From positions 1 to 42,803 of the forward strand of contig CADBUX010000007.1 in NCBI GenBank assembly GCA_902797995.1: a stretch of DNA of 42,803 bases, written 5' to 3'. Positions 1 to 42,803 of the stretch are shown piece after piece (the stretch's first letter is position 1; every line of letters starts with the position of its first letter). The position numbers and the translations under genes were made by a program. The notes under the pieces are model-generated. The model made no database searches. It saw nothing but the letters and a program-made list of their open reading frames with translations, and had not been told where the DNA came from. The stretch comes from an uncultured Erysipelotrichaceae bacterium (GTDB lineage Bacteria > Bacillota_I > Bacilli_A > RF39 > UBA660).

Positions 1-31
1 GTTTTATTTCTTTATTCATTTCTTCATTCAT
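1..31 (-). CDS. N-terminus of a gene cut by the window edge (possibly SipW-type signal peptidase)
   Basis: An ATG at 29-31 on the minus strand opens a frame (MNEEMNKEIK) that runs off the window. A ribosome binding site (AAGGTGG, 40-46) overlaps the stop codon of the preceding TasA-like gene, so the two are translationally coupled. Ten residues are too few to identify the product. Because SipW-type signal peptidases usually sit beside TasA/camelysin-like substrates, a dedicated signal peptidase I is the leading guess; another surface protein is possible. Confidence 0.5.
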   Translation of the reverse strand, partial: MNEEMNKEIK

Positions 32-44
32 ATTCTACACCACC

Positions 45-794
45 TTAACTAAGTACTTGACTTGCTCCTACTTTTAGTTTGAATGAGAATGTTCCTCCTT
101 CTTGTCCTATCTTTTGATCATATCCCCATATTTCTCCAGCTGATTCACAAGTTTCTTTAGTAGTATATGTTTGATTGCTACAATATCCATCTGTTACAGT
201 TGGTGTTAAAGATCCGCTTCCTGATCCTTCATTTGCTACCCAAGCTTTCACTTTATATTCTATAGTTTTTGTAGTATTTACTGTTGCAGAATCTAATTTA
301 TATCCTGTTATACTTGTATCATATTGTCCTGCACTTGTTTTAATACTACTTACTAGTACTCCAGTTGTTGCAGATGATCCTGCAAGAGTTGTTGCAGATG
401 ATCCTGCAAGATATGTAGTATTACTATTATCTACTTTTGATGCTTGTATTTTTATATTGTTTTCTGTTAAAGCGCTACTGTTTGTTACATCATATAATGC
501 TACATCATATCCTATATTCATTGTTCCTGCCATAGTGGCTGCTAAAGTACATGTTGCTTCATTGTTTTCTAAGGCAATACCTTGTTCATCTGTTAATACA
601 CTTGTATTTTCTAATGTAAAATTAGTTTCCGTACATGTCATTGTTACATACCCAGTTGTAAGTTTATTTTCTTTTACCCCAGTTAGATTTGCAGTAAATA
701 CTGCGAACGAAACTCCTACGATAGCTACTACAAGTAGTAACACTCCTGCTGCTGTTAATAGTTTTACCTTTTTATCTTTACTTTTATTATTCAT
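45..794 (-). CDS. TasA/camelysin-like secreted protein with SipW-type signal peptide
   Basis: A 249-residue exported protein. The N-terminus is lysine-rich, followed by one hydrophobic helix (about residues 11-34) and the segment AVFTANLTGVKENKLTTGYV, typical of SipW-dependent precursors of the TasA/camelysin family, whose members form surface or matrix fibres. It shares the motif LTDEQGIALEN with its upstream neighbour (ITDEQGMNLEH), so the two are paralogs. Residues 129-144 carry a perfect 8-residue tandem duplication. Near the C-terminus is a two-Cys segment (CSNQTYTTKETCESAGEIW), a small Cys-pair module also seen in phage and surface proteins. The start at 794 has a GGAAGGA site about 10 bases upstream; the preceding gene ends at 820. 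The fibre role is family knowledge; the substrate of assembly is unknown. Confidence 0.75.
   Translation of the reverse strand: MNNKSKDKKVKLLTAAGVLLLVVAIVGVSFAVFTANLTGVKENKLTTGYVTMTCTETNFTLENTSVLTDEQGIALENNEATCTLAATMAGTMNIGYDVALYDVTNSSALTENNIKIQASKVDNSNTTYLAGSSATTLAGSSATTGVLVSSIKTSAGQYDTSITGYKLDSATVNTTKTIEYKVKAWVANEGSGSGSLTPTVTDGYCSNQTYTTKETCESAGEIWGYDQKIGQEGGTFSFKLKVGASQVLS
363..410 (-). repeat. Perfect 24-bp tandem duplication inside the TasA-like gene
   Basis: The 24-base unit at 363-386 is repeated exactly at 387-410, in frame, adding eight residues (LAGSSATT twice). Two identical copies without drift suggest a recent slippage event or a length-variable surface segment. Confidence 0.95.
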
Positions 795-819
795 ATTTTA
801 TTCATTCCTTCCTTTTTCA

Positions 820-1470
820 CTACACTGCTGCTTGACCATCTACTTTTATTTTTAGTTTATATTGTAATTTTGTTGATGCATTCCAACTACTTGCGTTTAC
901 TTGACTATCTATCCACATTTTTAATCTATACTTCGTTGTTATTGTTTGATTAGCTGTATTATGACTATTTACAATATTTGCTTTTAATTGTCCAGTGGTT
1001 CCTGATGTAATAATGTTGCTAACTAAAGTTGGTGCCACTACTTGTGTTTCATCTGCAAGAGCACCAGATCCTGTATAACTTGCTAAATATACTTTAATCT
1101 GATCATCATTAAATGCTGTATATCCTGAATCTACTTCTTCTTTCATTATTGAAATATTATAAGTAATATCTCCTGGAGAACCACTTGCTGATGTTGATAC
1201 TTCAAAATCAAAAACTCCTGATGAACCATCACTATGTTCTAAATTCATTCCTTGTTCATCTGTTATTGGAAATGCATTTTCAATATTAATTGAATCTTTT
1301 GATTCAAGCATTTTCATAGAAATGTTACCTGTTGTTATAGTATTTGGTTTACTCGTAAATGTAAATGTAAATGCTGCTACTGCAAAGCCTATTACTGCTA
1401 CTAATAAAGCAAGTACTGCAGCAATTGCATAAAAATTATCTTTTTTTTGAGTATTATGTTCTTCTAACAT
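820..1470 (-). CDS. TasA/camelysin-like secreted protein, first gene of operon
   Basis: A 216-residue exported protein with a charged N-terminus, one hydrophobic segment (about residues 13-36) and the SipW-family hallmark PNTITTGNISMKM just after the membrane segment. The body is Ser/Thr/Asn-rich with predicted beta content and no Cys, as in TasA-type fibre subunits. It is clearly paralogous to the next gene (shared TTG...M and TDEQG motifs). The ATG at 1470 has an AGAGGTGG site close upstream. A possible promoter (TTTACA, 17 bases, TAAATT) lies inside and just past the polC terminator, but it is weak. Role as a surface or matrix protein is inferred from the family. Confidence 0.75.
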   Translation of the reverse strand: MLEEHNTQKKDNFYAIAAVLALLVAVIGFAVAAFTFTFTSKPNTITTGNISMKMLESKDSINIENAFPITDEQGMNLEHSDGSSGVFDFEVSTSASGSPGDITYNISIMKEEVDSGYTAFNDDQIKVYLASYTGSGALADETQVVAPTLVSNIITSGTTGQLKANIVNSHNTANQTITTKYRLKMWIDSQVNASSWNASTKLQYKLKIKVDGQAAV

Positions 1471-1500
1471 ATTATTCCACCTCTAGTATAAATTTAACAT

Positions 1501-1544
1501 AAAAATAAGAAGATGTAAACTGTTTTGAACGATTTACACCTTCT
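1501..1544 (-). terminator. Intrinsic terminator after polC
   Basis: A 12-bp stem (1533-1544 with 1508-1519, one G-U pair in RNA) is followed on the minus strand by a T-rich tract. It separates polC from the TasA-like operon. Confidence 0.85.
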
Positions 1545-1555
1545 TTTACGGTTAA

Positions 1556-4500
1556 TTAAAATAGTGATAATTGACTTGATTGCGGCAAGTCTTTTAAGAT
1601 TCCCATTATTTCCATTTTTTCAGTAAGTGTTTGAGATACTTTGCATCTTTTTTGGAACTCTTCAATACTAATGAAATTTCTTTGTTTTCTTTCTTCAACT
1701 ATGTTTTGAGCAACTACATCTCCAAGACCATCTATTGCTCTAAATGGTGGTATTAATGTATCTTTATCAATAACAAAGTTCTTAGAATCACTTTTTTCTA
1801 AATCAACACTTCCAAACTTAAGTCCTCTTGCAGTCATTTCAAGTGCTACTTCTAAAGTTGTAATAAGATCTTGTTCTTTTGGAGTTAATCCAAATTTTTT
1901 AAGTTTTAGTTCTGCGAGTCTTTCTTTTATTTTATCATATCCCATTTCCATTGCTTCTAAGTCAAATGCTTGTCCTTTAATTGAGAAAAAGCATGCATAA
2001 TACTCTATTGGTCTATTTATTTTATACCAAGCAATCCTCCAGGCTGCAGAAACATAAGCAGTGGCATGAGCTTTGGGGAACATGTACTTAATCTTATCAC
2101 AGGAGTCTATATACCAATCAGGAATATTTTTTTCTTTTAATAATTTTTTATATTCATCCCATTTATCTTTCATTTTCTTTTGTCTACCTTTACGAACTAG
2201 TTCCATTATTTTAAAGGCATCAAGTGGTTCGATACCATGATTTGATAAATATACCATGATATCATCACGACACCCAATTGTTTCTTTAAATGGACACACG
2301 TTATTTCTAACTAATTCTTGGGCATTTCCATTCCATACGTCAGTACCATGAGAAAGTCCTGATATTTTTACTAGTTCTGCAAAAGTGGTCGGTTTTGTCT
2401 CTAAAACTATCCCTATAACAAATCTTGTAAACTCTGGAAGTCCTAAGCACCCTACTTCGCATTCTATTTGTTCTGGGGTTACTCCAAGAGCTTTAGTCGA
2501 TGTAAACAAGCTCATTACTTCTTTATCATCCATAGGAATTGTTTCGGGATCGATTCCAGTAAGCTCTTTAATCATTTTGAATATTGTAGGGTTATCGTGT
2601 CCTAGTATATCAAGTTTTAAAAGGCAATCTTCTATATCATGATAGTTAAAATGCGTTGTTGCCCATTCAGCAGTTACATCATCTGCAGGATACTGGTAAG
2701 GAGTAAAATCGAATATTTCTTTGTAATCAGGTACAACTACTATTCCACCTGGGTGTTGTCCTGTAGTTCTTTTTACTCCAGTTACACCACGCGCTAGACG
2801 TTCTACTTCTAAAGAGCGCACTCCTTCGATACCTTTATCTTCATAGTAACCTTTTACAAAACCAAAGGCTGTTTTTTCTGCAACAGTTCCAATGGTACCA
2901 GCACGATATACATGATCTTCTCCAAATAGTACTTTTGTATAGTCATGAGCTTTGGCTTGATAATCACCAGAGAAATTTAAATCAATATCCGGTACTTTGT
3001 CTGCATTAAATCCTAAAAAGGTTGCAAATGGCATGTCTTGTCCTTCTTTACGCATATTCTCTCCACATTCGCACTTTCTATCAGGAAGGTCATATCCACT
3101 TGGGTAATCTTTACCAAAAGGAGTACCATCATCGTAATAGAAAATACTTTTTTTACAATTTGGACAAACGTAATGTGCAGGAAGTGGGTTTACTTCAGTT
3201 ATACCAAGCATGGTGGCTACAAATGATGATCCTACTGAACCACGAGAACCTACAACATAGCCATCAGCATTACTTTTCCATACTAGTTTTTGGGCTATAA
3301 GATATATAGAATCAAATCCTCCGTTTATTATACCTTTAAGTTCTGATTCTAAGCGATCTTCTACTTCTTTAGGAAGAGGATTTCCATATATAGAGTGGGC
3401 TTTTTCATAACAAATATTTCTTATAGTTTCTTTACTATTTTCAAACTTCGGAGAAAATGGAATTCCTTTGGTATCTGGAATTATTTCAAAGTCTTCGATA
3501 AGATCCGCGATTTTATTTGTATTTGTTATTACTATCTCTTTAGATAGCTCTTCTCCTAGGAAAGAAAAGTCATTTAACATTTCATTTGTTGTTCTAAAAT
3601 GCATGGATGGAATAGATTTAATATCTTTTCTATTAAGTGGATGCCTTCCACCACCAGGTACTTTCTGATTAACTATTATTTCACGATATATTTTATCGCT
3701 TCTATCTAAATGATGAACATCTCCGGTTGCTACAACGATTTTGTTTTTGTCTTTAGCAACTTTAATTATCTTTTTGATATTATCTTCTACTTCTTCCATG
3801 TTTTTAAAATCAGATAAGTCTATTAAGTGAGAGTAGACTTCTGGAGGTTGTACTTCTATATAATCATAGAAATTCATTAAGTCACTAACTTCTTCTTCAC
3901 TTTTAGAACGTGCTAATCTAAATATTTCTCCGTTTGCACATGATGATCCTATTAAAAGTCCTTCTCTATGCTTTTCTATTTCACTTCTTAGTATTCTTGG
4001 AGTTTTATATAAATACTTTGTATTAGCATAACTTACTATTTTAAATAGATTTTTTAATCCTACCCCATTTTTTACTAATATATTTATATGGAATAGTTCT
4101 CCAAATTTATGAATTTCATCTTTACTTACTAAGGTATTTATTTCAGATGCTTTTAGTATTTTTCTTGTTTTTAATTTTAATAACATTTTGTGGAATATTT
4201 TAGCGGTTGCATCAGCATCATAATCTGCTCTATGGTGACCACTCTCATCAAACTCTATGTCGTATCTTTTTACTAAAGCTGATAATGAATGTCTTGAATA
4301 CTCTGTATCTAGTGCACGTGATAATTGAAGAGTATCAATAAGCATGTTTTTATATTCACCAAGATTATATTTGCCATAGGCCATTTCTAAGAATGAAGCA
4401 TCAAATTTAGCATTATGTGCAACCATGGGAAGGTCCCCAGTCCACTTGATAAACTCTTTTACTACTTCTTCTTCACTTGGACAATCGACAAGCATTTCAT

Positions 4501-5905
4501 CGGTTATATGAGTAAGGTTTACAATATGCTTTTCTAGTTTTCTGTGTGGATTTATAAGCATATCAAATCTATCTATTATTTCCCCATTTTTTAATTTTAC
4601 TGCTCCAATTTCAATCATTTGATCTCCACCACCAGCATTAAATCCCGTGGTCTCAGTATCAAATACTACATATGTATTATCTAAAAGATTTGAATCATCT
4701 TCTCTAAAGATTAAATCTAAATCATCATCTATCATAGGTAGCTCTACCCCGAATAATACTTTGATGTCTTTTTTGAATTTTGCTGCTTGAGGAAATGTTT
4801 GTATACCATTATGATCGGTTATAGCAATTGCTTTATGTCCCCATTTTATTGCTCTTTTTATTAAGTCTCCTACTGGAACTACTCCATCCATCCCACTCAT
4901 ATTAGTGTGAGCATGTAACTCTACTCTTTTTTCTTCGAAATCATCCATAATAGTATTATCTTCTTTTTCTATTATCTCAATGGTTCTAGCATTAATAATT
5001 AGATCGTTATAAAAAGTATTGTTTTTAACATAACCATTTATTCTAAGCCACATGTTTTCTTTGAACTTTTCTAATAATTCATCATATTCATCTTCAGTTC
5101 TTGCATATACTCTTACATACATACTAGTAGTAAAATCTGTAACTTTTAGAGTAAGAGACTTATACTCTCTTTTATTAGCAGGAGTTATTCCAAATATTTG
5201 TACTTCAACATTTACATTATCTATTTCATAACTAATATCATTAAGACTAGTGATAGCACCTTTTACTTCTCCGAAAAGGTCTTTTCTTGTATATCTTTTT
5301 CCTTCATTATTAAAAGTTTTATTTTTATTATCACTTTGTATAGGTTCTAATTTTGTAATTTTATTGAAACTTTTTAATTTTTCATCATCAACTTTTCTTA
5401 AACTTTCTATCTCACTTTTAATGGTGCTTTCTTTTTCTTTATTATATTTAATTTGTAATTCTTTTTTAAATCCGTAGTTTTTCAAATATTTATTTATTTC
5501 TTCTAGTTTCCTTTTTAAAGTTATTTCTTCTGACTTGTTATAGACTTCTATAAAGAAATTATCATCTTCTTTTATTAATCTATCACAGAACATATTGTAA
5601 TATAGATTGTTATTATTTATTAAAATTAATATATTTTTATAATACTCTTCAAATAAAGATAAATCCTCTTTTTCTGCGTTTACAAATACATTATATTTAA
5701 ATTTATTTCCTACAAAGGTTGTTAAACAACTTAAAAAAATACTAATATCTTCATATTTAAAATTAGTATTATTTTTAATATATATATTCCAAGTATTCTT
5801 ATCTTCTACTACAACTATTTTCTCAAAAGTAGCATTTTCAAAACAAGAAAACTTTTCTTCAGGATATTTTATTTTTATAAGTAAATCTTTTATTCTTGCT
5901 TCCAT
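1556..5905 (-). CDS. polC: DNA polymerase III alpha subunit, Gram-positive type PolC
   Basis: The 1449-residue length and domain order match PolC, the leading-strand replicase of Bacillota. Order: an N-terminal region; an OB fold near residues 225-305; a PHP domain with intact HAHTNMSG (near 332) and ITDHNG metal motifs; an inserted DEDDh 3'-5' proofreading exonuclease starting at FDTETTGF (near 415); the second PHP part (GDVHHLDRSDK); a four-Cys zinc module (CPNC near 915, CECG near 945); the catalytic DIDLNFSGD motif (near 977); and helix-hairpin-helix regions. The ATG at 5905 follows GGGAGG, which overlaps the stop of the preceding unknown gene, so translation is coupled. A strong terminator follows. 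dnaE lies 1.9 kb upstream in the same direction. Confidence 0.98.
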   Translation of the reverse strand: MEARIKDLLIKIKYPEEKFSCFENATFEKIVVVEDKNTWNIYIKNNTNFKYEDISIFLSCLTTFVGNKFKYNVFVNAEKEDLSLFEEYYKNILILINNNNLYYNMFCDRLIKEDDNFFIEVYNKSEEITLKRKLEEINKYLKNYGFKKELQIKYNKEKESTIKSEIESLRKVDDEKLKSFNKITKLEPIQSDNKNKTFNNEGKRYTRKDLFGEVKGAITSLNDISYEIDNVNVEVQIFGITPANKREYKSLTLKVTDFTTSMYVRVYARTEDEYDELLEKFKENMWLRINGYVKNNTFYNDLIINARTIEIIEKEDNTIMDDFEEKRVELHAHTNMSGMDGVVPVGDLIKRAIKWGHKAIAITDHNGIQTFPQAAKFKKDIKVLFGVELPMIDDDLDLIFREDDSNLLDNTYVVFDTETTGFNAGGGDQMIEIGAVKLKNGEIIDRFDMLINPHRKLEKHIVNLTHITDEMLVDCPSEEEVVKEFIKWTGDLPMVAHNAKFDASFLEMAYGKYNLGEYKNMLIDTLQLSRALDTEYSRHSLSALVKRYDIEFDESGHHRADYDADATAKIFHKMLLKLKTRKILKASEINTLVSKDEIHKFGELFHINILVKNGVGLKNLFKIVSYANTKYLYKTPRILRSEIEKHREGLLIGSSCANGEIFRLARSKSEEEVSDLMNFYDYIEVQPPEVYSHLIDLSDFKNMEEVEDNIKKIIKVAKDKNKIVVATGDVHHLDRSDKIYREIIVNQKVPGGGRHPLNRKDIKSIPSMHFRTTNEMLNDFSFLGEELSKEIVITNTNKIADLIEDFEIIPDTKGIPFSPKFENSKETIRNICYEKAHSIYGNPLPKEVEDRLESELKGIINGGFDSIYLIAQKLVWKSNADGYVVGSRGSVGSSFVATMLGITEVNPLPAHYVCPNCKKSIFYYDDGTPFGKDYPSGYDLPDRKCECGENMRKEGQDMPFATFLGFNADKVPDIDLNFSGDYQAKAHDYTKVLFGEDHVYRAGTIGTVAEKTAFGFVKGYYEDKGIEGVRSLEVERLARGVTGVKRTTGQHPGGIVVVPDYKEIFDFTPYQYPADDVTAEWATTHFNYHDIEDCLLKLDILGHDNPTIFKMIKELTGIDPETIPMDDKEVMSLFTSTKALGVTPEQIECEVGCLGLPEFTRFVIGIVLETKPTTFAELVKISGLSHGTDVWNGNAQELVRNNVCPFKETIGCRDDIMVYLSNHGIEPLDAFKIMELVRKGRQKKMKDKWDEYKKLLKEKNIPDWYIDSCDKIKYMFPKAHATAYVSAAWRIAWYKINRPIEYYACFFSIKGQAFDLEAMEMGYDKIKERLAELKLKKFGLTPKEQDLITTLEVALEMTARGLKFGSVDLEKSDSKNFVIDKDTLIPPFRAIDGLGDVVAQNIVEERKQRNFISIEEFQKRCKVSQTLTEKMEIMGILKDLPQSSQLSLF

Positions 5906-5914
5906 GATGCCTCC

Positions 5915-6760
5915 CTATAACATTTCAATATTTTCTACAGGTACTAATTTTGTTTTAAAAATTGTTCTTTTATTTTTTACTAAAAAAGCAATAAAAGAAT
6001 ATATATCAATAGTTTTAAGTATCTTTTGATATTTATATTTGTTTTTATCAAAAAATATATTATCACGCACCATATACTTGTCAAAGTCTTCAAAAGGGAT
6101 TCCTAAGTACATAAGCCAGTATGGATATATTTTTTCTTTTAACTGTCTTAAATCTTTTTTACCTACGTTATATTTAGATTCTTTTGTGACTCTAGTATAA
6201 AGTTCATTAGTAATTGCAAGTTCTACAACTACATCTAATATATCTTGTTCATTTGTCTTTAAACGTGATACTTCATTTTTAACAATTTTATACATTAAAT
6301 AAGTTAAAAAGTTATCCTTATCACGAGTAATTATTCTCTTTCCAATAGTAATCGTGCTACAATCAAAATCTGTTTCTATAACATCAAGTGATGGGTGAAC
6401 TACACATATTTTATATTCTCTTTTGATATCGAATTTTAAAATAGAACTTATTTCTTTACTATATTTTTTTCTATTTTGATCCCATATTTCTAAAATATTA
6501 TTTCTATATCTATTAGTTTCAAGTTTAATTTTTTTATATGATGAGCTCTTTTCAATTAAATTATAGATTAAATCATCATCAGGAATAAAATCTTCTAGAC
6601 TAGATAAAATTTCTGTTTTATCTTTATGTACTAAGGAATATTCCTTTTTATATGAAAGCCAAAGTTTTTGTTTTAATTTATGAATTTCATCACTTACTGC
6701 AGATTGATATAACAAATGCCATATAAGTAAGTATTTGTTTACAATTATGTCTAACTTCAT
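5915..6760 (-). CDS. Conserved-looking hypothetical protein between AI-2E permease and polC
   Basis: I do not recognise this family. The start is set at the ATG at 6758-6760 (MKLDIIVNKYLL), which has a GGGTGG site; the longer open frame upstream has no such signal and encodes an unlikely N-terminus. The resulting 281 residues are charged, Lys/Ile/Asn-rich, with no membrane segment and no clear catalytic motif. The second half (ILDVVVELAITNEL and a later YPYWLMYLGI) has an arrangement reminiscent of degenerate metallopeptidase-like proteins, but no HExxH is present. Its stop overlaps the polC ribosome binding site, so expression is tied to polC. Function unknown. Confidence 0.7.
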   Translation of the reverse strand: MKLDIIVNKYLLIWHLLYQSAVSDEIHKLKQKLWLSYKKEYSLVHKDKTEILSSLEDFIPDDDLIYNLIEKSSSYKKIKLETNRYRNNILEIWDQNRKKYSKEISSILKFDIKREYKICVVHPSLDVIETDFDCSTITIGKRIITRDKDNFLTYLMYKIVKNEVSRLKTNEQDILDVVVELAITNELYTRVTKESKYNVGKKDLRQLKEKIYPYWLMYLGIPFEDFDKYMVRDNIFFDKNKYKYQKILKTIDIYSFIAFLVKNKRTIFKTKLVPVENIEML

Positions 6761-6833
6761 AGTTACCACCCTGTAAATATCATAACATAATAACTGGTCG
6801 TGTAACAAGAAAAATATAAACAAATTATGCGTT

Positions 6834-7712
6834 TCATCTATAATTATTTAACTTATATATAATGACATTTTTTATTATCAAAAACATAGGTATTGCAAAA
6901 ATTATTCCTATTATTCCGAATAATGATCCAAAGATAAAACATGATAGAATTATGCTTATGAATGATATTTTAAGTGTTTTATTATATATTTTTGGTTCTA
7001 TAAAATAACTATTAAAAAGTGGTACTGTTACCATGATTATTGATGTTTTTATAAACAGAGTTTTACTTATATTATAACTTGATACTAAGGCTACTAGATT
7101 TGAAAATATTGCTCCGAATGATGGTATTATGTTACTAAATCCGTTTAAAAATGATAAAAACAAACAGTATGGATGTCCAATTATTAAATATATTACTAAG
7201 TATTCAATTATTTCTATTATAGTTGCTATATAAAAGCCTTTGTAATAGTTATATAGATCATTGTTTATCTTTTTTAATAATTCGATTTTTGTTAAATAGT
7301 TTATTATTTTTTCCATATTAAAAATAAAACATATAAAAAGTACTAGCACTATTACTATTTTTGTTATAATTTTAGTTCCGTTATTAATTATACTGATACT
7401 ATTTTTTAATGATAAATTGTTACTTATTTCTTTATAAAATGCGAAATTTGATAAAAAGTTTATTATATCTTTACTTATTTGAGGTATTTCTTTGGCAAAT
7501 ATAGAGATTGATATATATATAAATATAATTATAGAAATAATGGTAACTAGTGTTATTATTAGGCATGACACGTTATATGAAAACTTTCTTTTTAAAAGAT
7601 TTATACATGGATAAAGTGAGTAGCTTAAAAAAAATGAAAATAGTATTGGTAGTAATATTCTAAGTATTACTGATAATATCTCTTTATAAAAACTAAACAT
7701 TTTAGCAAACAA
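6834..7712 (-). CDS. AI-2E family permease (short form), probably with a non-standard start
   Basis: A polytopic membrane protein of the AI-2E/YdbI-like transporter superfamily: SNIIPSFGAIFSNL, FIEPKIYNKTLKIS and GIIGIIFAIPMFLI match the conserved C-terminal half seen in the second family member at 32844-34004. The coordinates use a TTG codon at 7710-7712, the first conventional start, but the frame stays open upstream and encodes the expected first membrane helix (KIINILLIIVSLFLFAK). The only good ribosome binding site, AAGGGTGAT at 7776-7784, sits three bases before an ATT codon at 7770-7772, so the true protein probably starts there (about 312 residues). It lies between dnaE and the polC pair. 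Substrate unknown. Confidence 0.8.
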   Translation of the reverse strand: MFAKMFSFYKEILSVILRILLPILFSFFLSYSLYPCINLLKRKFSYNVSCLIITLVTIISIIIFIYISISIFAKEIPQISKDIINFLSNFAFYKEISNNLSLKNSISIINNGTKIITKIVIVLVLFICFIFNMEKIINYLTKIELLKKINNDLYNYYKGFYIATIIEIIEYLVIYLIIGHPYCLFLSFLNGFSNIIPSFGAIFSNLVALVSSYNISKTLFIKTSIIMVTVPLFNSYFIEPKIYNKTLKISFISIILSCFIFGSLFGIIGIIFAIPMFLIIKNVIIYKLNNYR

Positions 7713-7797
7713 AAAAAGCGATACTATTATTAGTAAAATATTTATTATTTTATAATTTATTTTATCTAAAATAATATCACCCTTATAAGTTTATGAA

Positions 7798-10695
7798 TTA
7801 TCTAAATATTTCATTACAGATTATTTGGTATTCATCAAATCTTTTTTCTACTTTACCATTTACTTTGATAAGCTCATTTTTTTTGAAATTATTTACTTCT
7901 TTATATAGTTCTGGAAATATTACTAAAACGGTTGTACCTGTGTTATCAGAGCCTGTTACAAAGGCCATTACTTCCCCTTTTTTAGTGACTATTTCTTTTA
8001 CACTATCAATTGATGCGATTATTGATACTTTTTTGTTTAAATGGTTTTTAATATCTGAAATATCAGTTATGTCTGGATTATTTAGTTTGAATTTTTCTGT
8101 TTTATGGCTTGTTAAATAAAAACCAAATACTTCTTTTTCATGATTTAGAATATCATCAGAGGATAGTTCTTTTTGAACTTCAATTTCTGGTTTTAATAAA
8201 TAGTTATCTTCTACATCGAAGGATAAGTCCATGTAATTAATAATATTATCGAGATTAGTTATTAAAGTGTTTATATTATAAAAACTATCAAATGCATGGG
8301 CATATATTAATGATTCAAGTACTTTTCTATTATTTGTTTTCTTGAAAGTTCTTTTTAAAAAATCATATATATCGGTATATGGTTTATCTCTATTTGTTAC
8401 TATGTAATCTGATATTATAGCTCCAACATTTCTTATTCCAGAAAGTGGAAAAACAATTGAACTGTTATCTATAGTGTATTTATTACTTAAACTTTTATTT
8501 ATATCTGGAGGTAATATTTTTATACCTAGTTTCTTTACTTCTTGCATATATTCTTTTGTTTTTGCTTCACTTCCTATTACTCCGGATAAAAGGCATGCAT
8601 AAAACTCTTTCGGAAAATAATATTTAAGATATGCCATTTTGTAAGCTACTATTGAATAAGATACTGAGTGACTTTTATTGAAACCATAACCTGCAAAAGC
8701 TAGGATTAAGTCAAATAACTTTTTACTTGTATCTTGGTTTCTTCCTAAGTCATTTGCCTTTTCTATGAATGTACTTTCTTCTTTTTTTAGAACATCATAT
8801 TTTTTCTTGCTCATGGCACGTCTTAAAATATCTGCTTCTGCTAGTGAATAACCTGCGTATTCTCTGGCTATTAACATTATTTGTTCTTGATAGATAATAA
8901 TACCATAAGTATCTTTTAAGATTGGTTCTAGAATAGGATCAAGATACTCTATTTTTTCTTTGCCTTCTTTTCTTTTAATAAATGAAGGAATATTAGCAGC
9001 AGGTCCTGGTCTAAACAAGGCTATTGCGTTACATAAATCTATAAAGTTTCTTGGTTTTAGATCTTTTAAGAATCTTCTCATACCATCAGATTCAAACTGG
9101 AATACTCCTGTTGTGTCACCTTTTGAAAATAAATTCATTACTTTGGGATCATCAAATGGTATTTTATTAAAATCTAGTTTTTTTCCTATACTTTTTTCTA
9201 TTTCTTTTATTACATTATCTATTATTGATAGGTTTCTAATACCTAAAAAGTCCATTTTTATTAAGCCAAGTTCTTCAAGATACTCCATAGTATATTCTGT
9301 AAGACTTATTTCCTCTGTATATTTGATTGGCACTATTTCATATAAAGGTTTATAACTTATAACAATTCCTGCAGCATGAACAGAAGTATGTCTTTTATTA
9401 CCTTCAATTAGGTTTACAATATTGTATAGAAGTTTTAATTTGTCATCACTTTCTATTAGTACATTTACTTCTCTATCCGATTTTTTTAACTCTTTTAATG
9501 TGCCTTTAAAAGGCATTTTTTTGCATATTATATCTATATATTTTGTATTAATAGCAAGAATTCTACCTACATCGCGAACTGAAGCTCTGCCTCCAAGTGT
9601 TCCAAAAGTAATGATTCCTGCAACGTTATTCTCTCCATATTTATTCTTTACATACTCTATTACTTCATCTCTTCTTATGTCTGGAAAATCAGTATCAATA
9701 TCAGGCATTGTGATACGTTCTGGGTTTAAAAATCTTTCAAATAACAAATCATATTTTAAAGGATCAACATCTGTTATACCTAGACAATATGATACTAGTG
9801 ATCCTGCAGCACTACCACGACCAGGTCCTACTAAAATGCCGTTTTGTTTAGCATATTTTATATAATCATATACTACTAAAAAGTAGTTTTCAAAATGCAT
9901 ATTTATAATGACGTTAAGCTCATATTCTAATCTATCAAGATATTCTTTAGTAACATTCCCATTTAATCTTCGTTCTAGTCCTTTATGAGTTAAATTTTTT
10001 AAAAATTCTTTAGGATCTTCTACATCATATTTTGGCATAAATAGTTCTTTTTTTAATGATACATTACACATAGCTGCTATTTCTAAAGTATTATTAATGC
10101 TTTTAGTACTTACTATATCAAATACTTCGGAAGAGTCATATAAATAGTTATCCCTGTATTCAAACTCTATTCCATCTTTAATAGTTTTACCATCTCTAAT
10201 CATAAATACATATGGCAAGTATTTATATAAGTTTTTTTCTAAATACAGTGTTTTCTTTATAAACACTGTATTATAATCTTTAAAACTTGCTTCTTCTTTT
10301 TTATTTGATACTCCGATATAGATATGATTAAAAATGTTTTTATATTTATTAAAACTATTTAAATCGAAACAAATACAAATTAATCCATCTTTATATTCTT
10401 TTATATTTTCAAACTCTAATTCTCTTTTATTTTTTATAGTTTCTATTTTAACCAAATTATAGTAACCTTCACTTGTTTTAGCATAAAGGAGAATATCTTT
10501 TAGGTCTAATCCTATAATAGGTTTAATACCTGCTTTTTCAAACTTATGAATTACTTCCATAGTTCCATATAAATTGTCATCTACTATAGCGCACGAAGTA
10601 ATATTCTTTTTTCGTAAAGAATCTACTAAATCATCTACTTTTATTAAACTAGAAAGAAGACTATAGTCTGTTTTTATATAAAGCGGACAATACAT
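7798..10695 (-). CDS. dnaE: DNA polymerase III alpha subunit DnaE (short Gram-positive form)
   Basis: A 965-residue replicative polymerase without a proofreading domain. In two-polymerase Bacillota, DnaE extends primers before hand-off to PolC. Seen: an N-terminal PHP domain (residues 1-200) that is degenerate, with IKTDYS in place of the HxHSxYS motif and VDDNLYG in place of TDHxxxYG, so PHP metals are probably not bound; GPGRGSAAGS (near 295); the catalytic PDIDTDFPD (near 333); TFGTLGGRASVRDVGR; and a C-terminal OB fold. The ATG at 10695 follows GGGAGGA at ideal spacing. Genes downstream (permease, unknown, polC) follow closely in the same direction. Confidence 0.97.
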   Translation of the reverse strand: MYCPLYIKTDYSLLSSLIKVDDLVDSLRKKNITSCAIVDDNLYGTMEVIHKFEKAGIKPIIGLDLKDILLYAKTSEGYYNLVKIETIKNKRELEFENIKEYKDGLICICFDLNSFNKYKNIFNHIYIGVSNKKEEASFKDYNTVFIKKTLYLEKNLYKYLPYVFMIRDGKTIKDGIEFEYRDNYLYDSSEVFDIVSTKSINNTLEIAAMCNVSLKKELFMPKYDVEDPKEFLKNLTHKGLERRLNGNVTKEYLDRLEYELNVIINMHFENYFLVVYDYIKYAKQNGILVGPGRGSAAGSLVSYCLGITDVDPLKYDLLFERFLNPERITMPDIDTDFPDIRRDEVIEYVKNKYGENNVAGIITFGTLGGRASVRDVGRILAINTKYIDIICKKMPFKGTLKELKKSDREVNVLIESDDKLKLLYNIVNLIEGNKRHTSVHAAGIVISYKPLYEIVPIKYTEEISLTEYTMEYLEELGLIKMDFLGIRNLSIIDNVIKEIEKSIGKKLDFNKIPFDDPKVMNLFSKGDTTGVFQFESDGMRRFLKDLKPRNFIDLCNAIALFRPGPAANIPSFIKRKEGKEKIEYLDPILEPILKDTYGIIIYQEQIMLIAREYAGYSLAEADILRRAMSKKKYDVLKKEESTFIEKANDLGRNQDTSKKLFDLILAFAGYGFNKSHSVSYSIVAYKMAYLKYYFPKEFYACLLSGVIGSEAKTKEYMQEVKKLGIKILPPDINKSLSNKYTIDNSSIVFPLSGIRNVGAIISDYIVTNRDKPYTDIYDFLKRTFKKTNNRKVLESLIYAHAFDSFYNINTLITNLDNIINYMDLSFDVEDNYLLKPEIEVQKELSSDDILNHEKEVFGFYLTSHKTEKFKLNNPDITDISDIKNHLNKKVSIIASIDSVKEIVTKKGEVMAFVTGSDNTGTTVLVIFPELYKEVNNFKKNELIKVNGKVEKRFDEYQIICNEIFR

Positions 10696-10716
10696 ACCTA
10701 TTCCTCCCTTATAAAT

Positions 10717-10725
10717 ATTTTAGCA
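10717..10725 (-). promoter_or_regulatory. Possible extended -10 promoter for dnaE
   Basis: TGCTAAAAT lies about 20 bases upstream of the dnaE start and fits an extended -10 element; no clear -35 is visible. Placement between the pbp terminator and dnaE is not informative, because pbp runs away from dnaE only in coordinate terms; both are on the minus strand. Confidence 0.35.
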
Positions 10726-10739
10726 TATTTTTAGGGTTT

Positions 10740-10855
10740 TTATTTAATAAGTTTACTTTTGTTTTCTTTTTCTAATTCTTTTAAACTTTAGAAGAAGTTG
10801 GCAAATCTTCTGGCATTGTGCCACCATTTTTAACAATAACTTCTCTTATATATAA
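10740..10855 (-). pseudogene. Frameshifted C-terminal remnant of a DinD-like gene
   Basis: Between the pbp terminator and dnaE the minus strand encodes LYIREVIVKNGGTMPEDLPT followed, after a one-base frameshift in an A-run near 10785, by SLKELEKENKSKLIK and a stop at 10740-10742. GGTMPEDLPT plus a KELEKE tail is what I recall as the C-terminus of DinD (DNA-damage-inducible protein D) family proteins. Nothing upstream of about 10855 continues the match, so only the tail survives. Family assignment is from memory of the motif and should be searched; the two-frame tail itself is plain in the sequence. Confidence 0.6.
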
Positions 10856-10903
10856 TTAACAAAAAAATGAAAAGTACCTAGATTCTTTAAAAAAATGTGT
10901 ATT

Positions 10904-10938
10904 AAAAAAATAACCTTTAACCTAAGTTAAAAGTTATT
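10904..10938 (-). terminator. Intrinsic terminator overlapping the end of the PBP gene
   Basis: A 13-bp stem (10926-10938 with 10909-10921, one G-U pair), a 4-base loop and a seven-T tract on the minus strand. The 5' arm is made of the last sense codons of the penicillin-binding protein gene. It ends the mraZ-rsmH-ftsL-pbp operon. Confidence 0.93.
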
Positions 10939-13016
10939 TTTTCATTTTTCTTTATAATACTGTTTTCTTTACTTTGATTTTTTACATAACCATATCCTTT
11001 GAAAGTACAATCAATATTTAACATTTTACAAACTTCTGTTACTTCTTTTTTACTATAGTTTTTTAAACTTGGAAGCTTATATTCTTTACTATTAGTTAAA
11101 AGTATAAGCGTTTCATTAGCATCAAGATTTGAATCTTTTTCGGGATATTGTGCTATTACTTTATTGCCTGTTCCTAAAACTAGTTTTTTTATATTTTTTG
11201 TTTCTTGTGTTACCGTATTTAGTTCTTTATTTAAATAGTTATCCACATGTTGGTTCTCTAATATTTTATCTTTATCTTTTTCAAATATATTTAAATATTT
11301 ATTCATATTTTTTACTATACTTGTTATTGAGTTTGATAATGGTTTTGCACTCGATCTTTGAACAGAACCATAGATGATTACTTGTGGATTATCTCTTGGC
11401 CACATTCCCATAAATGATTTTGTTACGTTATAATCATCTGTATAGTACTCTCCTGTATACTGGTTAACAAGTTGGGCCGTTCCAGTTTTGCCTATTACGT
11501 TTGAATTTTTTACTCTATAATCCCCACCAGTTGCTCCATACCAATTTGAATTTACTGTCTGATACATTAGTTCTCTTATTTTTTCTGCAGTTTGTTTTGA
11601 AGCGACACGCCCTACTTCTTCATTTTTTCCTTGGTATACTGTTTTTCCGTTTTCGTCTACTACTTTATCAATTATATATGGTTTAAGCATTATACCATCA
11701 TTAGCAATTGCTGTAAGTGCTTGTACATGCTGAATAGGAGTTGTTGTAATACCTTGTCCGAACGAAGCATTATATACTTCGGTTTGATAATTAAACCTTA
11801 CTTTTCCTGAAACTTCATTTGCTAGTGTGATACCTGTTTTTTGACCAAATCCCATTTTTGCGAAGTAATCTTGTAATTGTTGTTTACTGATGAAATTATT
11901 TACTATATTTATTACTCCAACGTTACTTGAAGCTTGAAAACCTTGATCATAGGTTATTCTACCAAAACCTACTCCGTTCCAGTCATTAATTACTGTACCA
12001 TCATCTGCTTTATATTTACCTGATTGAAAGGTATTATTTCCTCGGTAGGTTCCTGCTTCCATAGCAGCCATATAAGTATAGGTTTTCATAATACTACCTG
12101 GTTCAAATGCTTGACCCACGCTCATATCTATCCAGTTTTTAATATCTTTCTTATTTGGATCAAATGATGGTTTCTGAGTTGTTCCTAAAATTCTTCCTGT
12201 TTTTGCATCTGCTACCACTAAAGTCATCCATTCAAATTTATATTTTTTCGTGGCTTCATTGGCAGCTTGTTCAACAAAGAATTGAATATTAGAATCTAGT
12301 GTTAAATATACATCATTACCATTTATGGCATTAACAGTAACTTCTTTTGTTCCTGGTATTTTATAACCATTTAAATCCTTTTGATAGGTGGTATATCCAT
12401 CAGTTCCTCCCAGAACGTCATCTAAAAGATCTTCTAAACCAAATTGTCCTTTTATTTTTCCATCTTCATCATTATTAGCATATCCAAGTGTGTATGACGC
12501 AAAGTTGCCGTTTGGGTAATATCTTTTTTCATCTTGGGTAAAGTCTATGCCTGGTAAATTTAATTTTTCTATAGATTCTTTTTCAAGTTCAGTGAGTCCT
12601 TTACCTGCGCTTCCAAATTCTACTTGGTATCTATCTTTTTGATTTAAAATATTATATATATCATTTTCTTTCATTTTTAGCACTTTAGAAAGTTTTTTGG
12701 CAGTATCCTTTTTATCTTTAACATGATATAGTTTGCTTTCGCCTTCACTACGTGATGGATCTAGGTATGCTATTAAGGTATATGATGATACATTTATGGC
12801 AAGAGATTTTCCATCTTTATCATAAATGTTTCCTCTTTTTGCATATGTTTTTTTAGATACTATACTTCTACTACTGGCAAATTCTTTTAAGTTAACTCCA
12901 TCTACTTCTTTGGAAAGTGCAAGAAATGATACCCTGTAGATTATGAAGACAAAACAAAAAAGAGCAATCATTATAAATAAATTGATTAACTTATTACTAT
13001 GTTTGCTCTTTCTCAT
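10917..13016 (-). CDS. Division-type class B penicillin-binding protein with PASTA tail
   Basis: A 699-residue transpeptidase of the FtsI/PBP2B/SpoVD type that cross-links septal peptidoglycan outside the membrane. Seen: a basic cytoplasmic tip and one membrane helix (about residues 11-33); the PBP dimer domain with KRGNIYDKDGKSLA; the active-site SxxK as GSIMK (near 307); SxN as SSN (near 365); KTGTAQ (near 512); and a C-terminal region (about 590-699) with PASTA-like repeats (VLGTGNKVIAQYP; YKLPSLKNYSKKEV). The start at 13016 follows GGTGAT by three bases. It is the last gene of the mraZ cluster, directly after ftsL, so the partner is presumably FtsW, encoded at 19734. Vegetative PBP2B and sporulation SpoVD cannot be told apart here. 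Confidence 0.95.
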   Translation of the reverse strand: MRKSKHSNKLINLFIMIALFCFVFIIYRVSFLALSKEVDGVNLKEFASSRSIVSKKTYAKRGNIYDKDGKSLAINVSSYTLIAYLDPSRSEGESKLYHVKDKKDTAKKLSKVLKMKENDIYNILNQKDRYQVEFGSAGKGLTELEKESIEKLNLPGIDFTQDEKRYYPNGNFASYTLGYANNDEDGKIKGQFGLEDLLDDVLGGTDGYTTYQKDLNGYKIPGTKEVTVNAINGNDVYLTLDSNIQFFVEQAANEATKKYKFEWMTLVVADAKTGRILGTTQKPSFDPNKKDIKNWIDMSVGQAFEPGSIMKTYTYMAAMEAGTYRGNNTFQSGKYKADDGTVINDWNGVGFGRITYDQGFQASSNVGVINIVNNFISKQQLQDYFAKMGFGQKTGITLANEVSGKVRFNYQTEVYNASFGQGITTTPIQHVQALTAIANDGIMLKPYIIDKVVDENGKTVYQGKNEEVGRVASKQTAEKIRELMYQTVNSNWYGATGGDYRVKNSNVIGKTGTAQLVNQYTGEYYTDDYNVTKSFMGMWPRDNPQVIIYGSVQRSSAKPLSNSITSIVKNMNKYLNIFEKDKDKILENQHVDNYLNKELNTVTQETKNIKKLVLGTGNKVIAQYPEKDSNLDANETLILLTNSKEYKLPSLKNYSKKEVTEVCKMLNIDCTFKGYGYVKNQSKENSIIKKNEKITFNLG

Positions 13017-13025
13017 TATATCACC

Positions 13026-13322
13026 CTACTTATCTATTGTTTTAATACTATTATTAGTATAACTCAAACCCATTTTTTTTGCAACTGATTCTAAGTTTTC
13101 AAGTGATGCAAGTTCATTTATTTTCATTTTTAAACTTTCATTATTTTTATTTTGTTCTGCAATTTTGGCTTTACTATTTTCAAGTTTATAGTTCATTTCA
13201 CTTAAAGTACTTTTTGCAAAAACACTCATAAAAGGATATGATAAACTAACTATGGCTGTTATCACAAATAGAAATTTTTCAAATTTAGTAAATTTAACCT
13301 TATTCTTTTTCTTCTTTCTCAT
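13026..13322 (-). CDS. ftsL: Cell division protein FtsL
   Basis: A 98-residue bitopic protein: a very basic cytoplasmic N-terminus (MRKKKKNKVKFTK), one membrane helix (about 18-36) and an extracellular coiled coil (about 38-80) with heptad-like Leu/Ile spacing, ending in MGLSYTNN. Sequence conservation in FtsL is low, but size, topology and the position between rsmH and the division PBP fix the assignment. FtsL works with DivIC/FtsB to activate FtsW-PBP. An AAGGAGAG site precedes the ATG. Confidence 0.9.
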   Translation of the reverse strand: MRKKKKNKVKFTKFEKFLFVITAIVSLSYPFMSVFAKSTLSEMNYKLENSKAKIAEQNKNNESLKMKINELASLENLESVAKKMGLSYTNNSIKTIDK

Positions 13323-13333
13323 TTTATCTCTCC

Positions 13334-14260
13334 TTATTTTATTCTTTCGATTACTCTAAGTTTAGCTGATTTACTTCTTTTGTTATGTTCTATTTCATAA
13401 TCTTGTGGTAAGATTGGTTTATTTGTTATTAATTTAAAGTCCGGTAACATCTCTTTTGGAATATTAGGCATTCCTTTTATAACAGGGTTTTCTTTTGTTA
13501 CTTCTTTAAATATGCTTTTACAGATACGATCTTCTAAAGAATGAAACGTTATTACTGCAATACGTCCTTTTATATTTAGTATTTCTAAAGAGTCTTTTAA
13601 TGTTTTTTCAAACTCCTCTAGTTCATTATTTACTTCAATTCTAATTGCTTGAAATACTTTTTTCGCTGGATGCGTATTTCTTTTTTCTTTATATGGATAG
13701 CATCTATCTATAATGTCTACTAATTCTTTTGTAGTTTCAATTTTCTTATTCTGTCTTTCTTTTTCTATTTCTTTAGCAATTTTTAGAGCATGTTTTTCTT
13801 CACCATACTCTCTAAAGATTTTTGTTAAAGACTCCACTTTATAAGTATTTACTACTACTTGTGCTGTTAACGGATTATTCTTATCCATTCTCATATCAAG
13901 TGGAGCATCTTTCATATAACTAAATCCACGTGATGCATCATCTATTTCTACTGAGGAAACTCCTAAATCAAATAAAATGCCATCTGGTTTAATATTTTCT
14001 TCTTCACATCTTTTTTTTATGTTTTCAAAACCTTCATTATAAAGTTTAAAATTGTTGCTTATTTTGTTTAATCTTTCATTGCTATAACTAATTGCAGTTT
14101 CATCTTTATCAAATGCGTAAAGTTTGCCATTTGGAATTCTTTTTAATATCTCACTAGAATGGCCTGCAAAGCCTAAAGTTGCATCTACATATATTCCATT
14201 TTCTTTAATATTTAAACTATCAATTGTTTCTTTTAAAAGTACACTTATATGTTTTTCCAT
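13334..14260 (-). CDS. rsmH: 16S rRNA m4C1402 N4-methyltransferase RsmH
   Basis: MraW/RsmH methylates C1402 of 16S rRNA in the P site using SAM. The start is placed at the ATG 14258-14260 (MEKHISVLLKETIDSL), the usual N-terminus, preceded by GAGGT; the longer frame (eight more residues) runs back into mraZ. About 308 residues. Motifs: YVDATLGFAGHS (SAM motif I), AFDKDETAI, FDLGVSSVEID, a GFSYMKDAPLDMRMD segment, and the C-terminal ITFHSLEDR and RSKSAKLRV. The start lies one base after the mraZ stop, so the genes are coupled. Confidence 0.97.
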   Translation of the reverse strand: MEKHISVLLKETIDSLNIKENGIYVDATLGFAGHSSEILKRIPNGKLYAFDKDETAISYSNERLNKISNNFKLYNEGFENIKKRCEEENIKPDGILFDLGVSSVEIDDASRGFSYMKDAPLDMRMDKNNPLTAQVVVNTYKVESLTKIFREYGEEKHALKIAKEIEKERQNKKIETTKELVDIIDRCYPYKEKRNTHPAKKVFQAIRIEVNNELEEFEKTLKDSLEILNIKGRIAVITFHSLEDRICKSIFKEVTKENPVIKGMPNIPKEMLPDFKLITNKPILPQDYEIEHNKRSKSAKLRVIERIK

Positions 14261-14261
14261 T

Positions 14262-14699
14262 TTAAACCTCAAAATCTGTTTCAAATAAATGATCAGCTAA
14301 ATCTGATAGATTTTCAGAAGCAACATTCATAAAACTATTCCATCTTTCTTTAGACCAAATCTCTAGTCTATCATTAACTCCAATGATTACACATTCTTTT
14401 TGTAATTCTGCATATTCAAGGAGAGGAATCGCTATTTTAATACGACCTTGTTTATCAAATTCAGCATTTGTTGCTCCAGATAGGAACATTCTTGTAAAAC
14501 TTCTTGCATCTTTTTTTGTAAATGGTAGAGTTTTTAATTTAGAAACTACTTTTGCCCATTCATTTTCTGAATAGATAAATAAGCAGTTTTCTAGACCTCT
14601 AGTTACGATTATATTTTCCCCAAGTTCTTCTCTAAGACGCGATGGTACGATTATTCTACCTTTGTCATCAAGGTTATGATGAAATTCACCCATTAGCAT
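14262..14699 (-). CDS. mraZ: Transcriptional regulator MraZ
   Basis: A 145-residue protein with two AbrB-fold halves, each with a DxxGR motif (DDKGRIIVPSRLR and DKQGRIKIAIPLL), the MraZ hallmark. MraZ binds direct repeats in its own promoter and controls the division cluster. The start is chosen at the ATG at 14699 (MLMGEFHHN), which has the family's usual N-terminus and a GGTGAT site four bases upstream; an in-frame GTG at 14711 is part of that site and of operator repeat 4. Four phased GTGG boxes directly upstream fit autoregulation. Confidence 0.96.
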   Translation of the reverse strand: MLMGEFHHNLDDKGRIIVPSRLREELGENIIVTRGLENCLFIYSENEWAKVVSKLKTLPFTKKDARSFTRMFLSGATNAEFDKQGRIKIAIPLLEYAELQKECVIIGVNDRLEIWSKERWNSFMNVASENLSDLADHLFETDFEV

Positions 14700-14701
14700 A
14701 A

Positions 14702-14741
14702 TAATCACCACTTTCTACCACAATGTTCCACTATCTACCAC
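14702..14741 (-). promoter_or_regulatory. MraZ operator: four GTGG boxes with exact 10-bp period
   Basis: Reading the minus strand from 14741: GTGGTAGATA, GTGGAACATT, GTGGTAGAAA, GTGGTGATTA. Each box starts exactly 10 bases after the last, one helical turn, as in known MraZ operators of phased TGGG or GTGG repeats. They begin immediately after the -10 element and run into the mraZ ribosome binding site; box 4 supplies the GGTGAT. Confidence 0.88.
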
Positions 14742-14742
14742 A

Positions 14743-14771
14743 ATTTTACTATTATACTTGTCTTTTGTAAA
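14743..14771 (-). promoter_or_regulatory. mraZ promoter
   Basis: TTTACA (14766-14771), 17 bases, then TAAAAT (14743-14748) directly abutting operator box 1. An alternative -10, TATAAT at 14751-14756, lacks a good -35. Confidence 0.65.
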
Positions 14772-14783
14772 TACTTTTTTCAC

Positions 14784-14817
14784 AAAAAAAAGAAGTTTCA
14801 CAATAAAGGAAACATTC
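14784..14817 (-). terminator. Terminator after the 174-residue unknown gene
   Basis: GTTTC and GAAAC arms, extendable to about 8 bp with a bulge, are followed by a run of eight T on the minus strand. The stem is short but the T-run is strong. Confidence 0.65.
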
Positions 14818-14842
14818 GTTTGTCAATATAATTATCAAATAT

Positions 14843-15367
14843 TTATGCGCTTTTTATTTTTAAAACTTTCTTTTTATTTTTACTATTTTGATTAGCCTCT
14901 TCCAAATCCATTCTATAAATAAGTTCTTGTACAACGTTTCGTTTTTTTTCAATCTCAACTAGCTCTTTTTTATATTTGTTTGCAATATTAATATCAGATT
15001 TTATTATATCCCCATAGTATAACGCAACTTCTGGAGGTATTTCTATCATATTATAGCAAGTTAGCCCTCTTTTTAAATTATTCAATAAATCTTCAAAAGA
15101 AGCTGTGGTTATATCTCGTATTCCATTCGGATCAAAGTCTATTCTTTTTCCAAGTACTATATCCTCAAAATGATCATCAATTTGTTCTGCTATTACTGAA
15201 AAACGTCCTTCATATTTAGTTACTGGAATGTATTTTACTCCAAATAACCCTTTTTTTTCAACCGTTCCTTTCAATGGCATAACATTAATAAACCCGTAAT
15301 CATTACTAAAAGATTCAATAGTTCTAACTCTAGCACAATTAAGTGATATTCTATAATACTTTCCCAT
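14843..15367 (-). CDS. Hypothetical protein, 174 residues
   Basis: I do not recognise the family. The ATG at 15367 has a GGGTGG site seven bases upstream and a good promoter, and a terminator follows, so this is a real monocistronic gene. The protein is soluble. The first 125 residues look like a globular alpha/beta domain (MGKYYRISLNCARVRTIESF; KRIDFDPNGIRDITTASFED) and the C-terminal 45 residues are a charged helix ending in a Lys-rich tail (NSKNKKKVLKIK), which could contact nucleic acid. Neighbours are mraZ and yqeY-rpsU, which do not define a role. Confidence 0.75.
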   Translation of the reverse strand: MGKYYRISLNCARVRTIESFSNDYGFINVMPLKGTVEKKGLFGVKYIPVTKYEGRFSVIAEQIDDHFEDIVLGKRIDFDPNGIRDITTASFEDLLNNLKRGLTCYNMIEIPPEVALYYGDIIKSDINIANKYKKELVEIEKKRNVVQELIYRMDLEEANQNSKNKKKVLKIKSA

Positions 15368-15385
15368 GTTGTACCACCCATTATA

Positions 15386-15414
15386 AATATATAACTATTT
15401 TTTAAATTTGTCCA
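15386..15414 (-). promoter_or_regulatory. Promoter of the 174-residue unknown gene
   Basis: TGGACA (15409-15414), exactly 17 bases, TATATT (15386-15391), about 20 bases before the start codon. Confidence 0.75.
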
Positions 15415-15417
15415 TAT

Positions 15418-15444
15418 AAAAAAGACTTAACTTAGTAAATCTTT
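15418..15444 (-). terminator. Terminator overlapping the end of yqeY
   Basis: A 9-bp stem (15436-15444 with 15421-15429, one G-U pair) with a 6-base loop and six T. The stem is built from the final yqeY codons and stop. Confidence 0.88.
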
Positions 15445-15870
15445 TACCTTTTGAGATACTTTTTTCATATCACATCTATTTTTTATTTGGGGTGTTATTT
15501 CTTTCATAACTAATCCCATTTCTTTTACAGAAGTTGCTCCGGTTTTAGTAATTGTATTATTTATTATTTCATTAAGTTCTTCTTCATTTAACATTTCAGG
15601 CATATAATTGTTTAATATATCTATTTCTTTTTGATAAGAATTAATTAAGTCTTCTCTACCGGCTTTTCTAAATTCTTCAATAGAATCATTTCTCATTTTT
15701 ATTTGTTTATTTATTACATCAAGCAACAATTCATCATTTTCTTCTTTTTTATTGTTAATAATTTCTAGTTGTAACGCTCCTTTTACTGATCTTAGTGTGT
15801 TTAGTTTATCTTTATCTTTTTCTTTCATTGCTGTTATTAAATCTTGTTTTAATGTTTCTATTAATGTCAT
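15427..15870 (-). CDS. yqeY: YqeY/GatB-YqeY domain protein
   Basis: A 147-residue protein of the YqeY family, homologous to the tRNA-binding tail of the amidotransferase subunit GatB; its own function is not settled. Features: MTLIETLKQDLITAMKEKDK, LRSVKGALQLEI, KQIKMRNDSIEEFRKAGRED and MLNEEELNEII, covering the whole domain. The start is set at the ATG at 15870 with a GGAAGAT site; the longer frame runs into rpsU and its terminator. The rpsU-yqeY order is the standard Bacillota arrangement, separated here by a terminator hairpin. Confidence 0.95.
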   Translation of the reverse strand: MTLIETLKQDLITAMKEKDKDKLNTLRSVKGALQLEIINNKKEENDELLLDVINKQIKMRNDSIEEFRKAGREDLINSYQKEIDILNNYMPEMLNEEELNEIINNTITKTGATSVKEMGLVMKEITPQIKNRCDMKKVSQKVKDLLS

Positions 15871-15889
15871 AATATCTTCCTTTCCTATT

Positions 15890-15922
15890 AAAAAACAGAA
15901 ATTAGTCATTTCTATTTCTGTT
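15890..15922 (-). terminator. Terminator between rpsU and yqeY
   Basis: AACAGAAAT (15914-15922) pairs perfectly with ATTTCTGTT (15894-15902) and is followed by six T. The 5' arm lies in the last codons of rpsU. yqeY follows 20 bases on, so this probably acts as a partial terminator that lowers yqeY expression relative to rpsU. Confidence 0.85.
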
Positions 15923-16105
15923 ATTTTTTTTATTTCTTTTTCTAGAGTTAATTATATTTTGTTTCTTTTCTTCTCTTCTTTTTACTCCAGGCTTATCATA
16001 AAATTTTCTTTTTTTAGCTTCAGAAAGGACTCCATCACGAGCACACTTTGTCTTAAAGTTTTTAAGTGCTTTATCTAAGTTACCTTTTACTTGTACTTCA
16101 GTCAT
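15902..16105 (-). CDS. rpsU: 30S ribosomal protein S21
   Basis: A 67-residue S21: LDKALKNFKTKCARDGVL, then SEAKKRKFYDKPGVKRREEK, the family signature, with a basic tail (SRKRNKKNNRNRND) that contacts 16S rRNA near the anti-Shine-Dalgarno. It has a near-perfect AAAGGAGG site and a strong promoter. The tail is slightly longer than usual, and its last codons double as a terminator arm. Confidence 0.97.
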   Translation of the reverse strand: MTEVQVKGNLDKALKNFKTKCARDGVLSEAKKRKFYDKPGVKRREEKKQNIINSRKRNKKNNRNRND

Positions 16106-16139
16106 CGTTCAATCCTCCTTTCCCGCTTTTCTACTGAGT

Positions 16140-16168
16140 ATTATAACAAATTTATATATAAATTTCAA
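16140..16168 (-). promoter_or_regulatory. Strong rpsU promoter
   Basis: TTGAAA (16163-16168), 17 bases, TATAAT (16140-16145); about 35 bases before the start codon. Confidence 0.88.
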
Positions 16169-16189
16169 CTTTTTTTGATAAATTGTTTT

Positions 16190-17767
16190 TTATTCGCTAT
16201 AAATGGTAGCAATTGATTCAAAAATCTTGATTCCATCCATAGCAGAAGTAGTTATTCCTCCAGCATATCCTGCACCTTCTCCGCAGGGGTAAATGCCTCT
16301 TATATTAGACATATAGTTATCATCTCTATAAAACTGAATTGGAGATGATGTTCTTGACTCAACTGCAAGAAGTGTTCCATCTTTAAAACCCGGAATTTTT
16401 TTATCAAAATAATTAATTCCTTCTTTTATTGATGAAGATATGTAGTTTGGAATCAAGTTATTTATATTACATGATATATATTTACCTTTAATAGCATTCT
16501 TAATAAAAGATAAATCTTTTGAGGTATCATTGTTTACAAAGTCCATGAACTTTTGACTAGGTATTAATCCCTTACCTATTTCATAGGCTTTTTTCTCTAG
16601 CCTTTCTTGAAACTTAACTCCATCAAACGTATCATAGCCATAGTCTTCCTGATTTACTGTTACTACAATAGCACTGTTGGAAAATTTGCTATCACGTTTA
16701 TAATTACTCATTCCGTTTATTACTAATCTTTCTTTTTTAGAAGATGAATTTACTACATATCCTCCCGGACACATACAAAACGAATATACTCCTCTTCCTT
16801 CTTTAGTTTTATATGTTAGTTTATAAGAAGCTGGCTCTAAAAATTTATAAAAATTTCCATACTGTTTTTTATTAATCAGTTCTTGATCATGAATTATTCT
16901 TAATCCTACTGCAAATGGTTTACTATGCATATCAAGACCTTTTTCATATAACATTTTAAATGTATCTCTTGCACTGTGTCCTATAGCTAAAACTAATGTT
17001 TCGCATGGAAGCAGTTCTTTACTGTTTAATACTATTTTTTCTATTTTGTTATCATTTATGATTATATCTGTAAGAGTGGTATTATATCTAAATTCTCCAC
17101 CCATTTCTATTATTTTATTTCTCATATTAATAACTACGTTTCTTAATATATCTGTTCCAATATGGGGATTATTTACATACATTATCTCTTCAGGGGCACC
17201 ACATTTTACAAATACTTCGAACACTTTTTTCATTCTACTTTCTTTATCTTTTACTAAAGTATTTAGTTTTCCATCAGAAAAAGTTCCTGCTCCTCCTTCT
17301 CCAAATTGAACATTCGAATTCTCTTTTAAGGTTCCATTTTCCCAAAACTCGTTTACAGTTTTAATTCTATCATCAATAGGTTCTCCTCGTTCGATAATTA
17401 TTGGTTTAAACCCTTGTTCTGCTAAAGTATAGGCACAAAAAAGTCCTGCTGGTCCACTTCCTATTATAATTGGTCTATACTTCATTTCTTTAGTACCTGT
17501 TTTTTTGAAATTATAAAATTTTTCTTCTACACATGATATATCATTTGATTTGTTTCTTTTTAATATTTGTTTTTCATTTTCTAATGTAATATAAAGTTCA
17601 TATACAAAGTGAACGTTATTTTTGTCTCTTGCATCAACAGACTTTTTATTTATTTTTATATTTTTAATACTATTTTCCTCGATTTTTAATTTTTTAGATA
17701 CTTTTTTTAAAACTAGTTCATAATTATCATTATCTACAGGAATTTTTATGTTTCTTACTCTAATCAT
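16190..17767 (-). CDS. FAD-dependent dehydrogenase, COG2509 type
   Basis: A flavoprotein of the uncharacterised COG2509 family. The start is placed at ATG 17767 (MIRVRNIKIPV) with an AAAGGA site, overlapping the stop of the preceding gene by eight bases. About 525 residues. An N-terminal accessory domain (1-95) precedes the dinucleotide-binding fold IIIGSGPAGLFCAYTLAEQG. Later motifs: GEGGAGTFSDGKLNTL, LAIGHSARDTF, CMCPGGYVVNSS, and the C-terminal FAD site YPCGEGAGYAGGITTSAMDG. All are typical. The physiological substrate is unknown; BaiN-like and COG2509 proteins are often neighbours. Expression is coupled to the upstream flavoprotein and sortase-like genes. Confidence 0.9.
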   Translation of the reverse strand: MIRVRNIKIPVDNDNYELVLKKVSKKLKIEENSIKNIKINKKSVDARDKNNVHFVYELYITLENEKQILKRNKSNDISCVEEKFYNFKKTGTKEMKYRPIIIGSGPAGLFCAYTLAEQGFKPIIIERGEPIDDRIKTVNEFWENGTLKENSNVQFGEGGAGTFSDGKLNTLVKDKESRMKKVFEVFVKCGAPEEIMYVNNPHIGTDILRNVVINMRNKIIEMGGEFRYNTTLTDIIINDNKIEKIVLNSKELLPCETLVLAIGHSARDTFKMLYEKGLDMHSKPFAVGLRIIHDQELINKKQYGNFYKFLEPASYKLTYKTKEGRGVYSFCMCPGGYVVNSSSKKERLVINGMSNYKRDSKFSNSAIVVTVNQEDYGYDTFDGVKFQERLEKKAYEIGKGLIPSQKFMDFVNNDTSKDLSFIKNAIKGKYISCNINNLIPNYISSSIKEGINYFDKKIPGFKDGTLLAVESRTSSPIQFYRDDNYMSNIRGIYPCGEGAGYAGGITTSAMDGIKIFESIATIYSE

Positions 17768-18980
17768 TTGCAATATCCTTTCCTGCAAGAATTGCGCTTA
17801 TCGCTGCAAAGGCTATGTTGTATCCACCACATTTACCATCCACATCTATAATTTCTCCAGTAAAATATAAATTTGGTACAATTAAAGACTCAAAAGTATT
17901 TGTATTAATCTCTGTAAGAGGAATTCCTCCTTTACATACTTGGGCATTGTCAAATGTGTTGGTATCAATAATACTTATATTAAAATGTATTAGTTTATCT
18001 AATATAAGTGTAATCTCATCCTTATCAAGTTCATTATAATGTTTATCTTTTTTGATATGCAATTTTTCTAATATAACATTTGTAATTTTATAATCAAGAA
18101 AGCTATCTAAAAGTTCCGCAATAGTCCTATTACTTGCTTTACTACTTAGTTCTTTTAATATTCGATATGCATTTGCTAAGTCATATACATCTAAATCACG
18201 TAAAAAATTAATCTTAATATTTACTTTTTTATTGTTATCAAGCATTGACCTAATAATACTACTTAAATTGAATATGCATATACCACTCACTCCATAATCT
18301 GTAAACTGTATTTGTCCGTATTCCTCTTCATCTGTATGCTCTATAGATACCAAGGCATTACATCTTACTCCGCTTAAATCTTTTATAAATTTATCGTTTG
18401 ATTTTAAGCTAACAAGAGATGGCATAACTTTATTTATAGTGTGTCCAAATTCTTTTGCCAAATTATAACCATTTCCATCAGAGCCAGTTTTTGGGTAAGC
18501 TTTTGAGCCTGTGCTAATTACTAATTTATCACAAATGTATTCTTCGTTATTAGTATATACATAGAATAAATCATTTGCTTTTTTAATCTCTTTTATATAA
18601 CAATTAGTTATTAATTTTATATTTTTAGTTTCTATTTCTTTTAATAAAGCATTTTTTACTGTAATAGCCTGATTAGAATAAGGATAATAATAGCCATCTT
18701 TTATTCTAGGAATTATTCCAATCGATTCAAAAAAATTAAGTGCAAGTAACTCATTAGTATCATTAATAATTAAAGGTAATAATTCTTGATTATTAGAATT
18801 ATAGAAACGTGTACTAAAAAACTCATTAAAATAATTACATTTTCCATTTCCCGTCATTAAAAGTTTTTTTAAGGGATTATTATTTCTTTCAAGAATTATT
18901 ACTTCATTATTATTATTTTTTGCATTAATGGCTGCAATAAAACCAGAGATTCCTCCTCCAACTACTATAACTTTTTTCAT
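17760..18980 (-). CDS. BaiN/YhiN (HI0933) family flavoprotein
   Basis: A 406-residue FAD/NAD(P)-binding protein of the HI0933/YhiN family, whose member BaiN has been linked to reduction steps in bile-acid 7-dehydroxylation; other members have no known substrate. Seen: VIVVGGGISGFIAAINA at the N-terminus; KLLMTGNGKCNYFN, the family signature; STGSKAYPKTGSDGNGYNLA; QFTDYGVSGICIFNLS; and the C-terminal KGGIPLTEIN and GEIIDVDGKCGGYNIAFA motifs. The GAGGACG ribosome site overlaps the end of the sortase-like gene, so the three genes form one operon. No bile-acid genes are nearby, so no such role is claimed. Confidence 0.92.
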   Translation of the reverse strand: MKKVIVVGGGISGFIAAINAKNNNNEVIILERNNNPLKKLLMTGNGKCNYFNEFFSTRFYNSNNQELLPLIINDTNELLALNFFESIGIIPRIKDGYYYPYSNQAITVKNALLKEIETKNIKLITNCYIKEIKKANDLFYVYTNNEEYICDKLVISTGSKAYPKTGSDGNGYNLAKEFGHTINKVMPSLVSLKSNDKFIKDLSGVRCNALVSIEHTDEEEYGQIQFTDYGVSGICIFNLSSIIRSMLDNNKKVNIKINFLRDLDVYDLANAYRILKELSSKASNRTIAELLDSFLDYKITNVILEKLHIKKDKHYNELDKDEITLILDKLIHFNISIIDTNTFDNAQVCKGGIPLTEINTNTFESLIVPNLYFTGEIIDVDGKCGGYNIAFAAISAILAGKDIAND

Positions 18981-18982
18981 AT

Positions 18983-19681
18983 CTATTCGTCCTCTACACC
19001 AATTACTAGTTGATAAGAAGGATTAGCATCGCAACCTTCTTCTAAAGTACAAGTCTCTATAATTATTATTTTAGAGGTTTCATCAACTATTGCATCCGAA
19101 TCATATAAAGATTTTTCCTTGAAATCAAGTAAGTGTTCATAATATCCCAAACCAGTATAACCGTTTAAATTAACGTAATCAAAATTCTCTTTTTCAATAT
19201 AACTTGAAAATATTTTATAGGTTCTTTTACCAGAATTAGTATAAACATTTATATATTGGTGATTTCTAAAAAAACTTTCATCTTTATAATCCAATAATTT
19301 TGATAAAGGTAAGGCTTTATCTAGTCTATTATTCCCATATACAATAATTTTTTTATCGTTCAATGATTTATTTCTATAATCTAAGAATGCTGTTCCACTT
19401 GAAGATTCTTTTTTTGAAATATCATGATTAAGATAAAAATCATTATTTTCAGTTTGAACAACAGGTACTGTTAAGGCATCTGGTATTTCAAGATACATAA
19501 CTATTTCGTTATTGTTATATTCTTCTTTAAGTTTATTAATTTTATCAGAGCTTTTTTCATCGTAATCAAATACAGGTTTGCTACTGTCTTCCATCACTTG
19601 ATACTCATAATGATTATATATTAGATATACGCAAACAAGCATACCAATAATACATAGACATAGTTTTAATACTTTTTTCAT
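18983..19681 (-). CDS. Sortase-B-like protein lacking the catalytic His and Arg
   Basis: A 232-residue protein with one N-terminal membrane anchor (about residues 5-21) and a class B sortase-type domain: VPVVQTENNDFYLNHD, SGTAFLDYRN, IIVYGNN, SFFRNHQYINVY, YKIFSSYIEKENFDY, and IIIIETCTLEEGC at the C-terminus. In active sortases the tract reads YGHN with the catalytic His; here it is YGNN (Asn117). The nucleophile-position Cys is present (Cys211), but no Arg occurs between it and the C-terminus, where SYQLVIG replaces the usual Arg-containing strand. Either this is a pseudoenzyme or its chemistry is altered. It heads an operon with two flavoproteins behind its own promoter. No LPXTG or NPQTN substrate is visible in the window. 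Confidence 0.85.
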   Translation of the reverse strand: MKKVLKLCLCIIGMLVCVYLIYNHYEYQVMEDSSKPVFDYDEKSSDKINKLKEEYNNNEIVMYLEIPDALTVPVVQTENNDFYLNHDISKKESSSGTAFLDYRNKSLNDKKIIVYGNNRLDKALPLSKLLDYKDESFFRNHQYINVYTNSGKRTYKIFSSYIEKENFDYVNLNGYTGLGYYEHLLDFKEKSLYDSDAIVDETSKIIIIETCTLEEGCDANPSYQLVIGVEDE

Positions 19682-19708
19682 ATTATCACTCCTACTTAAG
19701 TTGCCTTT

Positions 19709-19737
19709 ATTTTAACATATTATGATGCTTTTTTCAA
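19709..19737 (-). promoter_or_regulatory. Promoter of the sortase-like operon
   Basis: TTGAAA (19732-19737), 17 bases, TAAAAT (19709-19714). The -35 overlaps the ftsW stop codon. Confidence 0.75.
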
Positions 19738-20819
19738 TTATTTACTTTAGATTGATTTAAAATTATACCAATAGATATCATAGTAACAAGAAGAGAGCTT
19801 CCTCCGTAAGAGATAAATGGAAGTGTTACTCCAGTTACAGGAATTAAACCTATTACTACACTTAAATTAAGTATTGTTTGAAATATAATTTGAAAACCTA
19901 AACCAAAAATTACATACTTTTTAAATAAATCATTTTGTTCAAGAGCAAGTTTTATTATTAGATAGCAAAGAATAGAAAACAACGATACTACTATTAATGC
20001 TCCGAAGACACCAAACTCTTCGCAAATTATAGAAAAGATAAAGTCTGTTTGAGGTTCAGGTAAGTAAAAATGCTTTTGTCTTGAGTTTAAAAACCCAAAA
20101 CCAAGAAGGCCACCAGGTCCAATTGCATAAAGACTTTGTATTATTTGAAACCCTGTTCCTAATGGATCAGACCACGGATTTAAAAACGATGTAATTCTAT
20201 CTAATCTATATGGCGCAATTAGAATAAGAATAATGGCTCCTGCTAGTCCAAGCATACCAAACATATAAAAGTACTTCATATTAACACCAGATACAAATAA
20301 AACTGAAATAATAGACATAACAAGAATAACACCTGTACCAAAATCAGGTTGTAGCATTATTAAAAAGAAAGCAAGCCCCATAACAATAAGTGGAGGAATT
20401 ATTGTTTTAAATTTTTTATAGGCATTTTTATTATCATTTAAATATTTTGAAGCAAATATAATCATAGCAAGTTTCATTGCTTCACTAGGCTGAATTCCAA
20501 ATGGTCCAATACCAAACCAACTTCTAGATCCATTTCTAACAGAACCAATTCCAGGTATTAAAACAAGTATAAGTAGGATAAAAGAGGCAAAAAGAAAATA
20601 TTTGGAATTTTTATAAAAAAAGTCATTATCTAGTTTCATGATAAATCTTAGTACAATAAAACCTATTATCACAAATATTGCTTGTTGTTTAACATATTTA
20701 AGACTATCCCCAAATTTATAACCAGCCCAAATATAAGATGAAGAAAAAATCATAACAAGTCCAATGAAAATTAATAAACACATTGTAATAAATAATAATA
20801 ATCTCTTATTTTTAAGCAT
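19734..20819 (-). CDS. ftsW: FtsW/RodA/SpoVE (SEDS) peptidoglycan glycosyltransferase
   Basis: A 361-residue SEDS membrane protein with about ten helices that polymerises lipid II into glycan strands together with a class B PBP. Motifs: GLVMIFSSSY in helix 1; SRSWFGIGPFGIQPSEAMKL; MLQPDFGTGV; GGLLGFGFLNSRQKHFYLPE followed by PQTDFIFSIICEEFG, which includes the catalytic-site Asp; and TGVTLPFISYGGSSLL. These favour FtsW/SpoVE over RodA, but the division is not certain. The likely PBP partner is at 10917-13016. It has its own promoter and a GGTGAT ribosome site. Confidence 0.92.
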   Translation of the reverse strand: MLKNKRLLLFITMCLLIFIGLVMIFSSSYIWAGYKFGDSLKYVKQQAIFVIIGFIVLRFIMKLDNDFFYKNSKYFLFASFILLILVLIPGIGSVRNGSRSWFGIGPFGIQPSEAMKLAMIIFASKYLNDNKNAYKKFKTIIPPLIVMGLAFFLIMLQPDFGTGVILVMSIISVLFVSGVNMKYFYMFGMLGLAGAIILILIAPYRLDRITSFLNPWSDPLGTGFQIIQSLYAIGPGGLLGFGFLNSRQKHFYLPEPQTDFIFSIICEEFGVFGALIVVSLFSILCYLIIKLALEQNDLFKKYVIFGLGFQIIFQTILNLSVVIGLIPVTGVTLPFISYGGSSLLVTMISIGIILNQSKVNN

Positions 20820-20845
20820 AGTATCACCTTATTAATGATATGAAA

Positions 20846-20873
20846 ATAATATAAAAAATAGATACTGTTTCAA
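20846..20873 (-). promoter_or_regulatory. ftsW promoter
   Basis: TTGAAA (20868-20873), 16 bases, TATTAT (20846-20851), just past the rseP terminator. Confidence 0.7.
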
Positions 20874-20874
20874 G

Positions 20875-20895
20875 AAAAAAAAGCCTTTTGGCTTT
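20875..20895 (-). terminator. Intrinsic terminator after rseP
   Basis: AAAGCC, AAAA loop, GGCTTT, then a long T-run on the minus strand; the first arm overlaps the rseP stop codon. Confidence 0.9.
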
Positions 20896-21943
20896 AGAAT
20901 AATTTTAATATATCATTAAAGGTTACATATATCATTAGTAATATTAATAGAATAAACCCTATACTATGGATCGTATTTTCTATTTTTGCATCTACTGGTG
21001 ATCCTTTTATTTTTTCTATTATTAGAAATAATATTCTACCTCCATCAAATGCTGGGAATGGTAGTAAGTTAATTACTCCAACATTGATACTTAAAAGTGC
21101 TGTTAGACTTAAAAGTGCTGCTAAACCAACTTCTTTTGTTTGTCCTACTATGTTAAATATTCCTACTGGTCCACTTAACTGACTTACTTTTACACCACCG
21201 GTAAATAAACTACCAAGTACAACAAACATTTGCTTAAATATTGCTTTTTCTTCATTAAATGCATATTTTATTGATGATACAAATCCTTTGTTTATTTCTG
21301 GTTTTAATACTACTCCAATTGCATATTTTGTATTTCCTTCAGAATCTGTTTCTTTTTGAGGAGTTAAAGTATATTTTGCTTCTTGACCAGAAGATTTTTT
21401 TACTTCAAATGTTACTGGTTTAGATAAATTTTCTATAGTTAGATATAGACTAATGTCTTCTAAATATTTTACTTTGTGATTATTAATTTTCTTTACTATA
21501 TCTCCTTTTTCGATACCTACTTGCTGTGCAGGATAGCCCTCCGTTACATCGCTAATTATTGGTGTTGTTGATGGTGCACCATAAATAAGGCCTGCTAAAA
21601 GAAGAATTAAGAAAGCAAAGATAAAATTATTACCTACTCCCATGAACATTACTAGAAATCTTTGGAAGACTGATTTATCTTGCAAATTATGACCTTTTGT
21701 TTTCTTTCTTTCTTCTTCATCAATTTCTTCTCCTGCTAAAGAGACAAAACCTCCGATTGGAATAGCTCTTATAGAATATTGCGTTTTATCTTTAGCAATA
21801 TGTTTTAATAGTACTGGTCCCATTCCTATAGAAAACTCATATACATGTACTCCAGTAAGTTTTGCAAATAAAAAGTGTCCTCCTTCATGTACCAATACTA
21901 TTAGTCCCAGAATTATAATAAATAATATTAATGTTAAAATCAT
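20894..21943 (-). CDS. rseP: Site-2 intramembrane metalloprotease RseP/RasP
   Basis: A 349-residue zinc protease that cuts membrane-embedded anti-sigma factors and signal-peptide remnants. Seen: the zinc motif VHEGGHFLFAK in helix 1; a PDZ domain (about residues 115-195: SDVTEGYPAQQVGIEKGD); the third-ligand motif NLLPFPAFDGGRILF; and a last membrane helix. AAGGAGG precedes the ATG. It follows cdsA by nine bases, the usual cdsA-rseP pair of Bacillota. Confidence 0.95.
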   Translation of the reverse strand: MILTLILFIIILGLIVLVHEGGHFLFAKLTGVHVYEFSIGMGPVLLKHIAKDKTQYSIRAIPIGGFVSLAGEEIDEEERKKTKGHNLQDKSVFQRFLVMFMGVGNNFIFAFLILLLAGLIYGAPSTTPIISDVTEGYPAQQVGIEKGDIVKKINNHKVKYLEDISLYLTIENLSKPVTFEVKKSSGQEAKYTLTPQKETDSEGNTKYAIGVVLKPEINKGFVSSIKYAFNEEKAIFKQMFVVLGSLFTGGVKVSQLSGPVGIFNIVGQTKEVGLAALLSLTALLSINVGVINLLPFPAFDGGRILFLIIEKIKGSPVDAKIENTIHSIGFILLILLMIYVTFNDILKLF

Positions 21944-21952
21944 GTGTCCTCC

Positions 21953-22753
21953 TTATAAAATACTTATACACAAAATAAATGCAAGCGCTACAAATATAAT
22001 GCTATCAAGCCTATCTAAAATCCCTCCATGTCCAGGAATTAAGTTTGAAAAATCTTTTATTTTATAGTGTCTTTTGATGCTTGAGAAAAATAAATCTCCA
22101 ATTTGACCAATTATTGATAAAAGAAGTGTTATTCCTAATAATAAATATATGTTAATATTTGGATTTATCATATATAAATAAAAGAATGATGGCACTATTG
22201 TACCGATAAGAGAACCTCCAACTGCACCTTCCCAAGTCTTTTTTGGTGATATTTTTTCACACATTTTATGTTTTCCTATAAAATAACCTGTAAAATAGGC
22301 AAACGTATCTGTAGTTATAGTAATTAATAATAAATATAATAAATAATTAATTGAATTATTACTAATAATGATAAATGAATTATATGCTGCTCCAATAAAT
22401 AAAGTGCATCCTAAAACATATAATGCATCAGTTATACTATATTTTTCTGTGTCATTAATAAATACTACTGGTGTAAAGTATAATAAAAATATTCCTATCA
22501 TTATTTTATATATAATTTCATAGTTAGCACTATAAACACTTGTGCCTAGATATACAAATAAAGATACTAATATATAAGATAAAATTCTAATTAGTAATGG
22601 GACTTTACTTTTTGTACTTCTTGCTTTTAAAATTTCATACATTGATGCAATAGATAAAACTATTACCATTATTTTAAATGGTAATCCTCCAATAAATAGA
22701 ATTGGAACTGCTATTAAACACATTACTATAGCGCTTATTATTCTTGTTTTCAT
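21953..22753 (-). CDS. cdsA: Phosphatidate cytidylyltransferase
   Basis: A 266-residue polytopic enzyme that makes CDP-diacylglycerol from phosphatidate and CTP, the branch point of phospholipid synthesis. About eight membrane segments; signature SPKKTWEGAVGGSLIGT, then the C-terminal family motif GDLFFSSIKRHYKIKDF and LIPGHGGILDRLDS. The ATG at 22753 follows GTGGTGAT; the promoter is strong. Co-transcribed with rseP. Confidence 0.95.
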   Translation of the reverse strand: MKTRIISAIVMCLIAVPILFIGGLPFKIMVIVLSIASMYEILKARSTKSKVPLLIRILSYILVSLFVYLGTSVYSANYEIIYKIMIGIFLLYFTPVVFINDTEKYSITDALYVLGCTLFIGAAYNSFIIISNNSINYLLYLLLITITTDTFAYFTGYFIGKHKMCEKISPKKTWEGAVGGSLIGTIVPSFFYLYMINPNINIYLLLGITLLLSIIGQIGDLFFSSIKRHYKIKDFSNLIPGHGGILDRLDSIIFVALAFILCISIL

Positions 22754-22775
22754 TTATATTATCACCACAGTAATA

Positions 22776-22804
22776 ATTATAACCTATATTATATATTTTT
22801 GCAA
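22776..22804 (-). promoter_or_regulatory. cdsA-rseP promoter
   Basis: TTGCAA (22799-22804), 17 bases, TATAAT (22776-22781). Confidence 0.78.
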
Positions 22805-22806
22805 AA

Positions 22807-22831
22807 TAAAAACGTGATTATTTACCACGTC
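22807..22831 (-). terminator. Terminator of the 317-residue unknown gene
   Basis: ACGTG and CACGT arms (22826-22830 and 22812-22816) flank a 9-base loop containing the stop codon region; a T-rich tract follows. Confidence 0.65.
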
Positions 22832-23771
22832 TTATTTTTTTTATTATTTTTTCGCTTTCTTCATCGATTAGTTCATCTAGTATCATTTGAGGACTGTCTA
22901 CTAATTGTTGATATTTTTTATCAAAAGGCTCTTCAATAAGTGAATCTTTTGGAAGCTTTCCATACTGATTTTTAAATTCTTTGGCTACAGTTTTACCTAT
23001 AAAATTTACTTTTTTTAGAAGTTTGTAATAAGCATTTTTATTATAATGCCCTTCGCTATATTTAGGTTTTATTATTTCTTCATTTTTTCTACATTCATTT
23101 ATGACAAGAGTAAGTGCTATTAATCTATACTTTAATAAATCATCATTCATTCTATTTATAAATCTACCACTTTTACTTGTTTTTATTCCTAAATCATTAA
23201 GTTCTTCAATTAATTGTTTTTTGTTTTTGCCATACATACCTGAATTTAATCTACTTATAACCTCAATATTAGCATTTCCAAATGGAATTTTAAACTTACT
23301 TGTACTTTCCATTATTCTTTTATTAGCATCAGACTCTAAATTTACTAGCATTTCTCTATCTGCTATATCATATCTATTTTTATAAAAAATAATTTGTTTA
23401 ACAAGTATGTCTTCATCTTCTTTGGTAAAATCTTCTTTTTTTTCTGTTTCATTTTTATTATCTTTGATATTAGTAATATTTTTTACTTTTTTCTTGTCTA
23501 CTTTTTTTGCAAGATCACAACTAATGCCATCTAATGAATGAAATACTGTTTTTGTTCCTACACCTTCGATTATTCTATCGTTTGTTAAAGTTATTATGTC
23601 TTCTAAAATATGAATTCTTCTTTCTTCGTTACATTTAGATATATTTTTTTTAATTCTAGATATTATATAGTTTGCAGACACACCAACAGGATCAAAACTT
23701 GCTCTTTGACCAGCATAATAATCTAATATTTCAAACAACATTTCATATAGTCTTTGCTCTTCTTTATTCAT
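22818..23771 (-). CDS. Hypothetical protein, 317 residues
   Basis: I do not recognise this family. The start is set at ATG 23771 (MNKEEQRLYEMLFEIL), which has a perfect AAAGGAGG site and a good promoter. Soluble, very Lys/Glu-rich. An N-terminal helical part (1-80, LDYYAGQRASFDPVGVSAN) is followed by a low-complexity charged linker (about 95-125) and a second helical domain (KKQLIEELNDLGIKTSKSGR; LALTLVINEC-like core). No catalytic motif, signal or membrane segment is seen. It is transcribed alone. A scaffold or nucleic-acid-associated role is possible but not shown. Confidence 0.75.
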   Translation of the reverse strand: MNKEEQRLYEMLFEILDYYAGQRASFDPVGVSANYIISRIKKNISKCNEERRIHILEDIITLTNDRIIEGVGTKTVFHSLDGISCDLAKKVDKKKVKNITNIKDNKNETEKKEDFTKEDEDILVKQIIFYKNRYDIADREMLVNLESDANKRIMESTSKFKIPFGNANIEVISRLNSGMYGKNKKQLIEELNDLGIKTSKSGRFINRMNDDLLKYRLIALTLVINECRKNEEIIKPKYSEGHYNKNAYYKLLKKVNFIGKTVAKEFKNQYGKLPKDSLIEEPFDKKYQQLVDSPQMILDELIDEESEKIIKKIRRGK

Positions 23772-23795
23772 TTGCCTGCCTCCTTTATGGCGCAT

Positions 23796-23824
23796 ATTAT
23801 ACCATATTTGATGTTTATTGTAAA
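23796..23824 (-). promoter_or_regulatory. Promoter of the 317-residue unknown gene
   Basis: TTTACA (23819-23824), 17 bases, TATAAT (23796-23801). Confidence 0.8.
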
Positions 23825-23833
23825 GTTTTCATA

Positions 23834-24385
23834 TTATATCAAGGCATATATGAGATCTGATAATTTTTTATTTTTGGCTTTATTAATTATGTATAGATAC
23901 AGTATTTCACTATCGCTTGTTTTAATTTCTTTCTTTTTAAAACTTGTTTTTTTATTATTTAGATAGTTATCTATTTCTTTTATTCTGTTTATGGCTTCTT
24001 TATATTCTTCGTTTGCATATATAATACTTGTATTATTTATTAATAATAGTCCTATATCATAATTATTGTCTATAAATATTAACTTATCAATCAACTTTTG
24101 ATATTTACTAATATTATTTTTTATTTTAAAACCATTTTTAGTAGTGGATAAAGAAACTAAATTATTACTTAAAATACTGTGTTTTTCTCTTAGTTTCTTT
24201 GGCACTAAAACTCTGCCAAAATAATCTATAGTAGTTATTTGTTCTATTTTTTCGAAAAATATATATTGATCTTCTTCTTTAATATAAAACTTCGTTCCTT
24301 CTTTTATATTTAGCTTGTTTCGCACTTCTTTAGGTACTACTAATCTACCTACTGTATCAATTTTTATTGGAAAATTCTCTATCAT
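23834..24385 (-). CDS. AbrB/SpoVT-like transcriptional regulator with two AbrB motifs
   Basis: A 183-residue protein. Residues 7-47 are a SpoVT-AbrB swapped-hairpin DNA-binding unit (IDTVGRLVVPKEVRNKLNIK). Residues 52-85 look like a second, divergent copy (TTIDYFGRVLVPKKLREKHS). AbrB-type proteins normally carry one unit and dimerise; two in tandem could mimic a dimer, as in MraZ. The C-terminal 95 residues are charged and helical and may sense a signal, as the C-terminal domain of SpoVT does; no motif is visible. It is divergent from a double-HTH gene across a 28-bp palindrome that overlaps its -10 element, suggesting shared or auto-regulation. Confidence 0.82.
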   Translation of the reverse strand: MIENFPIKIDTVGRLVVPKEVRNKLNIKEGTKFYIKEEDQYIFFEKIEQITTIDYFGRVLVPKKLREKHSILSNNLVSLSTTKNGFKIKNNISKYQKLIDKLIFIDNNYDIGLLLINNTSIIYANEEYKEAINRIKEIDNYLNNKKTSFKKKEIKTSDSEILYLYIINKAKNKKLSDLIYALI

Positions 24386-24401
24386 AATAATACTCCTTTT
24401 G

Positions 24402-24429
24402 TTAATTATAACATATATGTCGCAATTAA
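24402..24429. promoter_or_regulatory. 28-bp palindrome between divergent regulators
   Basis: TTAATT, three bases, ACATATATGT, three bases, AATTAA: both arms and the 10-bp core are perfectly symmetric. It contains TATAAT on the minus strand (24405-24410), the apparent -10 of the AbrB-like gene, so a bound dimer would block that promoter. A likely operator for one or both neighbouring regulators. Confidence 0.7.
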
Positions 24430-24484
24430 GGGGTAAAAATTATGTTTTATATATTTAATGAGAAAATTGTTATAGGTGATATTT

Positions 24485-24919
24485 ATGGTTCTTACTAGAA
24501 TTAGAGATTTAAGAGATGAACACGACTTAAATCAGGTAAAAACTGCTAAACTTATGGGAGTATCTAAATCTACATATGCAAGATGGGAAACTGATGAAGC
24601 TATTATTCCACTTATACATTTAAATGATTTATGCAACTATTTTAATGTTTCTATGGACTATATAACTGGTTTTTCTAATAAGAAAAATTATGATATTGTT
24701 AATAAAAAGCTCAATAAGGCTTTAATTGGTAAAAGACTAAAGGAATTTAGACAAAGTCATAATTTAACTCAAGAAAAACTTGCTAAAGAAATAAATACTT
24801 CACATTCTACTATAAGTGGTTATGAACATGGTAAAAATATGATACTTACTGCATTTGCTTATAATATTGCTAAAAGGTATAAAGTATCACTTGATTGGTT
24901 ATGTGGCAGAATAGATTAA
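24485..24919 (+). CDS. Transcriptional regulator with two XRE-type HTH domains
   Basis: The start is ATG 24485 (MVLTRIRDLRDEHDLNQ) with AGGTGAT four bases upstream. 144 residues hold two lambda-repressor-like helix-turn-helix domains: residues 3-58 (TAKLMGVSKSTYARWETDE; YFNVSMDYITG) and residues 83-142 (IGKRLKEFRQSHNLTQEKLA; INTSHSTISGYEHGK; YKVSLDWLCGRID). A fused pair would read two adjacent half-sites. No ligand domain is present. It is one of few plus-strand genes here and has its own terminator. Confidence 0.93.
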   Translation: MVLTRIRDLRDEHDLNQVKTAKLMGVSKSTYARWETDEAIIPLIHLNDLCNYFNVSMDYITGFSNKKNYDIVNKKLNKALIGKRLKEFRQSHNLTQEKLAKEINTSHSTISGYEHGKNMILTAFAYNIAKRYKVSLDWLCGRID

Positions 24920-24920
24920 T

Positions 24921-24944
24921 AAAATGAGATTGTCTCATTTTTTT
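24921..24944 (+). terminator. Terminator of the double-HTH gene
   Basis: AAATGAGA, TTG loop, TCTCATTT, then T-run; a perfect 8-bp stem. Confidence 0.92.
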
Positions 24945-24953
24945 CTTTATATG

Positions 24954-24977
24954 AAAAAAACTCTTTAATCAAGAGTT
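24954..24977 (-). terminator. Terminator of tRNA-Lys
   Basis: AACTCTT (24971-24977) pairs with AAGAGTT (24959-24965), 5-base loop, seven T on the minus strand; 13 bases past the tRNA 3' end. Confidence 0.9.
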
Positions 24978-24989
24978 ATTATCAAAAAA

Positions 24990-25065
24990 TGGTGATCCCT
25001 CAGGGGCTCGAACCCTGGACCCACAGATTAAGAGTCTGTTGCTCTACCAACTGAGCTAAGGAACC
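24990..25065 (-). tRNA. tRNA-Lys (CTT anticodon), CCA encoded
   Basis: The cloverleaf folds fully: acceptor GGTTCCT with AGGGATC (two G-U pairs), D-arm GCTC..GAGC with AGTTGGTA loop, anticodon stem ACAGA/TCTGT around CTCTTAA (anticodon CTT), T-arm CAGGG/CCCTG around TTCGAGC, discriminator A and a genome-encoded CCA (24990-24992). It is a single-gene transcription unit. Confidence 0.97.
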
Positions 25066-25076
25066 AGAACAAATTA

Positions 25077-25085
25077 ATTATAACA
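25077..25085 (-). promoter_or_regulatory. Extended -10 promoter of tRNA-Lys
   Basis: TGTTATAAT, an extended -10 (TGn before TATAAT), ends 11 bases upstream of the tRNA 5' end. No clear -35. Confidence 0.65.
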
Positions 25086-25111
25086 CAAATTAAAAAAAAA
25101 GAAAGACTTAT

Positions 25112-25231
25112 TTAACAAAATTTACTTTTTCTTTTTTTTTTATAAATTTTCTCAATAATGTATTTAATTAATAAATCAATACCTAGAACACTATATTCAA
25201 ACCCATTCGTTTTTCTTCTTTTTATTTTCAT
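25112..25231 (-). CDS. Small basic protein, 39 residues
   Basis: ATG 25229-25231 is preceded by AAGGGAGAT at good spacing, and TATAAT occurs about 30 bases upstream. The product (MKIKRRKTNGFEYSVLGIDL, then LIKYIIEKIYKKKRKSKFC) has a short hydrophobic centre between two very basic ends. I do not recognise it. It may be a small membrane-associated or nucleic-acid-binding protein, or a non-functional ORF. The translation signals are the main support. Confidence 0.5.
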   Translation of the reverse strand: MKIKRRKTNGFEYSVLGIDLLIKYIIEKIYKKKRKSKFC

Positions 25232-25301
25232 ACTATCTCCCTTTGTGTGAGGATTATTATAATCAAGATAAATCTTTTTTACCAGAATGGTGATAAAGTG
25301 T

Positions 25302-25334
25302 AAAAAAAGAGTGATTTTTCGCAAATCACTCTTT
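25302..25334 (-). terminator. Intrinsic terminator after aspS
   Basis: A perfect 12-bp stem (25323-25334 with 25306-25317), 5-base loop and seven T; it includes the aspS stop codon. Confidence 0.93.
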
Positions 25335-27056
25335 TATTTTAATTCCTAATTCATCAAGTTGTACTTTATCTACTGTGTTTGGACATTCACTCATTAAATC
25401 ATTCCCACTTGCTGTTTTTGGAAATGCTATTACATCACGTATGTTGTCAGTACCACTTAGAATCATTATCCATCTTTCAAGGCCGAATGCTATTCCTCCG
25501 TGTGGTGGTGTACCATATTTTAAAGCTTCTACAAAGAATCCAAATTTTTCTTTTATTTGTTCTTCGTTAAGTTCTAGTGCTTCAAACATTTTCTTTTGAA
25601 CTTCACCATCATGTATACGGATTGAACCTCCTCCAGCTTCATAACCATTTATAACTATATCATATGCCTTCGAATAACAATTTGCTTTATCTGTTAAAAG
25701 TTTATCGACATCTTCATCTTTAGGCATTGTAAAAGGATGATGTGTTGCTACAAATCTTTGCTCTTCTTCACTGTATTCAAATGCTGGAAAATCGACTACC
25801 CAAAGAAGTGCATAACTATCTTTACTATATAGTTCTAGTTCTTTGCCAAGTTTTACTCTTAACGCTCCAAGGGCTGTCTTTACAATACTGTATTTCCCAC
25901 ATCCAAATAATACTAGGTCATTCTTTTCTAAAGTTAGAGTATCTTTTAATTCTTTAATTTCTTTTTCACTTAATCCTTTTGCTAAACTACCTGATACTTC
26001 ATCTTCTATTTTTAGATATGATATGCCCTTTAACCCATATGTTTTTACAAATTCACTTAATGAATCTAGCATTTTTCTTGAATATTTATTTGCACTATTT
26101 TTAACTACTAAGCAGCTTATTTCTTCCTCTTTTTTAAACATTTCAAATTCTGTATTTTTAAATATTGCATTTACATCATTGATTTTCATTTCAAATCTTA
26201 AATCTGGTTTATCTGACCCATAATCTTTTATGGCATCATCATATTTCATTTTCATAATTGGTAATTTTATATCTATGCCTTTTATTTCTTTAAAAATATG
26301 TGCTATTAAACCTTCCGTTACGTTCATTACATCTTCTTCATCAACAAAACTCATTTCCATATCAAGTTGAGTAAATTCTGGTTGTCTATCAGCTCTTAAA
26401 TCTTCGTCTCTGAAGCATCTTGCTATTTGATAATATCTTTCTAATCCCCCGATCATTGATAATTGTTTGAACAATTGTGGTGATTGAGGAAGAGCATAAA
26501 AACTTCCCTTACTCATACGTGATGGTACTAGAAAGTCTCTAGCTCCTTCTGGAGTTGATTTACAAAGAATTGGGGTTTCAATTTCTATAAAATTTTGTTT
26601 TTCTAAATAGTTTCTAATAACTGAACATACTCTACTTCTTAGCATTAGTTTTTCTTTTATAGCATTTCTTCTTAAATCTAAATATCTATACTTTAATCTA
26701 GTATCTTCTAGTGCTGTTGTATCATCATCAATAGTAAATGGTATGTCTAAACTTGTATTTAGTAGTTCAAGATTTTCTATTTCTATTTCTATTTCACCTG
26801 TTGCCAAGTTTTTATTTTTGCTTTCTCTTTCCACTATTTTACCAGTTGCTTTTATTACATATTCATTTTTTAGAGATTCCGCTAGACTGTAGAACTCATT
26901 TTCTGGTCTTATTACAAGTTGAACTATTCCACTTCTATCACGCAAATCAATAAATATTAATCCTCCAAGATTTCTTTTTTTAGCAACCCATCCATATACT
27001 TCTACTTCTGCCCCTACATCTTTCATGTTTAGACTTGCATTAAATATTTTTTTCAT
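25326..27056 (-). CDS. aspS: Aspartyl-tRNA synthetase (bacterial type)
   Basis: A 576-residue class II synthetase charging tRNA-Asp. An N-terminal OB anticodon-binding domain (VEVYGWVAKKRNLGG, FIDLRDRSG) is followed by the catalytic core with motif 1 region LRSRVCSVIRNYL, TPEGARDFLVPSR, motif 2 FRDEDLRADRQPEFTQLDME, the bacterial-type GAD insertion domain (about 280-420), and motif 3 GIAFGLERW. The start is ATG 27056 with AAAAGGAGATG upstream; the longer open frame (26 more residues) is simply the conserved T-box sequence read as protein and should not be annotated. Controlled by the T-box leader. Confidence 0.97.
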   Translation of the reverse strand: MKKIFNASLNMKDVGAEVEVYGWVAKKRNLGGLIFIDLRDRSGIVQLVIRPENEFYSLAESLKNEYVIKATGKIVERESKNKNLATGEIEIEIENLELLNTSLDIPFTIDDDTTALEDTRLKYRYLDLRRNAIKEKLMLRSRVCSVIRNYLEKQNFIEIETPILCKSTPEGARDFLVPSRMSKGSFYALPQSPQLFKQLSMIGGLERYYQIARCFRDEDLRADRQPEFTQLDMEMSFVDEEDVMNVTEGLIAHIFKEIKGIDIKLPIMKMKYDDAIKDYGSDKPDLRFEMKINDVNAIFKNTEFEMFKKEEEISCLVVKNSANKYSRKMLDSLSEFVKTYGLKGISYLKIEDEVSGSLAKGLSEKEIKELKDTLTLEKNDLVLFGCGKYSIVKTALGALRVKLGKELELYSKDSYALLWVVDFPAFEYSEEEQRFVATHHPFTMPKDEDVDKLLTDKANCYSKAYDIVINGYEAGGGSIRIHDGEVQKKMFEALELNEEQIKEKFGFFVEALKYGTPPHGGIAFGLERWIMILSGTDNIRDVIAFPKTASGNDLMSECPNTVDKVQLDELGIKIKE

Positions 27057-27065
27057 AAAATCATC

Positions 27066-27302
27066 TCCTTTTAAAATAAAAACAGTTATCTCCCTACAGG
27101 GACGAATAACTGTTAAATCCGCGGTACCACCCAAATTATTACATATATGTAATCGCTTTAATATATAACGGTATATAGCCGGCTTGGTCTACTTTATTCT
27201 TCAAGCACTCCTGGGGTCTTTCATATTAAATAGCATATTAGTTTTCACCAATCACTAACTCTCTAAAAAGTATTTAATACTACTCTTCCAATCAACGTTT
27301 AT
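27066..27302 (-). promoter_or_regulatory. T-box riboswitch controlling aspS
   Basis: The leader carries the canonical T-box sequence AATTTGGGTGGTACCGCGG (27119-27137), whose TGG pairs with the uncharged tRNA 3' end. It is followed by a terminator hairpin (9-bp outer stem 27106-27114 with 27081-27089 plus an inner tCCCT/AGGGA helix, then a T-rich tract). Upstream, Stem I begins near AGAGAGTTAGTGA. GAC at 27216-27218 is a likely Asp specifier codon. Uncharged tRNA-Asp would stabilise the antiterminator and switch aspS on. The specifier is inferred from position, not folded. Confidence 0.93.
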
Positions 27303-27308
27303 ATGTAT

Positions 27309-27337
27309 ATTATATTTATAACCTTTATATTTGTCAA
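27309..27337 (-). promoter_or_regulatory. Consensus promoter of the aspS T-box leader
   Basis: TTGACA (27332-27337), 17 bases, TATAAT (27309-27314): both hexamers match the sigma-A consensus exactly. Confidence 0.93.
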
Positions 27338-27340
27338 GTG

Positions 27341-27808
27341 TTATAAACTTATTATTGTACTTACTAAAATGATTACAAAAGAAATTAATCCAAAGAAGGC
27401 AGCAAAGACATTTTTATATAATACGCCTTTTTCTTTAATAATTTTTATTATACTTTTTATTACAAAATATAATAAGTGAATAAGAAATAATATTATTAAT
27501 ACTAAATATATTATTTTAATTATATTTAGTTTTATAAAAAGATTAATGCCTGTAAATATAATTAATAGAATACATAAAACTGTAACTAGAACTTTTAAAA
27601 AATTATACTGATTTTCGTATACATAGACTTCATGTATATATAATACAATAAACTCTATACATGTTATGATTGTAACAATTGATGAAATAACTAAGCTTGT
27701 TTTTGGATGATTATTAAAAGCCATATAATATAAATATAAAATACAAAGCGGTATTATGATTGTTTCAAGTATTATCTTTTTATTATTTTGTTTAACTTTA
27801 TTCTTCAT
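27341..27808 (-). CDS. Hypothetical integral membrane protein, 155 residues
   Basis: The start is ATG 27808 (MKNKVKQNNKKIIL), preceded by AAGGAGTG that lies within the end of the pseudouridine synthase gene; the two overlap by 11 bases and are probably coupled. Four to five membrane helices, separated by short loops, with Ile/Leu-rich cores and a basic N-terminus. No family motif recognised. It is the last gene of the methyltransferase-pseudouridine synthase operon; no clear terminator is visible before the aspS promoter. Confidence 0.75.
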   Translation of the reverse strand: MKNKVKQNNKKIILETIIIPLCILYLYYMAFNNHPKTSLVISSIVTIITCIEFIVLYIHEVYVYENQYNFLKVLVTVLCILLIIFTGINLFIKLNIIKIIYLVLIILFLIHLLYFVIKSIIKIIKEKGVLYKNVFAAFFGLISFVIILVSTIISL

Positions 27809-28478
27809 TAAAACACTCCTTAAACTCGTTAAATATTCCATAATCTGGATAAATAGTATAACTCATTAATTCTTTCTTTACTGGATGGATAAATTCTAAT
27901 TTATAACAGAAAAGTGCAAGTTGTTTTTTATTTTCTTCTCCATATCTTTGATCTCCATATAAAGGGAAGCCACGTGAAGAAAATTGTACTCTTATTTGAT
28001 GATGTCTTCCTGTTATCAAATCTATTTTTATCAAAGATAGGTTGTCTTTTTCTTTGATTAGTTTATAGTTTAGTTCTGCATATTTACCATTTTCTTTATC
28101 GGTAACTATAGTATTACCATTATCTTCTCTTTTTAGATAATCAATTAAAGTTCCTTCTTTTTCTTTAAGATTTGGTATGACTGCTAAGTAAGATTTATTC
28201 ATTTGATGATTCTGTATTTGTTTTGATAATCTACTAGCAGCTTTACTAGTTCTTGCAAATACCATTATTCCACTTGTTGGACGGTCTAATCTATGAACTA
28301 GTCCTATATATACATTACCAGGCTTTTTATATTTTTCTTTAACATATTTTTTTACTATAGATAACATATCTATATCTTCGGTATTATCACTTTGAGATAA
28401 TATATTACATGGTTTTAATACTACTATAATATGATTATCTTCATATAAAACTCTTAATTTATCCTTCATAACGTCCAT
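27798..28478 (-). CDS. RluA-family pseudouridine synthase
   Basis: A 226-residue RNA pseudouridine synthase of the RluA family with the catalytic motif HRLDRPTSGIMVFA (Asp is the nucleophile). Other family elements: VLYEDNHIIVVLKPCNIL, KSYLAVI, TGRHHQIRVQFSSRG and PLYGDQRYG. There is no S4 domain, so it resembles the short RluA-type enzymes; which rRNA or tRNA uridine it modifies cannot be read from sequence. The ATG at 28478 lies in the end of the methyltransferase gene with CGGAG close upstream; an in-frame ATG at 28469 is an alternative. Confidence 0.92.
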   Translation of the reverse strand: MDVMKDKLRVLYEDNHIIVVLKPCNILSQSDNTEDIDMLSIVKKYVKEKYKKPGNVYIGLVHRLDRPTSGIMVFARTSKAASRLSKQIQNHQMNKSYLAVIPNLKEKEGTLIDYLKREDNGNTIVTDKENGKYAELNYKLIKEKDNLSLIKIDLITGRHHQIRVQFSSRGFPLYGDQRYGEENKKQLALFCYKLEFIHPVKKELMSYTIYPDYGIFNEFKECFNEE

Positions 28479-29316
28479 ATACTCCGCATGGTAATATTAA
28501 TCCGTTTTTTGCTTTAATACCTAGTTCACCAGAGGTAATTGTACCGGTTTTTTTACTAAAGAATATTCTTAAAAGATTTTCTATTACTACTGGCGATAGT
28601 CCTGCAGTATAGGAATTTATTATAAAGAATAAAGGCTTTTCTACAAGAATCTCTGTGCATAGTTCTACCAAATTATATAAATCTTTTTCTATATCCCAAA
28701 TTTCGTTTTTAGCTCCTCTTCCATATGAAGGTGGATCCATTATAATAGCGTCATACTTATTGCCTCTACGAATTTCTCTTTTAACGAATTTTACAACGTC
28801 ATCTACTAAAAAACGAATTGGCTTATCTTCTAAATTAGAACTTTTTACATTTTCTTTTGCCCATTCTATCATTCCTTTTGATGAATCAACATGCACTACT
28901 TCTGCGCCTTTTGAAAGGCAAGCAACTGAAGCACATCCAGTATAGGCAAAAAGATTTAAAACTTTTACTTTTTCTCCTCTTTTTGTTTTTTCTTCAATTT
29001 TATTCATCATAAAGTCCCAGTTAACACTTTGTTCTGGAAATATTCCAGTATGTTTAAATCCCATAAGCTTTACATTAAAAGTTAAATTTTTATAATTAAC
29101 TGTCCATCTATCTGGAAGAGGTTTTAGTCTTTCCCAATAACCTCCACCTTTATTACTTCTGTGATAATGAGCATGAACTAATTCTTTATCAATACTATCT
29201 TTCCATATAATCTCAGGATCTGGTCTTAAAAGAAAATAATCTCCCCAACGTTCTAGTTTTTCTCCTTCATTCATAGAAATAATTTCATAATCATTAAAAT
29301 CTTTTACTAATAACAT
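28459..29316 (-). CDS. Class I SAM-dependent RNA methyltransferase (RlmI/RlmK-like)
   Basis: A 285-residue Rossmann-fold methyltransferase. Motif I is VLNLFAYTGCASVACLSKGA, followed by VHVDSSKGMIEWAKENVK, and motif IV is MDPPSYGRG, as in RlmI-like rRNA cytosine/guanine methyltransferases (COG1092). The N-terminal part (HAHYHRSNKGGGYWERLKPL) lacks a full PUA domain, so it is a short form. The target is probably rRNA. AGGTGAT precedes the ATG by a few bases, and the operon continues with a pseudouridine synthase, so this is an RNA-modification unit. Confidence 0.88.
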   Translation of the reverse strand: MLLVKDFNDYEIISMNEGEKLERWGDYFLLRPDPEIIWKDSIDKELVHAHYHRSNKGGGYWERLKPLPDRWTVNYKNLTFNVKLMGFKHTGIFPEQSVNWDFMMNKIEEKTKRGEKVKVLNLFAYTGCASVACLSKGAEVVHVDSSKGMIEWAKENVKSSNLEDKPIRFLVDDVVKFVKREIRRGNKYDAIIMDPPSYGRGAKNEIWDIEKDLYNLVELCTEILVEKPLFFIINSYTAGLSPVVIENLLRIFFSKKTGTITSGELGIKAKNGLILPCGVYGRYEG

Positions 29317-29346
29317 ATAATCACCTAACTTATATAAATCAACAAT

Positions 29347-29375
29347 AATATATAATAAAACTTAAAAAAAATCAA
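29347..29375 (-). promoter_or_regulatory. Promoter of the RNA-modification operon
   Basis: TTGATT (29370-29375), 17 bases, TATATT (29347-29352). Confidence 0.7.
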
Positions 29376-29439
29376 TATTTGAAAATGGTAAAGGATACTT
29401 ATTTATATAAATTACTTCAATTTATTATGTTTTTATAAC

Positions 29440-30321
29440 TCATTTATTAATTCTTTGTGTTTCTACTATTTTTAATATTTTATCCAAATATAATTTTTCT
29501 CTTATTTCATTGATACCAAAACATTTTTTACCTACATCTTTTAAAGATGATCCGCATAAGTATAAATAATATCTATCTATAATAATAAATCTATCGTGAA
29601 ACGAGTCATTATTTATAAATGTTATGTTTTTATATTGACTTTCATATTTTTCTTTTAGTTTTTTATCTATATTACTAGATACTATTACTATTCTTTTGCT
29701 AATACTTTTTAATATATCTAGTAACTCTTTTCCAGCATAGTTATCAATTATAATTATCTCATCTCTCGCACTATTTAGAATATCTAATACGACGGAATAT
29801 GCATCATAAAAGTCTCCTTGAAAGAATATATAATTTTTCACAATATCTTTTGGATCAAATTTATCGAATAATTCATTTATTCTTTTTGTGTTATTATCTA
29901 CTTTTTCTTCAAGCAGTAAGAATCTTCTAGGTAAGGCGTCCATATTGTAATTAATATAGTGCCTCATTTTTACAAATGTATCCATTATTGCTATTGATAC
30001 TTTTGTAGCAACTTTAGATTTTAACACTGTTGCAAGCATATAGACTCCTTGCTCTGTAAATACTCTTGGATTGGCCCTAGACATACTACTTATATTTGCG
30101 GTCGAAAATTTCGACCACAAATTCTCTTTTTCTAGATTAGTCAGTGTGAAACTAAATCTCTCTGGAAATTTTTCAGGATTATTTTTTACAGCTTCATTAA
30201 TCCTTTTTGTTTCTACTTGATATAATTTTGCAAGATCAGTATCCAGCATTACTTCTACTCCCCTTATCCTGTATATTATATCCTCAATTTCGATGTTTTC
30301 TTTTTTCATTATTTCATTCAT
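29440..30321 (-). CDS. ORF6N-domain protein with C-terminal PLD-like domain
   Basis: The start is ATG 30319-30321 (MNEIMKKENIEIEDIIYRIR), preceded by AAAGGAGG; the longer frame (24 more residues) passes through the leader terminator and lacks a good site. 293 residues. Residues 14-120 are an ORF6N domain (IRGVEVMLDTDLAKLYQVET, FTLTNLEKENLWSKF, RVFTEQGVYMLATVLKS), known from phage antirepressor-like proteins. Residues 165-290 resemble a phospholipase-D-type fold (EIIIIDNYAGKELLDIL) with a single HDRFIIID motif, an HxR rather than HxK form, so nuclease activity is uncertain. Chromosomal copies of this architecture are common in gut bacteria; their function is unknown. It is isolated from any prophage genes here and is preceded by a structured leader. 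Confidence 0.88.
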   Translation of the reverse strand: MNEIMKKENIEIEDIIYRIRGVEVMLDTDLAKLYQVETKRINEAVKNNPEKFPERFSFTLTNLEKENLWSKFSTANISSMSRANPRVFTEQGVYMLATVLKSKVATKVSIAIMDTFVKMRHYINYNMDALPRRFLLLEEKVDNNTKRINELFDKFDPKDIVKNYIFFQGDFYDAYSVVLDILNSARDEIIIIDNYAGKELLDILKSISKRIVIVSSNIDKKLKEKYESQYKNITFINNDSFHDRFIIIDRYYLYLCGSSLKDVGKKCFGINEIREKLYLDKILKIVETQRINK

Positions 30322-30468
30322 TATAAAACCTCCTTTTAAAATAATAAAAAAGGTATACTTCTCTTTTCTAAGAAATATACCCGCATCATGCATATTTATT
30401 TCTTGTCCTAAATAAATACACCCTATCGTTTAAGTTGTCATATTAACGCTTGGCAAGTTAATTAATAC
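30322..30468 (-). promoter_or_regulatory. Structured 5' leader of the ORF6N gene, candidate attenuator
   Basis: From the promoter to the start codon the transcript has about 147 bases. It holds TTAAC/GTTAA pairing around TTGCCAAGC, a perfect 9-bp hairpin (30410-30418 with 30393-30401), a GCAT-rich turn and then a strong intrinsic terminator (30345-30382) directly before the ribosome binding site. This order suggests conditional read-through. It matches no riboswitch class that I recognise. Confidence 0.55.
30345..30382 (-). terminator. Terminator hairpin in the ORF6N leader
   Basis: A stem of about 12 bp (GGTATATTTCTT with AGAGAAGTATACC, with G-U pairs) followed by six T and a second T-rich stretch. 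It ends about 10 bases before the ORF6N ribosome site. Confidence 0.82.
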
Positions 30469-30474
30469 ATATTT

Positions 30475-30503
30475 ATTATAGCAATGATAAAAAATAAATT
30501 CAA
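30475..30503 (-). promoter_or_regulatory. Promoter of the ORF6N leader
   Basis: TTGAAT (30498-30503), 17 bases, TATAAT (30475-30480). Confidence 0.78.
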
Positions 30504-30518
30504 TAAATTCAATAAATT
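30492..30518. repeat. Three 9-bp tandem repeats at the ORF6N promoter
   Basis: AAATAAATT, CAATAAATT, CAATAAATT (30492-30518) cover the -35 hexamer and the bases just upstream of it. Simple A+T sequence, but the two last units are identical. Confidence 0.75.
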
Positions 30519-30523
30519 TAAAT

Positions 30524-30561
30524 AAAAAGAGTAACTAATCTTTTATGACTATTGTTACTCT
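30524..30561 (-). terminator. Terminator after alaS
   Basis: AGAGTAAC (30554-30561) pairs with GTTACTCT (30528-30535) across an 18-base loop, then five T. It includes the alaS stop codon. Confidence 0.8.
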
Positions 30562-32318
30562 AAAATCGCTTTAATTCTTCTTACTCCTGCAGAAGAAGCT
30601 TCTTCTTTTTTTATTTTGAAATGTCCTAAAACATTAGTATGCTCAACATGTGGTCCTCCGCATATTTCTTTAGAAAAATCTCCGATAGAATAGACTTTTA
30701 CTTCGTCTTCATATCTATCCATAAACATACCTTCTGCTCCAGCTTTTATTGCATCATCTTTACTCATTATTTCATAACTTACTGGTAAATCTTCTTTTAT
30801 TTTTTCATTAACTAGGTCTTCAACTTTTTGAAGGTCTTCTTTTGATACTTTTTCTGGATTTGAAAAGTCAAATCTTAAACGTTCTGCAGTTATATTTGAA
30901 CCTTTTTGATGAACGTGACTTCCTAAAACTTCTTTAAGCGCTGCATTAAGTAAGTGCGTTGCAGTATGATATTTAGTTTCTATTTCAGAGTTACCTGCCA
31001 TACCACCTTTAAATTTACCTTGTGATGCTGTTCTTGATAATTCTTGATGGGCTTTAAATTTTTCTTTAAATCCTTCAGTATCTACAGAAAGTCCTTTTTC
31101 ACCTGCAAGTTCTACAGTAAGTTCAATTGGAAAACCATATGTATCATATAGTTTAAAAGCGATGTCTTTATTGATTATATTATTTTCTATTTTCTTTATT
31201 TCTTTTTCAAATTCTTTTAAACCTTTTTCAAGTGTTCTATTAAATTTTATTTTTTCATCTTTTAGAACATTTATTACTACTTCTTTATTTCTTTCAAGTT
31301 CAGAATAATATTTTTTGTATTCTTCAATAAAAATCAAAGCTAATTCTTCATCCCAATTACTATTTATGTCTATATTTAAATGTTTGGCATGTCTTATTGC
31401 TCTTCTTATTAATCTTCTTAAAATATATCCTTGATCTGTATTCGAGGGTTTTATTCCAGCATCATCACTTGAAATAAATACTGCCGTTCTAATATGATCT
31501 AGTATTATTCTCATAGATTTTTCATTACCTTCGTATGGTAAGTTTGCTATTTCTATTAACTTATTTCTAGCATTATCCCAAATACTAGTCATATAGTTAT
31601 CATCTTTATTTTCTAGGACTGCTACTACTCTTTCGTATCCCATTCCAGTATCAACATTTTTTTTAGGAAGTTCTGTAAACGTGCCATCTTCATGTTTATA
31701 GTGATCCATAAATACATCATTCCATATTTCTACCCATCTATCGTCTTCAGGGTCGTATTTTTCTGGAATAGGATCATCACTTCTAAAGTAAAACATTTCT
31801 GTATCTGTTCCGCATGGTCCTGTTTCTCCTGCTATCCAGAAGTTATCTTCTTTTCCTAAAAAAGCAATTCTGTCTTCTTTAATTCCTAAGCTTTTCCATA
31901 TACTTAAAGATTCTTCGTCACGTGGCAAGTCTTCATCACCTTTGAAAACTGTGACAGCTAAGCGTTCTACTGGTATGTTTAATACTTGTGTTAGAAATTC
32001 AAAACTCCAAGAAATTGTTTCTTTTTTAAAGTAATCACCAAGTGACCAGTTACCTAGCATTTCAAAAAATGTATGATGTGTTTTATCTCCAACTTCATCT
32101 AAGTCATTTGTCCTTATACATTTTTGATAATCTACAAGTCTTGTTCCAGCAGGATGAACTTCTCCCATTAAATAAGGAATAAGTGGTTGCATTCCTGCAG
32201 TATTAAATAGGACACTAGGATCATTTTCAGGTACTACTGGAGCACTTTCTATCTTTTTATGTCCTTTACTTTCAAAAAAGCTTATATATTTATCTTTTAA
32301 ATCTTTTGCATTATTCAT
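30555..32318 (-). CDS. alaS: Alanyl-tRNA synthetase, short form without C-Ala domain
   Basis: A 587-residue class II enzyme charging tRNA-Ala. The catalytic domain (FESKGHKKIESAPVVPENDP, HTFFEMLGNWSLGDYF, FWIAGETGPCGTDTE, NVDTGMGYERV), the tRNA-recognition domain (LDHIRTAVFISSDDAGIKPS, LRRLIRRAIRHAK) and the editing domain (HTATHLLNAAL, ICGGPHVEHT with its zinc-type His/Cys set) are complete. The protein stops right after SSAGVRRIKAILE, so the roughly 280-residue linker and C-Ala (DHHA1) region of a normal AlaRS of about 875 residues is absent; a terminator follows, so it is not a visible frameshift. The ATG overlaps the end of the kinase gene by eight bases. Confidence 0.95.
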   Translation of the reverse strand: MNNAKDLKDKYISFFESKGHKKIESAPVVPENDPSVLFNTAGMQPLIPYLMGEVHPAGTRLVDYQKCIRTNDLDEVGDKTHHTFFEMLGNWSLGDYFKKETISWSFEFLTQVLNIPVERLAVTVFKGDEDLPRDEESLSIWKSLGIKEDRIAFLGKEDNFWIAGETGPCGTDTEMFYFRSDDPIPEKYDPEDDRWVEIWNDVFMDHYKHEDGTFTELPKKNVDTGMGYERVVAVLENKDDNYMTSIWDNARNKLIEIANLPYEGNEKSMRIILDHIRTAVFISSDDAGIKPSNTDQGYILRRLIRRAIRHAKHLNIDINSNWDEELALIFIEEYKKYYSELERNKEVVINVLKDEKIKFNRTLEKGLKEFEKEIKKIENNIINKDIAFKLYDTYGFPIELTVELAGEKGLSVDTEGFKEKFKAHQELSRTASQGKFKGGMAGNSEIETKYHTATHLLNAALKEVLGSHVHQKGSNITAERLRFDFSNPEKVSKEDLQKVEDLVNEKIKEDLPVSYEIMSKDDAIKAGAEGMFMDRYEDEVKVYSIGDFSKEICGGPHVEHTNVLGHFKIKKEEASSAGVRRIKAILE

Positions 32319-32844
32319 TTACTTCACCTATTTTCTTTAAAAGGGCTTTGGCTTTACTTTCAAGTTCTTCCAAAGTGCCATTGTTGTCTATAAAATAATC
32401 ATAATCTGTATAATTATCAAGAGCTGTTTCTGATACTTCTTTTTTTTGACTTTCTGTTAGTTCATTACTATCTCTTTGCACCTTAATAGTGACTACATTA
32501 TTGTATTTTTCTTTTACTTTTTCTATTTCAATTGGAAACCTCACATCTGATACTATAAATGTATCATAAAAATATGATAAAACTTCAATGTCTTCGACTA
32601 ATCTATTGATGTGAAAATTTGGATCTATTTTATTTCTTATAATTTCAGTTCCAAGTTTATTAAATAGATCTCTTGGTTTAGTTTCATCTTTCCCATCCCA
32701 TCCAAAGTATTTCATGGCATAATACTTTATATATTGTGAAATTTGGATGCGGCACACTTTTTTATTTTCTATACCTTTAATTAAATAATCTGCCAAAGTA
32801 TCTTTTCCACTTCTTGCTTTACCACAAATCATGATAATTTGCAT
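32311..32844 (-). CDS. Deoxynucleoside monophosphate kinase-like P-loop protein
   Basis: A 177-residue P-loop NTPase: MICGKARSGKDTLADYLIKG (Walker A with GKD), then FGWDGKDETKPRDLFNKLGT, FIVSDVRFPIEIEKVK and VTIKVQRDSN, the pattern of dNMP kinases related to phage T4 gene 1. It probably phosphorylates deoxynucleoside monophosphates, feeding dNTP supply. The start ATG shares a base with the stop of the upstream permease (TAATG), so the permease-kinase-alaS genes are one coupled operon. The exact nucleotide specificity cannot be read. Confidence 0.85.
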   Translation of the reverse strand: MQIIMICGKARSGKDTLADYLIKGIENKKVCRIQISQYIKYYAMKYFGWDGKDETKPRDLFNKLGTEIIRNKIDPNFHINRLVEDIEVLSYFYDTFIVSDVRFPIEIEKVKEKYNNVVTIKVQRDSNELTESQKKEVSETALDNYTDYDYFIDNNGTLEELESKAKALLKKIGEVNE

Positions 32845-34004
32845 TAATCTTCATCTCCCTTGATGTCAGCATTAACAAGTTTTTCTTTTAGTTTATATCT
32901 ATCGTTTAAAAATAAGATTATTACTTTAAAACATGCAATAATTGGGGTTGCTAAAATCATTCCTAAAACTCCAAAGAAGTAGCCAAATATTAATAATCCA
33001 ATCATAATGGTTACAGGATGAAGTTTCATTGTTTTTCCCATAATAAGTGGTTGTAGTATTATACCATCTATTTGTTGAGAGACAAATGCTATAACTATAG
33101 CTAAAATACCAGTAAGTGGAGATACTGTAAATCCTACGATTGTTGCTGTACCTCCTCCAATCCATGGCCCAATGTATGGAATAATATTAGTTATACCACA
33201 GATTAAACCAAATAACATCGGAGATGGAAGTCCTATGATTGCAAAAAATGTACTTGTTATAATTGCTACAATTAAAGCAATTAGAAGCGTTCCTTGAACA
33301 AAATCTTTACATGTTCCATCTAAATCATGGGCAAGTTTTCTGACAGTATTTCTATATTTTTTTGGTGTAAAGTCAAAAATCTTTTTCATTCCATCAAAAT
33401 CAATTAATAAATAGAATCCTACGATGAAACTAAGTAGTAATGTTCCTACACTAGATACAATGGAACTAACTCCATTAATAATTTTAGTAGGAAGCGATGT
33501 TGTAAGATCAGTACCAAATGTTTGTAAAGATCCATAAACTTTTGATTCTACTGTACTAAAGTCAAACCCTGTAGAACTTAGCTTTTCAAATAAGTCTTGT
33601 GAGACAGTACTAAAATGTGTAAACAATGATGGAACAATTTCTACAAATTCATATATTTGCTTATAAAGCATTGGTATCATAAATTTAATAACTAAAAATA
33701 CTAATACTAAGAACATGGCAAATACAAAGATAGATGCTAAAGATCTATTAACATTTTTCTTAGTAAAGAATGTTACTAATGGATTTAAAAGCCACGCTAC
33801 AACAAATCCTATAAAAAGCGGTGCCATAACTGATAAAACTGCTAATATTGTTTTACCAATATGGAGTCTTGTGAATAGCACAATACCAAGTAACACTGAT
33901 AAAAGTATAATTGCTATAAATAATACTTTTAATATTTTTTTACTTAGTAGTATTACGTTATTTAAGTTTTCGATATCAATTGTTTCTTTTTTTCTTTTTA
34001 TCAT
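32844..34004 (-). CDS. AI-2E family transporter
   Basis: A 386-residue membrane protein of the AI-2E/PerM family with about eight helices. Start at ATG 34004 (MIKRKKETIDIENLNN) with GGTGGTGAT four bases upstream; an in-frame GTG at 34016 lies within that site. Family motifs: APLFIGFVVAWLLNPLV, LLSFIVGFYLLIDFD, GLICGITNIIPYIGPWIGG, GIILQPLIMGKTMKLHPVTI and GMILATPIIA. Members export various substrates; the AI-2 link is not general. It is a full-length paralog of the short permease near dnaE. Confidence 0.92.
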   Translation of the reverse strand: MIKRKKETIDIENLNNVILLSKKILKVLFIAIILLSVLLGIVLFTRLHIGKTILAVLSVMAPLFIGFVVAWLLNPLVTFFTKKNVNRSLASIFVFAMFLVLVFLVIKFMIPMLYKQIYEFVEIVPSLFTHFSTVSQDLFEKLSSTGFDFSTVESKVYGSLQTFGTDLTTSLPTKIINGVSSIVSSVGTLLLSFIVGFYLLIDFDGMKKIFDFTPKKYRNTVRKLAHDLDGTCKDFVQGTLLIALIVAIITSTFFAIIGLPSPMLFGLICGITNIIPYIGPWIGGGTATIVGFTVSPLTGILAIVIAFVSQQIDGIILQPLIMGKTMKLHPVTIMIGLLIFGYFFGVLGMILATPIIACFKVIILFLNDRYKLKEKLVNADIKGDED

Positions 34005-34020
34005 AAAAATCACCACCTAA

Positions 34021-34029
34021 ATTATACCA
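34021..34029 (-). promoter_or_regulatory. Extended -10 promoter of the permease-kinase-alaS operon
   Basis: TGGTATAAT, an extended -10, lies about 17 bases before the start codon; the region upstream is a long T-run with no clear -35. Confidence 0.6.
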
Positions 34030-34040
34030 AAAAAAAATAT

Positions 34041-34067
34041 AAAAAAAAACCCTAAACTAGGATTTTT
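34041..34067 (-). terminator. Terminator after the Met-rich small gene
   Basis: AATCCTA (34058-34064) pairs with TAGGGTT (34048-34054) around a 3-base loop, then a nine-T run. Confidence 0.85.
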
Positions 34068-34068
34068 A

Positions 34069-34230
34069 TTAAGACATACTAGACATAAAGTTTTCATCTG
34101 CTTCTAGCATCTTCATGGCTTTATCTTTTATATCTTTTTTCTTATCTTTTGGAAGTCCCATATAATAAGATGCTCCCATGATCATTCCTGCCCCCATTAC
34201 CATCATTGCAGTTTTTCCTACTTTATTCAT
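34069..34230 (-). CDS. Met-rich small protein, 53 residues
   Basis: ATG 34228-34230 follows GAGGTGA. The product starts MNKVGKTAMMVMGAGMIMGA and ends MKMLEADENFMSSMS: eleven Met in 53 residues. Residues 6-25 form a Met/Gly/Ala hydrophobic segment with GxxxG-like spacing, probably a membrane helix, followed by a Lys/Asp-rich helix (LPKDKKKDIKDKA). Similar layouts occur in YtxH-like small proteins, but I cannot assign a family. It starts 33 bases after recD2 and has its own terminator, so it is probably co-transcribed with recD2. Good translation signals support a real gene. Confidence 0.72.
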   Translation of the reverse strand: MNKVGKTAMMVMGAGMIMGASYYMGLPKDKKKDIKDKAMKMLEADENFMSSMS

Positions 34231-34263
34231 TTTATTCACCTCTATAAGTAGTATGAACTTATT

Positions 34264-36426
34264 TTAAATATTAATACCATTAGTTAAAAAACTTTTTAGA
34301 AGAGTTTTTCTATTTTCGTCTCTATCAGTAAAAACTCCTTTTTTTAAAGCTTCCTCTTCTCCAAGAATAATAAGTCTTTTTTTAGCACGAGTAACTGCAG
34401 TATAAATAATTTTTCTATATAGCATATAGTTATAACTTTTTAAAACCGGAAGTATTACAATATCAAATTCAGATCCTTGCGCTTTATGAATGCTTATTAC
34501 ATAACCTAAACGTATTTCATCAAAATTTGATGATTCATATTTTGAAATGTTTCCGTCAAAATCGCAAGTTATTTCTTTTTTACCTCTTCCTGTTACTCTA
34601 ATTATCCTTCCGATATCGCCATTAAAGACATTATCATCTAAGTTATTGACTAGTCCTATTACTTTATCATTTTCTCTAAATGTAAAATCATTAAATTTTA
34701 ATTCTGATTTTAAATGATTATTATTTAATATACTTTGTGCATAATTATTAAGACTATCTATACCATTTTCTCCTTTATACATTGGTGCAAGAATCTGAAT
34801 ATCATAGATAGATAAATCTTTATATGTATTTAGAAAATCACCTAACACTTGCTTTAGATTGTTTTCTGCACATGGCACAAATGTTAAATCGTCACTTTCA
34901 TTAAATAGATCAGGAGAATAGTTTCCTTTTATAATATCACGGGCAAAAAAGTTAATATTTGAAAAAGCATCTTGTCTATAAAGTTTTTCTAAGTATGTAA
35001 CTACTACACTTTCGCTTTCTATTATATCTTTTAGAACTTGTCCTGCTCCAACAGATGGAAGCTGGTTATAATCTCCAATCATGACTATTTTGCAATTCTC
35101 TTTTAATCCTAAAAATAAGTTATATAAAAGATTCTCATCTACCATACTAGCTTCATCTATAATAACTATTTTAGCGTTTGATTTATTTTCTTCATTTATA
35201 TAAAAAGTATTACTTTCCTTTTGCCATTTTAAAAATCTATGGATAGTATAACTTGGAAGACCTGACTGATCACTCATTCTTTTACTTGCCCTTCCTGTTG
35301 GTGCAAGAAGGACTAAGTCTTCTATAAGTTCTCTGTTTGTTAGTTTATTGATCTTTTTGTATAGCTTTGTTATTGCTTTTATAATAGTGGTTTTTCCTGT
35401 TCCTGGACCCCCGGTAATTACTGAAAAATTATAATTTAGTGCACTAGTAATAGCTTTTCTTTGTTCATCGTTAAACTTATATCCTATTTCGTTTTCTAAA
35501 GATAAAAGTTCTTCACTATAGTCTCTTTCTATGTTATCTTTTGTAAGATCTAGTACTCTTTTGGCAATATAAATACTGGCATTATAAACATCTGTTAATA
35601 TACATTTGTCATCATCTATTATTATTTTTCCGCTAGTTACTAAATATGCAATACCTTCATTAATAGTTTCTCTTGAAACTTCTAAAAACTTACAGGTAGC
35701 ACGCAATACCTCATCATAAGAAAAATATGTATTTCCTGTTTTAAAACTTAGATTTTCTAATACATAAACTATACCGAATGATACTCTATTAATATTATCA
35801 TTTTGTATATTTAAATTACTTTTTAATTTATCAATACTAGGAAATGTTATCTCCGGAATATCATCTATTATATTATAAGGATGTTTTATCATATAATCTG
35901 TATCAGTTTGATAAAACTTTTCTATTTTAACAGCATTTTTAACTGAAAATCCAATTTTTGTTAATTTTAGCATCATGTCATAACTTGAACTGTATTCTAA
36001 GAGTGCATTATAAATAGTGTTCCTTTGTTTTCGTGTTAGTCCTTGCACTTCGTTTAAAGCTTCTTCATTTTCTAGAATAATACTAAGACAATCATTTCCT
36101 AGTGTATCAACAATTAGTTTAGCTTTCGCCTCTCCAATTCCTTTAAAAAGTTCACTTGATAAGAATGATACAATATTATCTTTATCATCTGGAAAAATTA
36201 CTTCATAATTTGTTACGTTAAACTGTTTTCCATATTTGTCATGTATAATAAAGTCACCTTCAAATTTATAAAGATCTAATTCGTTTAATTCTGGAAAGAA
36301 TCCTGTAAAAGTTACGGTTTTAGTATCAATTTCAGCATTACTTTCTTTCACATGAAAAATACCTACTGTATAACCACTTTCCGAACGAAAAATATATTTT
36401 CTAAAATTACCTTTAATATAGTTCAT
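34264..36426 (-). CDS. recD2: ATP-dependent helicase RecD2 (RecD-like)
   Basis: A 720-residue superfamily 1B 5'-3' DNA helicase. In Bacillota RecD2 acts outside RecBCD in DNA repair and replication-fork maintenance. Start at ATG 36426 (MNYIKGNFRKYIFRSESGY) with TGGAGGATG upstream; the longer frame reads through the promoter. Order: an N-terminal OB and helix-hairpin-helix region (about 1-190, LFKGIGEAKAKLIVDTLG), then Walker A GGPGTGKTT, VLLAPTGRASKRM, Walker B IIDEASMVDENL, QLPSVGAGQVLKDII, and the C-terminal SH3/UvrD-like lobe (DFDGNISKYE; LGYVISIHKAQGSEFDIVIL; YTAVTRAKKRLIILG). No recB or recC is in the window. A symmetric motif lies in its promoter. Confidence 0.95.
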   Translation of the reverse strand: MNYIKGNFRKYIFRSESGYTVGIFHVKESNAEIDTKTVTFTGFFPELNELDLYKFEGDFIIHDKYGKQFNVTNYEVIFPDDKDNIVSFLSSELFKGIGEAKAKLIVDTLGNDCLSIILENEEALNEVQGLTRKQRNTIYNALLEYSSSYDMMLKLTKIGFSVKNAVKIEKFYQTDTDYMIKHPYNIIDDIPEITFPSIDKLKSNLNIQNDNINRVSFGIVYVLENLSFKTGNTYFSYDEVLRATCKFLEVSRETINEGIAYLVTSGKIIIDDDKCILTDVYNASIYIAKRVLDLTKDNIERDYSEELLSLENEIGYKFNDEQRKAITSALNYNFSVITGGPGTGKTTIIKAITKLYKKINKLTNRELIEDLVLLAPTGRASKRMSDQSGLPSYTIHRFLKWQKESNTFYINEENKSNAKIVIIDEASMVDENLLYNLFLGLKENCKIVMIGDYNQLPSVGAGQVLKDIIESESVVVTYLEKLYRQDAFSNINFFARDIIKGNYSPDLFNESDDLTFVPCAENNLKQVLGDFLNTYKDLSIYDIQILAPMYKGENGIDSLNNYAQSILNNNHLKSELKFNDFTFRENDKVIGLVNNLDDNVFNGDIGRIIRVTGRGKKEITCDFDGNISKYESSNFDEIRLGYVISIHKAQGSEFDIVILPVLKSYNYMLYRKIIYTAVTRAKKRLIILGEEEALKKGVFTDRDENRKTLLKSFLTNGINI

Positions 36427-36445
36427 AGCATCCTCCAGTATTTCA

Positions 36446-36474
36446 ATATTATTATACAAACAAGCGTTTGTCAA
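36446..36474 (-). promoter_or_regulatory. recD2 promoter with embedded inverted repeat
   Basis: TTGACA (36469-36474), 17 bases, TAATAT (36446-36451). The spacer contains CAAACGCTTGTTTG on the minus strand (36457-36470), a perfect CAAAC-N4-GTTTG dyad, similar in layout to the Bacillota LexA box CGAAC-N4-GTTCG. This suggests damage-type regulation but is not proof. Confidence 0.75.
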
Positions 36475-36484
36475 TGATTAAAAA

Positions 36485-36509
36485 GAAAAAAGATATAAAT
36501 TATATCTTT
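36485..36509 (-). terminator. Terminator after the first tandem paralog
   Basis: AAAGATATA (36501-36509) pairs perfectly with TATATCTTT (36489-36497), 3-base loop, T-run. Confidence 0.88.
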
Positions 36510-37131
36510 ACTTTCTTATTCTTTTCTTAGTGCCAAGAGCATAGCAATAAACGCCATCTTTTCTTTCAAAGTCATAGTTATAATCACCATATAAACTGTC
36601 TCTTAGTCTTTTTAACTCTCCAACTTTTTTTGATTTGTTTCTATCATCTATAAATCCAAAAACACCCGCGATTATATTATAATTACCTGAATTGTGTAAT
36701 AGTTCTAGTTTTTTAAAATCGCCAAACTCATATGGGTTTTGTGTCATAAATGTAGCATATGAATCACTTGGAAAACACAATTTTTCCATAAAATAATCTA
36801 ATATTATTGGCTTTCCCTTGTTAACTACTAGGTTTCCTTTGATTACTCTTTTTTCTCCAATATCATTTAAACCATTTTCGTATAAAGTAATTAAATGTGT
36901 ATCAAATGGCTTTACTGTAGTATCAAAAAATGATTTAGATATTTCTGCACAGTTATTTTCTTTAAAATCGAAGCCCATTTCCTCTAAAAAATCAATATAA
37001 TACTTGCTAATTTCTTGCATTTGTTTGAGCCATATGTAAAATTCTTGATAAAAGTTTTCGTCAAGACAAATAGACTCTTCATCTTTGGTATCTAAGAATT
37101 GTTTTAACAAAAAATTATTACTACTTTTCAT
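36508..37131 (-). CDS. Unknown protein, tandem paralog A
   Basis: A 207-residue soluble protein of a family that I do not recognise, homologous to its neighbour. Shared positions: an N-terminal helical part with WL.Q; NNCAEISKSFFDTTVKPFDT; IKGNLVVNKGKPIIL; TQNPYEFGDF; LLHNSGNYNIIAGVFGFIDD; and DGVYCYALGTKK. The invariant NCAE, VKPFDT, NPY and HN-G patterns look like a conserved fold, perhaps a pocket with Cys, Glu and His. The ATG at 37131 has no good ribosome site; it begins 17 bases after paralog B and probably depends on coupling. No membrane segment. Confidence 0.75.
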   Translation of the reverse strand: MKSSNNFLLKQFLDTKDEESICLDENFYQEFYIWLKQMQEISKYYIDFLEEMGFDFKENNCAEISKSFFDTTVKPFDTHLITLYENGLNDIGEKRVIKGNLVVNKGKPIILDYFMEKLCFPSDSYATFMTQNPYEFGDFKKLELLHNSGNYNIIAGVFGFIDDRNKSKKVGELKRLRDSLYGDYNYDFERKDGVYCYALGTKKRIRK

Positions 37132-37147
37132 ATTCTATAAATATTTA

Positions 37148-37774
37148 TTATTTAGACTTAACTTTATTTTTTGATGCAAGAATGTAATAATAGGCTCCAT
37201 CGCAAGTCTCATATTCGCTTATATAGTTCCCTACCAACTTATCTTTAATATCATTTAAGCGATTTATCTTTTTTTCTAAATCATTGTCATGAGTACTACC
37301 ATAAACTCCTAGAATTACGTTGGCACTTCCATTATTGTGTATATCTTCTATACCACTGATACTATTAAATGAGTATGGGTTATGAATTAGATAAGTATCT
37401 ACTACATTATTAGTAATTACTTTTAATTCGTGGTTTAGAAAAAGGTACGCATTACCTTCAAATATTCTTAAATTACCAGTGATAAATCTATTTTTATCTA
37501 CTCCAGTAATCTCATTAGTATTTAAACTTAATATCTTAGTATCAAATGGTTTAACTAATGTGTCATGCTCACCTTTTCCTACTTCGGCGCAGTTGCTGTT
37601 TTTATAATCTAAATCAAGGAATTTCAAATAATCAAGAAACTCATTCCCTATTACTTTCTTTTGATTTAACCAGTTATTAAAACCAATTGAAAAAGATTTA
37701 GAATAAATATCAGCCTTTTTAATACCTTTAGCATGTTTATATTGTTCAATTAAATAATCAAAATTATTTTTCAT
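37148..37774 (-). CDS. Unknown protein, tandem paralog B
   Basis: The start is ATG 37774 (MKNNFDYLIEQYKHAKG) with AAAGGAGA upstream; the longer frame has no site. 208 residues. Shared with paralog A: NCAEVGKGEHDTLVKPFDT, ITGNLRIFEGNAYLF, IHNPYSFNSI, DIHNNGSANVILGVYGSTHD and DGAYYYILASKN. The two copies diverge strongly elsewhere, so the duplication is old or one copy was acquired. It is the promoter-proximal gene of the pair; the promoter spacer holds an inverted repeat. The family function is unknown. Confidence 0.8.
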   Translation of the reverse strand: MKNNFDYLIEQYKHAKGIKKADIYSKSFSIGFNNWLNQKKVIGNEFLDYLKFLDLDYKNSNCAEVGKGEHDTLVKPFDTKILSLNTNEITGVDKNRFITGNLRIFEGNAYLFLNHELKVITNNVVDTYLIHNPYSFNSISGIEDIHNNGSANVILGVYGSTHDNDLEKKINRLNDIKDKLVGNYISEYETCDGAYYYILASKNKVKSK

Positions 37775-37800
37775 ATGTATTCTCCTTTCAAGCATTAAAT

Positions 37801-37829
37801 ATGGTAGCATAGTTTACTTACTATGTCAA
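37801..37829 (-). promoter_or_regulatory. Promoter of the paralog pair with spacer palindrome
   Basis: TTGACA (37824-37829), 17 bases, TACCAT (37801-37806). The spacer and flanks contain CATAGT, six bases, ACTATG (37808-37825), an 18-bp dyad where a repressor could sit. Confidence 0.6.
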
Positions 37830-37835
37830 AAGATT

Positions 37836-37864
37836 TTTACAAATAAAAAATGGTATGTTATAAT
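37836..37864 (+). promoter_or_regulatory. Flippase gene promoter
   Basis: TTTACA (37836-37841), 17 bases, TATAAT (37859-37864), with an extended TG at -15. It diverges from the paralog-pair promoter, only seven bases apart. Confidence 0.8.
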
Positions 37865-37882
37865 CAGTCTAGGTGATAATGG

Positions 37883-39505
37883 GTGAAAAAAGATTCATTT
37901 TTAAAAGGAACTATTGTTGCATCAATTGCAATTATAATATCAAAAATTCTAGGAGTTCTATACGTAATACCGTTTTATAAAATAATTGGTGAAAACGGAG
38001 GAGTTCTATACTCTTATGCTTATAATATTTATAATTTGTTTTTAAATATTTCAACAGCAGGAATTCCTATTGCTTTAAGTTTGATAATAAGCGAATATAT
38101 AGCTCTTGGTATGTTTGATGCTAAAGAGCGAACTTTTAAAACAGGTAAAAAAATAATACTTTCTTTTTCTATAATATCATTTTTAGTATTATTTATCTTT
38201 TCTGATTATATTGCGATGTTTATGGTTAGAGGGGTTGAAGGTACTAATCCTATAAAAGATATTAGTTTAGTTATTAAAGCGATTTCTATCTCTTTAATAA
38301 TTACTCCCTATATCAGTGTGTTACGTGGTTACCTTCAAGGTCATAAATTTATTTCTCCAGGATCAATTAGTCAAGTATGGGAACAGTTAATAAGAATCGC
38401 GGTTATTTTAGTAGGATCATACTTAGCAATTGATGTATTTAATACTAGTGTTCCTATTGGAGTATCTGTTGCTCTTACTGGAGCTTTCTTCGGAGCTTTG
38501 GGAGCTTATCTATATTTAAAATATAAGATTAATAAGAATAAAGAATTATTTGAAACTAAAAAAGATAAAGATAATATTTCTAATAAAGAAATAACTAAAA
38601 GAATAATTTATTATTGTATGCCACTTATAATAATATCTATAACTAATGATCTATATAATATAGTAGATATGAAACTAATAATAAAGGGCCTATATCTAAT
38701 TGGAATGAACGGTAATACTTCTGAACTGATTGCTAGTATAATTTGTACTTGGTCTCCTAAAATATGTATGATAATATCTGCAATTTCTATGGGACTTGCT
38801 ACTAGTTTAATTCCTCATTTAATAGAAAGCTTTACAAAAAAGGATTACAAAAGTTCAAATGAAATATTTAATCAAGCAATAAATACTATGCTTGTAATAG
38901 CACTTCCTTTAACTATTGGAATTATGATACTCTCAAAAGAAACATATTATTTATTCTATGGAGCTAGTACATATGGAGCCAATATTTTAATGATGGCTGC
39001 GGTGGTTAGTTTATGGGTTGGTGTTTTAGTGGTTATGAATACCGCTATTGAGGGATTTAAAAAGTTTAAGTTAGTTATAATAAGTACTTTAATTGGACTT
39101 GTTACAAATACAATACTTGATATTCCTTTGATACTGTTATTTAATAAAACCGGAATAAGACCATATTATGGTACTATGGTTGCAACTATAATTGGTGCAA
39201 CTGTCTCAGCATTAATTGTTCTAGGATATTTAAAAGATCATCTTGGATTTAATTATAAAAGTATAGGAAAAAATATAGAAAAAATGATTATACCATTACT
39301 TACAATGGGAATAGTGGTCTATTTATTAAGCTATTTAATTGGTTATAAAGATAGTAGAATATTTATCCTTATTAAATCTACTTTACTTGGAATAATTGGA
39401 GCTTTGATATATTTTGGAATAATGTATAAGAATAATGGTTTAAACCTAGTGTTTGGAAAGTCTCAAGTTGATGCAATACTTAAAAAAATTCATTTAAAAA
39501 AATAG
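37883..39505 (+). CDS. MurJ/SpoVB-like polysaccharide flippase (MOP superfamily)
   Basis: A 540-residue membrane protein with about 14 helices, of the MurJ/SpoVB/YtgP group that flips lipid-linked cell-wall precursors such as lipid II. N-terminus: KGTIVASIAIIISKILGVLY and FYKIIGENGGVLYSYAYNIY, with an amphipathic helix and the family's Ser-Lys-x-Leu-Gly motif; later PYISVLRGYLQGHKFISPGS, typical of the YtgP branch. The GTG at 37883 is the start, with AGGTGAT upstream; the nearby ATG at 37879 is in another frame. With ftsW, the PBP and the carboxypeptidase this rounds out the wall-building set, though the substrate is inferred. Confidence 0.92.
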   Translation: MKKDSFLKGTIVASIAIIISKILGVLYVIPFYKIIGENGGVLYSYAYNIYNLFLNISTAGIPIALSLIISEYIALGMFDAKERTFKTGKKIILSFSIISFLVLFIFSDYIAMFMVRGVEGTNPIKDISLVIKAISISLIITPYISVLRGYLQGHKFISPGSISQVWEQLIRIAVILVGSYLAIDVFNTSVPIGVSVALTGAFFGALGAYLYLKYKINKNKELFETKKDKDNISNKEITKRIIYYCMPLIIISITNDLYNIVDMKLIIKGLYLIGMNGNTSELIASIICTWSPKICMIISAISMGLATSLIPHLIESFTKKDYKSSNEIFNQAINTMLVIALPLTIGIMILSKETYYLFYGASTYGANILMMAAVVSLWVGVLVVMNTAIEGFKKFKLVIISTLIGLVTNTILDIPLILLFNKTGIRPYYGTMVATIIGATVSALIVLGYLKDHLGFNYKSIGKNIEKMIIPLLTMGIVVYLLSYLIGYKDSRIFILIKSTLLGIIGALIYFGIMYKNNGLNLVFGKSQVDAILKKIHLKK

Positions 39506-39527
39506 ATAAGTTTTTTATCTATTTTTT
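39496..39527. terminator. Bidirectional terminator between convergent genes
   Basis: AAATAGATAA (39500-39509) pairs perfectly with TTATCTATTT (39515-39524), with A-runs before and T-runs after, so it can stop transcription from both sides: the flippase (+) and the 310-residue gene (-). Confidence 0.92.
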
Positions 39528-40458
39528 AGTTTCTGATACTATGTTTACCTTGATATAAGGTTATTAAATAGTCATATATTTGTTCATTTATTTTTTTATT
39601 AATTTTTTCAGCAATTCTATTTTTATCATCTCTTGTATAGGCCATAAGCATATCATTTTCCATGATTAGACACTTGTCACATTCAGTGTTAAGTTTATCA
39701 AAAGTATCTTTATCATACTCTTTCTTAAATGTATCAATATCTCCTTGCAACTCATGGCTATTGATGTTGCTTTTAAATTTGTATCTATCTTTTAAAATCA
39801 TAGCAATAGTATATACTGTTTCGTAATCATAGCATTTATATTCATTGTGATAAACATTAGATACAATTTTTTCTGTGTCTAATAAAGTGAATCCTTCTTC
39901 TAAAGATTTACCATAATCTTCGATAAGATCTAAGGTTATATTACCATTATCGTACACTATTTTTCTTTTTTCATAAGAAAGACCGCTTCTTATAGTTAAA
40001 ACATTTTCGTTTATAGTAAACTCGTTATCATAACTTTTTACTAAATGACATAATGCATGAGTTAGGATCTCTATTCCTTTTAAAGAGTCATAATTAAAAG
40101 TATGACTAGTAGTAATAACTCTATCTATTTTTGTTATTTCATAAGAGTTTAATTCTTCGTTATAAACTATTTCTATATTTGGAATATAAGTACTCTCTGC
40201 CCTTTTTATATCTATATCGGATACTGAAGATGTTCCTACTAGTTTAGTTAGTTTTCTTTCATTTAATACTTTTGAAATAGTTTGGTGAGAATTACACGGT
40301 ACGATTTCACAATTAAAAATGGCACTTAATATAATGTTCCTATATTCTTCTCCATAATAATTAATCATACTGGGGATTATTAAAGAAAGAGCTTTTATTG
40401 TTTTTTCGTCATAACTATATTTTTCCTTTAATTTATTTAAAAAGGTTTTTTCCAACAT
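39526..40458 (-). CDS. Zincin-like protein with a broken HExxH motif
   Basis: A 310-residue soluble protein, start ATG 40458 with GGGTGG upstream. The central part reads GIEILTHALCHLVKSYDNEF, then a later SLEEGFTLLDTEKIV. In zinc metallopeptidases of the HExxH type the position after the first His is the catalytic Glu; here it is Ala (codon GCA, 40054-40056), with both His kept (134 and 138) and a downstream EEG that would supply the third ligand. So a metal site may persist but hydrolysis is unlikely. The C-terminal 90 residues are helical with a CDKC pair. I recall related proteins with intact HELCH in gut Bacillota, but the function is unknown. It is convergent with the flippase and monocistronic. 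Confidence 0.7.
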   Translation of the reverse strand: MLEKTFLNKLKEKYSYDEKTIKALSLIIPSMINYYGEEYRNIILSAIFNCEIVPCNSHQTISKVLNERKLTKLVGTSSVSDIDIKRAESTYIPNIEIVYNEELNSYEITKIDRVITTSHTFNYDSLKGIEILTHALCHLVKSYDNEFTINENVLTIRSGLSYEKRKIVYDNGNITLDLIEDYGKSLEEGFTLLDTEKIVSNVYHNEYKCYDYETVYTIAMILKDRYKFKSNINSHELQGDIDTFKKEYDKDTFDKLNTECDKCLIMENDMLMAYTRDDKNRIAEKINKKINEQIYDYLITLYQGKHSIRN

Positions 40459-40517
40459 TTAAACCACCCTATCTTTAGGTTAATTATACTACTTTTTTTG
40501 AATTTATAAAATAAGTA

Positions 40518-40546
40518 TGTTCAAATTTATAAAATTTTGATATAAT
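40518..40546 (+). promoter_or_regulatory. Promoter of the D-Ala-D-Ala carboxypeptidase gene
   Basis: TATAAT (40541-40546) with an extended TGA (40538-40540); a weak TGTTCA lies 17 bases upstream (40518-40523). Confidence 0.65.
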
Positions 40547-40572
40547 TACATAGACATAATAAGGAGTTGTAT

Positions 40573-41763
40573 ATGAAAAAACTGAGCGTATTATTAATTA
40601 TTCTTTTTTTATTTATAACTATACCTGTTAAGGCTGATGGGGTTGATATAGAATCAAATAATGCAGTATTATATAATCTTAATGATAATACTATTGTTTA
40701 TGAAAAGAACAAGGATAAAAAAGTTAGTATTGCATCACTTACTAAACTAATGACAGCCTTAGTAGCTATAGAAAAGATTGATGATTTAAATCAAAAGATA
40801 AGACTTGAAAAAAGTGATTATGATAAATTGCTAAAACAAGATGCCTCAAGATCATCTTTAAAGAAAGATAAAGAATATACATACATGGACTTACTATACG
40901 GCTTAATTCTTGAAAGTGGTGCAGATTGTGCTAATGCTTTAGCAAGACTTACATATAAAAATGAAAATGATTTTGTAAAAGCAATGAATAAAAAAGCTAA
41001 AGAGATTGGTATGAACAACACTAGTTTTGCTAATCCTATAGGACTTGATGATAAGAATAATTATTCTACTATGGAAGATGTATCTATTCTTTTAAGAGAA
41101 GATTTGAAAAACGATACATTAAGACAAATTATTACTACACTAAATTATAAGTTAACAGATGGTACTGAAATAAATCATACTATATATGACTATATGAAAC
41201 ATTTTAAAATCGATATGCCTTATATGGAAGGTGGTAAAACTGGTTATGAAATAGAATCTGGTTATGCACTTGCTAGTATTGCTAATAAAAATGGAACTAC
41301 TTTAATGCTTATTACCTCAAAAGTAGATAAGATTCCAGGGCATGTCAAAGATGCTAAAAAAATATATGATTACTATTTTAATAATTATAGTTATTCTCCT
41401 GTTATAAAAGAAGGAGAAACATTAGTAACACTTAATGCTAAGTATTTAAGTAAAAATAAGATAGAAATTAAATCAGATGAAGATATTTTATATTATTTAA
41501 AGAATGATTATGATAAGAGTGATATAAAAACTGAATATAAAGGAACTAAGACTATTACTTTAAATAATAAATATAACCAAAAACTTGGAAAACTAAATAT
41601 TTATTACAAGGATAAACTAATAAAGACTTATCCTGTAGTTTTAAATCAAAGAATATACCCTAACCCATTTATAATATTGGGAGCAATTATAACTTATGCT
41701 TTGATAATATTAAGTACATTTGTTATTATAAGAAAAATAAAAAGAAGCAAAACAATGGTATAA
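40573..41763 (+). CDS. D-alanyl-D-alanine carboxypeptidase (PBP5/DacA family)
   Basis: A 396-residue low-molecular-mass PBP that trims the terminal D-Ala from peptidoglycan stems. The start is ATG 40573 with AAGGAG six bases upstream; a TTG two codons earlier is less likely. Signal peptide (LSVLLIILFLFITIPVKADG); SxxK as SLTK in VSIASLTKLMTALV; SxN region ESGADCANALA, where the usual Asn is replaced by Asp or shifted; KTG in MEGGKTGYEIESGYALA. An extracellular beta-rich region follows (about 265-360), then one C-terminal membrane helix (about 368-388) and a basic tail, so it is anchored at the C-terminus by a full helix rather than an amphipathic one. Confidence 0.93.
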   Translation: MKKLSVLLIILFLFITIPVKADGVDIESNNAVLYNLNDNTIVYEKNKDKKVSIASLTKLMTALVAIEKIDDLNQKIRLEKSDYDKLLKQDASRSSLKKDKEYTYMDLLYGLILESGADCANALARLTYKNENDFVKAMNKKAKEIGMNNTSFANPIGLDDKNNYSTMEDVSILLREDLKNDTLRQIITTLNYKLTDGTEINHTIYDYMKHFKIDMPYMEGGKTGYEIESGYALASIANKNGTTLMLITSKVDKIPGHVKDAKKIYDYYFNNYSYSPVIKEGETLVTLNAKYLSKNKIEIKSDEDILYYLKNDYDKSDIKTEYKGTKTITLNNKYNQKLGKLNIYYKDKLIKTYPVVLNQRIYPNPFIILGAIITYALIILSTFVIIRKIKRSKTMV

Positions 41764-41785
41764 AAAGTGTAAAAGCACTTTTTTT
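41762..41785 (+). terminator. Terminator after the carboxypeptidase gene
   Basis: AAAGTG (41764-41769) pairs with CACTTT (41776-41781), 6-base loop, long T-run; overlaps the stop codon. Confidence 0.88.
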
Positions 41786-41838
41786 AATTTACAAAACAAT
41801 CTTTAAACGCAATTAATGTGCATTTTTCCTTATATGTT

Positions 41839-41867
41839 TTTACTAATAAAGTCTTTTGTTATATACT
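41839..41867 (+). promoter_or_regulatory. Promoter of the LytTR gene
   Basis: TTTACT (41839-41844), 17 bases, TATACT (41862-41867), about 30 bases before the start. Confidence 0.7.
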
Positions 41868-41896
41868 GATATTACGCACTTTTTTGGGAGGCTAAT

Positions 41897-42613
41897 ATGG
41901 TAAACTTTATAGTGTATGAAAAAGGGGCTAAATTAAAAAATTATTATGAAATGATTATTTTAAATTTTATAGGTATTAGAGAGGAAAAATTTAAAATATT
42001 TAACTATGATGAATACAATAGTAAAAATCAAAATAGAAATATTTATATTTTAAGTACTGAAAATATAAAAGAAGCACTTGATATAGCAAAAAACATTAGA
42101 AAACACGATGATTGGGTTAGTCAGATAATAATTATTACCAATCTTAAAAACGCAAATAAAAACTGTCTAATTAATAAATTATTAGTATTAGATTATATTG
42201 ATATAAATAGTAATGTAAAGGATAAGTTAAAAGAAGCATTGTACTTAGCTTATAATATTTTTAATAAGAAGAAAACATTAAATTTTATTATAAATGGTGA
42301 AATAAGCAAAATACCATATGGCGATATTTTATATATAGAAAAAAGCAATAATCAAAACTATTGTACTATCCATACTGTAGAAGAAGAATATATTATAAAA
42401 GAAACTATCAATAATCTAGAGGAACAACTAGATTCTGCTTATTTTTTAAAAACTCATAGAAGTTGTATAGTTAATTTATATAATATTAAGTATTACAATT
42501 GTTCAAGTAATATTATATTTTTTAATAAAGGTAGCAATAAAAAAACAGATTTAGTAGCAAGAGAAAAAAGAAAGATATTTAAAGAAAAACTAATTGAAGA
42601 AAAAATAACTTAA
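41897..42613 (+). CDS. LytTR-type regulator with receiver-like domain lacking the phospho-Asp
   Basis: A 238-residue regulator; ATG with GGGAGG upstream. Residues 127-236 are a LytTR DNA-binding domain (ISKIPYGDILYIEKSNNQNY; IKETINNLEEQLDSAYFLKT, then HRSCIVNLYNIKYY), the AgrA/LytR type that binds direct repeats. Residues 1-120 align in layout with the AgrA-type receiver: RNIYILSTENIKEALDIAKN, then IRKHDDWVSQIIIITNL. In active receivers the strand reads like YILDI with the phosphoacceptor Asp; here that position is Ser53, and no histidine kinase gene is adjacent. It therefore probably acts without phosphorylation. Targets are unknown. Confidence 0.88.
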   Translation: MVNFIVYEKGAKLKNYYEMIILNFIGIREEKFKIFNYDEYNSKNQNRNIYILSTENIKEALDIAKNIRKHDDWVSQIIIITNLKNANKNCLINKLLVLDYIDINSNVKDKLKEALYLAYNIFNKKKTLNFIINGEISKIPYGDILYIEKSNNQNYCTIHTVEEEYIIKETINNLEEQLDSAYFLKTHRSCIVNLYNIKYYNCSSNIIFFNKGSNKKTDLVAREKRKIFKEKLIEEKIT

Positions 42614-42638
42614 TAGTAAATAATATTTACTATTTTTT
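42612..42638 (+). terminator. Terminator after the LytTR gene
   Basis: AATAGTAAAT (42612-42621) pairs perfectly with ATTTACTATT (42625-42634), 3-base loop, six T. Confidence 0.92.
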
Positions 42639-42647
42639 AAATAAGAT

Positions 42648-42678
42648 AAAAAGAAGTTTATCATAGCAGATAAACTTC
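42648..42678 (-). terminator. Minus-strand terminator facing the GC-rich right end
   Basis: GAAGTTTATC (42669-42678 on the minus strand) pairs perfectly with GATAAACTTC (42653-42662), 6-base loop, then TTTTT. It would end a minus-strand transcript arriving from beyond the window. Confidence 0.75.
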
Positions 42679-42691
42679 ATAAATATTAGTT

Positions 42692-42803
42692 TTTCGGCGC
42701 CTACATTGCATTCGGCGCATATTCGCCTTACGGCTTCAATATCTTTTGCTAATCGCAAAAGATGATTTTTGATTACTAGATAACGCTGGGGCAAAAAGAG
42801 GGC
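42692..42803. other. GC-rich hairpin-rich segment of unknown nature at the window edge
   Basis: About half G+C by eye, unlike the A+T-rich remainder. On the minus strand it forms consecutive hairpins: CTTTTGC-GATTA-GCAAAAG, GCC-GTAA-GGC with a GNRA-type loop, and GCGCC-N12-GGCGC. On the plus strand TCGGCGC occurs twice, 18 bases apart (42694-42700, 42712-42718). The minus strand is also open for 57 codons from 42803 to a TAG at 42630-42632. I cannot match it to an RNA family; it may be a structured RNA or a dispersed repeat cut by the window end. Confidence 0.5.

Follow-up and report, generated by a model that had tools for sequence, protein, structure and literature searches.

A predicted natural pseudosortase lacking the catalytic His, from a clade of Arg-less class B sortase homologues

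Class B sortases (SrtB) attach proteins to the cell wall. The enzymes of Staphylococcus aureus and Bacillus anthracis have an intact His-Cys-Arg triad together with a serine on strand beta7, act on the motifs NPQTN and NPKTG, and include the iron-acquisition protein IsdC among their substrates. SrtB of Clostridioides difficile (PDB 4ux7 and 5gyj), for which the sorting signal is (S/P)PxTG (PMC5118464), has a Cys209-His116-Arg217 triad and Ser207, and structures of its S207A (6kyc) and R217A (6kyd) mutants are available in the PDB. In sortases the His acts as the acid/base (PMC3019223), and in SrtB the P4 residue of the substrate is held jointly by the beta7 Ser, the Arg and a Tyr from the beta6-beta7 loop; the B. 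anthracis enzyme no longer binds once any one of the three is removed (PMC11987632). The Arg of class A sortases contacts P4/P3 and not the reactive carbonyl, and may position the substrate rather than stabilise the oxyanion; a laboratory-evolved, LMVGG-selective S. aureus SrtA in which this Arg was replaced by Ser still works (PMC9520033).

Here, we examined a SrtB-like protein encoded in a contig of an uncultured Erysipelotrichaceae bacterium; the whole stretch of DNA analysed (42,803 nucleotides) is referred to as the window and its genome as G000. The gene and the residues considered below are as follows.

18983..19681, minus strand: SrtB-like protein of the Arg-less "Q-type" clade described below; 232 aa, ATG start, N-terminal membrane anchor at residues about 5-23.
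19331..19333, minus strand: Asn117 (AAT) of a YGNN tract, at the catalytic His position; His in 102 of 103 homologues.
19133..19135, minus strand: His183, a mark of the Q-type clade (93%), in a column usually aromatic in Arg-bearing SrtBs.
19055..19057, minus strand: Glu209 (GAG), two residues before the Cys; every one of the other 83 Q-type members has Gln here, and SrtBs with the Arg mostly have Ser.
19049..19054, minus strand: Thr210-Cys211, the nucleophile (TGT, 19049-19051) and the preceding Thr, both kept.
19013..19015, minus strand: Tyr223, in the catalytic Arg column; Tyr, Phe, Lys, Leu or Asn throughout the Q-type clade.

The open reading frame was intact, with no stop or frameshift, and the anchor was recognised as a hydrophobic stretch by reading the sequence. 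The protein matched the class B sortase profile TIGR03064 (E = 8e-33) with 113.7 bits, which is below the curated equivalog cut-off of 153.75, and it does not have two of the three catalytic residues; no Pfam profile, PF04203 included, matched at E 1e-3. Its nearest sequence relatives in the PDB were C. difficile SrtB (E about 4e-27), with which it shares the fold, the Cys and the preceding Thr. An AlphaFold model with 6 sequences behind it was of medium confidence (mean pLDDT 68, and below 50 in the loop at 212-221), and the first 19 matches of this model in a Foldseek search of the PDB were all SrtB structures (E 4e-13 to 2e-10, probability 1.00), the enzymes of S. aureus and B. anthracis, which have the same domain plan, being found at E about 1e-12. 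These matches are in line with an earlier note on this DNA, which had described a sortase-B-like protein retaining anchor and Cys and had proposed structure prediction as a check; as judged from sequence and predicted model, the protein is clearly membrane-anchored and SrtB-like.

The earlier note had also reported that the catalytic His and Arg were missing, and both absences were confirmed. Asn117 reflects neither chance nor misalignment, as 102 of the 103 sequences in the alignment carry His in this column and the window protein is the only one with Asn, and between Cys211 and the C-terminus the protein contains no Arg, Lys or His at all. Orthologues with intact residues had been named as a possible sign of sequencing error, and here the two active-site positions gave different answers: in both same-genus orthologues (G003 and G001) codon 117 is CAT (His) and codon 209 is CAG or CAA (Gln), compared with AAT and GAG in the window, but the Arg column holds Tyr in both. 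Since both orthologues have His117, the loss of His is a recent change in the window lineage. At 17 columns conserved in at least 90% of the Q-type clade, the window protein departs at H117, F126 and Q209; it is the only member to depart at H117 or Q209, and 52 of the 84 members depart at no conserved column. Among the other 83 members, seven columns showed no variation (to two decimals); the window protein changes two of these (His117 and Gln209) and keeps five, including Cys211. On this alignment, the His loss and the replacement of Gln209 by Glu are private to the window copy.

The missing Arg has a different distribution. The window genome and hundreds of genomes from its family were sampled for homologues, giving 103 non-redundant sequences in which the Cys was present in all 103, the His in 102 and the Arg in only 19. 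A tree of 102 homologous domains separated 84 Q-type from 18 R-type sequences by one change on a single branch (SH-aLRT 99), within which the window protein nested with its orthologues from G003 and G001 (52% and 50% identity, respectively; SH-aLRT 99). In the Q-type sequences the Arg column was non-Arg in 84 of 84, mostly Tyr or Phe with a few Lys, Leu or Asn, and the residue two positions before the Cys was Gln in 83 of 84 (Glu in the window protein), whereas it was always Ser or Ala in the R-type sequences of this 102-domain set. The column of His183 was aromatic in nearly all R-type sequences, and no other new basic residue was found clade-wide among the aligned Q-type columns. TIGR03064 matched all 16 of the Q-type proteins tested. 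Arg loss is a trait of the whole clade and is not peculiar to the window gene.

We considered whether this pattern could arise in other ways. Misalignment of the Arg column was rejected because an independent HMMER alignment also placed the Arg of B. anthracis SrtB over the clade's Tyr. A shift of the Arg along the strand was likewise rejected: an Arg one residue earlier occurs in a few Q-type members (L117, L139, L140, L143, L144 and L163), is not conserved, and would face the opposite side of the strand. Coupling of Gln to Arg loss did not hold as an absolute rule, as exceptions were found beyond the Q-type clade in a wider sample. L307, from another family of the class, has Gln two residues before the Cys and keeps the Arg; L305 and L223, from the same family as the window, have Lys at the Arg position and keep the Ser; and L210 and L220 have Tyr together with Arg. 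It is possible that L305, L223 and L307 represent intermediates of a switch from Ser/Arg to Gln/aromatic. Among the loci read in this wider sample of the class and phylum, no Arg-less, Gln-type SrtB was found outside the family, and a scan of genome contigs yielded five distant SrtBs only.

Candidate substrates were scored by a C-terminal motif followed by a hydrophobic stretch and a basic tail, with FtsW look-alikes (PVTG..SYGGS) excluded. An adjacent same-strand gene with such a sorting signal was present at 29 of the 66 Q-type loci having an eligible neighbour. Overall, 30 of 103 adjacent genes carried a signal compared to 8 of 362 controls at least three genes away (Fisher p = 6e-15), a value that is indicative, as related loci are not fully independent. 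A total of 21 of the 30 motifs were PPxTx, 18 of these being PPxTG, the same kind of signal as that of C. difficile SrtB. Pfam searches of five neighbours identified domains in three: SpaA, VWA, and an Ig-like/fn3/Listeria-Bacteroides repeat protein. Two candidate substrates beside Q-type sortase genes stop directly at the motif, in VPPDTGIN (L067, 7970-9022, minus strand) and ITPPHTYVNY (L063, 7875-8606, minus strand) with no obvious hydrophobic tail, and have a truncated or unusual signal. The neighbour of the G001 orthologue (L051, 9203-12817, minus strand) is a 1204-aa IPNTG protein with a transglutaminase-like domain, fn3 and Ig-like domains and Listeria-Bacteroides repeats.

Because His and Cys are kept and genes with sorting signals often adjoin, we infer that most Q-type members are working sortases; thus, Arg loss alone does not mark an inactive enzyme. 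Across the Q-type clade, an aromatic or other residue stands in place of the catalytic Arg and a Gln in place of the beta7 Ser, while the Cys, the preceding Thr and the His are kept. In the mechanism that we favour, ordinary Q-type enzymes would rely on Cys-His and the Thr preceding the Cys to cut PPxTG-like signals, and the task of positioning the substrate would have passed from Ser and Arg to Gln209 and residue 223, perhaps together with His183. The switch from Ser/Arg to Gln/aromatic would thus have reshaped the P4 pocket and left the Cys-His-Thr chemistry as it was. A PPxTG substrate by itself does not require Arg loss, since C. difficile SrtB accepts a P4 Pro yet keeps its Arg. In that enzyme the positions altered in the S207A and R217A mutants are the ones exchanged in the Q-type clade, which has Gln for Ser and Tyr/Phe for Arg; the window protein has in addition Asn for His and Glu for the clade's Gln. 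The evolved S. aureus SrtA offers an analogous case of a working Arg-less sortase, although it is an engineered class A enzyme without a Gln swap.

For the window protein, selective active-site loss in a retained protein leads us to read it as a pseudosortase, with catalysis dead or crippled, that arose within an Arg-less, otherwise intact SrtB clade, a reading to which we assign a probability of about 0.58. The earlier note had suggested a pseudosortase and that remains the best reading, though on other grounds: what sets the protein apart is solely the loss of His, together with the change of Gln209 to Glu, and the Arg loss is shared by the clade. No paper using the term "pseudosortase" was found in the literature searched, which lay outside most subscription papers. 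According to this mechanism, the window copy would have given up both its general acid/base (His117 to Asn) and the clade Gln (to Glu), and would no longer complete a transpeptidation cycle while being retained as a membrane-anchored protein of the SrtB fold; as a guess, it may be retained because it can still bind a partner close to the FtsW site, or a sorting signal. On balance, we also favour the broader proposition of a whole natural clade of working class B sortases without the catalytic Arg, a residue regarded as strictly conserved, and with a coupled beta7 Ser to Gln change, of which the window protein would be the one known His-less derivative and a natural pseudosortase.

The window genome was searched for canonical sortases and sorting signals, as the earlier note had proposed, and both were present. 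Two SrtB-like genes with intact His, Cys and Arg were found on contigs 16 and 25, and PxTG-type signals included NPQTG (contig 16, near the canonical SrtB), NPNTG (contig 15) and VPDTG (contig 20), so that protein sorting could plausibly continue in this genome even without the window gene. A PPxTG substrate was not found in G000 by a pattern search that was non-exhaustive and left some matches unread. There was also a broken sortase on contig 17 (L003, about 1456-1960, minus strand), a second degenerate copy located after a SpaA-like protein ending in VPNTS; it has frame breaks, Tyr for the expected His and Gln for the expected Arg, keeps the Cys (LTTCKP), and is possibly a pseudogene or else an artefact of assembly.

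The alternative that survives best, which we nevertheless regard as unlikely, is that the window gene is a decaying relic without present function, in which loss of a dedicated substrate relaxed selection and the active-site residues were the first to go on the way to a pseudogene. Consistent with this, no gene with a sorting signal adjoins the window sortase, nothing in G000 closely matches the 1204-aa IPNTG protein next to the G001 orthologue (best E = 8e-6), and a Q-type orthologue was not found in two of five sampled genus members (G002 and G004). However, G003 also has no adjacent substrate gene and its active site is intact. Decay is further opposed by the lack of any stop or frameshift, by constraint outside the active site, and by changes at two of the seven invariant positions with the remaining five intact. 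Comparison with the orthologues gave pN of 0.28-0.29 and pS of 0.56-0.69, that is, a rough pN/pS of about 0.4-0.5 with dS near saturation; no stops were present, although neutral accumulation of the missense load would predict about 6.5; and the end branch of the window protein (0.33 vs. a median of 0.26) was not unusually long. Judging from these substitution patterns, the gene is probably still under purifying selection.

Rather less likely still is a Cys enzyme that remains active because its site has been rewired, in which Glu209, Asn117 or His183 serves as acid/base for a different reaction such as hydrolysis or transfer to another acyl acceptor. The retained Thr210 and Cys211, the presence of His183 and the new acid placed near the Cys by the Gln209 to Glu change would all fit such an enzyme. 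Nevertheless, His183 also occurs in 77 other homologues that keep His117 and is thus no replacement for it, and the nearest relatives show nothing unusual on this point. To our knowledge, no sortase works without its His. Sequence or assembly error, under which the true protein would have His117 and be an ordinary Q-type sortase, seems improbable: the changes are single-base ones (CAT to AAT and CAG to GAG) in a genome represented by one 38-contig assembly, but two independent errors would have had to fall on two invariant catalytic-site positions of a gene otherwise free of frame errors.

The remaining alternative concerns the neighbouring genes, which are listed here.

19734..20819, minus strand: FtsW/RodA/SpoVE-family gene, upstream of the sortase gene.
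19709..19737, minus strand: sequence resembling a promoter, TTGAAA-17-TAAAAT, its -10 preceded by TG, in the gap that separates ftsW from the sortase gene; weak evidence for a promoter.
17760..18980, minus strand: HI0933-like/TIGR00275 FAD-binding protein; a neighbour, forming no conserved unit with the sortase gene.
16190..17788, minus strand: second FAD-dependent protein (PF21688), overlapping the first flavoprotein gene; a neighbour only.

The sortase gene lies 52 nt downstream of ftsW and is followed on the same strand by the two flavoprotein genes, with a 2-nt gap and then a 29-nt overlap between the flavoprotein genes themselves. The earlier note had the sortase gene leading an operon with these two genes; their order and strand agree with this, but the leading role is only plausible, as promoter-like matches here were no commoner than in shuffled sequence. 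The sortase-ftsW neighbourhood is common to the three genus members holding the gene, the order being S21-sortase-ftsW in G003 and S21-sortase-1204-aa IPNTG protein-another gene-ftsW in G001, where the IPNTG gene directly adjoins the sortase gene and two genes are thus inserted before ftsW. Conservation of the flavoprotein linkage was not borne out: the pair was absent from the sortase loci of G001 and G003, which are contiguous in assemblies that are 79% and 52% complete, and G002 has the same overlapping pair with no Q-type sortase found in that genome. Given this incompleteness, not finding the pair at other places in G001 and G003 counts for little. The most fitting reading is that the pair arrived beside the window sortase gene as a cassette, making the link accidental. 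A redox enzyme partnered with the two downstream flavoproteins, which the earlier note had offered as a Cys enzyme with redox partners and which tight packing might suggest, is therefore very improbable, since the linkage is not conserved, the flavoproteins look cytosolic from their sequences while the sortase domain appears to lie outside the membrane, and this domain contains no CxxC-type motif. Elsewhere in the window, a gene at 29440-30393 (minus strand), far from the sortase gene, is related to one at L051 12891-13775 (minus strand), which in G001 separates ftsW from the sortase locus; the gene (cluster c28) is possibly mobile. Two related secreted proteins at 45-1470 (minus strand) resemble TasA/CalY-type (camelysin) fibre proteins by eye.

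Overall, the clade, rather than the single window gene, is the more interesting object. At least 84 natural Arg-less SrtB-like proteins with the Gln swap and neighbouring candidate substrates make the role of the Arg directly testable, and the swap falls on a position whose contact with the substrate is known. To these the window protein adds, in the same scaffold, a case in which the His was lost naturally. If the reading of the clade is true, sortase chemistry would need only Cys-His(-Thr), and the Arg would be a replaceable substrate-positioning residue.
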